The notes under the pieces were generated by a model. That model saw nothing but the letters and a program-made list of their open reading frames with translations. It searched no databases and had not been told where the DNA came from. Below are positions 1 to 64,000 of a stretch of 64,000 nt of DNA, piece by piece. The position numbers and the translations under genes were made by a program. Source of the DNA: Candidatus Binatia bacterium (lineage in GTDB: Bacteria; Desulfobacterota; Binatia; UBA12015); assembly GCA_029248525.1 (NCBI GenBank), contig JAQWJE010000049.1:62001-126000 (forward strand), in the 5' to 3' direction. The stretch's first letter is position 1, and each line of letters starts with the position of its first letter.

Positions 1-564
1 ACGACGAACGGCGAGGATCAGAACTTCACTCTCGAATTCGAAATGGCGACCGCGAATCTCCTTCGAGAGGATGTTGGCCAGAGATGCCATTGGATAAATT
101 CGAAACCCTGATTGCGTATCGAGGATCTTCTTGCCCGAGGCTCGCTCGACCCAACCGTCAGCGAAATCATTCGCCCAACGCTTCAGCGGATCGATTTCAT
201 GCACACCGTCACGGCAACGAGAACCGATAATTATCCTTTCCGGGTAACGCTCGGACTGCGCCACCAGAACCGGAATTTGCGAAGCGAGATGCTGGCCATC
301 CGCGTCGAGTGTCACGACATGCGTAAAGCCTTGCCCCGAAAGTTCCTGAAAACCCTCTCGCAAGGCCGCACCCTTACCCCGGTTGCGAGTATGGGTGATC
401 ACCTGAGCACCTGCCTCTCTCGCTCGATCGGACGATTCATCGCGCGATCCATCGTCGACCACCAGAACTTTCTCCACATATGCGAGAGCGGACGAGACCA
501 CGGAGGCAACGGTAGTTCCAGCCCCGTAACAAGGAACCAGAGCGGCAAGGCGAAACTGACTCAC
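1..564 (-). CDS. Family 2 glycosyltransferase, partial (C-terminus off left edge)
   Basis: Reading leftward from a GTG at 564, the frame stays open to the edge (188 codons). It shows the GT-A fold of dolichyl-phosphate-mannose-synthase-like GT2 enzymes: a VVDDGSRDES nucleotide-binding segment near residue 35, a LDADGQH metal-binding segment near residue 80, and a later DTQSGFR segment. The start GTG overlaps the TGA of the PlsC-like gene as GTGA, so the two are probably translationally coupled. Family knowledge suggests transfer of a sugar from an NDP-sugar to a lipid carrier or envelope acceptor. The acceptor cannot be told from sequence. The missing C-terminus could carry membrane segments. 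Confidence 0.85.
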   Translation of the reverse strand, partial: MSQFRLAALVPCYGAGTTVASVVSSALAYVEKVLVVDDGSRDESSDRAREAGAQVITHTRNRGKGAALREGFQELSGQGFTHVVTLDADGQHLASQIPVLVAQSERYPERIIIGSRCRDGVHEIDPLKRWANDFADGWVERASGKKILDTQSGFRIYPMASLANILSKEIRGRHFEFESEVLILAVRR

Positions 565-1340
565 CCGCGCAGAGCCTGCAGGCGTTGATGGATGCGGCCC
601 TGCACCCGATCGCGAAGGTCTTCGCGATCCTCGTAAGAAAGCCCTTTGGTCTCGATCGGTTCGAGAACTTCCATCACGACACGTCCGGGGTGAATCGACA
701 GATATTTTCCGCGAGGCATGACCTCGTCACTTCCGTGAATGGCGATCGGAACGATTGGGCGTTCCATTTGAATCGCCAAAGTGAACGCACCTTTCTTGAA
801 TTCCTGCAGGCCGCCCCCTGCCGGCGAACGAGTCCCCTCGGGAAACATGATCAGGGAAAAAGCGCCCTTCCCTTTGGCCGCAATCCGATTGAGCTTTTCG
901 ATGGATTTGGCTGGATCCTTCCGATCGATCGGAACCATCCCCAGCGTCTTCATCACGGCACCAAGAATGGGCTCCCGAAACAACTCCATCTTCGCAGCAA
1001 ACCGAATATGACCGGGTAGGTGTCCCAATAATGCCACGATATCAAAATGACTTGCATGGTTAGGCGTGACGACCGACGCCTCCGCAGGGAGGTTCTCGGC
1101 ACCCCGCAAATCAATCTTCACACCTGTTGTCGTGCCAATATTTCGAGCCACGGCTTTTGCGGTTTCCCAGCCGAATTCAGGGTTCGCAAAATGAAGGGCA
1201 CTGACCAGAGCGCCTCCACCTAAAACCGAGGCACGGAAAACAGCCCGGTTTAGGAAGAGCTTCCCCGCGCCAGCCGGATCGGCTCCGAATCGGAGGAGAT
1301 CTTCCCGGTTTGCATCGTCGGATATATCGGCTCCGGTCAT
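561..1340 (-). CDS. PlsC-like lysophospholipid acyltransferase (AGPAT family)
   Basis: A 259-residue protein with the two key LPLAT motifs: NHASHFD at residues 94-100 (the His-x4-Asp catalytic pair) and FPEGTR at 166-171 (phosphate binding). A hydrophobic stretch near residues 32-50 may anchor it to the inner membrane. The family transfers an acyl chain from acyl-ACP or acyl-CoA to lysophosphatidate or a related acceptor. Its ATG overlaps the stop of the upstream LpxL-like gene by four bases and its stop overlaps the GT2 start, so the three genes form one tight unit. It could be the housekeeping PlsC or a specialised acyltransferase for a glycolipid made with the GT2 partner. The operon context favours the latter. 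Confidence 0.85.
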   Translation of the reverse strand: MTGADISDDANREDLLRFGADPAGAGKLFLNRAVFRASVLGGGALVSALHFANPEFGWETAKAVARNIGTTTGVKIDLRGAENLPAEASVVTPNHASHFDIVALLGHLPGHIRFAAKMELFREPILGAVMKTLGMVPIDRKDPAKSIEKLNRIAAKGKGAFSLIMFPEGTRSPAGGGLQEFKKGAFTLAIQMERPIVPIAIHGSDEVMPRGKYLSIHPGRVVMEVLEPIETKGLSYEDREDLRDRVQGRIHQRLQALRG

Positions 1341-2266
1341 ACTTTCTGATTAGCCCAGAAGTCGCGAAACTGAAACCATTGGAGGGGGTATTGACGAACC
1401 TTCGCTTCGAAGAAACCGACCACTTCCTCGATCGTTTCCTGAAGAACCTCGTCGGACGACCCGCGCGGGATGCGGTAGACTTTCGACGGCAGAAATTTAT
1501 ATCTTCGGCGCGATTCACTGACCGCGAAAACGGGCCAGATGGGGACGCCAGCCGCACGTGCCAAATGGAAAGGCCCCACCTGAAAGGGCGCGGCCTTGTC
1601 AAAAAATGGCAGGTTTTGCGTTACTTGCCCGGGGGCTGATCGATCGAGCTGAATCGCAACCACTTCCCCTCGGCGAAGCGCTCGCAGCATCTCGACAGAC
1701 GCAAAGGGGGAGTTGTCCGAATGAATAATTTTCAGCCCCATCTGACCGCGCATCTTGTCCTGGAAAGCCTGCACCGTCGGGTTTCCCTCATGAGCCATGA
1801 CCAGATTGACGGGCCGATCAAATCGCTGCATGACTCGTGCGCCAATTTCCCAACAACCGAAATGCGAGGTCAAGGCGATCAGGCCGGAGTCTTCCGGGAC
1901 GATCGCATCCAGATCCAGATCCGGCGGAAGTTCGATGCCCAAATTCGACTCCAGGTTGAGTCCCAGTTCTTCTTCGTGCTGCACCTCGCAAGTTTCGCGG
2001 AAGACGCGGGCAAACTCCATGAACATACGCAGTGCGGCGAGATGGTTACGCAAAAAGCCCTGATCCCCGAGAACTTGTTTCAGATTGGCGACGGCACCGC
2101 GACGATTCTCGCCGACAAGCCCGAAAATCGCCATTCCTGTCAGTGGCGGAGCCAGGCGCTTCCACCACTCTGGTCCATGGACAGAGGCTCGGTAGGCAAG
2201 GTCTCGCCAGAAGAGTCCGTCGTGCTGCAGGCTGATTTCCCTGATCTTTTCCGATTCATCCGTCAT
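1337..2266 (-). CDS. LpxL/HtrB-family lipid A-type acyltransferase
   Basis: A 309-residue member of the LABLAT superfamily (lauroyl/myristoyl acyltransferases). The catalytic HX4E is visible as HFGCWE at residues 135-140, followed by typical downstream blocks: an AIQLDRSAPG segment, a region around PFHLARAAGVPIWPVF, and a C-terminal WFQFRDFW, which resembles the W-F-R ending of LpxL proteins. There is no strong N-terminal transmembrane helix, only a moderately hydrophobic segment near 40-52. Family role: secondary acylation of lipid A or of another glycolipid, using acyl-ACP at the inner membrane. It is coupled by a four-base overlap to the PlsC-like gene, suggesting a shared lipid product. 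Confidence 0.85.
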   Translation of the reverse strand: MTDESEKIREISLQHDGLFWRDLAYRASVHGPEWWKRLAPPLTGMAIFGLVGENRRGAVANLKQVLGDQGFLRNHLAALRMFMEFARVFRETCEVQHEEELGLNLESNLGIELPPDLDLDAIVPEDSGLIALTSHFGCWEIGARVMQRFDRPVNLVMAHEGNPTVQAFQDKMRGQMGLKIIHSDNSPFASVEMLRALRRGEVVAIQLDRSAPGQVTQNLPFFDKAAPFQVGPFHLARAAGVPIWPVFAVSESRRRYKFLPSKVYRIPRGSSDEVLQETIEEVVGFFEAKVRQYPLQWFQFRDFWANQKV

Positions 2267-2329
2267 GGGAGAGTTGAACCTTCACAAAAAGATCGAGATC
2301 CTCAAACCAATGTCTCGTATTCGCTGCGA

Positions 2330-3658
2330 TCAAAGCCTTTCGGCTTTCAGTGTATGAGAGGTCGCTGAAACAACGCGCACCTGAACCAACTCGCCGACGG
2401 TAAGTCCGCTCCCGTCAAAGACTGCTGTCTTGAAATCCCGCGTCTTTCCGACGACCCATCCATCGGGACGCTTGGCCGGCCCCTCGACAAGGACTTCCAC
2501 AATCTCACCGATGCGCGTCCGGTAGATCTCTCCCGAAATCACTTCCTGCTGCTCGATCAATTGGCGCAGGCGCCTGCCCTTTTCTTCCTCGGTCATCGTA
2601 TCGCCAAGGGCATACGCCTTGGTACGTTCGCGACGCGAGTATTTGAAGAGATAGGCAAAGTCGTATCGAGCCTGCTTGAGAAAATCAGCGGTCTTCTGAA
2701 AATCTTCTTCCGTCTCGCCCGGGAATCCCGTGATAATATCCGTCGACACCGCGACGCCCGGAATCTCCTTTCGGAGACGGTCGAGAAGAATCTGATATTC
2801 CTCGATCTCGTAATCGCGACGCATTGCCTTGAGGATCGGGTTCGAGGCCGATTGCAGCGGAAGGTGAATATACGGCATCACCTTGGGCTCATGCGCCATC
2901 GCCTCCATCATGGAGGGATCGACATCCGAGGGATGCGGCGAAGTGAAACGAATTCTTTCCAAACCATCGACAGCGGCCGTCCGCCGCAAAAGCTCGCCGA
3001 AGTCGACCCCGCCTTCCTGATAGGCGTTGACCGTCTGGCCAAGAAACACCACTTCCCGCTTTCCTGCCTGCACAGCGGATCGAACTTGCTCGAGGACCGC
3101 GTCTGCCGGAAGGCTTCGCTCCCGGCCGCGCGTATAGGGCACCACGCAAAATGTGCAGAATTTATCGCAACCGCGCATCACGCTGAGCCAGGCGCGTGGC
3201 CCGGGGGCATGGTCCGGCGCAAGGTCGGCATAGGTTTCGCCGCGATCCAGCCGAACTTCGACGAGGGGATCGCCGGCGTCCGCGAGAAGCTCGGGCAGGT
3301 TCCGATATCCATCCGGGCCCACTACGAGGTCCAGGTACGGCGCTCTCTCCAGCAGGCGTTCGCGCTGATGCGATGCCATACACCCCAGAAGACCGAGGCG
3401 AATACTTGGCCGAGCATATTTGTAGCGCAACAGCTCGCTCAAACGCCCCAGAACGCGATCTTCCGCATGTTCCCGAATCGCGCAGGTGTTCAGCAGCAGA
3501 ACATCGGCCAGTGCGGGGTCTTCGGTCTTTTCGTAACCGTGCCGCCGCAGAACGCCTCCGACCAGCTCCGAATCAGCAAAGTTCATCTGACAACCATAGG
3601 TTTCCAAAAAAACCTTACGCTTGGGCTCGGCGTTCACGACCTGTTCTTCCTCGATCAC
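2330..3658 (-). CDS. miaB: tRNA-2-methylthio-N6-isopentenyladenosine37 synthase MiaB
   Basis: A 442-residue methylthiotransferase. The UPF0004 domain comes first with its three cluster cysteines C23, C59 and C93. Next is the radical-SAM domain with the CxxxCxxC motif at C164, C168 and C171, then a C-terminal TRAM domain (about residues 375-440). The YGCQMN start and the motif spacing are typical of MiaB rather than RimO or MtaB. It adds the methylthio group to i6A37 of tRNAs reading UNN codons, using two Fe-S clusters and SAM. It lies 63 bases upstream of the LpxL-like gene on the same strand, probably co-transcribed. A long open frame on the opposite strand (2561-3940) is a GC-rich shadow. 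Confidence 0.95.
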   Translation of the reverse strand: MIEEEQVVNAEPKRKVFLETYGCQMNFADSELVGGVLRRHGYEKTEDPALADVLLLNTCAIREHAEDRVLGRLSELLRYKYARPSIRLGLLGCMASHQRERLLERAPYLDLVVGPDGYRNLPELLADAGDPLVEVRLDRGETYADLAPDHAPGPRAWLSVMRGCDKFCTFCVVPYTRGRERSLPADAVLEQVRSAVQAGKREVVFLGQTVNAYQEGGVDFGELLRRTAAVDGLERIRFTSPHPSDVDPSMMEAMAHEPKVMPYIHLPLQSASNPILKAMRRDYEIEEYQILLDRLRKEIPGVAVSTDIITGFPGETEEDFQKTADFLKQARYDFAYLFKYSRRERTKAYALGDTMTEEEKGRRLRQLIEQQEVISGEIYRTRIGEIVEVLVEGPAKRPDGWVVGKTRDFKTAVFDGSGLTVGELVQVRVVSATSHTLKAERL

Positions 3659-3697
3659 TCCACCCTGATAGCGGTAATCGAACCGAATCTCACGGCT

Positions 3698-4423
3698 TCA
3701 ACCTCGCAGCGAGGCTTCGAGAATTCGGGACAATTCCCCACGCTTTTTCAACCAGCGAATGACCTTATGGTCGCCTTCGGCGTACGCGTGGAGAAAGACA
3801 TCTTCGCAAGAGGCGATTCTCATGGCATGGGCCACGTCGAGGCCTTCCGTATGGCAATAATGCACGTGGAAGGTGCTGCCAGGCCGGCGCGACGACAGCG
3901 TCGGCACGAGATCCTCAAAGACCCGATTCTCTGCCGGTGAGCTATGAATATTGCGAATATCCTTCTTCCACCTGCGGTCACCCAGGCGAAATCTCTGCCA
4001 TTTGGCGACTGTGGTTTGCGGGGAAAAGGCGTGCACCTCGTCGAAGCCGAGTCGCGCACCGAAGTGAAGGGCTGCAAATCCTCCGGCCGAGGCACCGACG
4101 GCCACAACGCGACGGGGCTGCAGGCGCTCCAGGTGCCCGGCGAGGACTTTTTCCACCGAGAGCAAATCGTCGCCCGCTTCGGGCAAGCCGCGGAAGTACC
4201 AGGCGCGATGGGGATCTCGCAGAAACATTCCCTTTGCGGAGAGCGAACTCGCAAACTTTGCGAATTCATAAACCGGCACAGCCACGGAGCCAAACAACCC
4301 TCCGAAGGCGATCAGCAGGGCATCTGCTTCCGAATCTTCCTGAAGCAGGATCGCGGTTCCGTCATCGGCAAAAGGATCCAGATCCTCCGCCGGTTGCTCC
4401 TCGTCTTTTGAGGTATCGCTCAT
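3698..4423 (-). CDS. Alpha/beta-hydrolase-like protein, function unknown
   Basis: About 241 residues from the ATG at 4423; an in-frame ATG at 4444 is possible, but the AGAGACGAG stretch sits in ribosome-binding position for 4423. An acidic N-terminus is followed by a beta strand ending in AFGGLFG and the nucleophile-elbow pattern VGASAGGFAAL with Ser112. A late EGDHKVI could supply the catalytic His. No signal peptide is visible, so it is likely cytoplasmic. It is first in the leftward operon leading to miaB, with 39 bases between them. The fold is inferred from the elbow and strand pattern. I do not recognise a specific family and assign no substrate. Confidence 0.7.
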   Translation of the reverse strand: MSDTSKDEEQPAEDLDPFADDGTAILLQEDSEADALLIAFGGLFGSVAVPVYEFAKFASSLSAKGMFLRDPHRAWYFRGLPEAGDDLLSVEKVLAGHLERLQPRRVVAVGASAGGFAALHFGARLGFDEVHAFSPQTTVAKWQRFRLGDRRWKKDIRNIHSSPAENRVFEDLVPTLSSRRPGSTFHVHYCHTEGLDVAHAMRIASCEDVFLHAYAEGDHKVIRWLKKRGELSRILEASLRG

Positions 4424-4491
4424 GATGGTCTCGTCTCTTAGCATAACCTGAAGCCCCGAGTTGGCCTGATTCTGTCGCGACGGCTAAAGAT

Positions 4492-5031
4492 TTGATTGTG
4501 GGACATCACGATCATAGCAAAAAAGACACCGATTCGGTGGCAGAGCACCGCCAGAAGGGTGCGCAAGCCCGTTGCCTGGTCATCACTGTCAGCGACTCGA
4601 GGACTCCGGAAACAGATCGGAGCGGGGATCGGATGTCCGCCCTGCTGGAGCAAGGCGGACATCATACAGCCCAACGCCTTCTCATCCCTGATGAGCCCGA
4701 TCAAATCCGCCAAGCCATCACCAAGGCCCTCGAGGACCCCTCGATTGATGCGGTCCTGACCAACGGCGGCACCGGTATTGCCCCTCGAGATCTCACGACG
4801 GATGTCGTTGCGTCGCTTCTCGACCAACCCCTCGACGGCTTCGGTGAACTCTTTCGCTCTCTCTCCTTTGCGGAAATAGGATCGGCAGCAATGCTCTCCC
4901 GGGCCGTCGGCGGGATCGCCGGAAAGACCATGATCTTTTCTCTTCCCGGCTCGACCAAAGCCGTCGAACTCGGCATGACAAAGCTCGTCGTTCCCGAGCT
5001 CGGCCACCTTCTCGGGCTGCTGCGCTCATGA
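4492..5031 (+). CDS. moaB: MoaB/MogA-family molybdenum cofactor protein
   Basis: A 179-residue protein beginning at TTG 4492 or GTG 4498; neither has a strong Shine-Dalgarno. It contains the MPT-binding core: an ITVSDSRT strand near residue 33, the TNGGTGIAPRD motif near 90-100 (the GGTG molybdopterin-binding loop), and a SLPGS motif near 150. MoaB/MogA proteins bind molybdopterin, and MogA forms adenylyl-MPT before metal insertion. The choice between MoaB and MogA is not certain. The stop overlaps the moaD start (ATGA), and moaE follows, so this is a three-gene molybdopterin unit. The other moa/moe genes (moaA, moaC, moeA) are not in the window. Confidence 0.88.
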   Translation: MIVGHHDHSKKDTDSVAEHRQKGAQARCLVITVSDSRTPETDRSGDRMSALLEQGGHHTAQRLLIPDEPDQIRQAITKALEDPSIDAVLTNGGTGIAPRDLTTDVVASLLDQPLDGFGELFRSLSFAEIGSAAMLSRAVGGIAGKTMIFSLPGSTKAVELGMTKLVVPELGHLLGLLRS

Positions 5032-5294
5032 AAGTTCGCGTCCGTATGTTTGCTTCTCTGCGCGAGAGAACCGGTACCTCCAGCACCGATGCCGAACTCC
5101 CACAAGAAGCCACCGTTGCCGATCTGCTCCTCGAATTACAAAAACGCTTCCCCGCACTCGAAGGCTGTGGCCGGGTCGCTTACGCGGTCAACTCCGAATA
5201 TGCCAAGCTCGAACATCCATTGGCCGACGGCGACGAGGTCGCCTTGATTCCCCCCGTCTCCGGGGGCATGGACGCAGGAAACCGGAACCCATGA
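5028..5294 (+). CDS. moaD: Molybdopterin synthase small subunit MoaD with C-terminal tail
   Basis: An 88-residue ubiquitin-fold protein. MoaD donates sulfur from a C-terminal Gly-Gly thiocarboxylate to precursor Z inside the MoaE active site. The diagnostic end PPVSGG is at residues 75-80, but the frame runs on for eight residues (MDAGNRNP) before the TGA. In typical MoaD the second glycine is the last residue and must be free for adenylation by MoeB. The gene overlaps both neighbours by four bases, so a simple end-of-gene miscall is unlikely. Either the tail is removed by a protease, as in MoaX-type or CysO-type precursors, or the sequence has changed near the end. Confidence 0.88.
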   Translation: MKVRVRMFASLRERTGTSSTDAELPQEATVADLLLELQKRFPALEGCGRVAYAVNSEYAKLEHPLADGDEVALIPPVSGGMDAGNRNP

Positions 5295-5758
5295 TCGCAT
5301 TGACGGCAGAACCAATCGTTCTCGACGACCTTCTTGCAGCCGTCGCCGACCCGCAGGCCGGAGCGGTCTGCGTCTTTCTCGGCACGACCCGCAACCATAA
5401 TGAGGGTCGTCAGGTGGAGGAGCTTGAGTACGAGGCGTACGCCGGTATGGCTGAAAAGGAGCTCGCCGGAATTGCCGAAGAAGCGCGCAAGCGTTGGGCG
5501 GTGGCCAAGGTCGCGGTGATCCACCGCACGGGCGTGGTCCCGATCGGATGCGCGAGCGTCGTGATTGCTGTGTCGGCAGCCCACCGGGGTCCAGCTTTCG
5601 AAGCGGCACGCTTCACCATCGATCGCCTGAAAGAGGTCGTACCCATCTGGAAAAAGGAACACTTCGAAGGGGGTGCCGTCTGGATCGGGGATCAAGCCGG
5701 TGAGCAAGGGACCTGGGAGACCCCGGACGGGAAGCAGGACCCGGGCCCGCAGACCTGA
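5291..5758 (+). CDS. moaE: Molybdopterin synthase catalytic subunit MoaE
   Basis: A 155-residue MoaE. The N-terminal strand with VCVFLGTTRNHNEG, the VIHRTG segment near residue 80, and the catalytic-lysine region VPIWKKEHFEGGAVWI (about 120-135) match the family, with lysines in the positions expected to bind the precursor and the MoaD thiocarboxylate. It converts cPMP to molybdopterin with MoaD. The ATG overlaps the moaD stop, so a 1:1 supply of subunits is plausible. The C-terminus after residue 140 is Gly/Pro-rich and ordinary. mutS2 starts 23 bases downstream, on the same strand. Confidence 0.93.
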   Translation: MIALTAEPIVLDDLLAAVADPQAGAVCVFLGTTRNHNEGRQVEELEYEAYAGMAEKELAGIAEEARKRWAVAKVAVIHRTGVVPIGCASVVIAVSAAHRGPAFEAARFTIDRLKEVVPIWKKEHFEGGAVWIGDQAGEQGTWETPDGKQDPGPQT

Positions 5759-5781
5759 AGGCTCTCCCGAACCTCCGCCTG

Positions 5782-8154
5782 ATGCGCCCCAGCGATTTTC
5801 AAACCCTCGAACTCCCTCGATTGCTCGATGCCGTCGCAGGCCATGCTGCATCAAAGGCCGGCGCCGAAGGCTGTCGCCAACGACACCCCCTGATTCACCG
5901 GAGCGCCGTCGAAGCCGAGCTCTTCCGCGTCGGCGAAGCGCGCGAGGCCAATGACGAAGAACTTGCTCCCCTGGGCTCCTTTCCGGACATACGCCCCATC
6001 CTCGCAAGCGCACGCACCGAAGGCTTCATTCTCGAGGCCGAGCGATGCCTCGAGGTCGTGGCCATCCTGTCGCTTGTTCGTCAGATGCAGGCCTGGCTCC
6101 GCCATCGGAGCATCGGTCGGCCACGCCTGTTGGCCGCGACCCAGTCGCTGCACCATTTACCGGCCCTGAGCGAGATGCTCGAGCGTTGCCTGGATCCTGA
6201 GGGGGGATTGCGGGATGAGGCCAGCCCCGAACTCCGAAGCATTCGCAGGCGGATACGCGGGCTGCGGTCGGGGCTTGAATCGCGTCTCGGCAAACTACTC
6301 CAGAAATCCTCCCACGAGACAACTTTCGCCGATCAGTTCGTCACTGTCCGCAATGGAAGATTTGTCTTGCCCGTGCGAGCAAGCGCCGCCGGTAGTCTTC
6401 CCGGAATCGTCCAAGATCGATCTTCTTCCGGCGAAACCATCTTCGTCGAACCACTTTCTTCGGTCGAAGATAATAACCAGCTCTTGTTGGCCGTCCGGGA
6501 GGAACTTGAGGAAGAGGCTCGTATTCTGGCGGCCATCACCGAAGCGATCGGGCAGAACGCTGACTCCTTACGAACCAATATCGAGACTCTGGTCGATCTC
6601 GACGGTCTTTTTGCAAGAGTTTCCTTCGCGCGCACCTACGATGGCATTTGTCCGCGGATCACCGATCGCGAAATCCTTTTGCCCGCAGTCCGTCACCCCC
6701 TGCTGGTGATGACCGACCGGAAGGTCACCCCCGTCGATATCGAGCTCGACGAGGAATTTGATCTTCTCGTCATCACCGGTCCCAATACCGGGGGGAAAAG
6801 CGTCGCCCTCAAAACACTCGGGCTTTCCGCCTTGATGGTCCAATGCGGCATTCCCATTCTCGCCGCCCCCGAGGCTCGGATACCCCTCTTCGACCAGGTC
6901 TTTACCGATATCGGCGACCGACAAAACGTGGCGGATGACCTCTCGACATTCTCGGGACATGTCCAAAACCTCGGCGAGATTCTCTCGGCTGCAACACCGG
7001 ATACTCTGGTTTTGCTCGACGAACCCGGAACCGGAACCGACCCCGAAGACGGTGCCGCGCTTGCTCGCATTCTTCTTGAAGAACTGTCCGCCCGCGGCTC
7101 ACGCACGCTGGCGACGACGCACTTCCAGACAGTCAAGGTTGCCGCCCTCTCTCATCCACGCACTCGGGTGGCGGCTGTCGATTTCCATTCCGAAAGTTTC
7201 GCTCCGAAATATAGATTGATCTATGACAGCGTAGGACCCAGCCTGGGTCTGACCATGGCGCGAAGACTCGGCCTGCCCGCCCCGTTGGTGCAACGCGCCG
7301 AAGAAGAGCGGAGTGAAGCCACAGCCGATCTCGCGGCGGCGCTGGATCGATTGGAGAATCAACGAAAAAAACTGGAGGCTGAAGTCTCCGACGCTCTCGC
7401 CGAGCGGCTGAAATTCAAAGCCATGAATGCCGAGCAGGAACGTCTGGTCAAAGAACTGACTGATAAAAAACAACAAAAATGGTCCGAGGAGCTAGGGGCT
7501 GCGCGACGCTTCGCCGAAGAACTGCGGATCGAGGGTCGCAAGTTGCTCGATCAAGCGAGGAAGAATCCACGCGATTTTGCGCGCCCGCTTGTGGACCTTG
7601 CTCGTGATCAACGAAAATCGATTGCGGATGCGGCCGATCAAGAGGCCTCGGCCAAAGCTCCGAACGCCTCGAGCGGAGAAATGCCGAAGGTGGGAGATCA
7701 GGTGCGGATCCGCAGCAACGGTCTGGTCGGCGAACTCATCGAATTCAATGACGATCGTGCACGGATCGGACGAGGGAAAATTCGCTTCGATGTCGCCCGG
7801 GAGGAACTCGAGAGGGTCGGTGGTCCTGCCTCGACCGGCAAATCGGGCTCCAGCGGAGGGTTTCGTGTTCAGCGCGCGCAACAACGAGCCGATAATGACG
7901 ACGCTGGCTCGTCAATCGAATTACACCTGATTGGCGAACGAGTCCGCCCGGCGCTCGAAAGGCTGGAGAAATTTCTCGACCAGCAGGCGCTGGATTCTCG
8001 CGAAACTGTGAGGATCGTGCACGGTCATGGAACCGGCGCTTTGCGACGGGCCGTTCAGGAGCAGCTCACGATTTCACCCCATGTCGATCACTTCACCGAA
8101 GCTCCGCCCGCGCAGGGCGGTACAGGGGCCACAATTGTGTACCTGCGCGGATGA
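5782..8154 (+). CDS. mutS2: MutS2-family ATPase/endonuclease with C-terminal Smr domain
   Basis: A 790-residue protein lacking the mismatch-recognition domain of MutS1, as expected for MutS2. Clamp/lever helices are followed by the ATPase: Walker A TGPNTGGKS at residues 333-340, Walker B LVLLDEPGTGTDPEDG near 410-425, and an ATTHF switch. A coiled-coil region follows (about 505-620), then a C-terminal Smr domain (about 715-790) with an ELHLIGE block and the HGHGTGALR motif. The Smr block has LHLIG rather than LDLRG, a variant common in MutS2 but one that makes nuclease activity less certain. Known roles are suppression of recombination, or ribosome-collision rescue in some bacteria. It probably shares a transcript with moaE. 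Confidence 0.94.
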   Translation: MRPSDFQTLELPRLLDAVAGHAASKAGAEGCRQRHPLIHRSAVEAELFRVGEAREANDEELAPLGSFPDIRPILASARTEGFILEAERCLEVVAILSLVRQMQAWLRHRSIGRPRLLAATQSLHHLPALSEMLERCLDPEGGLRDEASPELRSIRRRIRGLRSGLESRLGKLLQKSSHETTFADQFVTVRNGRFVLPVRASAAGSLPGIVQDRSSSGETIFVEPLSSVEDNNQLLLAVREELEEEARILAAITEAIGQNADSLRTNIETLVDLDGLFARVSFARTYDGICPRITDREILLPAVRHPLLVMTDRKVTPVDIELDEEFDLLVITGPNTGGKSVALKTLGLSALMVQCGIPILAAPEARIPLFDQVFTDIGDRQNVADDLSTFSGHVQNLGEILSAATPDTLVLLDEPGTGTDPEDGAALARILLEELSARGSRTLATTHFQTVKVAALSHPRTRVAAVDFHSESFAPKYRLIYDSVGPSLGLTMARRLGLPAPLVQRAEEERSEATADLAAALDRLENQRKKLEAEVSDALAERLKFKAMNAEQERLVKELTDKKQQKWSEELGAARRFAEELRIEGRKLLDQARKNPRDFARPLVDLARDQRKSIADAADQEASAKAPNASSGEMPKVGDQVRIRSNGLVGELIEFNDDRARIGRGKIRFDVAREELERVGGPASTGKSGSSGGFRVQRAQQRADNDDAGSSIELHLIGERVRPALERLEKFLDQQALDSRETVRIVHGHGTGALRRAVQEQLTISPHVDHFTEAPPAQGGTGATIVYLRG

Positions 8155-8180
8155 CCTGCTTTTCCGAAAAAAATTGGCCG

Positions 8181-10136
8181 CTACAAGGGCATGGGCAACC
8201 GAAGAGACGACGAGGTCTGCCCGTCGCTGTCGATTAAAAGAATCTCCAGACCCCGAGCACCCGGAGGCAGTCCCGCAAGCGATAGTTGCACCGACCCCCG
8301 CTGCCGACCATAGCTTCCTGCTGCCAGATCCACGCGGATCGGTGCCGTGTCTCCGACGTGATCGATGATAATTTCGAGTAGCGTCAGGTTCCCGTCGAGG
8401 TCTGCCCAATCCAGATCCAGGTTGGTCTCGGTGTCTTCCGCCGGAAAAACTTCTGCCTGCAAAATTTTCGGGCGCCCCGCCAGCAGGTCGATATCCCCGG
8501 AAAGCGGTCGGATCGGCTGACGAGCACCCAAACCGGTCGCCATCCGCGCTCGCCCACCGGATGCCTTTCGAAAGAACGGCGCAAAAGCTCGTCGCAGGCT
8601 CTGGATCTTGTAGATGTCCCGCGCCTCCGGCGTCGAGCCCGAGGGCACGACAAGAACAAATCCCATATTGAATTTCTTCACCGATTGATTCGAGTCGGGG
8701 TAACGCTCGCCCAGTTGTTGGATCAGATCCTCGATCACTACTTCGCGCCGAATGCCGGTTACGGTTTCACCGATTTGATAAGGACGATCCGGCGTATCCC
8801 CGGTTTCCAGCGCAAAGAAAGGAGGGACCTCTTCGGGTTCGATCAGGCCCATGAGGTACCGGTCCAGATAACCAAACCTCTCCATGGTGCGCGCAACGCG
8901 ATACGCGCCATCTCCGGCCGGCTCGAAAACAGCTCCTCCCAGAAACGAGGCTGTACTCGCCAACCCGGGGCTCCAATGACCCGAGTCTGCGTGCTGCATA
9001 AATGGCTCGTCCAGAAATCTCGGTACCCAACGGTGGCCTGCTTCATGAGCCAGAACGGCGAGAGTCGAGGGGGCGTAATTATAGGCCGGGTGCATCGGCG
9101 ATGCCGTCGGATCATCCGCCCAAAAACCGATATCATTCATGATGATCAGATGTTCGAGGTTTGCCGAACCGAAGATGCCGGAATGATTGAAAATTGGCTG
9201 GCCCAAGCCCGAGGTCTGATTCGCCACTGTCTCCGCGTACACGAGATGAGGCGCATCTACGGGCTGATCGGTAAATACGGTCAGGAATTCGAACCGGTCG
9301 GGCAGCTCTGCATGTACGCGGCGAGACAAAGCCGCGGAATTTAATCTCGGCCGGTCTCGATACCAGCCAAACACCGCTTCCTCGGCATTGATTGATCGAA
9401 CCTCGCGAATATCCTCGACGCGGGTGCTGAGGCGGTCGGCCCCCGGGGAAAGTCCCACCAACCCCCAACGGGTAGCCAGGGCGGAATACTCGACGAGAAT
9501 GCGCCCCTCCCGGTCGATCTCCATAAAAAAGGAGTTTCTCGCTCCGGCCGGGCGGACCGAAGCCACATCCAGCCAGCTGATGGCGACCCGGCCTTTTTCC
9601 TGATGCACAAAAACTCCACTGGAGTTCGCCCGTCCCGGGAGCAGTTCGTTCCAGAGACCCGCCATGACGGGCGGGCCCGACATCACGGCGGCGAGAAGAT
9701 TACCCGGTGCATTGGCTCGAGCAGCACTGCCAACCTGCCAATTCGCCCCGAACGCGATCGCCCCGTGCGGGTGGACCCAAATAGAATCATGGGAACGTCC
9801 ATAAAATCGGATCGGTCGCTTCAGATCGACACGGATCGGCGCGGCCTCTCCCGGAGAGAAACCCAGCGCGGTACCCAGCGTGCGGTTACGGCGGCGTGCC
9901 GCGCTCTCTTCCGCGACGTAGCCCCCCGACGCACGCGGGCGAAATACCAGCCTTCGATTCTCCAGCGGCAGAGGATTCGCCGCATCAAGAATACGGCCAT
10001 CATCTTCGACAACCAGGACGTGCCCAAAACGCTCCGCTCGGACGGAAGATGCGAGAGCCACCGACAAACCCATCGCTACGAAGAACAAGACCGCGAGACG
10101 GGTTGTTCGAATTTTCATATGCGAAGAGATTTTCAT
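8181..10136 (-). CDS. Secreted protein with HExxH zinc-protease motif
   Basis: About 652 residues from the ATG at 10136; an alternative ATG at 10118 begins exactly at a signal peptide (basic MKIRTTR, hydrophobic core, ASSVRA cleavage). The upstream extension of the frame is not protein-like. The mature protein has an N-terminal beta-rich half with Phe/Gly/Trp-rich strands. About residue 364 it carries LAHEAGHRW, a HExxH zincin motif, with further His residues in QHADSGHW soon after as possible third ligands. The C-terminal 110 residues look like a beta-sandwich (GDTAPIRVDL, LSLAGLPPG). A secreted or periplasmic metallopeptidase is inferred. No named family is recognised. Confidence 0.75.
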   Translation of the reverse strand: MKISSHMKIRTTRLAVLFFVAMGLSVALASSVRAERFGHVLVVEDDGRILDAANPLPLENRRLVFRPRASGGYVAEESAARRRNRTLGTALGFSPGEAAPIRVDLKRPIRFYGRSHDSIWVHPHGAIAFGANWQVGSAARANAPGNLLAAVMSGPPVMAGLWNELLPGRANSSGVFVHQEKGRVAISWLDVASVRPAGARNSFFMEIDREGRILVEYSALATRWGLVGLSPGADRLSTRVEDIREVRSINAEEAVFGWYRDRPRLNSAALSRRVHAELPDRFEFLTVFTDQPVDAPHLVYAETVANQTSGLGQPIFNHSGIFGSANLEHLIIMNDIGFWADDPTASPMHPAYNYAPSTLAVLAHEAGHRWVPRFLDEPFMQHADSGHWSPGLASTASFLGGAVFEPAGDGAYRVARTMERFGYLDRYLMGLIEPEEVPPFFALETGDTPDRPYQIGETVTGIRREVVIEDLIQQLGERYPDSNQSVKKFNMGFVLVVPSGSTPEARDIYKIQSLRRAFAPFFRKASGGRARMATGLGARQPIRPLSGDIDLLAGRPKILQAEVFPAEDTETNLDLDWADLDGNLTLLEIIIDHVGDTAPIRVDLAAGSYGRQRGSVQLSLAGLPPGARGLEILLIDSDGQTSSSLRLPMPL

Positions 10137-10352
10137 ACCGACGTTTGGCTGGACCCCCTCGGGAATCAGCAAGATTATCCCACATCGGACGTGCTGTTGT
10201 GAGCTTTTTTTGCCCCGCAACCGCCATGGCAACAGCCCTGCTGATCATCGCCGGAGAGGAGCGATCGAGAAGCAAACCGCCAGCTATGGAGAACCCGTCG
10301 AAAAATTTGGCCGGTGCCTGAAATTTTCAGGGCCATCTCGGGCCCCATGGTT
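10137..10352. other. 216-base intergenic region between rlmE and the HExxH gene
   Basis: No plausible gene is seen. On the minus strand this region holds the end of the rlmE transcript and the promoter of the HExxH gene. It contains a short perfect inverted repeat at 10317-10331 and a 7-base T run on the plus strand near 10205. No convincing terminator hairpin followed by a T tract was found. Confidence 0.5.
10317..10331. repeat. Inverted repeat CCTGAAA-N1-TTTCAGG
   Basis: A perfect 7-base dyad with a single central base, lying 22 bases beyond the rlmE stop codon and about 180 bases before the HExxH gene start. It could be an operator half-site pair or the stem of a small RNA hairpin. No other copy was noticed in the window. 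Function is unknown. Confidence 0.45.
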
Positions 10353-10952
10353 CTAGGGACGTAGTTTTTTCGCCACGACGTAAAGCTCGGAGGAATGCTG
10401 ACGCGTTGTGTCCAATTTGACCGTTTTGACCCCGAGAAAGGTCCCTCGTAACTCCTGAATCAAGCCCTCATATTCAGCATCCATGAACAACTTCGCCGCG
10501 AAAGAACCTTCCGGGCGCAAAACAACCGGCGCCATCTCGATCGCTGCACGAACCAGTTCGGCGTGTCGAGCTGCATCCGCATGTTTGATACCCGCCAGCT
10601 TGGGCGCCATATCGGAAAGCAGGACATCTGCCGGGCCTCCGAGGAGACCTCGCAAGGATTCTCTGACGGTTGGGTCGCGCGCATCCCCTTGCAGAATTTC
10701 CACATTACTTCCGGGGAGCGCTTCCGATTCCGCAAGGTCCACGCCGACCACGCGACCGCTGGGCCCAACCAGCCGGGAAGCGATCTGCAACCAGGCGCCA
10801 GGCCAACATCCGAGATCCACCACCCGCATGCCCGGGCGAAAGAGTTTCTGGCGCTTGTGTAATTCTTCGAGCTTGTAGCCCGCACGCGACCGCAGACCCT
10901 CCTTCTTGGCCTTGCGATAGTGTATATCTTTACGGTCGTATTTCGGCACCAC
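10353..10952 (-). CDS. rlmE: 23S rRNA (uridine2552-2'-O)-methyltransferase RlmE (FtsJ)
   Basis: A 199-residue RrmJ/FtsJ methyltransferase. The SAM site VVDLGCWPGAW lies at 45-54 (the usual G-x-x-PGGW, here PGAW). All four catalytic residues of the K-D-K-E tetrad are in place: K27 (AGYK), D114 (LSDMAP), K154 (AAKLF) and E189 (SSELY). It methylates the ribosomal A-loop late in 50S assembly. In many bacteria it neighbours ftsH; here it lies 9 bases after the esterase-like lipoprotein gene and is probably read through from it. Confidence 0.95.
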   Translation of the reverse strand: MVPKYDRKDIHYRKAKKEGLRSRAGYKLEELHKRQKLFRPGMRVVDLGCWPGAWLQIASRLVGPSGRVVGVDLAESEALPGSNVEILQGDARDPTVRESLRGLLGGPADVLLSDMAPKLAGIKHADAARHAELVRAAIEMAPVVLRPEGSFAAKLFMDAEYEGLIQELRGTFLGVKTVKLDTTRQHSSELYVVAKKLRP

Positions 10953-10961
10953 GAAATCAGC

Positions 10962-12077
10962 TTATTGGTTGGAGAAGAAAATAACTCCCGGCTCGTTCGC
11001 GATTGCGTATTCTTCGGTCAGATAGGGATTGTATGCCTGGTCACCAACCAGGTATCTCCCGAAGAATGCACCTGCGTAGAAATTCTGCGCTCGCAAGGCA
11101 ATATCGATATCCAGAGCCGGCGGCTCACATGTGGCCTCATACGGACCGATCAGAGCTGATGCCCCGATCGAAGGCCAGGTTTCCTTGGTCAAGCCGATGC
11201 TGGTCAGCCAATCGCCGATCTGACAGATATTGGCGAAGTGCGTATGTGTCGCGCCCAAAACCGAAACGCCGAAAAGAACGTCACTCGAGGCCAAAGCGAG
11301 CGTTCGCTCCTGTTGCTCGATAAGCGGATCGAGTGTCCCGCAGAGAAAGAGGGCCGGGATGTCCAGCCTGCTGAGTTCCGCGTCCGTAATTTCCCGATTC
11401 GCGGCAGCAATTGGCATAATCGCGACAACTCGGGGGTCGGGGGCCTGATTGCGGAAGCCGGTTGCGACCGACGTCGCGGTAAAACCACCGTAGGAGTGCC
11501 CCATCACGCCGACCTGCTTGGTGTTGACGACATTATGAAAGGCGTCCTCGGTATCGGTGCAGCGCGAGTGCATGAAGTCGATCACCGCAGAGATATCCGG
11601 GGCTCGATCACCGCCCGGATCCGTCGAACTTCTATCGCTGTTGGTATTGCCTGTGTGTTCCGGAGCCACCACCACAAATCCTCGACTTGCCAAATATTCC
11701 ATCAAGGGCAGCGACTGCGTATTGATCCCACCAAAGCCGTGCGAGAATACCAGCATCGGCCATTCCCTTGCCGGGTCCGGCTTGGCATCTCGATAGGCGA
11801 TCTCGGAAGTAATCCCGGTATCCCCCTGTAGGGGATAAACAGTGAATTCCAGATTGGCGTCCGGCACGGCCGGGTACCAGAGGTCGATCGGCAACCGGCG
11901 ATCGCCGCGCGAGGAATCCGTGACGACGTCCACCGTATGACCTACCGTATAGGACCCGAGCTCATCAGGTGGCACGAACGCAATTGGATCCCCGTCCGAC
12001 GAGCCCCCGCAGGAAGCCAAAAGCAGAGCGAGGGCGGGAAGCAAAATTCCACCAGAGAGACGTTTGATTTTTTTCAT
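10962..12077 (-). CDS. Lipoprotein with alpha/beta-hydrolase (PAF-acetylhydrolase/DLH-like) domain
   Basis: A 371-residue lipoprotein: basic start MKKIKR, hydrophobic helix and lipobox LLASC with lipidated C23, followed by a Gly/Ser/Asp linker. The hydrolase domain starts near residue 50. An oxyanion-type FSHGFGG segment is at 111-117, the nucleophile elbow GHSYGG has Ser195, an acid candidate lies in CGTLDPLI, and a His candidate in GATHTHF. The layout matches secreted PAF-acetylhydrolase/chlorophyllase-like esterases. It is probably anchored in the outer or inner membrane and hydrolyses a small ester; the substrate is unknown. rlmE follows 9 bases downstream. Confidence 0.85.
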   Translation of the reverse strand: MKKIKRLSGGILLPALALLLASCGGSSDGDPIAFVPPDELGSYTVGHTVDVVTDSSRGDRRLPIDLWYPAVPDANLEFTVYPLQGDTGITSEIAYRDAKPDPAREWPMLVFSHGFGGINTQSLPLMEYLASRGFVVVAPEHTGNTNSDRSSTDPGGDRAPDISAVIDFMHSRCTDTEDAFHNVVNTKQVGVMGHSYGGFTATSVATGFRNQAPDPRVVAIMPIAAANREITDAELSRLDIPALFLCGTLDPLIEQQERTLALASSDVLFGVSVLGATHTHFANICQIGDWLTSIGLTKETWPSIGASALIGPYEATCEPPALDIDIALRAQNFYAGAFFGRYLVGDQAYNPYLTEEYAIANEPGVIFFSNQ

Positions 12078-12288
12078 CAGATAGATTCCTTCCGGACGGC
12101 CAATCCAACCGGGGCAGCCTTCACAGGGTTGCCCTTATTATGTAAGACCGTCGTGTGCGCCGACAGGAGTCCAACATTACGGATCTCGCCTCCGAGGTCC
12201 AGACGAAAGGCGATAAACCGTCCCGTGCACATCGTGATGATCGGGCGCCAATGAACTTCGCGTTCCCCAAAGGACAGGACGACGAAAC
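12078..12288. other. Divergent 211-base intergenic region
   Basis: It separates the leftward esterase lipoprotein from the rightward helicase and so should hold both promoters. An imperfect 8-base stem (GGGCAGCC / GGTTGCCC, one G-T pair) lies at about 12112-12135 in the leader of the lipoprotein gene. No gene, tRNA or riboswitch-like fold is recognised. Confidence 0.45.
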
Positions 12289-14577
12289 GTGCTCGATCTC
12301 GATTCGCTGAACCCGCAACAATCCGAAGCCGTGCGCCACGGTGAGGGTCCCCTGCTCGTCCTCGCGGGAGCGGGGAGTGGAAAAACGCGGGTTTTGACCT
12401 ACCGGATCGCTCACTTGATCGAGAAGCATGACGTATCGCCCCACGAGATTCTCGCGGTCACCTTCACCAACAAAGCCGCCCGGGAGATGCGTGAGCGATT
12501 GGTCGATCTCGTGGGAGACCGGATCTCCGATTTGACCGTCGGAACCTTTCACTCCACGTGCGCGCGATGGCTGCGACGCTATGCACCCAAGCTCGGACTA
12601 CCGTCGAGTTTTGCGATCTACGATGACGCCGACTCCCTTGCCTTGTGCAAGCGCGCTCTCGAGGAAACCGAGGTCAACGATGAAGAGGTCCCGCCGCGGC
12701 TTCTTCGATCGATGATCGATCGAATGAAAAATCAGGCTCTGGATCCGGCAAAGTTGAGTCCGGGGCCCACATGGTCGGAGGGGATGATTCAGGCGGGCCG
12801 ACGCTATGAAGAACTCCTTCACCAGCTTGGCGCTCTCGATTTCGGTAGCCTCATCACCGGCATGGTTCGATTGCTTACCGAGCACTCCGACGTCCGACGC
12901 ACATTTCAAAGGCGCTACCGCCACGTACTGGTCGACGAGTATCAGGACGTCAACCATGCCCAGTATCTTTTGATCGACAAGATTTCAGGCTCGAATGGCA
13001 ACCTCTGCGTGGTTGGTGACGACGACCAATCGATCTACGGATTTCGCGGCGCCAACGTTCGCGCCATTCTGGAGTTCGAACGTGACCATGCAGATGCTCA
13101 CGTTGTCCGGCTGGAGCAGAACTATCGATCCAAGGGCAATATTCTCGAAGCGGCCGGGGCCGTGATCTCCTGCAATGCCGGACGGCACGGCAAACAACTC
13201 TGGACCGACGACGAGGACGGCGAGAAAATTCGTCTCGGCACATTTCCCGATGATCGAGCCGAGGCCCGCTGGGTCACAAGCGAAGTTCTCGACGCACAAT
13301 CCCGCGGGCGAGACTCCGGCGAGATCGCTATTTTCTACCGCACGAATGCTCAGTCCCGCGTTCTCGAGGAGGAACTGGTGCGTCAGGGCGTACGCTACGT
13401 TTTATTAGGAGGTACGCGCTTCTACGACCGGCGCGAGGTCAAAGATGCTCTTGCCTACCTCCGCTCGTTGGTGAACCCCCACGATGACATCAGTCTTTTG
13501 CGCATTATCAACACACCGACCCGAGGGATCGGAAATACGACTCAGCAAAAATTATTGCAGGCCGCGCGAGATACCGGACGCTCCATATCTTCGGTGATCG
13601 ACCTCCTCGAGACGGACCCTTCACTGGTCAATCTCGGAAAAGCGTCTCGCAGCCGCGTTCTTGCCTTCCGCGAATTACTCACAAACCTCCGCGAGAGAGT
13701 CGCACAGGCGAGCCTGAGCGGTCTGGTGGAAGGAATTCTGATCGAAAGCGGCTACCTGGAAAGGCTACGTGCCGAAGGAACCCACGAAGCCGAAACCCGT
13801 GCCGAAAACCTCGAAGAACTGGTCGGGGCTGCTCACGAAGCCGAAACCGGAGTCGTATACCCCGATACCACGACGGCTATCGAAGCCTTTCTTGAAAGAG
13901 CGGCTCTGGTCACGGCCATGGACGAAAACGATGATGGTCGTGGCGCTCTGAGCCTGATGACCCTGCATAACTCGAAGGGCCTCGAGTTCCCGCTGGTTTT
14001 CCTCGTCGGGATGGAAGAGGGAGTCTTCCCGCATATTCGCTCGATGGACGAGGGAACCATCGAGGAAGAACGTCGTCTCTGCTATGTCGGCATGACGCGG
14101 GCTCGCGAGGAACTCGTGCTGACCCGGGCTCGCCACCGTATCTTGTTTGGCACAAGCCAGAACAACCCGGCTTCGCGCTTCTTGCGCGAGATACCAGCAA
14201 GCCTTGTGCAACCAGTGGGTCTGTTCGGTGATGTCCTCGAAGACCTCGAGCCGTCGCCGGTCAAGGAGAGCCTGCAAAAGGGAATTGACCGACTGATCGA
14301 GCTCGGAGAACACAGTTCCGAGGAATTGGACACGGACGAGCCTCGGATCGACTACAGTGTCGGCCAGGAATTCAGCGAGGACGTCTCAGCGACCCCGCTG
14401 CGCGTGGGGACCGTGGTCAATCACCCCAAATTTGGTGCCGGCGTAGTGCGACGCAAGGAAGGCACCGGTGGGGCCACCAAGCTGACCATCCAATTCGAGC
14501 GTTATGGAATCAAGAAGCTGATTGCCCGCTACGCGCCCCTGCAAATCATGGGGCAAGAGGGGCCTTGGCACGGGTAG
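12289..14577 (+). CDS. UvrD/PcrA-type ATP-dependent DNA helicase
   Basis: A 762-residue SF1A helicase starting at GTG 12289, with an AAAGGACAGG ribosome-binding region about 10 bases upstream. Motifs in order: Q-motif LNPQQSEAV, Walker A AGAGSGKT (26-33), motif II VDEYQDVN near 220, QSIYGFRGA (motif III), the SLMTLHNSKGLEFP block, and YVGMTRARE (motif VI) near 605. The C-terminal region ends with a GTVVNHPKFGAGVVRR tudor-like patch, as in PcrA/UvrD that contact RNA polymerase. It unwinds DNA 3'-5' in repair and replication restart. A choice between uvrD and pcrA is not warranted by sequence alone. Confidence 0.94.
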   Translation: MLDLDSLNPQQSEAVRHGEGPLLVLAGAGSGKTRVLTYRIAHLIEKHDVSPHEILAVTFTNKAAREMRERLVDLVGDRISDLTVGTFHSTCARWLRRYAPKLGLPSSFAIYDDADSLALCKRALEETEVNDEEVPPRLLRSMIDRMKNQALDPAKLSPGPTWSEGMIQAGRRYEELLHQLGALDFGSLITGMVRLLTEHSDVRRTFQRRYRHVLVDEYQDVNHAQYLLIDKISGSNGNLCVVGDDDQSIYGFRGANVRAILEFERDHADAHVVRLEQNYRSKGNILEAAGAVISCNAGRHGKQLWTDDEDGEKIRLGTFPDDRAEARWVTSEVLDAQSRGRDSGEIAIFYRTNAQSRVLEEELVRQGVRYVLLGGTRFYDRREVKDALAYLRSLVNPHDDISLLRIINTPTRGIGNTTQQKLLQAARDTGRSISSVIDLLETDPSLVNLGKASRSRVLAFRELLTNLRERVAQASLSGLVEGILIESGYLERLRAEGTHEAETRAENLEELVGAAHEAETGVVYPDTTTAIEAFLERAALVTAMDENDDGRGALSLMTLHNSKGLEFPLVFLVGMEEGVFPHIRSMDEGTIEEERRLCYVGMTRAREELVLTRARHRILFGTSQNNPASRFLREIPASLVQPVGLFGDVLEDLEPSPVKESLQKGIDRLIELGEHSSEELDTDEPRIDYSVGQEFSEDVSATPLRVGTVVNHPKFGAGVVRRKEGTGGATKLTIQFERYGIKKLIARYAPLQIMGQEGPWHG

Positions 14578-14611
14578 TGGCACGGGTAATGGCCCGCCTC
14601 AGGGCTGAGGA

Positions 14612-14932
14612 TCAGCGGTGCGAACGCTCGGCGATCGTGTCGGAGTTGCCGCCGATGGCCACGCCAGTGGAAAGACCTTCGGAGTAGCTCTCGTAATCGA
14701 ACCCTTCATGCGGGACATGACCAAAAATCGGCTCCAGATCGTCTTGCGAAACCAGCCGATAAAACGGTCGAGTGAAGAGCCATTCGACTGCGTAACCGAT
14801 CGGATGCAGAACATAGGCAATGATCCGAAAAGGGTTGGACTGTGAATCATCATAATCGTCCACAGCTCTCGCGGGAGCCGCCAGAAGCATGACAACCATT
14901 ACGGCCGCAGCAATTTTTCGAAGCATTTTCAT
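14612..14932 (-). CDS. Small exported protein, unknown function
   Basis: About 106 residues from the ATG at 14932, which has GAGGA five bases upstream; the in-frame ATG at 14944 is less likely. The N-terminus is a clear signal peptide (MKMLRK, Ala/Val/Leu core, APARA cleavage). The mature part is about 80 residues, begins acidic (DDYDDSQ), and has one semi-hydrophobic stretch (RIIAYVLHPIGYAVEWLF) followed by a motif FYRLV. It is convergent with the helicase gene, with a small inverted repeat (CCTCA-N4-TGAGG) at its stop. I do not recognise the family. The export signal and the good ribosome-binding site support it being real. Confidence 0.7.
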   Translation of the reverse strand: MKMLRKIAAAVMVVMLLAAPARAVDDYDDSQSNPFRIIAYVLHPIGYAVEWLFTRPFYRLVSQDDLEPIFGHVPHEGFDYESYSEGLSTGVAIGGNSDTIAERSHR

Positions 14933-15019
14933 GGATATCCTCAATTCTTCTCTTCCTCTCTATCCCACTCGGCGCCATCAGACCACCCCCCAAACGCTCC
15001 GGTCCGCCGACTTTCGGAG

Positions 15020-16918
15020 ATGGAGGCGGGATTGCCTGTCCCGGTCGGGCATGTTCTCAAAGAGGTCATGGCTGACCCCAGCGCACCCCGGACGGGCTCC
15101 GAGGCCCCCCAAGGCAAGCGCGAGGGGCTTCTCCTTTTGCTGAGAAATGCCCGCGGTGCCTTGCAATTGCTCTTCCGTGCGGACTCGAGGCTGGCGCTAT
15201 TACTGATCTTTCTCGCCTTCATCGAGGGCCTGCTTCCCGTTGGAATCGCTTGGGTCGGCAAGGAGCTGATCGATGCCGTCGTTGCCTCCGCTACGGGCAG
15301 CGCCCCCGATATATCGGGGGCGCTTTTCTGGGTCGCGGTCGAGGCGCTCCTGGTAATTGGCCGCTCGGGAGTCACGCAGCTCAATCAGGTCGCGGAAGTC
15401 CAACTCCGTTCGGCCCTCTCTCTTGGCGTCAATACCGCCATTCTCGAGAAGGCCATTCACGTTGGCTACCACAACTTCGAGGATCCCGATTTTCACGACC
15501 GCTTGTCGCAGGCCCGACGAGAAGCGAGTTCCCGGCCGCTGGATGTGGTCCGCCAGATTCTCCGCTTCCTTCGATCCTCCCTCACCTTGTCGGGCTATCT
15601 GGTTGTCCTCCTCTCCTGGAGTCCCTGGGCCGTGATCATTCTTCTGGGCTCGGCGATACCACCCTTTGTCGCGGAGGCGCGCTTCGGGCGTGAAGCCTTT
15701 CGCCTGAATCGATCGCGCATGTTCGAGAAGCGGCGGGCGCAGTATCTGGAATCTCTGATCTCGCGAACCGAGAGCGCCAAGGAAGTAAAACTTTTTTCCT
15801 TGAGCTCAATGCTGCTGGATCGATACAGAAAAACTTTTCAACGCTTTCACCGCGAAGACGCCGGCCTCGAGCGGCGGCGCGGCACGGCGGCAATCGCGCT
15901 CGGCATTGTCGCCTCCTGTGCTGTCTATGGATGTTACGCCTGGGTGGTGATCGACGCTGCTCGCGGCATCGTTTCGGTTGGCTCCTTGACTCTCTACCTG
16001 ACCGCCTTTCGTCAAGGACAGAAATCTTTTCAGGACGGACTGCTCTCCCTTGCCCGCCTCTACGAAAACAACCTCTTCATGACCAATCTCTTCGAGTATC
16101 TGGAGACACCCGAAGACGAGCCTCACGAAGAAATTCCGTCGCTGACGGACTCGATCTCCGCCGCCGAAGGCATCTCTGTGGAGTTCTCTCAGGTTCGCTT
16201 CGGCTACCCGGGCATACCGAGAGACTCGATACAGAACTTGGACCTGAAGATCGCGCCGGGCGAAACGCTTGCGCTGGTGGGCCCCAACGGCGCGGGAAAA
16301 ACGACTTTCGTGAAACTTCTGGCCGGCCTCTATCGCGCCAACTCGGGCGAAATACGCGTCGGAGGCACACCGATCGAGCAGTTAGGTCCCGCCGGCCTGC
16401 GCTCACGAATGGGTATCATCTTTCAGGATTTTGTTCGCTTCCATTTCAGCGCGGCCGACAATATCGGCGTCGGATGGCTTCCGGCCATGGGCGACGAAGA
16501 TGCCATTCGCAAGGCCGCCCATGAGGGGGGCATCGCAGAAACGCTCGAGGCTCTACCGGACGGATATGCCCAAATCCTCGGACGGTGGTTTGGCGGAGAA
16601 GAGCTTTCGACCGGTCAATGGCAGCGCCTGGCTCTTGCGCGTGCCTTCATGCGTCCTGCACCTCTGTTGATTCTCGACGAACCCACCGCGGCACTCGATG
16701 CCGAAGCTGAGGCAGAGATCTTCGCACGCTTCCGCACCCTGACGGCCAACCGAACAACCATCCTGATCACGAACCGGTTTGCCAACGTGAGCTTCGCCGA
16801 TCGAATCGCCGTCCTCGAACGCGGGGTGCTGACCGAACTCGGAACGCACGAGGAACTCATGGCCAACGATGCAACCTACGCGCGAATGTTCCGTCTGCAG
16901 GCATCCGGGTACCATTGA
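15020..16918 (+). CDS. ABC transporter, fused permease and ATP-binding domains
   Basis: Up to 632 residues; the ATG at 15068 has AAAGAGG just upstream and may be the true start. An N-terminal six-helix exporter domain covers about residues 50-340. The ATPase follows: Walker A GPNGAGKTT, Q-loop FQDFVRF, signature LSTGQWQRLALARA, Walker B LLILDEPTAALD. The layout and the FQDFVRF Q-loop match stand-alone bacterial exporters of the MsbA/lantibiotic/NHLM-like group, working as homodimers in the inner membrane. The switch residue is odd: the usual ITHR is ITNR, so the H-loop His is Asn (N585, codon AAC at 16772). The exported substrate is unknown. The secreted GH16 gene follows downstream. Confidence 0.9.
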   Translation: MEAGLPVPVGHVLKEVMADPSAPRTGSEAPQGKREGLLLLLRNARGALQLLFRADSRLALLLIFLAFIEGLLPVGIAWVGKELIDAVVASATGSAPDISGALFWVAVEALLVIGRSGVTQLNQVAEVQLRSALSLGVNTAILEKAIHVGYHNFEDPDFHDRLSQARREASSRPLDVVRQILRFLRSSLTLSGYLVVLLSWSPWAVIILLGSAIPPFVAEARFGREAFRLNRSRMFEKRRAQYLESLISRTESAKEVKLFSLSSMLLDRYRKTFQRFHREDAGLERRRGTAAIALGIVASCAVYGCYAWVVIDAARGIVSVGSLTLYLTAFRQGQKSFQDGLLSLARLYENNLFMTNLFEYLETPEDEPHEEIPSLTDSISAAEGISVEFSQVRFGYPGIPRDSIQNLDLKIAPGETLALVGPNGAGKTTFVKLLAGLYRANSGEIRVGGTPIEQLGPAGLRSRMGIIFQDFVRFHFSAADNIGVGWLPAMGDEDAIRKAAHEGGIAETLEALPDGYAQILGRWFGGEELSTGQWQRLALARAFMRPAPLLILDEPTAALDAEAEAEIFARFRTLTANRTTILITNRFANVSFADRIAVLERGVLTELGTHEELMANDATYARMFRLQASGYH

Positions 16919-17082
16919 GCCGACCCCGCGTCCGCCCCCTCAGGCCCCTGAGGAACCGCAGCAGCAGCCGCACCATCGCGCGCTGCAGCAACCCAAAGGC
17001 ATGAAGTTTCCCGGTGAATCGTCCGATTATTTTCACGTCGATAGAACGGATTCGGTATCGGATGGTTGTCCTGGGGGGGCTT

Positions 17083-19827
17083 ATGCAAAGAGCATCGGGA
17101 AGGGTTGGAGCGGCGTTGGTTGTCGTGATCATATTGGCCAGCAGCGCGGGGAGCGGTCAGGCGCATGCGCAAGATGAGCCGGACCCCAGCGGTCTTTGCG
17201 GCTCCTGGCCGGTTCCCGAAACGCCCGACACGGAACCACCGGAATTATCACTGCAATGGCCAACGCCGGATGTCGTCATGCGCACCGGGATCGAAAGTAA
17301 TTTCTGGGGCTATGTCGCTGACGACCAGGCTGTCACCAGTATTCAGGGAGCCCTGCAGCACATCGAAACCGGTCTTTGGTGGCGCCCAGATCAAACTTGG
17401 GGCGATCGCGAAATGCATCCTGCCGCGGTCGTCGATGCAGATGGCCATTGGCGATGGACGCATGCCCCGCAAGCCCCCGGCAGTTTTCGCCTGATCATCG
17501 AGGCGCGAGATGCAGCAGGGAACCTGACAAGCGCGGACACCACCTTCGCGGTGATCGGAGAGGCGCTGGTGCCAACTGGAGCGCCGCCCACTCCTCAGCC
17601 GACGCCGCAGCATACCCCCCAACCCGACCCGACGCCCGGACAGACACCTCGTCCCGAAGCGACACCTCGTCCCGAAGCGACACCTCTGCCGACCGCTCAG
17701 CCGACGCCGACCGTGGTGCCATCCCCGACGCCCCCACCGAACGATCCTCCGGCAAGCGATCCAGACTGGGTCCTGCGCTGGTCGGATGAGTTCTCGCAAG
17801 CCGCTGGCAGTCCACCCGATGCCGCACGATGGCGTGCGGAAGTCGGTGGCTGGGGCTGGGGCAATCAGGAACATCAGTTCTACACCGACAGCACCCGCAA
17901 TGCGGCGCACGATGGTGACGGACATCTCGTGATCACGGCTCGCGAAGAAACTGTGCCCTCTTCAAGTTGTTGGTATGGCAGTTGTCTCTATTCATCTGCA
18001 CGCCTGACGACCGAGGGGTTATTCGATCAGATGTACGGGCGATTCGAGGCACGCTTGCGGTTGCCCTACGGACAAGGGATCTGGCCGGCCTTCTGGACGC
18101 TCGGCAACGACTTCCGCGAAGTCGGCTGGCCCGCTACCGGCGAGATCGACATCATGGAGAATATCGGTCGGGAGCCGGGAACCGTCTACGGCACCATCCA
18201 CGGTCCGGGCTATTCCGGAGGCGCGGGCCTCACAGGATCTTTCGAACTGCCATCCGGTGAGGCCTTCGCCGATGACTTTCACGTCTTTCGTATCGACTGG
18301 TCGCCTGGCGAAATCCGCTGGTTCGTGGATGACAACCTCGTGCACACTCTCACTCCCGGGGATCTGCCCAACCCGGAAGATTGGGTTTTCGATCACCCCT
18401 TCTTTCTCATTCTCAATATCGCGGTTGGCGGGCAGTGGCCGGGCTACCCCGACGGTACAACCACTTTCCCGCAAAGAATGCTGATTGATTATGTGCGCGC
18501 TTACGAGCGAGTGGTACCCGAGGTCCATCCTGAGCCATTTACCTACGTCGTGTTGCCCGACACGCAATATATGACGAGTCGAACCAATCAGGCCGTACCG
18601 GAGCAATTCGACCGGCAGACGGAATGGATCGCGTCACGGGTCGCGGCGGACAATATCAAATTCGTCTCCCACCTCGGGGATATCGTCGACTGGGGTCCCA
18701 GCAGAACCCAGTGGGAGATTGCCGACCGGGCGCTTTCCCAACTCGATGGCGTCGTCCCTTATGGCCTGACCTTCGGCAATCACGATGCGGATGATCGCGT
18801 CTGGGGCCGCCGCGATAACCTCTTCAATGAATACTTTCCTCGTTGGCGTTACGAGGAAGAGGCCTGGTACGGCGGGTCGTATCCGTCCAACAAGAACACC
18901 AACAGCTATCAGACGTTTACCGCCGGACCGCACACCTACCTTGTGCTGCACCTGCAATGGGATCCTCTTGCCGACGTGCGCGCGTGGGCCAATCAAGTCC
19001 TCGGCGCACATCCCGACAAGCGCGTGATCGTCTCAACCCATGAGTTTCCCGGCAACTGGCTGCTCTGGAACGAAGTGCTCCAGAACCACGCGAATGTCTT
19101 CCTGATTGTGTCCGGTCATGAATGTGCCCGCGAGCGCTTCCTGCCTCTCGAGAACGCGCTGGGTGGTGTCGTATATTCCGTCCTCACCGATTATCAATGC
19201 GACAACCCCTCGCAGGCCTTGCTGCGAACCTACAAATTCCATGCGGATGGCGACGTCGAGGCCACCACCTACTCCCCCTGGACCGAGGCTTATGAAATCG
19301 ACGACTCTTCGTCTTTCCGGTTCCGTCCGGACTATGCGGGTGCCGCCATCTGCGACGATCCGAAACCTTTTTCGGGTGAACGCATGCAGATCCCCGGCCG
19401 ACTCGAAGCAGAGGATTATGATGCGGGTTGCCCGGGGAGCGCCTATCTCGACCGCGACGGCCGGAATGAAGGGGGTGCCTATCGCGAGGACGGCGTAGAT
19501 CTGGAGCCGACTGCCGACGGGGGAATCAACCTGGGGTGGACGCGGGACGGAGAATGGCTGACCTACTCGATTCGGATTCTGGAATCCGGTCGTTATGACC
19601 TCACGCTCCGGGTCGCCTCGGAGGGAAATGGATCGGTGCTGCGCCTATCGCTGGGGGGCGATTCCCTGACCGACCCGGTGGCCATTGCACCGACCGGGAA
19701 CTGGCAGAGCTGGCAGGAACTTCGCCTGGAAGGCATCGACCTGATGGCCGGCGACCATCTTCTGCGCATCGATATCGACGACGGAGACTTCAATCTGGAC
19801 TGGATCGATTGGGCCCGACAGCAGTAG
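17083..19827 (+). CDS. Secreted GH16 glucanase - metallophosphoesterase - CBM6 fusion protein
   Basis: A 914-residue exported protein from the ATG at 17083 (GGGGGG in ribosome-binding position; upstream GTG/ATG starts at 17014/17062 also in frame). Order: signal peptide ending GQAHAQ; Cys-containing and Ig-like segment (30-160); Pro/Thr linker (165-227); GH16 domain (230-480) with the catalytic ExDxxE as EIDIME at 354-359; calcineurin-like phosphoesterase (485-737) with DTQY, GDIVD (532-536), GNHD (565-568) and THEF; CBM6 (772-914) with LEAEDY and GEWLTYSI. GH16 points to beta-1,3-glucan (laminarin-type) hydrolysis. The phosphoesterase substrate is unknown. Its last metal motif reads GHEC where GHxH is usual, so activity may be altered. 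Finding both enzymes plus a carbohydrate-binding module in one chain is unusual. Confidence 0.9.
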   Translation: MQRASGRVGAALVVVIILASSAGSGQAHAQDEPDPSGLCGSWPVPETPDTEPPELSLQWPTPDVVMRTGIESNFWGYVADDQAVTSIQGALQHIETGLWWRPDQTWGDREMHPAAVVDADGHWRWTHAPQAPGSFRLIIEARDAAGNLTSADTTFAVIGEALVPTGAPPTPQPTPQHTPQPDPTPGQTPRPEATPRPEATPLPTAQPTPTVVPSPTPPPNDPPASDPDWVLRWSDEFSQAAGSPPDAARWRAEVGGWGWGNQEHQFYTDSTRNAAHDGDGHLVITAREETVPSSSCWYGSCLYSSARLTTEGLFDQMYGRFEARLRLPYGQGIWPAFWTLGNDFREVGWPATGEIDIMENIGREPGTVYGTIHGPGYSGGAGLTGSFELPSGEAFADDFHVFRIDWSPGEIRWFVDDNLVHTLTPGDLPNPEDWVFDHPFFLILNIAVGGQWPGYPDGTTTFPQRMLIDYVRAYERVVPEVHPEPFTYVVLPDTQYMTSRTNQAVPEQFDRQTEWIASRVAADNIKFVSHLGDIVDWGPSRTQWEIADRALSQLDGVVPYGLTFGNHDADDRVWGRRDNLFNEYFPRWRYEEEAWYGGSYPSNKNTNSYQTFTAGPHTYLVLHLQWDPLADVRAWANQVLGAHPDKRVIVSTHEFPGNWLLWNEVLQNHANVFLIVSGHECARERFLPLENALGGVVYSVLTDYQCDNPSQALLRTYKFHADGDVEATTYSPWTEAYEIDDSSSFRFRPDYAGAAICDDPKPFSGERMQIPGRLEAEDYDAGCPGSAYLDRDGRNEGGAYREDGVDLEPTADGGINLGWTRDGEWLTYSIRILESGRYDLTLRVASEGNGSVLRLSLGGDSLTDPVAIAPTGNWQSWQELRLEGIDLMAGDHLLRIDIDDGDFNLDWIDWARQQ
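17643..17686 (+). repeat. 18-base tandem repeat in the Pro/Thr linker
   Basis: The unit GACACCTCGTCCCGAAGC is present in two full and one partial copy, encoding TPRPEA repeats in the linker before the GH16 domain. It is exact at the DNA level, so recent slippage expansion is likely and copy number may vary between strains. Confidence 0.8.
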
Positions 19828-19880
19828 CACTGGGGGGCAAAACATGAGAGCGCTCTCCGAGGGGATCCATCCGGGTGGGA

Positions 19881-20408
19881 ATGACAACGAAACAACGCGG
19901 TGTTCTGGCAGGAATGTTGGCCGCATTGGGCGTGGGCATCACTCTGGTCGCTGCCAGCATGGCGTGGAACCCGCTCGAACTGACCGCGAATCTCGATCTG
20001 GAAAGCCGCCTGCGTCTGGCCGCCGGGTCGTGCATGGTCCTGATCGTCTCGCTCGCGATTACGATCGGGCGTCTCGCAAAGCATCGCTTTCTGACACCGG
20101 CAGACATGGACGGTGCCGCCGGTGGGGCGGGGTCGGCCCGAGCGCGGATCCTGCAATCCCTGCTGCAGAACACACTTGAGCAGGCCGTCCTCGCCGGGGG
20201 AATTTACCTTTGCTGGTCTGTCTGGATGCCACCACAATGGCTGTCAGTACCTTTCGTGGCTGCCATCGCCTTCGGGATCGGAAGAATCTTTTTCTTTGCC
20301 GGATATGAAAAAGGTGCTCCGGGCCGCGCCTTCGGCTTTGCATTGACCTTCTATCCCTCAGTCCTCATGCTGGCCGTGCTCGTTGTGTTCATTTCGGTGC
20401 ATGGGTAA
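19881..20408 (+). CDS. MAPEG-like integral membrane protein
   Basis: About 175 residues with four predicted membrane helices (near 8-28, 45-65, 100-125 and 150-172). Between helices 2 and 3 it has ILQSLLQNTLEQAVLAGG, close to the conserved QNxxEQ/E-N-x-x-E signature of the MAPEG superfamily (membrane-associated proteins in eicosanoid and glutathione metabolism), so a glutathione-transferase-like or structural membrane role is possible. The ATG at 19881 is taken; a GTG six bases upstream is also in frame. It overlaps or abuts the following HAD gene, so co-transcription is likely. Confidence 0.75.
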   Translation: MTTKQRGVLAGMLAALGVGITLVAASMAWNPLELTANLDLESRLRLAAGSCMVLIVSLAITIGRLAKHRFLTPADMDGAAGGAGSARARILQSLLQNTLEQAVLAGGIYLCWSVWMPPQWLSVPFVAAIAFGIGRIFFFAGYEKGAPGRAFGFALTFYPSVLMLAVLVVFISVHG

Positions 20409-20418
20409 CGCTTGCCGG

Positions 20419-21132
20419 ATGAAGGCCGCGAAAAACGCCGAATCCGGAATCGCCATCATCTTCGATATGGACGGCGTGCTGATCGACTCCGAGCCGAACT
20501 GGAAAATCGCCGAGGTCGAGATCTTCAGAGAACTTGGCGTGCCCCTGACCGAAGCCATGACCCGGCAGACCACCGGGCTGCGCATGGATGCTTGCGTGGA
20601 GTACTGGCGCGAGCGCTACCCCTTCAGAGGAGACGCTGCCGAGATCAGTGCCGAGATCACCGGCAAGATGGCCGACTGGGCGCGCTCTTCCGGGGCGCCT
20701 CTTCCCGGTGTGGCCACGGCCATCGCAATCGTGCGCCGTCAGAGAATTCCGCTTGGCTTGGCGACCTCATCGGACTTCTCCCTGATTGAGGCGGTTCTGG
20801 AGCGGCTGGATCTGGAAGATGCTTTTTCTGCCATTGCCTCGGCATCCGAGGTGGACTGCGGCAAGCCGGATCCAGCTGTCTACCGCCTCTGTGCCCGTCG
20901 CCTGGGCTACGCGGCAGATCAATGCATCGCCATCGAGGATTCTGTAGCGGGCGTCCAAAGCGCCACCGGCGCCGGCATGAAGTGTATTGCCGTTGGCGAG
21001 GCGACGGCCTCCCGAGACGACCTGCTGGGTGCCGGCGCCACGGGTTGGCTGGCCTCTCTGGAAGACCTGGACGTCGATACCTTGGGGGAGCTGAGCGGCC
21101 TCAGCTCGTCGGGTCCAGAAGCACCTTCATGA
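20419..21132 (+). CDS. HAD-superfamily phosphatase (beta-phosphoglucomutase/2-deoxyglucose-6-P phosphatase-like)
   Basis: About 237 residues from the ATG at 20419; an ATG at 20401 overlapping the previous stop is an alternative. It carries HAD motif I FDMDGVLIDSEP, motif II LATSS, the motif III Lys in DCGKPDP, and motif IV IEDSVAGVQSA. An alpha-helical C1 cap follows motif I, as in the YniC/HxpB group of sugar-phosphate phosphatases. Cytoplasmic, Mg-dependent. Its 3' end overlaps the convergent dehydrogenase gene by 32 bases. Confidence 0.88.
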   Translation: MKAAKNAESGIAIIFDMDGVLIDSEPNWKIAEVEIFRELGVPLTEAMTRQTTGLRMDACVEYWRERYPFRGDAAEISAEITGKMADWARSSGAPLPGVATAIAIVRRQRIPLGLATSSDFSLIEAVLERLDLEDAFSAIASASEVDCGKPDPAVYRLCARRLGYAADQCIAIEDSVAGVQSATGAGMKCIAVGEATASRDDLLGAGATGWLASLEDLDVDTLGELSGLSSSGPEAPS

Positions 21133-22141
21133 AACCATCTTCCCGCTTGTCAAAGCGGCGATAGGCTTCGGCCCCCTCGCTCAAGCCCAACCGATGGCTG
21201 AAGACCGCTTCCGGCCGAATCCGCCCGGATTGCAGAAGCGGAATCAACGCCGGCCAGAATTCCGGCACCGGGACCACGCCGAACGCCATGGTCAGATCCT
21301 TGGTCACCGCCAATGGCATCGGCAAGGGAAAATCCATTTCCAGATTCACACCGATCACCGCCAGCACCGCTCCGGGGCGCGCGAGCATCATGCCGGAGTG
21401 GATCGTCTCCTGAGCGCCAACCGCTTCGATCACGGCATCCGCCCCTTGCCCACCGGTCGCTTCGATCACGTGCATCAGTGCATTGTCCGGCGTCACGGCC
21501 TCGGCACCCAGCGATACCGCAAGCGCTCGCCTCTCGGGCACAGGGTCCACGACGATAATGCGCGACGGTCCGTAGAGTTGCGCACAAATAAGCGCCTGAA
21601 TGCCAACCGGGCCGGCACCCAGGATGGCTACGGTGTCACCGGGGTTAATCCGTGCCGATTTCGCCCCGAAAAATCCCGTCGGCAAAATATCGGTGAGAAG
21701 GACCGCCTGCTCCTCGGAGATCCCATCGGGCATCAGCGTCATGGAATAATCCGCCCCGGGCACAGCGACCGCTTCAGCCTGACCGCCGGGTAGATCCGGC
21801 ATGACGCCAAAAACGCGGTTCATATGGTTCAGGCACCGGACCACTTCACCGCGGCGGCAACTATCGCAGTCGCCGCAACCAATGACGCCGGCGACGATGA
21901 CGCGGTCGCCGCTCTTGAAGTTCCTCACCTCGGAGCCAACCTCGACCACCTCACCGATGAACTCATGGCCGACTGTAAACGGCCCATCGGTCATCATCAG
22001 GCCATGGTATAGATGCAGATCCGATCCACAGATTGCCGTTGCCTCGACCCGCACGATCGCACTGCGAGCGTCCTGTGGCTTGGGATCGGGTACCGACTCG
22101 ACCCGCATGTCTCCTGCTCCGTGATACACAATGCCGCGCAT
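21101..22141 (-). CDS. Zinc-dependent medium-chain alcohol dehydrogenase family protein
   Basis: 346 residues from the ATG at 22141; the open frame upstream of this is not protein-like. It has a catalytic-zinc Cys in ATAICGSD (C38), GHEF, a structural zinc lobe of four Cys in CGDCDSCRRGEVVRC, and a Rossmann segment VAILGAGPVGI. This matches glutathione-independent formaldehyde dehydrogenase/threonine-dehydrogenase-like MDR enzymes that oxidise an alcohol or polyol with NAD(P). The substrate is not clear. A small exported-protein gene lies 43 bases upstream on the same strand. Confidence 0.87.
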   Translation of the reverse strand: MRGIVYHGAGDMRVESVPDPKPQDARSAIVRVEATAICGSDLHLYHGLMMTDGPFTVGHEFIGEVVEVGSEVRNFKSGDRVIVAGVIGCGDCDSCRRGEVVRCLNHMNRVFGVMPDLPGGQAEAVAVPGADYSMTLMPDGISEEQAVLLTDILPTGFFGAKSARINPGDTVAILGAGPVGIQALICAQLYGPSRIIVVDPVPERRALAVSLGAEAVTPDNALMHVIEATGGQGADAVIEAVGAQETIHSGMMLARPGAVLAVIGVNLEMDFPLPMPLAVTKDLTMAFGVVPVPEFWPALIPLLQSGRIRPEAVFSHRLGLSEGAEAYRRFDKREDGFMKVLLDPTS

Positions 22142-22184
22142 GGGACGCGATCCTGTCGTAACCGGACCACAGGGGCAAGGCCTT

Positions 22185-22388
22185 TCAGTAGCGGATTTCG
22201 TCGATCTCGTCTTCGAGCATATCGGCCTGGTCCTCGAGGGACACCAGCCGACGCTCCACGGACATGCGCCACGAGGGCGAACAAATTTTTGCTTCCAGCC
22301 GCGGCCCGCCTTCCTCACCACCCTGAGGTTCGCCTGCACTGACCACCAAAGCCACACCAATCAATCCGATAATAATTGCTATACGCAT
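22185..22388 (-). CDS. Small exported protein with C-terminal coiled coil
   Basis: A 67-residue product with a GGGAGAGAG ribosome-binding region upstream of the ATG at 22388. The N-terminal 19 residues form a signal peptide (MRIAIIIGLIGVALVVSAG). The mature part is short, has a single Cys in AKICSPSW, and ends in an acidic helix with heptad-like spacing (SVERRLVSLEDQADMLEDEI). Unknown family. It lies directly upstream of the dehydrogenase. A longer open frame reaching 22751 is mostly antisense to the gene on the other strand and is not believed. Confidence 0.55.
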   Translation of the reverse strand: MRIAIIIGLIGVALVVSAGEPQGGEEGGPRLEAKICSPSWRMSVERRLVSLEDQADMLEDEIDEIRY

Positions 22389-22493
22389 GATAGATCTCTC
22401 TCCCTTTGAGATAGATCCTAGCGGTCGCCAAGGACAACCGTTGTCCGTCTCCTTTCTCTCGGTTTCCGGGCCCGGCATGTTAATCTCGACTCC

Positions 22494-22724
22494 ATGAAAG
22501 ATCGTCTGCCGGCAATTGCGTTGCTCGCCACCGGGATCGTCTGTTTTGCCATCCCTTCCTCGGTGCGGGCGGAAAACGACGCCCCTGCGCAAGGAATCGA
22601 AGCTCCTTCCGCGTATCTCGAGAGTATCGAGAATCCGGGTGAGAGCGGCGGCGTCGAAGAGGCAGCTGCGGCTGCCGAACAGGGCGCCAAGCACGAGAAG
22701 GCCAAAGATCCAAAACAGGACTGA
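22494..22724 (+). CDS. Small exported protein, unknown
   Basis: A 76-residue product with a good signal peptide (MKDR, hydrophobic core, PSSVRA cleavage) and a highly charged, Ala/Glu-rich mature part (EEAAAAAEQGAKHEKAK) that is likely disordered or helical. The third-codon-position GC is high, like neighbouring genes. No strong Shine-Dalgarno is seen. It is divergent from the coiled-coil gene across a 105-base spacer that should hold both promoters. Unknown family. Confidence 0.5.
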   Translation: MKDRLPAIALLATGIVCFAIPSSVRAENDAPAQGIEAPSAYLESIENPGESGGVEEAAAAAEQGAKHEKAKDPKQD

Positions 22725-22749
22725 TCGGCGAAACCCCTTCCGACAGATC

Positions 22750-23733
22750 ATGCGGGAAAGACTTTTACGAGCGACTATGGAATCAATTGAAATCCCTCAC
22801 GCCAGAGATTTCGGCGGCCGACTTTTCCCTCCAGGTGTTCGAGCAGAAAGCGCGCCCGAAATTGGAGACTGGGTGGTGACCTATCGCGAGGCCCTGCTCG
22901 AGTTCATGGCCCGCGATGGTGCCGTTCTCGTGCGAGGACTGCCCATCATCGATGCCGAAACCTTCGATACCTTTGTCGGTGCCCTGGGGCTGCCCGCGTT
23001 TCCCTACGCGGATTCGCTCTCGAATGCCCATCGGATCTCATTTACCGACAGGGTCTTTTCCGCCAACGAGGCCCCCGCGCACCTGTCGATCTTTCTTCAC
23101 CACGAAATGGCGCAGACACCACGGCCCCCGAGTGCCTTGTTCTTCTTCTGTGAATTCGCGGCGACCGAGGGTGGCGCTACGCCCTTATGTCGATCCGATA
23201 TCCTGTGGGAACATCTTTGCGAACGCGACTCCCTATTTGCGACTGACTGCGAAAACAAGGGGCTGCGCTACACCAACGTGATGGCGGGTGTTGCTGACCC
23301 CGGCTCGAGCATGGGCCGCAGCTGGCGAAGCACCTTCGCAGCCGAGACCCGGGAAGAGGCAGAAAGGCGTCTCGAGGAGCTTGGCTACGTATGGGAATGG
23401 CTCGATGGCGATGCCCTGCGCGCCACCACGCCCGTGCTTCCCGCCGTAAAGGTTCTACCAGATGGGCGTCGAAGCTTTTTCAACCAGTTGATCGCAGCAA
23501 CACAGGGGTGGAAGGATACGCGCAATGATCCTTCGCGCGCGATTACCTTCGGCGATGGAACCCCCTTGCCCGACAATGGCGTCGCGACCGCCAGCGCGAT
23601 AGCGGAGGAACTCACCTTCGACCTGATGTGGAAACCCGGCGACGTCTGCCTGGTCAATAACGATCGGGTGATGCATGGCCGCAAACCTTTTGCAGGGAAA
23701 CGCCGGATTCTGGCAGCGCTCGCTGCCGGATGA
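22750..23733 (+). CDS. TauD/TfdA-family Fe(II)/2-oxoglutarate dioxygenase
   Basis: About 327 residues from the ATG at 22750; an ATG at 22777 is equally possible and neither has a strong ribosome-binding site. The iron ligands are readable: HxE as HHE (H117/E119) in the segment FLHHEMAQTP, with the distal His in VMHGRKPF followed by the 2-oxoglutarate Arg in KRRIL. The GAVLVRGL start block and the overall length fit TauD/SyrP-like hydroxylases acting on small organic acids or amino-acid derivatives. Its stop codon abuts the stop of the convergent oxidoreductase at 23734. Confidence 0.85.
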   Translation: MRERLLRATMESIEIPHARDFGGRLFPPGVRAESAPEIGDWVVTYREALLEFMARDGAVLVRGLPIIDAETFDTFVGALGLPAFPYADSLSNAHRISFTDRVFSANEAPAHLSIFLHHEMAQTPRPPSALFFFCEFAATEGGATPLCRSDILWEHLCERDSLFATDCENKGLRYTNVMAGVADPGSSMGRSWRSTFAAETREEAERRLEELGYVWEWLDGDALRATTPVLPAVKVLPDGRRSFFNQLIAATQGWKDTRNDPSRAITFGDGTPLPDNGVATASAIAEELTFDLMWKPGDVCLVNNDRVMHGRKPFAGKRRILAALAAG

Positions 23734-24807
23734 TCAGTCCCGCTCGGGCAGGTCGTACTCGGAGATCTCGACCGCTCGGCCTTGTTCCGCAGAATCCTGT
23801 GCGGCAAGCCCCATCACCACCGACATCAATCCGTCCCAGGACGAAACCTCCGGCGGTTGGCCGTGCCGCAGGGCCTCCAAAAAGGCCTGGTGTTCGAAAT
23901 AGGTCGAGCCGTGATGAAAGCCTGCCTTGAGAATAGTTTCATCAACCTCAATCACTTCTTCCGCAACAGAAACTGGCGATCTCTTGCCCAGTATAAATCG
24001 GGAGCTCGGAATCAGAGCCTCCAACTTTCCGCGATCGCCCACCACAGAAACTTCCTGCTCCTCCCGCGACCCCTCGGCGAACATGCACAGATCCAGCATC
24101 CCGCGGATCCCGTTCGCAAAATCCACAATCACGAAACCGTTATCCAGAATATCCGGTATTTCACCGTCGTAAGATTCGTCGAGATGATTCACATCCTGCG
24201 CTGCCGAACAATAAATCCGCCTTGGCTCGCTCCGAGCCAAAAGTCGCATCAGATCAAAAAAATGACAGCATTTCTCGACAAAGGTGCCGCCCGAATTCCG
24301 ATTGAACCGATTCCAGTCCTTTACCTTGGGAAGGAAGGGGAAGCGGTGCTCCCGGATCGAAATCATGCGAGTCTGACCGGCCGTGCCGCCACGCAATTCG
24401 GCTTCCAGTCGCTGGATCGGAGCCATATAGCGATATTCGAGACCCACCCAGAAAAGACCCGCATAGCGTTTCGCCATCTCATGCGCCCAGACCGCGTCTT
24501 CCAAAGTCGTGCACATGGGCTTTTCGACGAGAACGTGCTTGCCCGAAGCCAGCACCTTTTCCAGCACCTCACGGTGCGTGAAGTTCGGGGATGCGATCAC
24601 CGCCACCTCAACATCGGCACGGGCGAGCAATTCCTCGGTATCGGAAAAGACAGGCGTCTCGGGCGGCAGTACCGGGCGAATCCACTCCCGGGGTTCTGGA
24701 TGCGGGTCGGACGCCGCGACAATCTCGACTCCGTCGATCACCGCAAGGTTCATTGCGTGCTCGATTCCCATCATGCCCGTGCCAATAAGTCCGTAACCGA
24801 TCGTCAT
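23734..24807 (-). CDS. Gfo/Idh/MocA-family NAD(P)-dependent oxidoreductase
   Basis: 357 residues from the ATG at 24807, which has AGGACGAG in ribosome-binding position; an ATG at 24828 is in frame but less likely. A Rossmann start GLIGTGMMG at residues 6-14, the catalytic-site VEKPMC block near residue 97, and a C-terminal GFO/IDH alpha/beta domain with GGTFVEKCCHFFDL are all present. The family oxidises or epimerises cyclitols and sugars. It may be divergently regulated with the MFS transporter gene that starts about 75 bases away. Confidence 0.88.
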   Translation of the reverse strand: MTIGYGLIGTGMMGIEHAMNLAVIDGVEIVAASDPHPEPREWIRPVLPPETPVFSDTEELLARADVEVAVIASPNFTHREVLEKVLASGKHVLVEKPMCTTLEDAVWAHEMAKRYAGLFWVGLEYRYMAPIQRLEAELRGGTAGQTRMISIREHRFPFLPKVKDWNRFNRNSGGTFVEKCCHFFDLMRLLARSEPRRIYCSAAQDVNHLDESYDGEIPDILDNGFVIVDFANGIRGMLDLCMFAEGSREEQEVSVVGDRGKLEALIPSSRFILGKRSPVSVAEEVIEVDETILKAGFHHGSTYFEHQAFLEALRHGQPPEVSSWDGLMSVVMGLAAQDSAEQGRAVEISEYDLPERD

Positions 24808-24881
24808 AATCTCGTCCTGACTATACAATCTCGAAGTGCTTCGGCCACCCGCCGGCTAGCTTCCCACCATCTTTGCTGACA

Positions 24882-26090
24882 ATGCTCCCCCCCATGAGCA
24901 CCACTGCAACCGACCTGTCGGGAAATCTGCCGCGTCTCGCCGGTTTCAACGCCTTGCAGATGACTCTGTTTCCGGTCGCGATCATCACCCTCTACCAGAA
25001 CCGGGAATTGGGACTGGATATGAGCGCGATCCTGCTCCTCCAGGGTATTTTTGGTCTCGCTATGGTCCTCGCCGAATTTCCTTCCGGCTATATCGCGGAT
25101 CGGATTGGTTATCGGCGCACCCTGATGGTCGCTGCGGGACTCGGAGTTTCAGGCTGGTCGGCTTATCTCTTGGCAAGCGACTTCACGGGGATCCTTGTGG
25201 CCGAACTTATCCTCGGTCTCGCAATGGCACTGATTTCAGGTTGTGACTCCGCCCTGCTCTATGAATCTCTGATCGCCATGCGGCAGGAGTCCGCATTCAC
25301 AAAGTGGATGGGGCGCATCCGTTTTGCCGGTCAGGGTGCGGAGGGTACAGCAGCTCTCGCGGCGGGCGTCCTCTATACGCTATCCCCGACGCTGCCTTTT
25401 CTCTTGCAGATTCCGGTTTGGATCGCCGCTTTCGGCGTAGCGTTCTCTCTGACCGAACCTGCTCGCAGCGCACAGCCCCGAGCCGAACACGGTGAACGAA
25501 TCCGCAAGATCACCCGAGAGGCCCTCATTGAAAACCGGGGGCTCCGGGCAATCATTTTTCTGATTATCGTGCTTGGCTTGTGCTCCTTTATTCCGGTCTG
25601 GATCATCCCGCTCTACGCAGAAGCTGCCGGTGTGCCGGCGGCCTGGATCGGCGTGCTGTGGGCGGTGGCGAACTACACTGTCGCCCTGACCGCGCTCACG
25701 AGTACCAAGGCCGATAAATTTCTCGGCACGCAACGGCTCGCGCTTGTCGGCGTCGCTCTTGCTGCTGTCGGCTACGCCGGTCTCTCTCTCGTTCATGCCT
25801 GGTGGGGCTTCGTCTTCTACTTCTTTCTGACCGCCATTCGCGGGCTGGTCGCGCCGGCTCTTCACCACGTCGAGCAACGGATGATTCCGTCAGACGATCG
25901 AGCGGCTTTTCTTTCGCTGAGAAGCCTTCTTTTCCGTCTCAGCTTTTTCGTTCTGGGCCCATTGGTGGGCGCCAGCATCGATCGGTCCGGTTTCCACGCA
26001 ACATTGCTCGGGGTGGGTATCCTTCTTGTCCTCGCCACGTCGGTCGCCTGGCTTCATGCAAGGCCTTATATGAATCGCATCACTCCATGA
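24882..26090 (+). CDS. Major facilitator superfamily transporter
   Basis: About 402 residues with 12 hydrophobic segments. MFS motif A is present between helices 2 and 3 as GYIADRIGYRRT. The starts at 24882 and 24894 cannot be told apart. It is a single-polypeptide inner-membrane carrier of unknown substrate, of the drug/sugar-efflux-like type. It is divergent from the Gfo/Idh/MocA gene, and its last 11 bases overlap the convergent lipoprotein gene. Confidence 0.87.
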   Translation: MLPPMSTTATDLSGNLPRLAGFNALQMTLFPVAIITLYQNRELGLDMSAILLLQGIFGLAMVLAEFPSGYIADRIGYRRTLMVAAGLGVSGWSAYLLASDFTGILVAELILGLAMALISGCDSALLYESLIAMRQESAFTKWMGRIRFAGQGAEGTAALAAGVLYTLSPTLPFLLQIPVWIAAFGVAFSLTEPARSAQPRAEHGERIRKITREALIENRGLRAIIFLIIVLGLCSFIPVWIIPLYAEAAGVPAAWIGVLWAVANYTVALTALTSTKADKFLGTQRLALVGVALAAVGYAGLSLVHAWWGFVFYFFLTAIRGLVAPALHHVEQRMIPSDDRAAFLSLRSLLFRLSFFVLGPLVGASIDRSGFHATLLGVGILLVLATSVAWLHARPYMNRITP

Positions 26091-27189
26091 CCCCCGCTCC
26101 ATCCGGAAATGCCAATCCCGAGGCAAGCGTTCTGGGTGCCTGCGGTTTCCCATCGATGAATTCAATCACACGGTAGCTCCCAGCGAGGCGGCCCGGACCG
26201 ATCCCGGTTTCGCTGACCCGAATTCCGAGGTCCGCATAGAAGAGTCGACCCGAGCGATCGACAGCAATTCCCATCGGTGTGCCTGTACTAAATGGTACCG
26301 AGCCAAGAGTCTCCCCCGCAGGGGGCTCCAGAATCCGTCGAATAAAATCGCCAGAGAAATCGTATTCTGCGATCACCCCATTAAAGACACTTGAGATGTA
26401 GAGGGAATCCCTGGCCGATGGCGCGACCGCGTTCGGAGTCGGCGAGTTCGGGTTCGCCACGATAAAGTTCTCTCGCTGGACGCGATCGGCCAATGGCGCT
26501 CCGGTCGCATCCAGCCGGCCGCATCCACCCGAGGCTTGATTCGATGTCGGATAGGGCGGGTCAAAACGAAAGACACCTGCCGTTTCCCTCGCACTGGCGA
26601 CATAGGCGCGGTCCTGATCATCCACAAAGATGCCGCCCGCGGTGCCAATGCCGATATCAAGCTTGCAATAGCTCACCGAATCTCCGTCAAAAGGCGGAAA
26701 CCAGATGATCAACTGGCCAGTCGGGGGCCCCGAGGACTGATTCCCCACATCCGTGGTCAGAAGCCGACCGTCTTTCAGAAAACCGCAACCATAGGGTTCG
26801 GGTTGGCTCCGCGATTCCTGATAGGTCGGTGTCAGCTTTCCGACGCGAGTCGCCGAGAGCTCCCCAACCCGTCTTCCGGCGAGCTGAAAGAATCCATACC
26901 CGGCAGGCGGTGTCGGCTGTCCCGTATCCTCCCCGGCAATAAACCGCCCCGAGCCATCCGGCTTGAAACAAATCTGTCCGTTGATGTCCCAGCCACCGGG
27001 ATCCTCCGAGTATCGCTCAATCACCGTCTGGACCGCCCATGGCTCCTGCGTTTCGTATGCCAGCAGCCGATTTCCCTCGGCGCCAAAAGCAATCGGCTGA
27101 CGCTCCTCGCTGTCGCCACATCCGCAGGCAAGGATCGCGACAAGGCCTGCCACGCCAGCGAATCGGATTCCAAAATGATTCTGCTTCAT
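26080..27189 (-). CDS. Lipoprotein with NHL/SMP-30-like beta-propeller
   Basis: 369 residues from the ATG at 27189. The signal sequence ends in a lipobox-like ILACGC. The mature protein consists of repeated strand patterns such as GIFVDDQDRAYVAS and GIAVDRSGRLFYAD, typical of NHL/SMP-30 propellers, with several Cys. The start overlaps the stop of the PQQ-propeller lipoprotein (ATGA), so the two are coupled. Both are predicted to sit on the outer or inner membrane. Substrate or partner is unknown. Confidence 0.8.
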   Translation of the reverse strand: MKQNHFGIRFAGVAGLVAILACGCGDSEERQPIAFGAEGNRLLAYETQEPWAVQTVIERYSEDPGGWDINGQICFKPDGSGRFIAGEDTGQPTPPAGYGFFQLAGRRVGELSATRVGKLTPTYQESRSQPEPYGCGFLKDGRLLTTDVGNQSSGPPTGQLIIWFPPFDGDSVSYCKLDIGIGTAGGIFVDDQDRAYVASARETAGVFRFDPPYPTSNQASGGCGRLDATGAPLADRVQRENFIVANPNSPTPNAVAPSARDSLYISSVFNGVIAEYDFSGDFIRRILEPPAGETLGSVPFSTGTPMGIAVDRSGRLFYADLGIRVSETGIGPGRLAGSYRVIEFIDGKPQAPRTLASGLAFPDGAGVME

Positions 27190-29228
27190 GAACGTTCTCC
27201 TGTGGTTGCTCCTGTCGGATTCGCTTGAGTCGCGCCAGTGCGGTTCTTGATAGTCGTCCCTTCCTCGAGGCCCGTGATCGGCTCCAACTTTTCGCACTGG
27301 CTGCGACGGCATTGCCCCGCATCATCTCGAATGACACACGGCGTGCCATCGGGAAGGACTTCGTAGCGACACCCGGACGCGGTCACGCGATCGACCGTGC
27401 ATTGGTTCTCGTCTTCACAAATGCGTTCCGCCACCAGACATAATCCTTCTTGACACAATCCACCGAAAGCACCAACAGAACATTCGACCCCATTCGCCTT
27501 CCGGGGGTGGCGACAGATACCTTCATCTCGGGGCAGGTCTTCGGTGCAGGTATTGCCGTCGTCGCAGACGCCACCCTCGGGGCAACCCTCCGTTCCGCTC
27601 AGGCAAAAAGCGGAGATCGGGTTCGGCAGAAGAGAAGTCAAAAAAGCGATACTCGCTGGAGATCCTCCACGAGCACCCGTGCCCGACCCGACGAAAAGCA
27701 CGCCGTCCGCAACCACCGCTGGCGAAGAAACCGGTCCGCTGACCGGAAGCCGGTTGAGAACCTCGCCCGTCTCCGCATCGTAGAGGAAAACGGAACCGCC
27801 GAGCGACCCCGCCATCATCACGCCGGGAATGGCTGAGGTTGGCGCATAACTCGGCATCGAATCGGGGCTCGCCCAGAGAATCTCTCCATCGGAACTATCC
27901 ACCGCAAAGGCGGCCGGTAGCTGCGGCGAACTCAGGTCCGTGCCGATCGCCGTACTGATATAAATACGTCCATCGAGCACCGCCGAACTCGCAATGATTC
28001 CTCCGATATCGCCACCTGGAACCACTTGCGTCTGCCAATAGGGCTCGATCTTCCCGGTGAGCTCATTTTCTCCGTCACGATCGAGGAGATAGTAGAAGCC
28101 ATTTTTCTGACCGTAGCCAACCACCTCGCGCTTCTGCCCTTCAATCTCTGCGGTAAAGAGATTCGGCACCGCACCAATCGCGAGATCCTCATTATCGACT
28201 TCATAGGCGCGCCATTTCCACCGAGGCTTTCCTGTGTCGAGGTCCAGAGCAAAGAGGGCCTCATCATAGGGTGGCATCGGGGGTTCGGGGTCCGAAGTCT
28301 CGGGGTCATAATCGGTGTCACAGTTGCTCGACGTGGCATAAAGAAGACGTCGCGTCGGATCGATCGCCGCCGACGACCAGACGTTGCCACACGCAACACC
28401 GGTCCTGTCGAACCCGCAGCCCTCGCGCGTTGAGAGGAAGTCGTCGGCGAGACCGAGTGCGCTCGCGGAATGGTAGCCATCAAAGCGACGGACCTCGTCA
28501 TTCGGATCGGGACGGCAATGAGCGCCGGTGACAACATCGAAGTACCAGCGCAGCGTCCCGTCACGCGCGTCGACGGCATAGAATCCGCCCTTCCCGTCCC
28601 CGAAGTCATTGATGTCCATTCCAAAATAGACAAGCCCCTCAAAAACTGCCGGTGAGGAAAGGATCTCGTTCCGTTCCTCCAGAAAACCGCAATCCGTACA
28701 GCCGGTTCCTGCATCAAACTCCCAAAGAAGCTCTCCGGTTGCCGCCTCCAGAGCATACATCGTCATGCCGCCCGCCACGAAAACTCGTCGTCGTCCATCG
28801 ATATCCGCTACGGCCGCCGATCCTGCGTTGGGGAAGGAAGCGCCCGGGTGCGGCTTGAACCGATAGCTCCAGACCAAAGATCCGTTATCGGCACGCAGGG
28901 CGTAAAAGTTTCCATCCCACGAAGAGATGAAGACCATCTTGACGCGCGTGCCGTCGGGGAACTCCACCCAGGCGACGATCGGCGATGCCGTAACGACAGC
29001 ACCCGTTGTGAAGCGCCAGAGCGGAACGAGACGGTCGACATTCTCCCGGGTCAGAATCGCTTCATCCGCGCGAGAAAAGTTGCGCGCCAGACTGCCGCCA
29101 TAGGTCAGCCACTCCCCCGGTGTCGGCTTTTCCACGTCCACCGCAATGCTTTTCTGACAGCCCGGAATCAGACCGAGAAGCAACAGGAGGGTAAAGCAGA
29201 TTTTTGCCAGCCTCACGCACAATCGCAT
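27186..29228 (-). CDS. Lipoprotein: PQQ-type beta-propeller with Cys-rich CTDC repeats
   Basis: A 680-residue lipoprotein (lipobox LIPGC near residue 24). Residues about 40-560 form a PQQ/quinoprotein-dehydrogenase-like propeller with repeated W-strand units (GSLVWSYRF, GELLWEFDA, GTLRWYFDV, GKPRWKWRA, GEILWASPD). The C-terminal 120 residues hold Cys-rich units of the pattern C-D-D-G-N-x-C-T, resembling the Dicty_CTDC repeats found in secreted deltaproteobacterial proteins. It may bind PQQ or be a structural propeller. PQQ and metal ligands were not checked residue by residue. The downstream propeller gene overlaps by four bases. Confidence 0.85.
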   Translation of the reverse strand: MRLCVRLAKICFTLLLLLGLIPGCQKSIAVDVEKPTPGEWLTYGGSLARNFSRADEAILTRENVDRLVPLWRFTTGAVVTASPIVAWVEFPDGTRVKMVFISSWDGNFYALRADNGSLVWSYRFKPHPGASFPNAGSAAVADIDGRRRVFVAGGMTMYALEAATGELLWEFDAGTGCTDCGFLEERNEILSSPAVFEGLVYFGMDINDFGDGKGGFYAVDARDGTLRWYFDVVTGAHCRPDPNDEVRRFDGYHSASALGLADDFLSTREGCGFDRTGVACGNVWSSAAIDPTRRLLYATSSNCDTDYDPETSDPEPPMPPYDEALFALDLDTGKPRWKWRAYEVDNEDLAIGAVPNLFTAEIEGQKREVVGYGQKNGFYYLLDRDGENELTGKIEPYWQTQVVPGGDIGGIIASSAVLDGRIYISTAIGTDLSSPQLPAAFAVDSSDGEILWASPDSMPSYAPTSAIPGVMMAGSLGGSVFLYDAETGEVLNRLPVSGPVSSPAVVADGVLFVGSGTGARGGSPASIAFLTSLLPNPISAFCLSGTEGCPEGGVCDDGNTCTEDLPRDEGICRHPRKANGVECSVGAFGGLCQEGLCLVAERICEDENQCTVDRVTASGCRYEVLPDGTPCVIRDDAGQCRRSQCEKLEPITGLEEGTTIKNRTGATQANPTGATTGERS

Positions 29229-29314
29229 GGGAGAACCCTGCGGCGTTTTTCCAATCTTGTAAAGCAGATCAAGGTCGCGCGCCCGAAGGCGTCGGGGAAG
29301 ACCGGGAAACTCGT

Positions 29315-30130
29315 CTAACCTTCGAGCAATACCTCGAGAATCCCATCCCAGAGCGCCACCCGAGCCTCGAGTGCAGCGACGGCTGCCTGCGCTGCTTTCG
29401 CATTGCCCCGTGCATGAATCCCGACCAGATCCGCGGTCGCCGGACCATGTGCCTCTCCATCAACCTCGATATGCCGCTCGAGATAGAACCGAAACGCCGA
29501 GAGGTCCCCCGTATCGGAGAGCGTTGGAATCGAAGCTTCGAGGACCGGGAACATTTCCGGGATCAATCTTTCGCGACCCACGCACAAAACGGCGACGCGT
29601 TCGGCCAGGTCGCTTTCCGTCACCGCCAATGTCGTCTCGACAAAAGCTCGTGCCGGCTTCGCCGCATGATTCTCCAACGCTTCAAGCGTCGGTCGGCCCT
29701 TTCGCAAATCTTCAAGAAAATCCAAAACGGGCTGCGGCGAGGCGCCCATACCGCGCATCGCCAGAAGATAGGACTCGAAATGCGAGAGCGGCTCTCCGTT
29801 CAAGGAAATGCCACACTCCTCCTCGAGGAGAATCTCGTGCAGCAAACGAGCAGAGTTCGGGTGCGCGGGCGGTTGCCAGAGCGTTTCTCCGGGGCAGATC
29901 CCCAAGCGCACGGAATGGAGAAGAGCCATGAAGTCCCAAACCGCAAAAACGTGAATCTCGGCAAAAGCCGCCAGTCGGGTTGTCGTGTTCAAAGTCTCGA
30001 AAAGAGGATGCTGACGCGTCCTTTTCTCGAGAGCTCGAATCTGGTCGGCTTCTGCTTGAGGCCATTCAGCACGGATCAGTAAATCCTCGAGGGGCGATGG
30101 GGCAGAAACTTGGAGAGAAGTTGTGGCCAT
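29315..30130 (-). CDS. DUF3050 heme-oxygenase-like protein
   Basis: A 271-residue, largely helical, probably cytoplasmic protein. The segments AFAEIHVFAVWDFMALLHS, RGMGASPQP and FYLERHIEVDGEAHGP are hallmarks of DUF3050, a family with the heme-oxygenase/diiron-oxidase-like (HDO) fold. The conserved His/Glu residues in HV, ERHIE and EAHG could bind a dinuclear iron site, as found for other HDO enzymes. The reaction is unknown. It is divergent from the NTF2-like gene across about 120 bases. Confidence 0.85.
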   Translation of the reverse strand: MATTSLQVSAPSPLEDLLIRAEWPQAEADQIRALEKRTRQHPLFETLNTTTRLAAFAEIHVFAVWDFMALLHSVRLGICPGETLWQPPAHPNSARLLHEILLEEECGISLNGEPLSHFESYLLAMRGMGASPQPVLDFLEDLRKGRPTLEALENHAAKPARAFVETTLAVTESDLAERVAVLCVGRERLIPEMFPVLEASIPTLSDTGDLSAFRFYLERHIEVDGEAHGPATADLVGIHARGNAKAAQAAVAALEARVALWDGILEVLLEG

Positions 30131-30251
30131 GACATGGAACCTGGGTATATTTTAGCCCAGCCTTGGCCACCCTGCACCTCCTCGCAGGCTTTTTTCGACG
30201 CGATTGCCCCCGGGGCAATTTACACCGGGTGTCGCCGTGATAGAGAAACTC

Positions 30252-30701
30252 ATGTCCCGAGAAGCCAATCTGGAAACCATCCACCGAATGTGGTCCGCGC
30301 TCAGCGCACAAGACTGGGAGACCCTGACAGATTGTCTGGACCCCGAAATCCAGTACGAAGACGTCCCGACCGAGGATACCGGTGCAATTGGCCCCGAAAA
30401 TACGGTGCGGCGTCTGCGAATCGCCTTCGACCACTTGGTCGATCATAAGCACGAAATCCACCATCTGGCTGTCGACGGCGACCTGGCCATGCTGGACCAT
30501 ACCGAAACCTGGACCTTCAAGACTGGCGAAACTGCCGTCAACCGCTTCGCCACGGTTCATGAAATGCGCGCGGGAAAAATCTATCGCTGGAGCGATATCT
30601 GGGATGTGAATAAATTCGTCAGTCAATTCCCGGGATGGTTTCTCGAGGTGATGGCTGCCGCGCACGCATCCGACTTTGGCGGCGAAGTCGTCGCACCCTG
30701 A
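30252..30701 (+). CDS. NTF2-like protein (SnoaL/limonene-epoxide-hydrolase-like)
   Basis: About 149 residues from the ATG at 30252 with AGAGAAA upstream. The pattern of helix-1 (TIHRMWSALSAQDWETL) and DPEIQYEDVP, then a long curved sheet ending in YRWSDIWDVNKF, fits the cone-shaped NTF2 fold. The D-x-W-D-x end resembles limonene-1,2-epoxide hydrolases. The catalytic Asp-Arg-Asp triad is not clearly conserved, so the family is assigned only broadly. Confidence 0.72.
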   Translation: MSREANLETIHRMWSALSAQDWETLTDCLDPEIQYEDVPTEDTGAIGPENTVRRLRIAFDHLVDHKHEIHHLAVDGDLAMLDHTETWTFKTGETAVNRFATVHEMRAGKIYRWSDIWDVNKFVSQFPGWFLEVMAAAHASDFGGEVVAP

Positions 30702-30776
30702 ATTTTGAGACTGAACTTTTACTGGCGGCACCGCGCAAATCGATTGCGGGGTACTGCCCCTCGAAAAGGATTCCCC

Positions 30777-31895
30777 ATGAAAGACCCCCGAATGTTTCCC
30801 GTATTAGCGATTTTTGCCGCGATCCTCGCCGGCGCCTGCGGTGGCTCGAGTTCCGAACCCCGGACCCCCGAGCTTCCCGATGAATGGACTCTCATTCGAC
30901 CCGGGGGCGAAACCATCTGTTCGCGCGGCACCGAGTATGCGTACGCCGTTCGTGGCGGCACCGTAAACAAGGTGGTCATCGATTTCATGGGTGGAGGCGC
31001 TTGCTGGGACGAACTGACATGCAGTGTTGCCGACGCGATTTTCAATCCCGAGGTCAACCCGGAGGCCCTCCTGCGTGAGGGCCGGCAGGGAATCTATGAT
31101 CGCGACAACCCGGAGAATCCCTTCAAGGATTGGTACCACGTATTTATCCCGTACTGCACCGGAGATATTCACTGGGGCAATAATGTCGAGACCTATGGCG
31201 AGGGCGAGGATGCGTTTGAGGTTCACCACAAAGGTGCCGTGAACTCGCAGGCCGTAATGGATTGGGTTTACGAAAACTTCGAGAAACCGGAACGGATCTT
31301 CATCACCGGCTGCAGTGCCGGCGCCTATGGTTCGATTGGCTGGGCCCCTTATCTGATGGAGCACTATCAGAACTCGGAAATCGTCCAAGTGGGTGATTGT
31401 GGTGCCGGAGTCATCACGTCCAGCTTTTTCAAGGACAGCTTCCCGTCGTGGAATGCCTTTGCCCAGTCTCCAGCGTTCATCCCGGGATTGAACCCGGACA
31501 ATGTGGACCTGACATCGATCGACCTTTCCTATTTTTATGGCCAGGTCGGGAGTTACTTCCCCGAAGCCAAGGTCGGCCAATACAACTCCAAATATGACAA
31601 CAACCAGACGTTTTTCTACTCGGCCATGGGTGGTCAGGGCGGCGCGACCGCCTGGAGCGAGGACATGACCGCCAACATCGAATCCGCACACCAGCAGGCC
31701 GAAAACTTCCAATCCTATATCGCCTCAGGTGATCAGCACTGCATCATTGTCAGCGATAATTTCTACAACGTGCAGGAAAATGGAATTCGCCTGGTCGACT
31801 GGTTTGGGGACCTGGCCGAAGGCAAAGACGTCGACCCGCGGGTCAGCTGTATCGGTGAGGCATGCGACCGACGGACTGGAGCGCCGGAAGAATAG
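30777..31895 (+). CDS. Lipoprotein, pectinacetylesterase/Notum-like hydrolase
   Basis: 372 residues from the ATG at 30777, with AAAAGGA six bases upstream. Lipobox LAGAC with lipidated C21. Family landmarks: the oxyanion block MGGGACW (71-77) and nucleophile elbow TGCSAGAYGS with Ser180, plus a C-terminal SGDQHC with the catalytic His. Asp of the triad is likely between 300 and 340. Members of this fold deacetylate pectin or remove palmitoleate from Wnt (Notum); bacterial roles are mostly unknown. The GH16 glucanase elsewhere in the window suggests a polysaccharide-processing habit, but this is only context. Confidence 0.87.
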   Translation: MKDPRMFPVLAIFAAILAGACGGSSSEPRTPELPDEWTLIRPGGETICSRGTEYAYAVRGGTVNKVVIDFMGGGACWDELTCSVADAIFNPEVNPEALLREGRQGIYDRDNPENPFKDWYHVFIPYCTGDIHWGNNVETYGEGEDAFEVHHKGAVNSQAVMDWVYENFEKPERIFITGCSAGAYGSIGWAPYLMEHYQNSEIVQVGDCGAGVITSSFFKDSFPSWNAFAQSPAFIPGLNPDNVDLTSIDLSYFYGQVGSYFPEAKVGQYNSKYDNNQTFFYSAMGGQGGATAWSEDMTANIESAHQQAENFQSYIASGDQHCIIVSDNFYNVQENGIRLVDWFGDLAEGKDVDPRVSCIGEACDRRTGAPEE

Positions 31896-31950
31896 GTCCG
31901 CGGCGATTTTTGGTCTTTTCAAAAAAGATTTCCAGGAGACGGCGAGGGCA

Positions 31951-32193
31951 ATGAAAGTTGCGGGATTTCATTTCCTGATTCCGGGCCTCGTATCGGCAGC
32001 AACACCAGCTGCTGCCGATACGCAGCCATCGCTGTTAAAGGAGGGGGCGGTGGAAAGATCGCAGGTGCGCACCAGACGCGGTTCCCACGAAATCGTGGCT
32101 GAGATCTATGCCGCGCCAAACGCCGGACATGCCATGCTCCCCGAGCAACCAAAAGCCGTGGGTGATGCGGTGCTGGAGTTTCTTTCTCGATGA
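31951..32193 (+). pseudogene. Possible alpha/beta-hydrolase C-terminal remnant with signal-like start
   Basis: An 80-codon frame from the ATG at 31951, with CAGGAGAC 12-19 bases upstream. Its last 28 residues read like the C-terminal end of an alpha/beta hydrolase (APNAGHAMLPEQPKAV..AVLEFL, where GHAM is the usual catalytic-His segment). No nucleophile elbow or Asp is present. The first 22 residues look like a weak signal peptide. It overlaps the next gene by ATGA. It is best read as a truncated hydrolase with an internal deletion. A real small exported protein cannot be excluded. Confidence 0.5.
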
Positions 32194-33272
32194 ATATGAT
32201 TGAACCGTCACGAATCCGTCGCGCCTGGCAGGGTCGCATCTCGGGCTGCCAACTGGGCAAACCCATCGAAGCTCTATCGATGATGCAGGGCTTTGATTCG
32301 CTGCAATCGTATCTCGAGCAGGCAAAAGCCCTACCCCTGCGCGACTATGTCCCGCATATCGAGGGGACGCTGGTCGATATCGCGAGGAAATCCTGCCGCG
32401 AATATCTCTGCCGGAGTGAGCCCGATGACGATATTACGTATTCCGTTCTCGCCCTGATGATGCTCGAAGAGCATGGCCGCGGCCTGAATACGGCACACGT
32501 GGCGCGCACGTGGCTACGTTACCTCCCGGCGGGCGCTACCTTCACTGCGGAGCGAGCGGCTTATAATATTCTCGCTCAGGAGGCCGAGACCGGCTTTCTC
32601 TTCGGTGCACCGCCGAACTTCGACCTCGAGCTCTGCTCTGACAATGAATATAATGATTGGATCGGTGCCCAAATACGCGCCGATGTCTACGGATGGGTAT
32701 GTCCCGGCGAGCCCGCACTTGCAGCCGACCTCGCCTCGCGCGATGCCCGACTTTCCCATCGCGACGAGGGTGTTTTCGGCGCGGCATTTATCGCTGCCCT
32801 GGGTGCCGCGATCCCGGCGAGTGATGGCTTTGCGGAGGCCGTCGCGGAGGCGCGGAAACAGATTCCCGAAGGGTCCGCATGTCTGGCCGCTGTCGACCTC
32901 GCCGTTTCGCTGCATGGAACGAAGGATGGCATGGCGAGAATTCGTGAGAGATATGCCGATCTGAGCCCGGTCCATACCGTCAACAACCTGGCGGTCGTCG
33001 TTTTGGGGCTGCTCGAAGGAGAGGATGATTTTTCACAAGCGATCGGTGACACGGTAAGTGCTGGCTGGGACACTGATTGTAACGGCGCAACCGTAGGCGG
33101 ACTTTGGGGCCTCGGCCCGGGAGAAATCCCCGCCTTATGGACAAAACCCTGGCAGGATCGGGTGGCCGTAACGATCGCGGGCGTCGGAGAACTGGCCCTG
33201 GAAGATCTGGTCCGTCGGACCTGTGCTGTCGGCCAAAAGATTGCCGGAGACACCGGCGCAGCGACCTCCTAG
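32190..33272 (+). CDS. ADP-ribosylglycohydrolase-family protein
   Basis: A 360-residue all-helical protein. The two metal-binding motifs of the ARH/DraG family are recognisable: PDDDITYS near residue 77 (usual DDT-type) and GWDTDCNGATVGG near residue 292 (usual GGDTDTNA). Nucleotide-ribose hydrolases of this family remove ADP-ribose from protein or nucleic acid, or act on other ribosylated compounds. The DTDC in place of DTDT is close to DTDCN variants found in metazoan ARH-like and planctomycete proteins, so the substrate may differ from DraG. Its ATG overlaps the preceding stop; an ATG at 32196 is an alternative start. Confidence 0.85.
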   Translation: MNMIEPSRIRRAWQGRISGCQLGKPIEALSMMQGFDSLQSYLEQAKALPLRDYVPHIEGTLVDIARKSCREYLCRSEPDDDITYSVLALMMLEEHGRGLNTAHVARTWLRYLPAGATFTAERAAYNILAQEAETGFLFGAPPNFDLELCSDNEYNDWIGAQIRADVYGWVCPGEPALAADLASRDARLSHRDEGVFGAAFIAALGAAIPASDGFAEAVAEARKQIPEGSACLAAVDLAVSLHGTKDGMARIRERYADLSPVHTVNNLAVVVLGLLEGEDDFSQAIGDTVSAGWDTDCNGATVGGLWGLGPGEIPALWTKPWQDRVAVTIAGVGELALEDLVRRTCAVGQKIAGDTGAATS

Positions 33273-33304
33273 GAGACGCCCGGCATAAAGGCTAAGGATC
33301 GGCC

Positions 33305-33709
33305 ATGCCCAAATTGATTCCCTCTCCCTCCATCATCGAAGCGGCCGGAACGAAACCAAAAAAAATTGAGGAGTTCGCCGGCCGCGTCAACTCCGGACAT
33401 CATGGCGTAAGTCTGGCACGAATGACGTCGCCCGAAGGCTGGCTCGAACCAGGCCAACGCCCGGAGTTTGAGGAGATCACGCTGGTTCTCAGCGGTACCC
33501 TTCATGTGGAACATGAAACAGGAACCCTGAAAGTTCTGGCGGGACAAGCCATCATTACCGAAGCAGGTGAATGGGTCCGCTACAGCACGCCGGAGCCTGA
33601 AGGCGCGCAGTATATTGCAATCTGCCTGCCGGCATTTTCTCCCGATACCGTGCACCGCGACCCGGACAGCATCCCTACTGACCCCGTTGGACGAGCCTCC
33701 GACCAGTAA
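33305..33709 (+). CDS. Single-domain cupin protein
   Basis: A 134-residue double-stranded beta-helix protein. The cupin core is seen in GQRPEFEEITLVLSGTLHVEHE (motif 1, with E-x-V-L-G) and AGQAIITEAGEWVRYSTPEPEGAQYIAICLPAF (motif 2), with an EEIT in place of the usual HxH, so metal binding may be reduced. It probably binds a small acid or sugar; related EutQ-type or ectoine-synthase-type proteins are alternatives. It follows the ARH gene by 32 bases on the same strand. Confidence 0.75.
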   Translation: MPKLIPSPSIIEAAGTKPKKIEEFAGRVNSGHHGVSLARMTSPEGWLEPGQRPEFEEITLVLSGTLHVEHETGTLKVLAGQAIITEAGEWVRYSTPEPEGAQYIAICLPAFSPDTVHRDPDSIPTDPVGRASDQ

Positions 33710-33834
33710 CCGGCAGAGACGTCCGGACGGGTTTCCCCCCAACAGCGTTCGATGTAAATCCTTCTGGAGCCTCGGGCCCTGACGAGAACAAGATGCGAGC
33801 CTAAAATGCCGATCAATGGCAGGAAAGAAGCCTC

Positions 33835-35907
33835 ATGAAAAAAGAACCCAAACTACTCTTTGCCGTGCTGGCCCTGGTCGCTTTTGCGGGGTGTGAACAA
33901 ACCTCTGATTTGAACGAAATGAGTCCATTGGCCAGCCGGGCCCAATACCCTGATCGAGCTTTCGCGATCGATGAGGACTTCATCGATACTCGGCCAATGG
34001 CCAACCCCGACCGCAATGCATACTTCGGCGACTTGCATGTGCATACGACGTATTCCTTCGATGCCTACGCCTTCGGAACCCTCGCCACTCCCAGAGACGC
34101 CTACCGCTACGCTCTGGGTGAGACGCTGAAACATCCCGCCGGCTTCGATATGAAATTGCGCGAACCGCTGGACTTCTATGCGGTCACCGACCATGCACTC
34201 TTTCTTGGCCTGGCTGCAGAGGCCGCCGATACAACCAGCGCGTTCTCCCAGTACGAGGTCTCGGAGCCCCTGCATGATCTGAATACCGAAGGCAATCGTG
34301 GAATCACGAGCGTGCCTGCTCGCCTCACGATTTTCGGCATGTTTGTCCCCGGCGCCCTCGATGGCATGCTCGACGGATCGATTGACCGGTCGGAGGCCGT
34401 CCGCGTCGCCAAAAGTGCATGGCTCGATATCGTCGAATCAGCCGATGATTTTAACAACCCGGGGACGTTTACGACGTTTGCCGCCTACGAATATACTTCC
34501 TCGAGTGACGACAGCGGCAATCTGCACCGAAATGTAATCTTTCGCGATACCAATCGCCTGCCTGCCGAGCCCTTTTCCCGCTTCCACTCACGCGATCCGG
34601 AGGGACTATGGGATTGGATGGACGGCTTGCGGGCTCAGGGAATCGAGAGCCTGGCGATCCCCCATAACTCCAACGGCTCCAACGGTCAGATGTTCAAATT
34701 GGTCGACTGGGCCGGCGACCCGCTGGATGACGATTATACAACCAAACGAGTGCGCAATGAGCCTCTTGTCGAGATCACCCAGATCAAGGGCACGTCCGAG
34801 ACGCACCCCTCCCTGTCGGAGTCTGACGAATGGGCGAGCTTCGAGTTGATGGAGACTCGTGTCGGCACTACGCTCTACAGCCAGCCTGAGGGCAGCTACG
34901 TCCGCGAGGCGCTTCGCAACGGTCTGGTATTTGAAGAAAAGGGTGTGGCAAACCCCTTCAAATTCGGTTTTGTCGGCGCCAGCGACACACACACCGGAGC
35001 TATCCCCGATAATGAGGCCGATTATTTTGCCAAAATCGGACTGCTGGACAGCACCCCCGAACTCAGGGGCTCCGTGCCCCTGCCATGGTGGGCCGGCATT
35101 GGTGCTAAAATGATTGCGGGTGATATGGTCGCCGAGATCGATGGCGAAACCTACTTCGATGCGCCGTCGATCACCTTCGGTGCCTCAGGACTGGCTGCGG
35201 TCTGGGCTGAAGAGAATACTCGAGACGCCATCTTCGACGCCTTCAGGCGGAAAGAAACATTCGCGACCTCCGGGCCACGCATCCGGGTGCGCCTCTTCGC
35301 CGGCTACGATTGGGACGCCGAGATGCTCGGGGATCCGGCTGTGGTCAGCCGTGCCTACGCCAGCGGTGCGACCATGGGCGGTGATCTTCAGGCGGAGGCA
35401 AGCGGCTCACCCCTTTTTCTCGCCTGGGCTGTGCGTGATGCCTTGAGTGCCCCCCTGCAACGCCTGCAAATCGTGAAAGGCTGGACCGAAAACGGGGAAA
35501 CATCCGAGCTTGTTTATGATGTGGCTTGCTCCGACGGTGGTACCCCAGACCCCCAAACGCATCGATGCCCGGATAATGGGGCCCGGGTCAACCTCGAGGA
35601 TTGTGCTTATTCACAGGACAAGGGCGCGGGCGAGTTGCGAGCAGCATGGCGTGATCCGAACTTTGATGCCACGCAGCGTGCCTTCTACTATGTTCGCGCG
35701 CTCGAGAATCCGACCTGTCGCTGGTCGACATGGGATGCCCTCCGGGCCGGGACCGAACCGCGCCCCGGTGTCGAAGTGCTCCTGCAGGAACGAGCGTGGT
35801 CGTCGCCGATCTGGCTCCTTCCCGCAGCTTTGGCAGGCACTGCCGCTCCGGCTACCGGAGCGAATGTACCCACGAGCAGTGCAGCGTCCGGCGGCTCTCC
35901 CTCATAG
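33835..35907 (+). CDS. DUF3604 lipoprotein with PHP-like phosphoesterase start
   Basis: A 690-residue lipoprotein (MKKEPK, Leu/Ala core, lipobox AFAGC with C20). Residue about 63 begins FGDLHVHTTYSFDA, the HxH motif of PHP-type metal-dependent phosphoesterases, and the rest fits DUF3604: a YAVTDHALFLG segment, a VGASDTHTG segment carrying later metal ligands, and an Ig-like C-terminal part. The Asp/His set supports a metal site. DUF3604 function is largely unknown. It converges with the ChaC-like gene with a 6-base overlap. Confidence 0.88.
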   Translation: MKKEPKLLFAVLALVAFAGCEQTSDLNEMSPLASRAQYPDRAFAIDEDFIDTRPMANPDRNAYFGDLHVHTTYSFDAYAFGTLATPRDAYRYALGETLKHPAGFDMKLREPLDFYAVTDHALFLGLAAEAADTTSAFSQYEVSEPLHDLNTEGNRGITSVPARLTIFGMFVPGALDGMLDGSIDRSEAVRVAKSAWLDIVESADDFNNPGTFTTFAAYEYTSSSDDSGNLHRNVIFRDTNRLPAEPFSRFHSRDPEGLWDWMDGLRAQGIESLAIPHNSNGSNGQMFKLVDWAGDPLDDDYTTKRVRNEPLVEITQIKGTSETHPSLSESDEWASFELMETRVGTTLYSQPEGSYVREALRNGLVFEEKGVANPFKFGFVGASDTHTGAIPDNEADYFAKIGLLDSTPELRGSVPLPWWAGIGAKMIAGDMVAEIDGETYFDAPSITFGASGLAAVWAEENTRDAIFDAFRRKETFATSGPRIRVRLFAGYDWDAEMLGDPAVVSRAYASGATMGGDLQAEASGSPLFLAWAVRDALSAPLQRLQIVKGWTENGETSELVYDVACSDGGTPDPQTHRCPDNGARVNLEDCAYSQDKGAGELRAAWRDPNFDATQRAFYYVRALENPTCRWSTWDALRAGTEPRPGVEVLLQERAWSSPIWLLPAALAGTAAPATGANVPTSSAASGGSPS

Positions 35908-36585
35908 ATCAGCTACTCGCGCTCGCCAGGGTCCATCGAAGCTGCGTACTGCTTCGGCGAGTTCTTCGAGCGCGGCATCACGTGCCCCGATCGAGGCCAA
36001 TTCCTGACGAGTCTTCTGAAGATAATCGAGGCCTCGAGCCAGACCTGACGAGACTTCCCGCGGGGTAGCGTTGATCAGAATCTTGGCTCGCAAAATCACA
36101 TCGATTTCGGGCCCGATCGTCCAGATGCACGCCTCGTCCGGGTTGGTGAGGTACGTTATGGCGGGGACCACCTGTGCACGCCGCATCAATTCCACGCTGG
36201 AGCGAAGATAGCCATTTTGTCGGGAGGGCCGCTTTTCCGAAAACCCCTCACGGCGATCCAGTCTGGGCTGCAATTTACCCAAAATACGGCCTGGGTAGAT
36301 CTGCAGGCCGCCAACGATGCTCTGCCCGAGAGAAGCCTCGGTGCCGAGCGCGAGCGAAAGATTTTTCCCGTCGCGTCGATAATGACCGCCCGGGAGGTCA
36401 AAGGCGTCAAAACTTTCTTCGTACGCCGTCGCACGCCGCAGACTGAGCTTGTTGAAGGCCCGACGGTATCCCGGAAGCTCGGCGGTCGCTGTCTCGATCA
36501 GGTCTTCGGGGAATTCGGGTTCAAAAAGAAGCGAGCCATACGCAAATAATCGAAAGGGGCTGTCTGCGTTTTCGTCTTCGATCAT
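35902..36585 (-). CDS. ChaC-like gamma-glutamylcyclotransferase
   Basis: A 227-residue protein with the YGSL substrate-binding loop (LFAYGSLLF near residue 14) and the LDRREG catalytic region with Glu near 113. The central fold, the WTIGPE block and length fit ChaC/GGCT-like enzymes, which release 5-oxoproline from gamma-glutamyl compounds such as glutathione. Cytoplasmic. It could alternatively belong to the broader AIG2/GGCT-like group with another substrate. Confidence 0.75.
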   Translation of the reverse strand: MIEDENADSPFRLFAYGSLLFEPEFPEDLIETATAELPGYRRAFNKLSLRRATAYEESFDAFDLPGGHYRRDGKNLSLALGTEASLGQSIVGGLQIYPGRILGKLQPRLDRREGFSEKRPSRQNGYLRSSVELMRRAQVVPAITYLTNPDEACIWTIGPEIDVILRAKILINATPREVSSGLARGLDYLQKTRQELASIGARDAALEELAEAVRSFDGPWRARVADL

Positions 36586-36618
36586 GACGACTTCGGCTCT
36601 ACGAAATTCGGTTGTCGC

Positions 36619-36666
36619 AGAAAAGAAAGATCGAGTCGGAACCCGGGTGCTCCGGATTCCGACTCG
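36619..36666 (-). terminator. Intrinsic terminator downstream of the peroxiredoxin gene
   Basis: Reading on the minus strand, a perfect 10-base stem CGAGTCGGAA / TTCCGACTCG (36657-36666 and 36632-36641) with a 15-base loop is followed by ATCTTTCTTTTCT. It lies just after the 36673 stop codon. Confidence 0.85.
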
Positions 36667-36672
36667 ATTGCA

Positions 36673-37275
36673 TCAGAGCTTGCCAGCGTTGTCTTTCAGG
36701 TAGGACGCAACGCCATCGGCGTTCGCGGTCATTCCCTGATCGCCCTTTTGCCAACCGGCCGGGCAAACTTCACCATGCTCCTCGTGGAACTGCAGCGCAT
36801 CGACGAGTCGGAGGAGTTCGTCCATGTTCCGACCCAAGGGCAAGTTATTGACAATCTGCGATTGCACCATGAATTCCTTGTCGATGATGAAGGCCCCGCG
36901 GAAAGCGACACCGCCAGCAGACTCGACATCATAAGCTTGGCAGATCTCGTGCTTGGTGTCCGCTGCCAATGTGTACTTCAGAGGACCGATCCCGCCATTT
37001 TCGGGAGCCGTTTCGCGCCATGCATGATGTGTGAACTGCGAGTCGATCGAAATGCCGATCACCTCAACATTGCGCTCCTTGAATTGCTCGATTCGATTGT
37101 CGAGAGCAACCAGCTCGGACGGACAGACGAAGGTGAAATCCAACGGATAGAAAACCAGCAGGGCATACTTTCCCTTGGTGGCCTCCGAGAGACGAAAATC
37201 CTCCTGGATCGTTCCATCACCGAGAACGGCTGCACATTCAAAATCGGGCGCTGACTTGCCTACCAAAACACTCAT
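36673..37275 (-). CDS. Typical 2-Cys peroxiredoxin (AhpC/Prx1 type)
   Basis: A 200-residue thiol peroxidase. The peroxidatic Cys is in DFTFVCPSE near residue 51 and the resolving Cys in GEVCPAGW near 171, the spacing of decameric Prx1/AhpC. AGGAG sits eight bases upstream of the start. It reduces H2O2 and organic peroxides, with thioredoxin or AhpF as the reductant. It has its own terminator downstream, and lies after the DUF2779 nuclease gene on the same strand across 114 bases. Confidence 0.94.
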   Translation of the reverse strand: MSVLVGKSAPDFECAAVLGDGTIQEDFRLSEATKGKYALLVFYPLDFTFVCPSELVALDNRIEQFKERNVEVIGISIDSQFTHHAWRETAPENGGIGPLKYTLAADTKHEICQAYDVESAGGVAFRGAFIIDKEFMVQSQIVNNLPLGRNMDELLRLVDALQFHEEHGEVCPAGWQKGDQGMTANADGVASYLKDNAGKL

Positions 37276-37299
37276 TTGTCCTACTCCTGATCATCGCTT

Positions 37300-37324
37300 G
37301 CGGGTTATGGGGCGGAGAACCCGC
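37300..37324. repeat. Inverted repeat in the peroxiredoxin leader
   Basis: A perfect 7-base inverted repeat (GCGGGTT-N11-AACCCGC), 25-49 bases upstream of the peroxiredoxin start codon. It could be an operator or a leader hairpin. There is no T tract, so a terminator of the upstream nuclease gene is unlikely. Confidence 0.4.
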
Positions 37325-37389
37325 TCCCTCCTTTAAAACAAGCACTTCGCCCAAGTTTCGCAAGTACCCGCCAGGTTGTGGCCAGAGGG

Positions 37390-38859
37390 CTACCTCGGGG
37401 CCAGAAACCAGTCATGCAGGCGTACCAAAGCGAGCGTATCTCGCGCGCAATAGTCCAGAAGCTCCTTGCGCGTTCGCTTCTGGCGCCACTCCGGCCATGT
37501 CTCGGGGCGCAGGAGAAGCGTCTCGAGCTCGGCACTCGCCAGCTGTCCATCGGCGACCCGAAGGTCGCCATAATTCATCTCCGGGATCAGAGCAGGTAGA
37601 ACCGCCTTCAGGCTGAAGCTGCCGTGGAAGTCGGGATGGTAGACATGGTTGCGGACCAGCGGCAGAAAATCCTCGACCCGGTCCGCCATCGCCAGTAATT
37701 CCGCTGGTCCATCAGGAGAATATGCGGCCAACTGGCGCAAACAACGTCTCTCAAAACGCGCGTCGTAGACAAAGAGAACCGAACAACCCGCCAGCGCCGA
37801 CCCGAGTGCACCTGCCACCGCGGGTCGCGGGTCGCCCCCCTCCGGGGCCAAAAACTGGTGATGCTCGAGGACCCCGCCTTCCCGCACATGAAGGGAGAAC
37901 TGCGCGGGGACATTCTGGTAAGGGCCACAACCCTCCCAGACGGGCACGGCCGGGGCCAGAGTTTCAAAATCCAGATAGCCCACGCGGCCTGCCTCGGAGG
38001 GAACTACCGCGCTCAGTTGGTTCGAGCAGACAACCTCGCCAGTCGCAGCGGCCTCCCGCTGGCGCAACCAGATCGGATTCCCGGAAAGCTGGTTGGGTTG
38101 CACATCCACAAGAGCGTTCTGGCCGCGTTCGAGAAACTTTTGTGCGCCTAGAGCCCCCAGCCCATGAAGTTCCGATACATGACCGTCCGGCAAGGGATCC
38201 TGGCAACGCAGCAGAAAAGGGCATTCATAGGGAATCCGACAATGTGCGCCGGCCTCCCGGATGGGTATCGGCAGATCCAGCATCGACTTCTGCGCCTGCA
38301 GCTCGCCGGGAACGCTGGGCAAGCAGGCCTCGACTCGTTCCGTGATGTCCGTCCTGCAGAATAGGTTTGAGAGGTCGGGAAAGCGGCAGCTCCGGTTCAA
38401 ATGCATCAGATCGACTTGCGTGATCGGAATCCCCGTGGCCTGCGCCACCCAGGTCTGCACTGCGGCATCGGGAATATGTTGATCCTTGACGCTTGTAGAG
38501 GATTTCACCTCGACCATCGTCCAACCCTCATCTTCCTGAATCAGGATATCCGCAGCTACAAATACATCGGCATGCTCGAAGGCTGCCTCGTAGATAATTT
38601 TTTCGCCAGCAGCCAGAGCTTGTTCTGTTGCCTTGACGGCTTTTTTCTTCTGGCGCCCGTCGTAAGGAATCCGGAAGCCTCCGGGGATATGCTCCTGCGC
38701 GAGATCTCCGACACGGTGCCCTCGAGAGAAGATCGCCTGTTGCGACGGACTCGGCTTCAATTCCGGGGAACGTGCATCAAAGCAACGCCACCAGAGCTGT
38801 TTGTGGCATTGCAAACCGTAGGTAAAGCGACTTTTGGAAAGTTTGGGCACCCGCGGCAT
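37390..38859 (-). CDS. DUF2779-type Cas4-like PD-(D/E)xK plus RNase-H-fold nuclease
   Basis: A 489-residue protein with two nuclease modules. First, a Cas4/RecB-like PD-(D/E)xK domain: D104 in VAADILIQ and E117-V-K119 in MVEVKSS, framed by four cysteines (C18 and C207, C213, C219) placed as in iron-sulfur-cluster nucleases such as Cas4. Second, a DnaQ-like 3'-5' exonuclease with YLDFET at residues 295-300, FVYDARFERRC, and YCARDTLALVRLHDW near the C-terminus. This architecture matches the DUF2779/TM0106-type fusions. No CRISPR array or cas genes are nearby. Role in DNA repair or defence is unknown. Confidence 0.85.
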   Translation of the reverse strand: MPRVPKLSKSRFTYGLQCHKQLWWRCFDARSPELKPSPSQQAIFSRGHRVGDLAQEHIPGGFRIPYDGRQKKKAVKATEQALAAGEKIIYEAAFEHADVFVAADILIQEDEGWTMVEVKSSTSVKDQHIPDAAVQTWVAQATGIPITQVDLMHLNRSCRFPDLSNLFCRTDITERVEACLPSVPGELQAQKSMLDLPIPIREAGAHCRIPYECPFLLRCQDPLPDGHVSELHGLGALGAQKFLERGQNALVDVQPNQLSGNPIWLRQREAAATGEVVCSNQLSAVVPSEAGRVGYLDFETLAPAVPVWEGCGPYQNVPAQFSLHVREGGVLEHHQFLAPEGGDPRPAVAGALGSALAGCSVLFVYDARFERRCLRQLAAYSPDGPAELLAMADRVEDFLPLVRNHVYHPDFHGSFSLKAVLPALIPEMNYGDLRVADGQLASAELETLLLRPETWPEWRQKRTRKELLDYCARDTLALVRLHDWFLAPR

Positions 38860-38940
38860 ACCCGACCTTAGTACGTCCCCCCCTGAGGAACCACCATCGA
38901 TCCCGGCGCAAACGGAAAAACAGGATGCTAAGGTTCATGC

Positions 38941-39297
38941 ATGATTCTCGTGACCAATCGCATCCCTGTCTCCGAAGGTTTCGAAGCCGATTTTGAAGAT
39001 CGCTTTCGCAAAAGGGTTCACCTCGTGGACCAATCCCCGGGCTTTGTCCGTAATGAAGTTCACCGTCCTAAACCCATGAAACTGGACCACGGCACAGGTG
39101 AATGGGTCGAGAATACCGAAGAGCCCGGCTTTTATGAGGTAAAAACCTGGTGGCGAAGCTTCGCTGACTTTACCGCTTGGACCAAAAGCCCCTCCTTCGC
39201 AGAAGCGCACAAAAACCGAGCCCCCGAAGGAATGTTCTCGGGTCCGAACAAGCTGATCATTCACGAGGTATTCCTGAGCACGGACCTCGACGTCTGA
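38941..39297 (+). CDS. Heme-degrading monooxygenase-like (ABM/HmoA-type) protein
   Basis: A 118-residue ABM-fold protein. The residues of the IsdG/HmoA heme-oxygenase triad are present: Asn6 (VTNRI), Trp70/71 (KTWW) and His90 (AEAHKN). The lengths and the GFEADFEDRF segment also match HmoA. It may degrade heme and release iron. The ACP gene follows after 69 bases. Whether they form one operon is uncertain. Confidence 0.78.
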   Translation: MILVTNRIPVSEGFEADFEDRFRKRVHLVDQSPGFVRNEVHRPKPMKLDHGTGEWVENTEEPGFYEVKTWWRSFADFTAWTKSPSFAEAHKNRAPEGMFSGPNKLIIHEVFLSTDLDV

Positions 39298-39366
39298 GGC
39301 CAGCGCATCTCGCGCAACCGGCGCTGGAACATCGCGCCGGATTCCGGCTAGATAGCGGAAGTTGAA

Positions 39367-39603
39367 ATGATCGATGTCGAAAAAGCTTGCGCCACGATCG
39401 CAGTCGCGCTCGGAGTCGAGACCAGCTGCGTCCGGCCCGAGAGCATCCTTGGAGACCTTGCCGAGTTGGACTCCTTGTCGCTGGTCGAAATCGCTACCGC
39501 GCTCGATTGCGATTTCCACATCCGGCTACCCGGAGAAGCACTCACCGACACATTGTCGGTAAACGATGTCGTGCGCATGATCGAGCGTGCTCCCCGACAA
39601 TGA
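39367..39603 (+). CDS. Acyl carrier protein
   Basis: A 78-residue four-helix protein with the phosphopantetheine motif LDSLSLVE, in which S36 would carry the 4'-phosphopantetheine arm. The fold, acidic loop (GDLAELDS) and length are those of discrete ACPs. The stop overlaps the start of an acyltransferase (ATGA), so this is a dedicated ACP serving that enzyme rather than the housekeeping fatty-acid ACP, as judged from context. Confidence 0.88.
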   Translation: MIDVEKACATIAVALGVETSCVRPESILGDLAELDSLSLVEIATALDCDFHIRLPGEALTDTLSVNDVVRMIERAPRQ

Positions 39604-40469
39604 ACCTGCTGCCTCCATGGGAACGTGCTCGGTACCAACTCCTCGACAGTCTGGCTGCGCGCAGCATGGGGGGAACCAACGCCTACGTCCATATGATTTC
39701 CCGCGTGGAGGAGGTCCTGCAACGGGAACGCAGCCGAACCGCTATCAACCGCATCTCCCGGGCGCTTGACCTGGCCCCGCGCGACAGCCGCCAGATCTAC
39801 CGACAATGCCTGGCTTCGGAAGCACGAGAAGAAGCGGACTCCGCGCGGCTGCTGGTGTCGGGGCAACCCATCGCCGAGGCTGTGGAGGCGACACCACCGT
39901 TCTCACCAGTGGACGGACCCTGTATCTACATCACTCTCCATTGGGGCAGTCCCATGATCACATTTCTCTACCTGCGCTCGGTTCTGGGGATTCCTGTACG
40001 CTTGATCGGGAGGCCTCTCGACAAGTCGAACCCGCTCCCGCCCGGCAAGATGCGCTGGGGACACCGTAAAGTCGAGTGGATGGAAACACTGACGGGGGAG
40101 ACCTTTATTCCCGATGACGGTGCCGGAGCGTTGCAGGCCCGCACCGAACTTCTCGAGGGGCGTTCGATCTTTGCTTCGGTCGACGTCCCGGCACAGCCCA
40201 CAAGCCGCTCCCGCGTGATCGATCTATTCGGAGAACCCATCCGGATTGCCTCGGGTCTTCTGCGATTGGCCGCTCTCACCAAAGTGCCCCTGGTCCCGAT
40301 TCTCGGACACAGCTGTGGGCAAAAAATTCATGTCGCGCACGAAGAACCGATTCCCGCGGCCCGCGAGGAGGAACTCGCGGAATCCATCGGGATCTGGCTG
40401 CGAAAAATACTCGCACGCCAGCCGGACCAATGGTGGCTCTGGCCGTTCGTTCACGTGGAGAAACCATGA
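39600..40469 (+). CDS. LpxL/HtrB-like acyltransferase with degenerate HX4(D/E) motif
   Basis: A 289-residue LABLAT-like protein starting at the ATG that overlaps the ACP stop. Landmarks: ITLHWGSPM with His114, and downstream ASVDVPA and ASGLLRLAALTKVPLVPIL, matching the last part of LpxL. The acidic residue expected five positions after the His is Met (M119), so the usual catalytic HX4(D/E) pair is broken. It may use another residue, or have lost acyl transfer and serve another role such as ACP/lipid binding. It overlaps the next gene by four bases. Confidence 0.8.
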   Translation: MNLLPPWERARYQLLDSLAARSMGGTNAYVHMISRVEEVLQRERSRTAINRISRALDLAPRDSRQIYRQCLASEAREEADSARLLVSGQPIAEAVEATPPFSPVDGPCIYITLHWGSPMITFLYLRSVLGIPVRLIGRPLDKSNPLPPGKMRWGHRKVEWMETLTGETFIPDDGAGALQARTELLEGRSIFASVDVPAQPTSRSRVIDLFGEPIRIASGLLRLAALTKVPLVPILGHSCGQKIHVAHEEPIPAAREEELAESIGIWLRKILARQPDQWWLWPFVHVEKP

Positions 40470-42109
40470 ATATGAGGCTGTCGGCTCTTTGGTTCTGTCT
40501 GTCGATCTCCTGCGCTTCGCTCGATTCAGGAGAGGCACTGCAGCGAGCCTTGCGAGAAGGAAGTCGGGCGCAGAGTGTAAAAACGTTGTCACAAGAACCC
40601 CGGGTTCTTGGTGCCGTGTCTTTCACAACCGAACTCCCGCCCTCTTCCCTCCGGGGTGCAGATGGCATTGCCTGTCGGGCCGGTGAGGCTTTTATCGCCG
40701 AGGCCGCGGTCAACCGTATCCGGCGACTGACCCCCGATGGCTCGCTATCCACGATCGCCCTCCCCGAAAAGCTTGAGGGACCCACCCACCTCGCGATTGA
40801 TGCCGACGGGTCGTTGTGGGTCACAGCGGCGCACGGGGCTGAATTATGGAAGAAGACTCGCGACGGCCGGTGGTCCGTCGAAGCCTCCAACCTGCCGGAC
40901 CTTTCAGGATTGGTGGCTGACCAAAACGAGATTTATTTCAGCCAATGCGACCTCCGTGGCTCCGTGTCCCGTATCTCGACCGCGCAAAAGCAGCCTCGAA
41001 TCATTGCACAAGATCTCGGTTGCCCGGGAACTCCGGCCGTTTCCCGGGGCGCACTTCTGGTGCCGTTGCGCGAGGTCGGCGAAGTTTGGCGGATCGACTC
41101 GTCCAACGGCCAGCGAGTGCGACTGACCCAGGGTCTCCGCTCACCCGTCGCCATCCGCGAGATGCACGATGGCCAACCGGGAATCATCGAGAGTGGCACT
41201 GGACGGATCCTCGGATTGAATTCCCTGCACCGCGAATCGCCCGCGAGACTCCTGAAACAACTCGATCCGGGGATCAATGACTTTGCCCCCTGCGGTGATT
41301 CCACGCTCGTTACAAATGCCCTTTGGGGATCTGTCGAGCGGCTTCGCCCCTTCGACGCGCAACCCAAAGCGCTGGTACCGGGAGGTCTTCTTGTCCCTCA
41401 AGGCGCGACATTATGGGGGACCTCCCTCCTGATCGCCGACGGACTTTCCGTAAAACGATTGCATCAAGGAAACCTGTCGCTTGTCGCTGCAAGGGGAATC
41501 ACGCCCGGGTTCTCTTCCGCCTCCGGAATCATTATCGGCGGGGATAATGCTGCCTATATTTCATCGCCCGAAGAAGGCCGGCTCTATCGATTCGACCTCA
41601 GCAACCCAAGGGTCGAGGAATTCTCCAGCGGACTGGATTGGCCCACCAGTCTCGCGAGACTCTGGACGGGCGAAGTTTCGGTCGCCGAGACCGGCAGCGG
41701 CCAGATTCTGAAAATTTCCAGCGACGGCCTGTGGTGGCCGATCACCTACTCCTTGCTGTCGCCGCTCGCGCTCACGACCGACCGGGAAAGGTTGCTGGTC
41801 ACCGAACCGGAGAGTGGTCGGATCATTGCGCTCCGCGAGGGCACCGCCCTCTCTTCCTTGAGTAGTGAACTCTCCCGGCCCGTGGGCATCGCTCAGGCGC
41901 GGGATGGTCGAACCTTCGTGATCGAACAGGGCCGAGCGGCACTCACCGAACGCCGCTCGGACGGAAGCCTTGTGCGCCTGATCGATAATCTGGCCGTCGG
42001 GACCAGCCAGTCGGATCGTCCCCGGGAGGTTCCAATCGTCACGACCCCACAGGACTCTCTCTGGATGGTCCTGCCAGGGGATGGGCGAGTCCTTCATGTT
42101 CGGCCTTAG
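40466..42109 (+). CDS. Lipoprotein, SMP-30/NHL-like beta-propeller
   Basis: A 547-residue product from the ATG at 40466, overlapping the acyltransferase stop. A short signal sequence with LSISCA suggests a lipoprotein (C16 or C11). It is made of about twelve repeated units such as HLAIDADGSLWVTA and QARDGRTFVIEQ, typical of SMP-30/gluconolactonase/NHL propellers. It may act as an outer-membrane partner for the lipid produced by the ACP/acyltransferase pair. Function unknown. Confidence 0.8.
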   Translation: MNMRLSALWFCLSISCASLDSGEALQRALREGSRAQSVKTLSQEPRVLGAVSFTTELPPSSLRGADGIACRAGEAFIAEAAVNRIRRLTPDGSLSTIALPEKLEGPTHLAIDADGSLWVTAAHGAELWKKTRDGRWSVEASNLPDLSGLVADQNEIYFSQCDLRGSVSRISTAQKQPRIIAQDLGCPGTPAVSRGALLVPLREVGEVWRIDSSNGQRVRLTQGLRSPVAIREMHDGQPGIIESGTGRILGLNSLHRESPARLLKQLDPGINDFAPCGDSTLVTNALWGSVERLRPFDAQPKALVPGGLLVPQGATLWGTSLLIADGLSVKRLHQGNLSLVAARGITPGFSSASGIIIGGDNAAYISSPEEGRLYRFDLSNPRVEEFSSGLDWPTSLARLWTGEVSVAETGSGQILKISSDGLWWPITYSLLSPLALTTDRERLLVTEPESGRIIALREGTALSSLSSELSRPVGIAQARDGRTFVIEQGRAALTERRSDGSLVRLIDNLAVGTSQSDRPREVPIVTTPQDSLWMVLPGDGRVLHVRP

Positions 42110-42161
42110 CAGGCGCGAGCCATCGCAGGAGGCGCCTCGATCATGTAGAAGATAAGAGCGC

Positions 42162-42578
42162 ATGAAGGACCAGCAACCAGCCGTGAAGCATCTGGGCTTG
42201 CGTCACGTCGCTCTGAACGTGATGGACCTGGATGGTTCACTTCATTTTTACCGAGATTTATTGGGATTTTCCGTGGTCTGGCAGCCAGATCCGGAAAATA
42301 TCTATTTATCTTCCGGGTGTGACAATCTCGCGCTGCATCTCGCCGACGAAGTTGCCCGACCCGGCGCTCTGGACCATCTGGGCATTCTGGTGGCTCAACC
42401 CGAGGAGGTCCTCCCTGCGGAGAAGGCGCTACGCGAGGCCGGCGTCGAGATCCTTCAGGCAACCCGCACCCACCGAGATGATAGCGTCTCGTGCTACGTA
42501 GCTGACCCGGACGGAAATTCGGTGCAAATTCTTTTTGAACCCACCTTGTCGAAAATTGTCATCCCGGAGATGATCTGA
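42162..42578 (+). CDS. VOC-superfamily (glyoxalase/bleomycin-resistance/dioxygenase) protein
   Basis: A 138-residue single-module VOC protein. It has the first metal ligand in GLRHVALNV, a second in LDHLGILV and the acidic residue in VQILFEP, the usual set of metal ligands for glyoxalase-I or ring-cleavage enzymes. Its last base overlaps the start of pcs, so both belong to one transcript. The substrate is not known. Confidence 0.82.
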   Translation: MKDQQPAVKHLGLRHVALNVMDLDGSLHFYRDLLGFSVVWQPDPENIYLSSGCDNLALHLADEVARPGALDHLGILVAQPEEVLPAEKALREAGVEILQATRTHRDDSVSCYVADPDGNSVQILFEPTLSKIVIPEMI

Positions 42579-43330
42579 TGCCCAAAAGCCCGGCACAGGA
42601 AACACCAATGCGCCATCTGGCCGCGTGGTCTGTTCACTTTTTTACCGCGTTCGGCACGATATGTACTCTCGGAGCGCTGTACGCGATCCAGCAGAACGAT
42701 ATCCGCGTCGCTTTTTTCTGGCTCTCGCTCGCCGTCGTGATTGATGCGATGGACGGCGCTCTGGCTCGTCTGGTTCGAGTCAAGGAAGTCCTGCCTGTAT
42801 TCGATGGAGCGAAGCTGGACGATATCGTCGACTATATGACCTTCGTCATGGTCCCGGTCTATCTCATGCTTGCCACCGGAATCCTCGAGGGGGCCTTCGG
42901 TGTTCTCGCGGCAAGTGCCGCGGTTCTCGCCTCCGCCTACCGCTTCTGCCACGTCGCGGCGAAAACCGAAGACCATTTCTTCACCGGGTTCCCGTCTTAC
43001 TGGAACATCCTGACGTTCTATTTGTATATCTTCGCCATCCCGCCAACCATCTCTGCCATGGTCACCTTCGGACTGGCCATTCTGGTTTTCGCCCCACTGA
43101 AATTCATCTACCCCTCTCGCACGCTTTTCATGCGACCCACTTCCGTCATTTTGGGTATCCTCTGGGGACTCGTCGGGTTGGTCGTCGTGGACGCCCTTCC
43201 GGAAAGGCGCGTCGGCCTTGCAGCCGTCACTCTGCTCTACCCGATCTACTACACGGGCCTGTCCTTTTATCTCCAATGGAAAGGGAGCGGGGATCAGCAG
43301 ACCCCACCTGATCCGAACGCTCAGGCCTGA
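42578..43330 (+). CDS. pcs: Phosphatidylcholine synthase (CDP-alcohol phosphotransferase)
   Basis: A 250-residue inner-membrane protein with about eight helices. The CDP-alcohol phosphatidyltransferase signature is complete, with the two Asp clusters in DAMDGALAR and FDGAKLDDIVD (pattern DG-x2-AR-x8/9-G-x3-D-x3-D). The AWSVHFFTAFGT start is characteristic of Pcs, which condenses CDP-diacylglycerol with choline. Phosphatidylcholine would set this membrane apart from the usual PE/PG mixture. It converges with the TetR gene across 13 bases. Confidence 0.88.
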   Translation: MPKSPAQETPMRHLAAWSVHFFTAFGTICTLGALYAIQQNDIRVAFFWLSLAVVIDAMDGALARLVRVKEVLPVFDGAKLDDIVDYMTFVMVPVYLMLATGILEGAFGVLAASAAVLASAYRFCHVAAKTEDHFFTGFPSYWNILTFYLYIFAIPPTISAMVTFGLAILVFAPLKFIYPSRTLFMRPTSVILGILWGLVGLVVVDALPERRVGLAAVTLLYPIYYTGLSFYLQWKGSGDQQTPPDPNAQA

Positions 43331-43343
43331 AAGAACACTGCTC

Positions 43344-43952
43344 TCAGGAGACACGCATCGGGTCGATGAGTGTCTCGCGCAGCGCCACCACCAGTCCCGC
43401 GGCCGGCGGCGATCCATCCGTTGTCACGAGCCCCTGCACGAGAATCCCGTTCAAGGTGGAAAGGATCAGACTCGCTCGCACTTCGGCATCAAGCTCCTGT
43501 GCGAAGATGCCTTCCTTTTGACCACGTTCGATATTCTCGCGGATCAAACGCCGAAAGTGTCGGTAGAGCTCCAGGACCTGCGCAAAAAAAGCATCCGGCA
43601 TTTTCTCTTCACGTAAAAACAGGCTCAGAAAAAATCGCACGGACTCAATATGCTCCAGTACGAATGCTGTGTAGCGGTCCGCAATGACTTCGAGGGCATC
43701 GTCGGGCGAGAGCGTATTCACATTCTCGATATCGCCGCCCTCGATATGATAAGGCGCAATCGTTTCGGCGATGACTTCGTCAAACAGACATTCCTTATTT
43801 TCGAAGTGCCAAAAAATCAGAGCCTTGGAGACCTTTGCCTCGCGAGCAACGCTCGCCAACGAAGTGTTCTCGTATCCATGCCGCGCAAAAAGGCGGTTGG
43901 CGGATTCGAGGATCTTAACCCGTGCGTCCATGCCGTTCCGTTCGTGTTCCAT
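43344..43952 (-). CDS. TetR/AcrR-family transcriptional regulator
   Basis: About 202 residues, with ATGs at 43952 or 43931 (the latter starts MDARVK). N-terminal helix-turn-helix: ILESANRLFARHGYENTSLASVAREAKVSKALIFWHFENKECLF, the standard TetR pattern described here by its key residues (A-N-R-L-F, G-Y, T-S, IFWHF). The C-terminal ligand domain is all-helical. It lies 45 bases after menE on the same strand and could be the last gene of the men operon, or be read from its own promoter. Confidence 0.9.
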   Translation of the reverse strand: MEHERNGMDARVKILESANRLFARHGYENTSLASVAREAKVSKALIFWHFENKECLFDEVIAETIAPYHIEGGDIENVNTLSPDDALEVIADRYTAFVLEHIESVRFFLSLFLREEKMPDAFFAQVLELYRHFRRLIRENIERGQKEGIFAQELDAEVRASLILSTLNGILVQGLVTTDGSPPAAGLVVALRETLIDPMRVS

Positions 43953-43997
43953 TCGACTTCACCCGGGTCAAGCGAAAGTGATATTTCGAATGAATCT

Positions 43998-45461
43998 TCA
44001 TCTCAATTCGTGCCTCTGCAGTTTGCCGCTTGCGGTTCGAGGCAGCTTTGGCCGGAACTCGACTGCTTGCGGCAGCTTGTAGCGCGCCAGACTCCCGCTG
44101 GCGAATGAGCGTAGGTCTTCCAGCACCGGCTCCAGGCCCGAAACAGGGACGACCACGGCCGTCACAGCCGTACCCCATCTTTCATCGGGGCGCCCCACCA
44201 CGCCTACATCCGCCACGCCCGGGTGAGCGAGAATTACCGCTTCCACCTCGGACGGAGAAACATTCTCCCCACCCGTCACGATCACGTCATCCGTCCGGCC
44301 GAGCAGTTCCAAAACACCCGATGCCTCCATACGACCTTCGTCCATCGTAGGCATCCAACCATCATCGTCCACGAGGCTCTCCAGCGCTCCGGGCCTCGTC
44401 AAGCGGCCCAAAGCCACCGTAGGTCCACGGACCTCGATCGAGCCAACACCCGAGAGAACAGGCCTGCGGTCCTTGTCCACGAGACGGATCTCGGTGACGT
44501 CGAGAGCCTCACCCACCACTCCCGTGCGGAAGGGGGCCCCGGACGGAACCGCTGTGGCGACCTGCGAGGTCGTCTCGGTCATGCCGTATGTCGGAGCTAC
44601 CGGCAAGCCGGCTTTCCGAGCACGCTCCAGCAGATCCCCGGTTGCGAGCGCTCCGCCCACAAGGACAAACCGGAGTGCCGCCGGAACCGTCCGCCCAGCA
44701 ATCGCGTCGATGAGCGGATCGAGCATTGTCGGGACTACGGACGCCTGTGTGATGGAGCCCGACAAAAGTGCCGTGGCCACTCTTTCGGCGTCAAACCCTT
44801 TTTGCAGACAAATCGTCGTGCCCAAAATGATGCTGCGTAGAAGGATGGACAGACCACCAATATGATGCAGGGGCATCGATGCCAGCCAGATATCCTCGGC
44901 CCGCGATCCGAGTCTTCGACTGCTCGACAACGTGCTCTCCAGATAGTTTCCGGCACCATGGACGATCGCCTTTGACTCGCCCGAGGTGCCGGACGTGAAG
45001 AGCAGAGTGAGGGGCCGAGCCAAATCAATTGGTGGTGTCGAAACAGGCTTCGAGGGATCGATCGACAAATCGACGGCTTCCCCGCTTACCCGGACAAGGG
45101 GACGGTTGGCCACAGCTGCCGCGGCTTGACCCAGTGCCTCGGTCGAAGCCTCCGCAAAAATGAGATCCGGCTCCGCAAGAGCCACGGCTCGACATACTTC
45201 GCGAGTCGTCCATTTGGGATTTCCGATGGCGAGAATCGCGCCAAGCCGCCGCGCCGCATGGAGCAACGTTACAAACCCCGTCCCGGGCGACAGCAGCGAA
45301 AGGAGGGTCATCCCCGGGACAATCGACCTTCCTGCCAGAGAACGGCAGTGATCGGTTACTCGGTTCTCGAGTTCGAGGAACGTCGTTTGCCCGCCCTCGT
45401 CGTTGATCAGGGCTACGTGATGCGGGCGCTCCTCAGCCTGCCGAGAAAGCCAATCAACCAC
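43998..45461 (-). CDS. menE: o-Succinylbenzoate-CoA ligase MenE
   Basis: About 487 residues from GTG 45461, with GGACGAG about 10 bases upstream; an ATG at 45503 is also in frame but would overlap menC more. Adenylate-forming enzyme motifs: LLFTSGTSGESKAIVH (A3), a PTYGMTETTSQVA (A5) segment, a GELLGRTDDVIVTGGENVSP-like A8 region and the C-terminal Lys in TASGKLQRHE. It activates OSB to OSB-CoA in menaquinone synthesis. It is the last men gene of the operon. Confidence 0.9.
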   Translation of the reverse strand: MVDWLSRQAEERPHHVALINDEGGQTTFLELENRVTDHCRSLAGRSIVPGMTLLSLLSPGTGFVTLLHAARRLGAILAIGNPKWTTREVCRAVALAEPDLIFAEASTEALGQAAAAVANRPLVRVSGEAVDLSIDPSKPVSTPPIDLARPLTLLFTSGTSGESKAIVHGAGNYLESTLSSSRRLGSRAEDIWLASMPLHHIGGLSILLRSIILGTTICLQKGFDAERVATALLSGSITQASVVPTMLDPLIDAIAGRTVPAALRFVLVGGALATGDLLERARKAGLPVAPTYGMTETTSQVATAVPSGAPFRTGVVGEALDVTEIRLVDKDRRPVLSGVGSIEVRGPTVALGRLTRPGALESLVDDDGWMPTMDEGRMEASGVLELLGRTDDVIVTGGENVSPSEVEAVILAHPGVADVGVVGRPDERWGTAVTAVVVPVSGLEPVLEDLRSFASGSLARYKLPQAVEFRPKLPRTASGKLQRHELR

Positions 45462-46527
45462 TTTGATGAATCTCGTCCGGTAGAAGAAAAGGGCTTTCCG
45501 CATCCAACGAAACGCCGAGGCCCAAACCAGCCGGCACGTCCATCAAGGGCCCCTCGTGAAGAGCCTGTTCGACCAGGTCACCCTCAAGCAGCGAGAGCGT
45601 TGAAAAACCATTGGCGGTTTCGGGCTCGAGCACCGCACTCAAATGCAAGACTGCCGACGTCGCTATCGAAGAATCCAAGCCTGTGGTGAGACAAATCTGC
45701 AAACCGTGTCGCTTGGCTTCCGCGGCCACCCGCATCGCCGCAGCGATGCCTCCAACCTGCATCAACTTGATCACGATCACGTCGGCGGACTTCTCCGAGG
45801 CGAGGCGGCTTACATCTTCTACCGTGCGGACGCTCTCGTCAGCGGCTACGCGGACACCATTTTCCCGGACCGCACGCATCCCGACCAAATCCTGGCGCCA
45901 CACCGGTTGCTCGATCCACTCCAGCGAATTCTGCCGAAGTCCGCCGCAGAATTCGACGGCCGTCTGTCTCGACCATGCCCCATTCACATCGAGTCGAAGC
46001 CCCAGTTGCGGCAGCGCCTCGCGGATCGCGTGAATTTCCGAAAGCGTCTGCTGAGGGTCCGGGTGAGCCTTGAACTTCGCTGTACGATACCCCATTGCAA
46101 AAAGTTCCGCCGCAGACGCTAAGGGCGCATCTCCGCGCAGAAGAGCACTCGACGCCGTGGGCCCCGAGCCGCGCGCTCCAAGGAATCGGGCAAGGGAAAC
46201 TCCTGCATCGCGCGCCGCGGCGTCGTACAAGGCCATTTCGAGGCCCATCGCCGCACCGGGCTCCATTCCTGACCAATCTGCCGCAGCAAGACTGCCCAGA
46301 CTCGAGCCGCATAGCCTTTCGGCTATCGACTGAGCTTCACGCCGAAAGTCCTCCCACCCCACGCGGCCGAGGGCCGGATGGGGAGCCATATCCCCGAGTC
46401 CCCAGCCCTTCTCCGTGCGCATCTGGACCACCATCCCGCGGCGGGAGCGAATCTTCTTTGAGGCCGTCGACAGGGGTTCATGAAGAGGAATTGCATAGGG
46501 CGTCAGAATTATTTTCTGGACGTTCAT
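45454..46527 (-). CDS. menC: o-Succinylbenzoate synthase MenC
   Basis: 357 residues from ATG 46527, overlapping the menA stop by four bases. Enolase-superfamily residues in order: AKFKAH (KxK), RLDVNGAW (metal Asp), WIEQP (metal Glu), AADESV (metal Asp), and the second catalytic Lys in VIKLMQVGG. It dehydrates SHCHC to o-succinylbenzoate. N-acylamino acid racemase activity, a frequent side function, is not excluded. Confidence 0.92.
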   Translation of the reverse strand: MNVQKIILTPYAIPLHEPLSTASKKIRSRRGMVVQMRTEKGWGLGDMAPHPALGRVGWEDFRREAQSIAERLCGSSLGSLAAADWSGMEPGAAMGLEMALYDAAARDAGVSLARFLGARGSGPTASSALLRGDAPLASAAELFAMGYRTAKFKAHPDPQQTLSEIHAIREALPQLGLRLDVNGAWSRQTAVEFCGGLRQNSLEWIEQPVWRQDLVGMRAVRENGVRVAADESVRTVEDVSRLASEKSADVIVIKLMQVGGIAAAMRVAAEAKRHGLQICLTTGLDSSIATSAVLHLSAVLEPETANGFSTLSLLEGDLVEQALHEGPLMDVPAGLGLGVSLDAESPFLLPDEIHQSG

Positions 46528-47405
46528 AAGAGAAGCCCCAGCGCAAAAAGAGCCGAGAAGACCAGCTGGAGGCGTGCTGTCTCTGCCAGGGCACCATTCA
46601 AAGCGCGACCGGCACCGTCCTGGCGAACCAAAGCGAGCGGCGATCGTGCCATCCGCATCGCCAGCCAGCTCAACAAAACAGCCGGGGAAGCCACGCCGCA
46701 AACGACCAGGAGTGGCGGACAGGCAAAGGCGACAACTATCAGGAAAAGATAGAATTTCCGACCCCAGATCACTCCACGACGCACGATCAAGGTTTTCTTG
46801 CCGACCTCCCTATCCCCGTCCACATCACGAATATTATTGACCACCAGAATTGCCGTTGCGAGAGCACCTACCGCGATCGAGCCCACCGCACCTGCAATCG
46901 TTAGCTGATCGATCATCAGCCATTCCGTTCCCAGCACGGCTACCGGACCGAAAAACACAAACACGAAAAGGTCCCCCAAGCCTATATAGGCGAGCGGGAG
47001 TGGACCTGCGGTGTACGCGATCCCGGAGAGAATCGACAAAAGACCAATCCAGACGATTGGCCAGCCCCCGACCCCGATCAAATAAAGGCCGACAAGAGCC
47101 GCGAGTGCGAAAGCCCCCAGACCCGCGCGCAACATGGTCCGAGGAGAAATATCGCCGGCCGAGACCGCCCGCCGCGGACCCTGACGGTCGGCACCATCCG
47201 CACCGCGCTGGAAATCGCCCCAGTCGTTTACGAAATTCGTACCAATTTGAATCGCGACCGCTGCCAATAAAATTGCACCGAGGACCAAGGGCCGGAGGGC
47301 GCCCTCTGCCACGGCAGCGCCCATGCCCACCAGAATCGGCGCGACTGCCGCAGGCAAGGTCCTGGGCCGCGCCGCCTCCCACCAGATCCCCGATCCGGAA
47401 CTCAT
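46524..47405 (-). CDS. menA: 1,4-Dihydroxy-2-naphthoate polyprenyltransferase MenA
   Basis: A 293-residue UbiA-superfamily inner-membrane protein with about eight helices. The two Asp-rich motifs are present: NFVNDWGDFQRGAD near residue 57 and NNIRDVDGDREVG near residue 190, which bind the Mg-prenyl-diphosphate. It makes demethylmenaquinone from DHNA. The start overlaps the menH stop by four bases. Confidence 0.93.
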   Translation of the reverse strand: MSSGSGIWWEAARPRTLPAAVAPILVGMGAAVAEGALRPLVLGAILLAAVAIQIGTNFVNDWGDFQRGADGADRQGPRRAVSAGDISPRTMLRAGLGAFALAALVGLYLIGVGGWPIVWIGLLSILSGIAYTAGPLPLAYIGLGDLFVFVFFGPVAVLGTEWLMIDQLTIAGAVGSIAVGALATAILVVNNIRDVDGDREVGKKTLIVRRGVIWGRKFYLFLIVVAFACPPLLVVCGVASPAVLLSWLAMRMARSPLALVRQDGAGRALNGALAETARLQLVFSALFALGLLL

Positions 47406-48199
47406 GGGGTCTCCCGTTCCGCGTAAAAAGCCGCCACCGCAGCTTCTGTCGCGACAGGATTTTCCAGCAAGAGTGCGTGTCCGGCCCCCTCGATCACCAC
47501 ACCCTCAGCCCTCGGCATCGCCGCGACCATCTGGCTGGAGATGTCGACGTATTTCTTGTCGAGGGCACCCGAGAGAATCAGACTTCGCATCTCCATCCGC
47601 GCGAGCGCCGGCCAAAGGGATGGCTGCCGACCGGGCGTAAACTGTCGAAGGGCTTGCGCAAAAGATGGCCCGTCTCCCGCGAGTTTTCTGGATCTCTCGG
47701 CGGCAACTCGCTGTGGCTCGGCAAGTGTCAACGTTTCGAAAAGAGGTTGCTCCATCCACTCGCGCACAAAGGTCTCGAGCCCCTCACTTTCGATACGATC
47801 GGCCAATCCATCATCGGCATGCGCACGACGAGACCTTTCGGCTGCATCCTCGATCCCTGGCGAGGCACTGAGAATGATCATCGAAGAAATCCGCTGCGGG
47901 AAAAGCGCCGCCAGATGCAATAGTGTCCGGCCACCCATGGAATATCCGATGAAATCTGCTTTGACGACGCCTTGTTTCTCCAGCCAGCGATCGATGACTG
48001 CTGCCACGTGAGGTAAACCTGTCGCTGAATCCCGGCCGTCGAACTTCGTATCTCCGTGACCGGGAAGATCCAGAGCGAATACGCGGAAGCGTTTCGAGAG
48101 TTCAGGAAGCCACTCGTCCCAACTGGTATGATTTCCGGTGAATCCGTGCAGAAGAACCAGAGGGGGACCCTCGCCCGAGGTAACGGCTGTCAGTTCCAT
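47402..48199 (-). CDS. menH: SHCHC synthase MenH (alpha/beta hydrolase)
   Basis: A 265-residue alpha/beta hydrolase with LLHGFTGN, the elbow GYSMGGR (Ser near 93), an acid in LSGALDKKY and the His in EGAGHALLLE. These match MenH, which removes pyruvate from SEPHCHC to give SHCHC. It overlaps menD by 10 bases and menA by four. Position inside the men operon makes the assignment firm. Confidence 0.93.
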   Translation of the reverse strand: MELTAVTSGEGPPLVLLHGFTGNHTSWDEWLPELSKRFRVFALDLPGHGDTKFDGRDSATGLPHVAAVIDRWLEKQGVVKADFIGYSMGGRTLLHLAALFPQRISSMIILSASPGIEDAAERSRRAHADDGLADRIESEGLETFVREWMEQPLFETLTLAEPQRVAAERSRKLAGDGPSFAQALRQFTPGRQPSLWPALARMEMRSLILSGALDKKYVDISSQMVAAMPRAEGVVIEGAGHALLLENPVATEAAVAAFYAERETP

Positions 48200-49929
48200 C
48201 CCGACACCTGCGACAGCAACGTCCCGATTTCGCGATGAGCTGCGAGTGATTCCCGACGCTCAATCCGCACGACAAGGACGTGACTCTCTCCACTCGAAAG
48301 TGCTGCCTGCAAAGCATCGGGAAATTGCTCCGCGCGCACCTCCGTTGAAGCAACCCCATAGGATCTGCTGATTTCAGCGATTGAGCGACCGTGCGAAGTG
48401 ACAAATAAATCTTCGAAGGCAGGATGCCCTTCGCCGGCCAGCGGCAGATGGTCAAAGATCCCCCCACCGTCGTTGTCCAGAACCACCAGTACGGCACGAG
48501 CGTCCGCACGCGTGGCGGCAAGAAGACCGCCGGCATCGTGGAGGAACGAAACGTCCCCAAGCACGCCCACGGTAGCGCCTGAATGCCCGGCGCTGACCCC
48601 GAAAATCGTCGAGACCAGACCATCGATCCCCGACGCCCCTCGACTCACAAGAACCTCGGGCGAATCGGATCCAGACGCACAAAAGAGATCAAGGTCCCGA
48701 ACAGAGATCGAGTTGCCGACAAAAAGCGCTGCCTCGCGCGGAAGTGCCTGCACCACCGACCGAAGGATCGTTCCTTCCACTGGTTCGGTCGTATCCAGAT
48801 AGCGATCGAGTCGGCCACGGGCCTCGAGACCTGCGGCAACCCAACCTGCCGCCCAGGCACTCCGGTCTGCGTTTTCCGGCAGAGACTCTGCAATCGTCGC
48901 AAGAATCGGCGCAAGCGGGCCGGAAATCAGGTGAGTAGCGGTTGCCGCAGGATCGGGCCATTCGCCGTTCTCTGCAAGAATCATTTGCGGAATCTCGGCA
49001 CACGACATCAAAAATTGCCCGACCGCCTTGGAGGTCGGCAGGTCACCGATGCGCACCAGAAGATCGGGCAATTCCTTCGGTTGCCCGCCTCGCAGCAAGG
49101 CATCGTAGGCGTCCACACGGCCATCTTCGGGCTGCAGTCCTCGGACGTTCGCGGTGGCCTCTGCAAAAATGGCCGCTCCGACTCGGCCCGCAAGATTTCG
49201 CAACCCTGCCTCCGTCTCTCCTGCGTCCAACACGGTGGGCCCCATCACGATCAGTGGCCGCCGAGCGCCTGCCAAAAGATCGATCACATCCGCAGGCACG
49301 TCACCACTGAAGCCGCGAACCTGATGCGTGCGCGTATTTGGCTCGCGCGCACCCTTGCCGTCCTGGTCCGGCGGCGAAGGTACGATTCGTGGACCAAAGG
49401 GTTCCCGAAACTCGCAATTGAGATGAACCGGTCCGGACCGAACGCTGCAGGCCTCGGCAACCACTCGATCCGCGAGACGTCGCAAGGCCCTCTCACCGGA
49501 AGGTTCGGCCATCGATGCGGCAACATTCGACGCAAAGCGAACATAGGAGCCGAAAATCTCCTGCTGGTGGATCGTCTGGTTGGCCCCACAATCGTGAAGC
49601 TCCGGCGGTCGATCGGCACTCAGAACAATCAGGGGCACCCGGGAGAGGCTCGCCTCGATGATTGCAGGAAAATAGTTGGCCAGCGCGGTGCCCGACGTGC
49701 AAACCAACGCGACTGGTTTTCGCGAGGTCTTCGCAAGTCCGAGTGCAAAAAAACTGCCGGCTCGTTCATCGATATGCGAAAACACCTTCGCATCAGGGTG
49801 GTCGGCGAAAGCCAGCGTCAGAGGCGTCGATCGGCTTCCAGGCGAAATACATGCCGCCTCCACGCCGGAGGCTACCAGTTCTTCAACCAGGATCCGTGCC
49901 GTCCGAGCGGCTTCACTCTCCTGCTGCAT
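48190..49929 (-). CDS. menD: SEPHCHC synthase MenD
   Basis: 579 residues from ATG 49929. Three TPP-enzyme domains: the Pyr domain starts with SPGSRSTPLTLAF and HIDERAGSFFALG (with the catalytic Glu), the central domain follows, and the PP domain has GVLGDVSFLHDAG and VVLDNDGGGIF, the GDG-N metal-diphosphate site in its MenD form. It adds 2-oxoglutarate to isochorismate, committing it to menaquinone. The isochorismate synthase gene ends five bases upstream. Confidence 0.95.
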   Translation of the reverse strand: MQQESEAARTARILVEELVASGVEAACISPGSRSTPLTLAFADHPDAKVFSHIDERAGSFFALGLAKTSRKPVALVCTSGTALANYFPAIIEASLSRVPLIVLSADRPPELHDCGANQTIHQQEIFGSYVRFASNVAASMAEPSGERALRRLADRVVAEACSVRSGPVHLNCEFREPFGPRIVPSPPDQDGKGAREPNTRTHQVRGFSGDVPADVIDLLAGARRPLIVMGPTVLDAGETEAGLRNLAGRVGAAIFAEATANVRGLQPEDGRVDAYDALLRGGQPKELPDLLVRIGDLPTSKAVGQFLMSCAEIPQMILAENGEWPDPAATATHLISGPLAPILATIAESLPENADRSAWAAGWVAAGLEARGRLDRYLDTTEPVEGTILRSVVQALPREAALFVGNSISVRDLDLFCASGSDSPEVLVSRGASGIDGLVSTIFGVSAGHSGATVGVLGDVSFLHDAGGLLAATRADARAVLVVLDNDGGGIFDHLPLAGEGHPAFEDLFVTSHGRSIAEISRSYGVASTEVRAEQFPDALQAALSSGESHVLVVRIERRESLAAHREIGTLLSQVSGWN

Positions 49930-49934
49930 CGACC

Positions 49935-51233
49935 CTAGGCTTCCAGAAATGCTTCCAGGATGGTGCGCATTTTCAGACGCGTCTCCTCCAGCTCGCCAGT
50001 CCATTCGGAGCCTGCGACAATGCCGGCCCCGGCATGCAGCGTCGCTTCTCCGGAACGAACCAGTGCCGTCCGAATCGCCACACTGATCTCGCCATCGGCG
50101 CCATCCATCCAACCGATCCCGCCGCCATACCACCCACGCGGCGACGACTCATGACGATTCAGGGCCGACGCGACTTCGGCGCGCGGCAACCCACCGAGAG
50201 CGGGTGTCGGGTGCAGTGTGGCTACCACGTCGAGGAAGGTCGCGTCGTCGAGCAACGTGCCGCGAATCGGGGTCCGCAAGTGCTGGACCGGACCCGCCGA
50301 CATCGTCTCGGGGGTTTTCTCGGCCTTCACCTGATCGCAGAAGGGTGCAATGCGCTCGACCACGTCGGCGACGACCAATTGATGCTCATGACGCTCTTTG
50401 ACACTTGTCTGCAGGGTCTCCGCCGCAGCTACTTCTTCGCTCGCTCCATCGCCTCGTCGCGCCGTTCCCGCGACCGCGGCTGTCCTCAACTCGCGATTTT
50501 CCACGCAGGCAAGAGTCTCGGGACTTGCTCCGAGAAAGGTGCTTCCATTGCGGCGCACGGCAAAAACATTGGCATGAGGATGGGCACGGCTAAGGTGTCG
50601 TGTCAGGCGGGGGACATGAAATTCCTCGACCGAAGAGACCCGCACAGCCCGCGACAGCACCAGCTTTTCCAATTGTCCGCTCTCGATTTCCGCGAGCGCA
50701 CCCGAAACCGACCTCTGCCATTCGGCATCGGTTTCACGGGCACGCACGTGAAGGTCGAGGGAACTGCGCGTTCGTTTGGGTCGGCAAACCAGTTGCGTCA
50801 GATTTTCCTCAAGTGCGTCGAGAACCTCTCCGGGAGACTGCGCGGTATCGGCACTCGCTGCAAAAAGCTCGGTTCGGCCCGGACGCAGCAAGATCGCGAC
50901 TCGAGGCAAATGAAAGGAGAGGGAGGCGAAGTCCGACCACTCCCCCGCGGGCGCATGTGCCGGGTCGAAGGCAAAACCACCGACAAGCAACGGTCTGGGC
51001 AAATCGGCACGGCTCAGGCGAGCCGCGATTTCGCGAAAGCGATCCGGCCCCGCCGCTTCAAAACCCTGCGCGACCCCACTCGACACAATCATTTCCTCGG
51101 AGCCCCGTGACCAGAGAAAGGCGGGCTCCTCGGGAGCCAGATCCCATAGAAGACGGGGGTCTCCCGAAAATTCGACCTGTCGACGCTCGATCCGGATTTC
51201 GGCTTCGGCGGGGACGCGATGGGGCATCGTCAT
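49935..51233 (-). CDS. menF: Isochorismate synthase MenF
   Basis: A 432-residue chorismate-binding enzyme. The C-terminal catalytic half has KLVLSRAV, FLGASPE, AVAGTARRG, LHPTPALGG (with the active-site His), RGWYGGGIGWM and AGAGIVAGSEW, which are the landmarks of MenF/EntC/DhbC. It isomerises chorismate to isochorismate. It overlaps ubiE/menG by four bases and is followed by menD, so it serves menaquinone rather than a siderophore. Confidence 0.93.
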   Translation of the reverse strand: MTMPHRVPAEAEIRIERRQVEFSGDPRLLWDLAPEEPAFLWSRGSEEMIVSSGVAQGFEAAGPDRFREIAARLSRADLPRPLLVGGFAFDPAHAPAGEWSDFASLSFHLPRVAILLRPGRTELFAASADTAQSPGEVLDALEENLTQLVCRPKRTRSSLDLHVRARETDAEWQRSVSGALAEIESGQLEKLVLSRAVRVSSVEEFHVPRLTRHLSRAHPHANVFAVRRNGSTFLGASPETLACVENRELRTAAVAGTARRGDGASEEVAAAETLQTSVKERHEHQLVVADVVERIAPFCDQVKAEKTPETMSAGPVQHLRTPIRGTLLDDATFLDVVATLHPTPALGGLPRAEVASALNRHESSPRGWYGGGIGWMDGADGEISVAIRTALVRSGEATLHAGAGIVAGSEWTGELEETRLKMRTILEAFLEA

Positions 51234-51937
51234 GAGGATCCACCGGCCCGGGTCGCGATGAGCAATTGCACAGCGCCCGCTCCGAGAGCGATCCGCCGGA
51301 CCTTGGCGAAACCGGCTTCTTCCAGCATCGCAATCAATTTCGGCGGCTCGGGCAGGTAGGCCGCGGATGCTGGCAGATAACGATAGGCCTCTCTGTCGGC
51401 GAGAAGTTGGCCCACCAGAGGAACTATTTTTTGAAAATAAAAACTATGAACCGCGCGGGCGGGGGCAAAGTTTGGCTGCGAGACTTCGAGGATCGCCAAA
51501 CGACCGCCCGGCCGCAAGATTCTTGCGGACTCTGCGAAGACCGGCGGGATCGACAGAACGTTACGGAGCGCAAATGCCGTCGTGACGACGTCCACGCTCT
51601 GATCCGCGAGGGGGATATCCATCGCGTCGCCCTGCACCACTGACGCGCCCATCCCCCGGTCGCGAGCCACAGCCAACATCCCGCCGGCCGGATCGACACC
51701 AACAGCGTAGGCCCCGGCGCCTGTGGCCAATTCGATCAAATCACCGGTACCGCAGCCGAGATCGACAACCCGATCGCCCACCTGGATCGCGACCTCCCGC
51801 ATCAAGCGACGACGCCAAACACGGTCGAGGCCGCCCGTCATCAAAACGTTCATGCGGTCGTAGCCGGGCGCGATCCGATCGAACATATCCCGCACAGTGC
51901 GGGCTTTTTCCTCTTGTGCCGGTAGACTCATCGCCAC
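51230..51937 (-). CDS. menG: Demethylmenaquinone C-methyltransferase UbiE/MenG
   Basis: A 235-residue class-I SAM methyltransferase with VVDLGCGTGDL (motif I) near residue 57, and family blocks MFDRIAPGYDRMN, TTAFALRNV, LEVSQP and YRYLPAS. It methylates the demethylmenaquinone ring. It is the first men gene of the operon and overlaps the MerR gene by 10 bases. Confidence 0.95.
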   Translation of the reverse strand: MAMSLPAQEEKARTVRDMFDRIAPGYDRMNVLMTGGLDRVWRRRLMREVAIQVGDRVVDLGCGTGDLIELATGAGAYAVGVDPAGGMLAVARDRGMGASVVQGDAMDIPLADQSVDVVTTAFALRNVLSIPPVFAESARILRPGGRLAILEVSQPNFAPARAVHSFYFQKIVPLVGQLLADREAYRYLPASAAYLPEPPKLIAMLEEAGFAKVRRIALGAGAVQLLIATRAGGSS

Positions 51938-52674
51938 TGCACCTCGAGGGTGCCCGTCGTCGCCTCGCGGGCGCGCGCCAAAGTCTCCTCGTCGCCGTCT
52001 TTGGCCAGCCGCGCCAGAGCGACCCCGACCAGAGTGCGGTGAAAATGCGTCGCGACCAGCGTCGTCACGGCCGGCAGGATCCGGCGCACTGCGTTCGCGA
52101 CCTCATCGCCGTCGGTCAACTCACCCTCCGAGCCCCGCCTGATATGTTGGTCAAAGACATCGGCCGCACGTTCGCAGAGCCCATCGACATGTTTGGCATG
52201 GCCGAGAGCCAGGCCAATCAGTTCGCCGAGCGGCAGACCTTCCTGCAAAAGGGCCAACGCAGCTCGGCCCAATTCGATATCCTCTTCGGTATAGGGGCCC
52301 TGCTGATTGCCGGCGCCGGCACCCACAAGACCCACCTCTTCGACGGCGTGAATCAGTTCCTCGGAGACTCCGGACTCGGCGGCCACCTCTGCACGGCTGA
52401 GATTGGCCCGGCCAGTCCCCGCCGTGAGGGCTTCGATCAACGCCTTGTCAGCCTTTTTGCGAACGGGGCTGACCAGGCGCCGAATGACCTTGAGTGTATG
52501 ACCCTCATCCTGCAATCGGCGAATCTGGTCGAGGCGTTCGAGATGCCCTTCCCCATAGATCGCATTGCGGCCTACCCGTCGAGGCGGCGGGAGCAGCCCC
52601 TGATTCTGATAATAGCGGATCGTATCGACCGGCAGCGTTGCCTCGGCCGCGAGCTCCTCTACACGATAATCCAT
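51928..52674 (-). CDS. MerR-family transcriptional regulator heading the men operon
   Basis: A 248-residue protein. The N-terminal winged HTH starts YRVEELAAEATLPVDTIRYYQNQGLLPPPRR, described by key residues: A-A-E-A, T-I-R-Y-Y, G-L-L-P-P, then GHLERLDQIRRLQDEGHTLKVI, as in MerR proteins. There is no Cys pair for metals; the rest is a long helical effector region. It overlaps menG by 10 bases and carries a dyad in the promoter spacer directly upstream. No Shine-Dalgarno is visible, so it may be translated from a leaderless message. Confidence 0.9.
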   Translation of the reverse strand: MDYRVEELAAEATLPVDTIRYYQNQGLLPPPRRVGRNAIYGEGHLERLDQIRRLQDEGHTLKVIRRLVSPVRKKADKALIEALTAGTGRANLSRAEVAAESGVSEELIHAVEEVGLVGAGAGNQQGPYTEEDIELGRAALALLQEGLPLGELIGLALGHAKHVDGLCERAADVFDQHIRRGSEGELTDGDEVANAVRRILPAVTTLVATHFHRTLVGVALARLAKDGDEETLARAREATTGTLEVQWR

Positions 52675-52710
52675 GTGAATACTCTATGAGTGATTACTCA
52701 CAAAGTACAA
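52675..52710 (-). promoter_or_regulatory. MerR-type promoter with operator in the -35/-10 spacer
   Basis: On the minus strand, a -35-like TTGTAC (52705-52710) and a -10-like TAGAGT (52681-52686) are 18 bases apart. The dyad TGAGT-N4-ACTCA (52687-52700) fills the spacer, and a wider imperfect inverted repeat with 9-base arms covers 52675-52701. The long spacer with an operator inside is the standard arrangement of MerR activators. The -10 ends seven bases before the MerR ATG. AT-rich DNA lies upstream (52718-52762). The -35 matches poorly (TTG only). Function is inferred. Confidence 0.65.
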
Positions 52711-52758
52711 GGGGCAGCTCAGGAAATAAAACGCAAAGTATTGTTTTTACTTAGTTAA

Positions 52759-55383
<2,625 letters not shown>

Positions 55384-55494
55384 ATGATCACTTCCTCAGC
55401 ATTGAGATAACCACGATTGCTGCTCTGACAAGGGTTTTCCCTGACATGGCAAGTGCCCTTGGCGGTGCCGTGCCCAAAATGGTAGAAGCGATGT

Positions 55495-55683
55495 ATGGTC
55501 TTTATCCGCACATTCACCTCCGTAGCGATTCTCGCATGGGGGCTGATGACGCTCCTGATCGGTCTGGTGGCGTTCAACCTGACCTGGATCGGGATCGGTG
55601 GAATCCTTATGCTGGTCGGCCTGCCGTTCCTGGCCGGATTGCCCGCGGCAGCAAAATACCTCTACCCGCCGGCCGAGGGCTGA
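55495..55683 (+). CDS. Small two-helix membrane protein, unknown
   Basis: A 62-residue product with two hydrophobic helices (near 8-28 and 32-48) joined by NLTWIGIG, ending KYLYPPAEG. It is likely an inner-membrane protein. The ATG at 55495 lacks a strong ribosome-binding site. It is divergent from clpB across 111 bases. The helices and good codon use support a real gene, but the family is not recognised. Confidence 0.55.
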   Translation: MVFIRTFTSVAILAWGLMTLLIGLVAFNLTWIGIGGILMLVGLPFLAGLPAAAKYLYPPAEG

Positions 55684-55749
55684 CAACAGATCCGATTGGG
55701 TCGGCGTCAAACCGCACGCGGCGCAAAACCGGCCTTCGGCTTCCCCGCT

Positions 55750-56268
55750 TCAGACGATCTGGGCGAGGCTGCAAGCCCCGAACGTGAGGAAGTAGCTGGC
55801 CGTTTGTTTGACGGTGGCGCCATAGACAGGCCCGGTTCCCCCATCCTCGCGGCCCGCGATCCGGATCGTGTTGCGGAACGCCTTGCCCCGCAAATGCTCT
55901 GCATATTCAGGCGCATCGGGAACGATATAGCCCTCGGGGTAACTCCAACCCGAAGCGAGTTCGGTGCCTTCCTCGACCGATTCCGCGGCGATCGGTGACC
56001 CGTCGGCAGCGACGAAAAGATGATCGTGCCCGACTCGAAGGGTCTGCCCTTCTTCGTTTCGGAACTGCACGAGCGGGGCCTCGGCTGCGAGTTCGCGAAT
56101 ATTGATCATCATGCGAAATCCGATGGTGCCGTCGGCTAGTCGCGTCGTCACGGGCATGACTTTTCCAACCAGTGTCAAGATCTCGACAGGACCGTCGATA
56201 GTCTCGACAAGAGCGCTTCCGGAGAGTCGGCTATTGGTCGGGGGTGGCGGTTTTTTGGGTTTTTCCAT
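55750..56268 (-). CDS. Stand-alone Hint/intein-like domain protein
   Basis: A 172-residue protein with a Lys/Pro-rich start. The segment SALVETIDGPVEILTLVGKVMPV (residues 18-40, named by its parts) resembles intein block A, and RVGHDHLFVAADGSPIAAESVEEGTELA (79-104) resembles block B with its TxxH-like GHDH (80-83). The nucleophilic Cys/Ser at position 1 is replaced by a non-terminal Ser-Ala, and the C-terminal HN is missing, so self-splicing is unlikely. No large host protein surrounds it. It could be a domesticated Hint fold or regulatory protein. Assignment is by pattern only. Confidence 0.55.
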   Translation of the reverse strand: MEKPKKPPPPTNSRLSGSALVETIDGPVEILTLVGKVMPVTTRLADGTIGFRMMINIRELAAEAPLVQFRNEEGQTLRVGHDHLFVAADGSPIAAESVEEGTELASGWSYPEGYIVPDAPEYAEHLRGKAFRNTIRIAGREDGGTGPVYGATVKQTASYFLTFGACSLAQIV

Positions 56269-56297
56269 CAGCTTTTAAAAGATCGGATGATCGTCCT

Positions 56298-56861
56298 ATG
56301 TCGCAGAACAGCAACTCATCGCAATCCAGCATGTCCCCTGTGGGGATTCAACTGAATCGGCCGCAAAGTGCGCCGAAGCGGACGGCACGTGGCTTGCAGC
56401 GGTCTCCCTCCAGAAAGGGAGACTCGCCCATGGATACCTTGCGCCATTACAGCACCAGAGACTCGATAACGGATCTTTTTGCTCCGGATATGATCACGCC
56501 CGAGCAGCATCGCGATCAAGTCAGGCCCGAGCCGACAGATCAGCCGGAAATAAGGCTGATGCTGGCGGTGATGGAGGATGCAGTAGCCACTTTCCAACGC
56601 TACCTGAAGGAGCCTTCACGCGGGAATGAACGCGAGTATCAGGAGACTCGCGCCTGGTTGGAATCCGAGGATCTCGAATGGCCTTATTCCTTCTCGAATC
56701 TCTGCGAAGCTCTGGGAATGGACCCACAGTTGGTGCGCGAGAAAATGCTCAGTTGGGAAACCCGACCAGAGCAACTCCAAAGCGGTCTCTATCGCTTTCC
56801 CTTCCGTCGGGTGAATGGCAAGCGTCATTCGATCAGCTTGCGGGATCGGGAGTCGGCCTGA
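56298..56861 (+). CDS. Conserved deltaproteobacterial-type hypothetical protein
   Basis: About 187 residues from the ATG at 56298, with a Ser/Gln/Arg-rich, probably disordered start. The second half (TPEQHRDQVRPE, RLMLAVMEDAVATFQRYL, EDLEWPYSFSNLCEALGMDPQLVREKML) is a recurring helical module that I recognise from uncharacterised proteins of similar genomes. No function is known. The motif WPYSFSNLCEALGMDPQLVR may be a DNA- or protein-binding helix pair. Confidence 0.6.
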   Translation: MSQNSNSSQSSMSPVGIQLNRPQSAPKRTARGLQRSPSRKGDSPMDTLRHYSTRDSITDLFAPDMITPEQHRDQVRPEPTDQPEIRLMLAVMEDAVATFQRYLKEPSRGNEREYQETRAWLESEDLEWPYSFSNLCEALGMDPQLVREKMLSWETRPEQLQSGLYRFPFRRVNGKRHSISLRDRESA

Positions 56862-56903
56862 GCAAAAAGCACTCGACGGGCAGTCGACGCCGACGGATGA
56901 CGA

Positions 56904-57857
56904 TCAGAGGGACGGATCCAGAGCAATCTTGAGCGCACCGGGCAGGCTAGCCTCGCGGATGCCCCTTGCGGCTTCGGAGAGAGGTAGAACGGCGGCAAGC
57001 AGGGGAGCGACCTGCACCTGGCCTTTGGCCAAGGCCTCGATTGCCGGGGCAAATGGCCCACAGCGCGAACCGATCAACGACACTTCATGGATCACCAATG
57101 GTGCGATATCGATTTCGTGCCGAGCAGCGATCGTCGTTTTTTGCACAATGGCCCCCTCGGGACGCACGAGCTGCATGGCTGTCGCCAGACCATCCGGATG
57201 CCCCGTAGCCTCGACGACCAGAGCGTAGTTCCTCCCGACATCATCCATCGTGACCGCTTCGAGACCCACCGCCCGTGCCTTCGCCATCGCTTCATCGTGA
57301 CGACAAAGAACAACCACATCGTCGCCCCGCAGAGCCAAAACCTGTCCACACAGAAGGCCGAGTTTACCCGCACCCAAGATCAAGGTGCGGCCCCCGCGAT
57401 AAGCTCTCGACTGCACATCTGCCTCGAAGGCTGCGGCCAGGGGTTCAACAAAGACGGCCTCCCTGTCGCTGACCGTATCCGGTATGCGATGCAGGTTCTT
57501 CCAGGGGACTCGGACCCTCTGGGCAAAGGCACCATCGGATCCCAAAATCCCCATGACCGTCCGGTTCGGACAATGCCGTGTCTGCCCGCGCGCACAAAAG
57601 GAACATCGATGGCAGGCAAAGTTGATCTCGCCGGAGACTCGACTGCCGATCCATTCCGGTGGGCCTTCGAGAACCACACCCACGAACTCGTGCCCGAGAA
57701 CGCCTCGGAAATCCATATAGCCCTGAAGGATCTGCAAGTCGGTTGAGCAGATCCCCGCGAGCTGGACCTCGACCAGAGCCATCGTATCGCTGGCCACCGG
57801 GTCAGGGTGGTCGGTTACGACCGAAGCTCCCCTGCCGTCCCATAGAAAGGCACGCAT
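56904..57857 (-). CDS. Zinc-type medium-chain dehydrogenase
   Basis: 317 residues. MDR landmarks: catalytic-zinc AGICSTD (C37), GHEF, structural-zinc Cys in CHRCSFCARGQTRHC, and a Rossmann LILGAGKLGLL. It is slightly shorter than many MDRs and diverges from the other dehydrogenase at 21101-22141, so they are not recent duplicates. Substrate unknown. Confidence 0.85.
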   Translation of the reverse strand: MRAFLWDGRGASVVTDHPDPVASDTMALVEVQLAGICSTDLQILQGYMDFRGVLGHEFVGVVLEGPPEWIGSRVSGEINFACHRCSFCARGQTRHCPNRTVMGILGSDGAFAQRVRVPWKNLHRIPDTVSDREAVFVEPLAAAFEADVQSRAYRGGRTLILGAGKLGLLCGQVLALRGDDVVVLCRHDEAMAKARAVGLEAVTMDDVGRNYALVVEATGHPDGLATAMQLVRPEGAIVQKTTIAARHEIDIAPLVIHEVSLIGSRCGPFAPAIEALAKGQVQVAPLLAAVLPLSEAARGIREASLPGALKIALDPSL

Positions 57858-57883
57858 GCTTGCACCCGCCGCTTGAGCGCGGA

Positions 57884-58444
57884 CTATTTCTTCATCAGAC
57901 GCCGGGGAAATTGCTCACCGGCATCGTCCGCCAAGGCTTCTGCGAGCTGCGCTGTGCGCTCGGCCGCGGCTGCCGAACGCTCGGCAGCGGCCGCGGCCCG
58001 CTCGGCAGCCCCCTGAGCCGCGCGATCTGCGGCGGTTCCTCCGCCGCGAGCCATCTGCGTCCGGGGTATCCGCGACTCGTGGCGAAGAATCGTGATCACC
58101 GGCGACCCGAGAATATAGGCCCTGCCGTAGATGAACATCCGATCGAGGTCCTCATAATAGGTTCGCACCTCCCATGGAGACCAGGGTTCCCGAACGCGGA
58201 CTTTCTGAATTTCGGCCCGATCGGGTTTTCCGAGCCGCGTCACGGTTTCACGGAGGGCCGAGTTTTTATCCAGTACTTCGGCAAATTCCCGCTTGGAGAG
58301 AACTCGCGGTGATCCGATATCGCAGACGTAAGGGCGCTCGGGGCTATTCTGGCACCCCTCACCCAAGTCTGTGGATGCCGCAAAAAGCGGGGGCACCGGT
58401 CCGAGAATCAGACATAAAAGTGCAATCCAGCTTGTTCTAAACAT
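57884..58444 (-). CDS. Exported protein with Ala-rich helical C-terminus, unknown
   Basis: A 186-residue product with a signal peptide (MFRTSW, Leu/Pro core, FAAS). The middle (RTYYEDLDRMFIYGRAYILGSPVITILRH) is a mixed alpha/beta part. After residue 130 it turns into an Ala/Glu/Arg helix (AAAERSAAAAERTA) that may form a coiled coil. It lies 26 bases upstream of the dehydrogenase on the same strand. Family not recognised. Confidence 0.6.
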   Translation of the reverse strand: MFRTSWIALLCLILGPVPPLFAASTDLGEGCQNSPERPYVCDIGSPRVLSKREFAEVLDKNSALRETVTRLGKPDRAEIQKVRVREPWSPWEVRTYYEDLDRMFIYGRAYILGSPVITILRHESRIPRTQMARGGGTAADRAAQGAAERAAAAAERSAAAAERTAQLAEALADDAGEQFPRRLMKK

Positions 58445-58521
58445 TCCCTATCTCCCCCTTCGGGCCGGACCCGCAGAATACGAGGCCCCCTCTGGAGTCT
58501 TCGGACATTCCGACCCCGGAC

Positions 58522-59535
58522 TCAAGTCCCCGATGAATCGGATTGTGTCGCCGTCCCGGACGCACCGGCCGCAGCCTCTCGAGCCATCGGGGGCGCGGGC
58601 TTTGGCATGGATTCTTCCTCTGCGGGAAGAGATTCAAGGACTTTCTCGATTCGATTGCGCATCCGGACCAGACTGCGGCGCAGCGGTGCCACCTCGTCGG
58701 TGGCGAGCGCAAGGGGGTCGGAAAATCCCCGAATTGCTCGACTCAGACGACGCACGGCCCGCAGTACGGGCCGAGAACTTGCCTCGGGGTTCGCCGCCCG
58801 CTGCTCGTTGCGGAAACTGCGCACCGAGATCGCATCCAGCTTGACTCTGGTCCAGAGGGTCCGCATGGCCTCCTCGGAGCTCTGGCGGGCGATACTGATC
58901 ATGATTTCCCGGGAGGCCGGAGCCTCCATCGCGAAATACTCTTTCTTGATATCATCCGGCAAACGCGTGAGGGCGAGCGTATTCGAGACATAAGGCCGAC
59001 TTTTATTGATCACGGCTGCAAGGTCACCGTGCGAAAGGCCGCGCTCCGACGCGAGCAGCGAGAGCGCCTCGGCTTCTTCGAGCGGCGAAAGATCCTCGCG
59101 CTGAACATTCTCTTCCAGGGCGACTTCGAGAAGATCGTCCTCGCTCATCATCGCCGGGATCTGCTCCACACCAGCTCTCTGCGATGCGCGCAAACGCCGC
59201 TCGCCAGCAATCAGAGTATAACCGCCGTCTGGCTCGGGGCGAACGATTACCGGCTGGAGAACACCGCGCTTACGGATCGACTCCGCGAGATCCTCGAGTG
59301 CTTTTTCCTCGAAATGCTGTCGTGGCTGCTTCGGGTTGGTGCGAATATCCACGATCGGTATCGAGCTGAAGACCGTTCTTCTCTTCCCGAAAATACGGCC
59401 GGCCATCGCCAATGTCGGTGGTTTTGCCTGCGCTGCGGCTGCTGCGGCTGCGGCTGCCGATACGGCGGCAACGGATGGGCCTTCCAAATCCTCTTCAGTG
59501 GAACCTTTCGGCTCGACCCGTGGTTCGTTCTCCAC
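58522..59535 (-). CDS. parB: Chromosome-partitioning protein ParB
   Basis: 337 residues from GTG 59535 (GGGGGTGG six bases upstream); an ATG at 59598 lies in a hairpin. The ParB box has IAGERRLRAS (usual GERRWRA) and the CTP-binding region includes NPKQPRQHF and ALEENVQREDLSPLEEA, then the HTH KSRPYVSNTLAL. A run of nine Ala precedes the domain. ParB-CTP clamps load at parS and with ParA segregate the origin. parA is not next to it and no parS site is clear. Confidence 0.92.
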   Translation of the reverse strand: MENEPRVEPKGSTEEDLEGPSVAAVSAAAAAAAAAQAKPPTLAMAGRIFGKRRTVFSSIPIVDIRTNPKQPRQHFEEKALEDLAESIRKRGVLQPVIVRPEPDGGYTLIAGERRLRASQRAGVEQIPAMMSEDDLLEVALEENVQREDLSPLEEAEALSLLASERGLSHGDLAAVINKSRPYVSNTLALTRLPDDIKKEYFAMEAPASREIMISIARQSSEEAMRTLWTRVKLDAISVRSFRNEQRAANPEASSRPVLRAVRRLSRAIRGFSDPLALATDEVAPLRRSLVRMRNRIEKVLESLPAEEESMPKPAPPMAREAAAGASGTATQSDSSGT

Positions 59536-59595
59536 GATTCCACCCCCTTCGACGAGTGTCCCTCGACACTCTTCGGGCAAATGCTCCCATCTGCC

Positions 59596-59615
59596 CATCC
59601 AGCCCGTGCTGGATG
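59596..59615. repeat. 8-base inverted repeat at the long parB start
   Basis: CATCCAGC-N4-GCTGGATG, a perfect 8-base stem with a 4-base loop. It overlaps the ATG at 59598, which supports the downstream GTG as the true parB start, or a role as a leader hairpin or operator. Confidence 0.5.
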
Positions 59616-59686
59616 AATCCCACCTATCGACAAAAAGCGCCGCGAGTCAATCAGGAACTCCCAAACGGCCCCCGCTCCCCGGGCAC

Positions 59687-59722
59687 AAAAAAACCCCATC
59701 CGCCGAGGCAGATGGGGTTTTT
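59687..59722 (-). terminator. Intrinsic terminator after atpE
   Basis: On the minus strand, an 11-base stem AAAACCCCATC / GATGGGGTTTT with a 10-base loop is followed by a T run ending at 59687. It ends the F0 cluster just after atpE and insulates parB. Confidence 0.9.
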
Positions 59723-59740
59723 CGCCACAAAAAGCGTGGG

Positions 59741-60067
59741 TCAGGCCGGGATCTTGCCTTGCAGCAAGAAGGCGATGACCAGAGCGTAAATGGCCAAAGC
59801 TTCAATGAAGGCGAGACCCAGAATCATCGGGGTCTGGATCCGGTCAGCCGAATTCGGATTGCGGCCGATGGACTCCATCGCAGCCGTGAGGCCGCGACCC
59901 TGTCCGAGGGCGGCACCGATAGCAGCACCGGAAATCGCGATAGCCGAAGCCAGAGCGATCATGCCGTATTCACCTGCAGCAGCACCATCGGCTGCGAGAG
60001 CAGCTTCCGGGAAGACGACGGCCAAGGCCGTGACGATCACTGTAAGAATAGCAACTTGGATTTTCAT
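59741..60067 (-). CDS. atpE: ATP synthase F0 subunit c with signal peptide
   Basis: 108 residues from ATG 60067. An N-terminal signal-peptide-like segment (MKIQ, ALAVVFP, AALA) is followed by two membrane helices and the polar loop GRNPNS. The ion-binding carboxylate is Glu89 in LAFIEALAIYALV. The Na+ signature (Q and ES/T) is not present, so H+ coupling is expected. Assembly of c subunits with a signal peptide is known in some bacteria. It is the last gene of this cluster. Confidence 0.94.
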   Translation of the reverse strand: MKIQVAILTVIVTALAVVFPEAALAADGAAAGEYGMIALASAIAISGAAIGAALGQGRGLTAAMESIGRNPNSADRIQTPMILGLAFIEALAIYALVIAFLLQGKIPA

Positions 60068-60185
60068 TTGGATTGTTCTCCTCTCCCGCCGGGCTTGCTG
60101 ATCCTGATGGACCCGATCCTCTATCTTCATCCTCACCACAGCGTGTGGGTCCGGACGCAAGCCTGCGTAAATTCCGAAGGGCGGC

Positions 60186-60899
60186 TTAATGCCCTTCGCC
60201 GTGCCCGTGGTCTGCAGACTGCACACCGAGGGCAATATAAATCATGCTCAGAAGCATGAAGACGAATGCCTGAATTACCGAAACCAGAGTTCCGAGGAAG
60301 TAGAATACGACCGGCACAACGACCTTGGTGAGATCGGTGAAGATCTCGAGGACCAGATGATCGCCGAACATATTGCCGAAAAGGCGCAAGCCCAGAGAAG
60401 CGGGGCGAACAAAGACGCCAATCATCTCGAGGGGGAAAATCAGCCAGGCCAGCCACCAGAATGGGCCGGCCATATGCTTGAGGTAACCGATACCGGCGAC
60501 CTTGAATCCGTAATAGTTGAAAACGATGAATGAACAGACGCCCAGCGCGAAGGTGATATCGAAATCGCTTGTCGGGGGTCCGAACCCGGGCACCAAACCG
60601 AGCAGGTTGCACGAAATAATGAACAAGAAAAAGGTAGCGAGAATAGGGACATAGGTCGCTGAACCTTTGCCGATCACGGATTCGCACATACTGGCGATGA
60701 ACTCGACGATGACCTCGAAGAAGTTCCGTGCCGACAGATTCTCGTCGGGAATCAGGACCTGATCGCCCCCAGTTGTGATCGCGCTTCTCGCGCGGGCGGC
60801 CAACAGCACCAGCAACCCCATGACAAAGAGGCCGGTGACAACAGATTTCCAAAGATCGGGGACGCCGAGAAGTCCTACCCAGGTGACCGGATGTTCCAT
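60186..60899 (-). CDS. atpB: ATP synthase F0 subunit a
   Basis: A 237-residue membrane protein with five to six helices. The essential Arg is R172 in SLGLRLFGNMFGDH. The C-terminus is His-rich (DHGHGEGH). It forms the proton half-channels against the c-ring. atpE lies 118 bases downstream on the same strand. Confidence 0.95.
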   Translation of the reverse strand: MEHPVTWVGLLGVPDLWKSVVTGLFVMGLLVLLAARARSAITTGGDQVLIPDENLSARNFFEVIVEFIASMCESVIGKGSATYVPILATFFLFIISCNLLGLVPGFGPPTSDFDITFALGVCSFIVFNYYGFKVAGIGYLKHMAGPFWWLAWLIFPLEMIGVFVRPASLGLRLFGNMFGDHLVLEIFTDLTKVVVPVVFYFLGTLVSVIQAFVFMLLSMIYIALGVQSADHGHGEGH

Positions 60900-60933
60900 T
60901 TTTTTCCTTTTCGCGAATAAGCAGCTTTTGCCA

Positions 60934-61356
60934 CTACTGCCGCCCGATTGGGTAACATGTGTCAGCTACAATCGCCATGGGGAGCGTGGTTGCACCAGCC
61001 GCGAACGACATGGGACCGAGGAGCTGTCCGGAGAGGCCGAAGATTGCCAGACCGAGAAAAAGCGCGAGTTTCAGAAAAAAGAAAAACATCGCCAAAACAG
61101 GGCGCTTTTGGTTGCGGGTGGCGTAGGAGAACGCCTGACGGCTCAACACGAGGCTTCCTGTCATCAAAAAGGCGCCCAGAAACAGGCTCAGGGGCGCACC
61201 GCGAGCGACAGCGAGCTGGAACCCGACTCCGCAAAGGATCGCGAATACCTGCCACAGAAGGATGGATTGCAGGCGCAGAGGAGCCCCCGGAACCGTCGGT
61301 TCTTCGAGCAAAACCGGGTCCTCTGTGAATGCAGGTTCGTCAGGGCCCCTCGTCAC
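60934..61356 (-). CDS. atpI: ATP synthase subunit I (AtpI)
   Basis: A 140-residue protein with four predicted helices (about 30-50, 55-70, 85-105, 112-130), matching the AtpI/UncI family, which assists assembly of the c-ring. It overlaps atpZ by 17 bases and precedes atpB by 34. It is placed here by location and topology. Confidence 0.78.
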   Translation of the reverse strand: MTRGPDEPAFTEDPVLLEEPTVPGAPLRLQSILLWQVFAILCGVGFQLAVARGAPLSLFLGAFLMTGSLVLSRQAFSYATRNQKRPVLAMFFFFLKLALFLGLAIFGLSGQLLGPMSFAAGATTLPMAIVADTCYPIGRQ

Positions 61357-61600
61357 GGGCCCTCTCGAATTGCCTGGAGAGTTGGATAATGCGGATGAAC
61401 GAAGTAATCAGGCCCGCGAAAGTCCCGATCATGAAGAGCCAGGGACCGGTGTCGAAATAATTATCTGCGTACCAGCCCACGGCCATGCCCCCCAGAGTGG
61501 ACGCCGAGAACTCCAGACCGAGTGCGGTCATCTGCACCCCGACCTGGCGCTTGGTCTGTCCGCGGCCCTCGGGGGCCGATTTCGGATTGGGTTCCTCCAT
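61340..61600 (-). CDS. atpZ: AtpZ-type F0 accessory protein
   Basis: About 86 residues from the ATG at 61600. It has two helices with the signature GLEFSASTLGGMAVGWYADNYF and PWLFMIGTFAGLITSFIRIIQL, named here by parts: GLEF, GGMAVGW, GTFAG. This is the AtpZ family, which works with AtpI in Mg2+/ion supply or c-ring assembly. It starts 7 bases after the hemL stop, so it is co-transcribed with hemL. Confidence 0.8.
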   Translation of the reverse strand: MEEPNPKSAPEGRGQTKRQVGVQMTALGLEFSASTLGGMAVGWYADNYFDTGPWLFMIGTFAGLITSFIRIIQLSRQFERARDEGP

Positions 61601-61607
61601 GGTCAGC

Positions 61608-62939
61608 CTAGGCCCCGAAGGAAACTTCCGCGGCATCGAGCACCCGCTCAATCTGAGCCTCGCCGTGTGCCAGAGACACAAACCAGGCCTCGAACGAGGA
61701 CGGGGGCAGATTCACTCCGGCGGCCGACATGGCCCGGAAGAAACGGGCGAAGGCTTCCGTGTCGTTGGACCGCGCCTGCGCAAAATTCCGGACCTCGGTC
61801 ACACCGAAGAAAAGCGTGAGCAGGGAGCCGACTCGCTGAACGCATCCCGTCACACCCGCGGCTTGCATGCGCTCACGCAAGCCGGCTTCCAGTTGCGCGC
61901 CACTCTTTTCGAGACGTGCGTAGGCATCGGGCGTGAGCAACTTCATGGTCTCCTTGCCGGAGGTGCAGGCGACCGGATTTCCGGACAAGGTACCCGCCTG
62001 ATAAACAGGTCCCTCGGGTGCGAGATAATCCATCAAGTCCGCGCGTCCACCCAAGGCTGCCAGCGGTAATCCTCCACCGATCACCTTGCCGAGTGCGGTC
62101 AGGTCAGCCTTGATCCCGAAGAGCTCCTGAGCGCCACCCCGAGCCACGCGCAAGCCCGTAATCACCTCATCGAAAATGACCAGACCACCAGCAGCGTGGG
62201 TCGCTGCCACCACCGCCTCGAGGTAACCGGGGTCGGGAGGAACCACCCCCATATTGGCAGCGATGGGCTCGATTATCACCGCAGCTACAGGGTTTTCTTC
62301 GGCCAGGGAGGCCTGCAGTGCCTCGAGGTCATTGTAGGGGACGACGCTGGTCAGAGCACCAATATCCGGTGGGACACCCGCGCTATCCGGTACGCCGAGT
62401 GTCGCCGCACCCGAACCGGCCTTCACCAGGAGGCCGTCGCTATGCCCGTGATAGCAGCCGTCCATCTTTATGATGCGATCCCGTCCCGTAGCCCCCCGGG
62501 CGAGTCGGATGGCGGTCATGGTTGCTTCCGTTCCGGAAGTGACCAGACGCACTTTCTCGATCGAGGGAAATGCTTCCACGATGCGCTCGCCCAATTCGAT
62601 TTCAGGAGGCGTTGGCGCCCCGAAGCCTGTCCCTCGTTTCGCCACATGCAGCACCGCGTTGACCACATCGGGGTGGGCATGACCCGCGATCAACGGGCCC
62701 CAGGCGCAGACCATGTCGAGATAGCCATTCCCATCGGCATCGAAGACCTCGGCTCCACGCCCTCGAACCAGAACGAGCGGATCTCCACCAACCGCGTTCC
62801 AAGCCCGAACGGGACTGTTCACACCCGCGGGCGCGACCTTGCGCGCTCGCTCCATCAGCTTCTTCGATGTCTCCTGCAAACCAATTCTGACAATATCGAA
62901 ATTTTTTCCTTTGCAAAATTGGTGGCCTAAGGAATTCAT
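61608..62939 (-). CDS. hemL: Glutamate-1-semialdehyde 2,1-aminomutase HemL
   Basis: A PLP fold-type I enzyme of about 443 residues from ATG 62939; the true start is uncertain (ATG 62996, TTG 62879 and ATG 62855 are also in frame). Landmarks: GVNSPVRAW at the N-terminus, GTEATMTAIRLAR, IFDEVITGLR (PLP Asp) and the PLP Lys in TALGKVIGGGLPLAA. It makes 5-aminolevulinate in the C5 pathway to heme. It is the first gene in the leftward hemL-atpZ-atpI-atpB-atpE unit. Confidence 0.94.
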   Translation of the reverse strand: MNSLGHQFCKGKNFDIVRIGLQETSKKLMERARKVAPAGVNSPVRAWNAVGGDPLVLVRGRGAEVFDADGNGYLDMVCAWGPLIAGHAHPDVVNAVLHVAKRGTGFGAPTPPEIELGERIVEAFPSIEKVRLVTSGTEATMTAIRLARGATGRDRIIKMDGCYHGHSDGLLVKAGSGAATLGVPDSAGVPPDIGALTSVVPYNDLEALQASLAEENPVAAVIIEPIAANMGVVPPDPGYLEAVVAATHAAGGLVIFDEVITGLRVARGGAQELFGIKADLTALGKVIGGGLPLAALGGRADLMDYLAPEGPVYQAGTLSGNPVACTSGKETMKLLTPDAYARLEKSGAQLEAGLRERMQAAGVTGCVQRVGSLLTLFFGVTEVRNFAQARSNDTEAFARFFRAMSAAGVNLPPSSFEAWFVSLAHGEAQIERVLDAAEVSFGA

Positions 62940-63213
62940 CGGAACGAGGTCTTGAATCTTCTCCAAGGTCGGCTTAAAAAGCGCCTTCCGCGGCAAACCG
63001 ACGCGGTTCCAACATTCATTTTTTTGCTTTACATTTTCGACAGACTTCAGCTGTTTTCAGCAGATGAAGTGGGTCGGAAACACCTACGTTATACCCCAGT
63101 GGAAAACTTTGCGTCGGGAAACCTGTAACATCCCGAATCTTCTGCGGAATTTATACTTTCCCACACCCCCTGTGCGGCTGTGGAGAAGTAGGAGAAAGGT
63201 CGTTGGTATAGGC
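62940..63213. other. Candidate replication origin / dnaA leader region
   Basis: The 274 bases between hemL and dnaA. AT-rich stretches lie at about 63018-63040. Two sequences resemble DnaA boxes on the minus strand: TTCTCCACA at 63179-63187 (one mismatch to TTATCCACA) and TTTTCCACT at 63099-63107 (two mismatches). An imperfect hairpin lies at 63045-63069. With parB and dnaA nearby, this is a plausible oriC or its part. Evidence is modest. Confidence 0.5.
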
Positions 63214-64000
63214 ATGGAGAGCTGGCAAAGAGCTCAGCGGATACTCCGCCAGAACGTTGGTGAAGAGCACTACGATGCTTGGATCAAACCCCTGCGTTTG
63301 GGAAGCCTGGTGGCCGGTCGTGCGGTGATCCATGTACCAAGTAAATTTTACCGCGATTGGGTGAGCCGGAACTATCTCGAGCTCCTCCAGGCGTCACTTC
63401 GAGAAGGTGACGGGCCGGATCCCGAAATTGTTTTCGAGATCGACGGCGGCAAACAACACGAACTCTTCGCGGCCCGGCAGGCCGATCAACCGGCACCCGC
63501 ACGCAAGCGTGCGCCCCGATCCCGCGCCCGCCGCGGCAATTTGGTCGAACGCTATACCTTTGAATCGTTTGTCGTCGGGCCGAGTAACCAATTCGCCCAT
63601 GCGGCCGCGCTCGCTGTCGCCTCCAAACCCGGTGAACTTTATAATCCGCTCTTCATTTATGGATCCGTCGGCATCGGAAAGACTCATTTGGTCAATGCGA
63701 TCGGGCATCGCGTTCTAGAAAAAAACCCGATGGCCAAAATCGCCTACCTGTCCAGTGAGTCCTTCGTAAATGATCTGATCACTTCGTTGCGACAGGACAA
63801 GATGGCAGATTTCAAGACTCGGTTCCGGAAGGTGGACCTCCTGATCCTCGACGACGCCCAGTTCCTGGCGGGCCGCGAGAGGACACAGGAAGAATTCTTC
63901 CATACCTTCAATTCCCTGCACGAATCTCATAAACAAATCGTCCTGACATCCGATAAATTCCCCAAGGATATTCCTGACTTGGAAGAACGTCTGCGAAATC
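63214..64000 (+). CDS. dnaA: Chromosomal replication initiator DnaA, partial (C-terminus off right edge)
   Basis: 262 codons from ATG 63214, preceded by GGAGAAAGG. Domain I is seen in the AQRILRQNVGEEHYDAWIKPL start, domain II is a short Arg-rich linker (KRAPRSRARRG), and domain III begins at YTFESFVVGPSNQFAHAAALAVA. Walker A is GSVGIGKT at residues 150-157 and Walker B LLILDDAQFL near 215. The DNA-binding domain IV lies beyond the edge. It initiates replication at oriC with ATP. Confidence 0.95.
   Translation, partial: MESWQRAQRILRQNVGEEHYDAWIKPLRLGSLVAGRAVIHVPSKFYRDWVSRNYLELLQASLREGDGPDPEIVFEIDGGKQHELFAARQADQPAPARKRAPRSRARRGNLVERYTFESFVVGPSNQFAHAAALAVASKPGELYNPLFIYGSVGIGKTHLVNAIGHRVLEKNPMAKIAYLSSESFVNDLITSLRQDKMADFKTRFRKVDLLILDDAQFLAGRERTQEEFFHTFNSLHESHKQIVLTSDKFPKDIPDLEERLRN

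Follow-up and report, generated by a model that had tools for sequence, protein, structure and literature searches.

A conserved GAGT-N4-ACTC dyad as the probable operator of a MerR-linked, autoregulated menaquinone operon in Binatia

The DNA analysed here (the window) is a stretch of 64,000 nucleotides from Candidatus Binatia bacterium (contig JAQWJE010000049.1, positions 62,001 to 126,000 of the forward strand), and the coordinates below are those of the window. On its minus strand it carries clpB and then merR-menG-F-D-H-A-C-E, the men genes overlapping or being separated by very short gaps:

52759-55383, minus strand: clpB, ending 84 bases before merR
51928-52674, minus strand: merR, a MerR-type regulator of 248 residues (Pfam MerR_1, 1.6e-26, 92.6 bits)
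51230-51937, minus strand: menG/ubiE-type methyltransferase (TIGR01934, 199.8 bits, cut-off 158.35), with a 10-nt overlap with merR
49935-51233, minus strand: menF, isochorismate synthase (TIGR00543, 297.7 bits, cut-off 224.75)
48190-49929, minus strand: menD (TIGR00173, 430.6 bits, cut-off 244.2)
47402-48199, minus strand: menH (TIGR03695, 219.8 bits, cut-off 208.55)
46524-47405, minus strand: menA (TIGR00751, 210.7 bits, cut-off 102.15)
45454-46527, minus strand: menC-like o-succinylbenzoate synthase (TIGR01927, 130.4 bits, just below the cut-off of 130.55)
43998-45503, minus strand: menE-like o-succinylbenzoate-CoA ligase (TIGR01923, 303.9 bits, below the cut-off of 330.15)

With menG, menF, menD, menH and menA (as well as menC and menE) overlapping or abutting on one strand, the set represents a classical men operon, in which menC and menE score below their model cut-offs. 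The starts of menD (an ATG) and of the menC-like gene were chosen by eye, the mechanical open reading frames beginning at 50133 and 46701, respectively. The initial annotation rightly described the gene next to the promoter as a MerR regulator overlapping menG. Further along the same strand, 3' of menE, lies a gene of a TetR-type regulator (43344-43952), whose matches to ScbR, AcrR, RefZ and other NCBIfam models are all below cut-off; it may represent another regulator acting here. A 172-residue frame at 55750-56268 of the minus strand appears Hint/intein-like by eye, lacks the usual N-terminal cysteine and has no Pfam match.

Between clpB and merR the following elements can be discerned:

52705-52710, minus strand: -35-like hexamer TTGTAC, read from the sequence; the relatives mostly have TTGAC or TCGAC there
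52687-52700, either strand: operator dyad TGAGT-N4-ACTCA, read TGAGT-AATC-ACTCA, with the core GAGT-N4-ACTC at 52688-52699
52681-52686, minus strand: -10-like hexamer TAGAGT, with a further GAGT half-site inside it
52672-52680, minus strand: 6-nt gap (ATTCAC) and the ATG of merR, a predicted leaderless start

On the minus strand TTGTAC is followed by an 18-base spacer holding the dyad, then by TAGAGT, ATTCAC and the ATG (52674), and the original description of a TGAGT-N4-ACTCA dyad between two hexamers 18 bases apart is thus confirmed together with its coordinates. An in-frame TAG stands four codons upstream of the merR ATG. As both hexamers are weak in the window's genome, the promoter was recognised through its relatives; a generic sigma-70 scan flagged no promoter at merR (0 found). 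The pattern TGAGTNNNNACTCA occurs once in the window, at the dyad, where 0.03 occurrences are expected and 3 of 100 shuffled sequences contain one; in the 4.27-Mb genome it is found at two places, one of them the dyad, against one place for the reversed-pattern control. For the longer form GAGTNNTNACTCNNAGAGT the dyad is the sole exact match in this genome, accompanied by an offset, overlapping match with one mismatch at the same place, while the other 8 of 10 genome matches have two mismatches and the reversed control gives 18 matches. By own-genome statistics alone the dyad is a modest signal, and the case for it as a putative operator is made by conservation.

Orthologous loci were collected by protein similarity or by a peptide pattern, that is, independently of the operator or the men genes. 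A protein similarity search of 58 genomes, including the window's own, found the regulator at E <= 1e-39 in 27 of them (own included), and the 26 orthologues that were aligned have an identity of 36-53% with the window's MerR protein. Contigs were also scanned with a peptide pattern derived from the protein's C-terminal half, which yielded 80 loci, some contigs being common to both sets. The titles of the latter records name Binatia, Myxococcota, Deltaproteobacteria, Proteobacteria and Actinomycetota/Acidimicrobiia; this taxon range comes from record titles and is unreliable, several records titled Deltaproteobacteria or "bacterium" being Binatia genomes (e.g., L057). One record titled Klebsiella pneumoniae MAG (L046, CAMBZJ010000004.1) has the merR-men locus of a Binatia genome (G001), and its title is probably wrong. 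In the tree, 32 rows titled Deltaproteobacteria, "bacterium" and the like, together with 12 Actinomycetota rows, stand apart from the Binatia rows (support 94). Three loci (L031-L033) were left out as a fragment or general MerR matches, and removal of identical upstream regions and of those shorter than 80 nt reduced 107 loci to 91 distinct ones (27 from the protein search and 64 from the peptide pattern).

Core-anchored gapless alignment of the upstream regions of the first set yields TTGAC-n5-GAGY-n4-ACTC-n-n-AGAGT just 5' of the start codon. Conservation of the dyad upstream of orthologous men operons had been named by the initial annotation as a point on which its idea could fail, and the idea survived: GAGY-N4-RCTY is present between -110 and +12 of the merR start in 89 of the 91 distinct loci, both misses (L011 and L105) being one letter off, against 21 occurrences in 117,995 bases of other upstream DNA, or 0.022 per 122 nt. 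All eight core letters are kept in 85/91. The linkage with menaquinone genes is just as persistent. Among the 27 loci L004-L030 (window included) menG follows merR in 26, the remaining one (L009) running off its contig, and a men gene lies downstream of merR in 78 of the 80 peptide-pattern loci (menG, menF and menD in 42; menF and menD in 23; menG and menF in 6; menG alone in 7). One of the two loci left, L045, is at a contig edge; the other, L087, is a true exception, where the merR orthologue (4001-4744) has a degenerate site (14/19) and no adjoining menG, menF or menD, a 525-residue open frame following it instead, and control of men genes may therefore not be universal. In many Binatia (L014-L017, L021 and other loci) a second dyad, GAGT-N4-RCTC, is seen 15 bases after the first and ends at the start codon; RCTC occupies this place in 25 of 91 loci, and in the window the second dyad is incomplete. 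To judge from these sequences, two dimers may bind in some species.

An inverted repeat of this kind might act as RNA rather than DNA, namely as the hairpin of an attenuator or riboswitch in a longer transcript coming from the clpB side. In favour of this are a possible stem of 5 bp closed by a loop of four bases, the position of clpB upstream in the same orientation, and a scan of 52500-52900 that revealed nothing resembling a terminator. The same interval gave no Rfam match at E <= 1, however, and it is the letters of the arms that are conserved, without co-variation: C stands at position 3 in 29 of the 91 loci, while the partner of this position, position 8, is A in 83 and G in 8. The upstream half-site is therefore read loosely. 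Besides, a clpB match is found upstream in none of the 80 peptide-pattern loci, unlike in the window. We consider a hairpin very improbable.

The exclusiveness of the site was assessed with the promoter-operator pattern TTGACNNNNNGAGYNNTNACTCNNAGANT, searched in 148 Binatia genomes with no more than a single mismatch allowed. There were 20 matches, representing 19 sites from as many genomes, every one of them before merR-menG, and the reversed control gave one match. Thirteen of the 19 sites are the merR loci from which the pattern was drawn; the remaining six are also at merR-menG, two of them (G072 = L059 and G100 = L057) already belonging to the peptide-pattern set and four being new. As 129 of the 148 genomes, including the window's own (two mismatches), have no match at this stringency, the search tests exclusiveness and not frequency. 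With three mismatches allowed, 98 of 118 genomes had matches, 217 in all, whereas the reversed control had 159 in 84 genomes, so that most weak matches are due to chance. Among the matches listed, 17 regions were fetched, of which ten are merR-men loci and seven (L162, L163, L166-L170) have no merR, menG, menF, menD or clpB match. In one of the seven (L166, G057:C137) an operator-like match with two mismatches stands shortly before a frame that is GrpE-like by eye, in a single genome and possibly by chance; in another (L167), also in one genome, a match with two mismatches stands 6 bases before a 399-residue frame of odd composition. At high stringency the dyad looks like a dedicated operator with an apparent single target in the Binatia searched. 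These data also bear on the possibility that a different regulator uses the dyad, or that it is no more than a conserved promoter, the neighbouring MerR protein acting elsewhere. This would agree with the fact that the -35 and -10 hexamers are themselves among the conserved positions; yet the operator and merR travel together over many genomes while the upstream gene changes, a bare promoter has no need of GAGT-N4-ACTC between its hexamers, and all high-stringency sites are at merR. We find this explanation improbable.

As to the promoter itself, position 2 of its -10 hexamer is A in 88 and position 6 is T in 90 of the 91 loci, the commonest forms being TAGAAT (27), AAGAGT (21) and TAGAGT (15). 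The unique best -35 spacing is 17 bp in 69 loci, 18 bp in six, 19 bp in six, 16 bp in two and 20 bp in one, with ties in seven, L008, L054 and L091 being badly anchored in this count; by eye, the choice of a different anchor or start codon brings L008 and L091 into line, and the first dyad of L054 is degenerate. The window's best -35 is a tie of 17 and 18 bp. The distance from the end of the -10 hexamer to the start codon is 6 nt at 58 of the 91 loci and 8 nt at another 24, and a Shine-Dalgarno-like sequence is seen in one of 91. Since transcription starting about seven bases past the -10 hexamer would begin on or near the start codon, a leaderless transcript is predicted.

The initial annotation regarded the spacer as over-long, as needed for a MerR protein to twist it. 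For most of the family this part of the claim is doubtful (17 bp in 69/91, and a tie of 17 and 18 bp in the window), but it retains some ground near the window. All six loci with a unique 19-bp spacer (L005, L006, L007, L009, L010 and L011) are close to the window, with the -10 hexamer and the operator in place and TTGACT, TTGACA, TTGCCA or TTGCGA as the -35; five of them form an eight-row clade (SH-aLRT 98) with the window, L008 and L013, while L011 is outside the tree's sample. In part of the window's lineage the -35 hexamer thus seems, from these alignments, to have moved by about two bases with the operator and the -10 hexamer fixed. The serious rival to our interpretation is accordingly the classical MerR activation, where the regulator sitting on the dyad untwists a too-long spacer upon a signal and enables RNA polymerase to act. 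It agrees with the location of the dyad between the hexamers and with the 19-bp relatives, as MerR activators work on spacers of 19-20 bp, 17 bp being optimal (excerpt of PMC8113463). It is at odds with the optimal spacing of most promoters, including L013 (17 bp) of the window's own clade, and with L026 (16 bp) of its family. Furthermore, the dyad centre lies 7.5 bp from the -10 and 11.5 bp from the -35 hexamer, whereas in the classical MerR layout it is not offset towards the -10. On the whole we regard activation by untwisting as possible, though unlikely.

We suppose instead, with a probability of about two in three, that the dyad serves as the operator through which a dedicated menaquinone operon regulates itself, the mode of control being autorepression of a leaderless promoter. 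This reading starts from a GAGT-N4-ACTC palindrome whose position hardly varies within a promoter of the sigma-70 type (TTGAC, 17 bp as a rule, TAGAAT/AAGAGT). The transcript would start at or next to the merR ATG; a MerR dimer would bind the palindrome, cover the spacer and reach the -10 hexamer, and in this state should repress merR-menGFDHACE, until a signal altering the C-terminal domain ends the repression. The likeliest signal would be a membrane lipid or a hydrophobic compound made in the pathway, be it the product or a precursor (menaquinone, demethylmenaquinone, DHNA). For most members repression would be the simplest way of control, a 17-bp spacer needing no untwisting, and self-regulation is inferred from the site, the gene order and the exclusiveness. 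The initial suggestion that the men operon is autoregulated by the linked MerR protein is thus probably right, as judged from the core in 89/91 loci, the men linkage and 19 of 19 sites at merR-menG. Against autorepression one can put the poor -35 hexamer and undecided 17/18-bp spacer of the window, the 19 bp of its six close relatives, which suits activation, the AAGAGT form of the -10, a weak sigma-70 hexamer, and the operator arms, which do not co-vary.

The regulator possesses the MerR winged helix-turn-helix (Pfam MerR_1 in 77 of 77 members), which places it in the MerR superfamily, and VIA-align matched its model with PbrR691 (Z 12.6, rmsd 4.6, 115 residues) and SoxR (Z 12.5, rmsd 3.9, 114 residues). 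A fairly confident AlphaFold2 model built on 77 orthologues (pLDDT 85.2, pTM 0.58) comprises the winged helix (residues 1-70), a helix at 74-85 and then a C-terminal half that is likewise helical and includes two long helices. The top ten Foldseek matches are all Rv1264/Rv1264N (E 3e-5 to 4e-4, prob 1.00), and with the isolated sensor domain the match to Rv1264/Rv1264N has a TMt of 0.57-0.61 and an rmsd of 6.8-10.2. An HMM of residues 88-242 reaches E-values of 0.002 or lower with PF16701-bearing frames from 13 out of 21 loci, these E-values being optimistic because the frame set is small and was chosen for that domain. In the opposite direction, PF16701 matches four of 77 members at E <= 1 (best 6e-4); the window's protein has no such match at E <= 1 and is below the Pfam gathering score of 28.6 bits. 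Rv1264 was absent from the VIA-align matches, which are filled by the MerR domain, and from the PDB sequence search. As modelled, the sensor half resembles Rv1264N at the level of fold, with weak sequence support, and our proposal is that the two may work alike, not that the protein is a member of PF16701. Residues H210, F211, R213 and L215 are invariant in the 27 aligned sequences of the protein-search set, the only unbiased estimate, since the peptide-pattern rows were selected on these very residues. In the Rv1264 structure oleic acid is situated between the regulatory and catalytic domains (excerpt of PMC12505454), and by analogy we infer a lipid-type or quinone-pathway ligand for the sensor half, although a common fold does not show a common ligand. 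A more far-reaching scheme, which we put forward as speculative and doubtful, is that an Rv1264N-like lipid-sensing MerR protein reads the menaquinone pool (or DHNA/demethylmenaquinone, or a membrane lipid) and sets the whole men operon from a leaderless promoter, the window's lineage having changed a repressible 17-bp promoter into a twist-activatable 19-bp one by the move of the -35 hexamer alone.

Microbial regulation of quinone levels has been called poorly understood (in an excerpt of PMC12421875). A regulator and an operator that stay beside men genes, both in Binatia and under record titles naming Myxococcota or Actinomycetota, represent a testable candidate for the transcriptional control of menaquinone synthesis, and their recurrence across several phyla of uncultured bacteria points to a switch dedicated to turning this synthesis on and off. 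Through its putative sensor half the regulator connects the MerR proteins with the regulatory domain of Rv1264-type adenylyl cyclases, and the naturally occurring difference between 17- and 19-bp spacers offers a ready test of how a MerR protein changes between repression and activation.

Among known systems, the activators MerR, CueR, SoxR and CadR are autoregulated and have a short metal or Fe-S site as the sensor. The merR-men protein has the N-terminal winged helix and the operator between -35 and -10 in common with them, as well as, probably, the autoregulation; it differs in the mostly 17-bp spacer of its promoters, in its long helical sensor half and in its probable target, a whole biosynthetic operon. 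HspR recognises the HAIR operator CTTGAGT-N7-ACTCAAG, and clpB is one of its known targets. The window's protein is likewise of the MerR type, with GAGT/ACTC half-sites and clpB upstream; however, the half-sites are spaced by N4 and not N7, in the window as in the 89 loci above. The link to HspR and ClpB was rejected on account of this spacing, of a score of 32.3 bits against the HspR model cut-off of 105 and of the lack of clpB matches in the 80 loci.

FtsR (Rv1828) of Actinobacteria is the best NCBIfam match and nearest named family, at 50.1 bits far from the cut-off of 150 and hence from membership. Both proteins have about 250 residues, a MerR N-terminus and a related C-terminal half (5ydc is among the Foldseek matches), and the FtsR motif of M. 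tuberculosis ftsZ is also located between -35 and -10 (excerpt of PMC6683498). The site of FtsR, AACCCTAAAGTAAAGGTTGAGGGTA, its neighbours odhI/garA and a nuclease gene, and its target ftsZ (same source) are different from those of the window's merR, which adjoins clpB and men genes. Rv1264N (PF16701), the regulatory domain of a pH-sensing adenylyl cyclase, is the best fold match, with weak sequence similarity; in the merR-men protein the corresponding half scores below the Pfam cut-off, is joined to a DNA-binding domain and not to a cyclase, and carries H210, F211, R213 and L215.

For Corynebacterium, a TetR repressor that responds to DHNA may have been described; it was not among the literature matches listed. 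Nor was any MerR-type regulator of men genes among the matches listed in our search of the open-access literature. The window's regulator is thus a protein of the MerR type that probably controls its own operon; its sensor half is unusual, and its probable men target is unreported as far as this search goes. Finally, the feedback of DHNA on MenD is an allosteric effect on the enzyme (excerpt of PMC12421875); it and the merR-men system, as proposed here, would both control menaquinone synthesis by a product of the pathway, the former at the level of MenD activity and the latter at the level of transcription.
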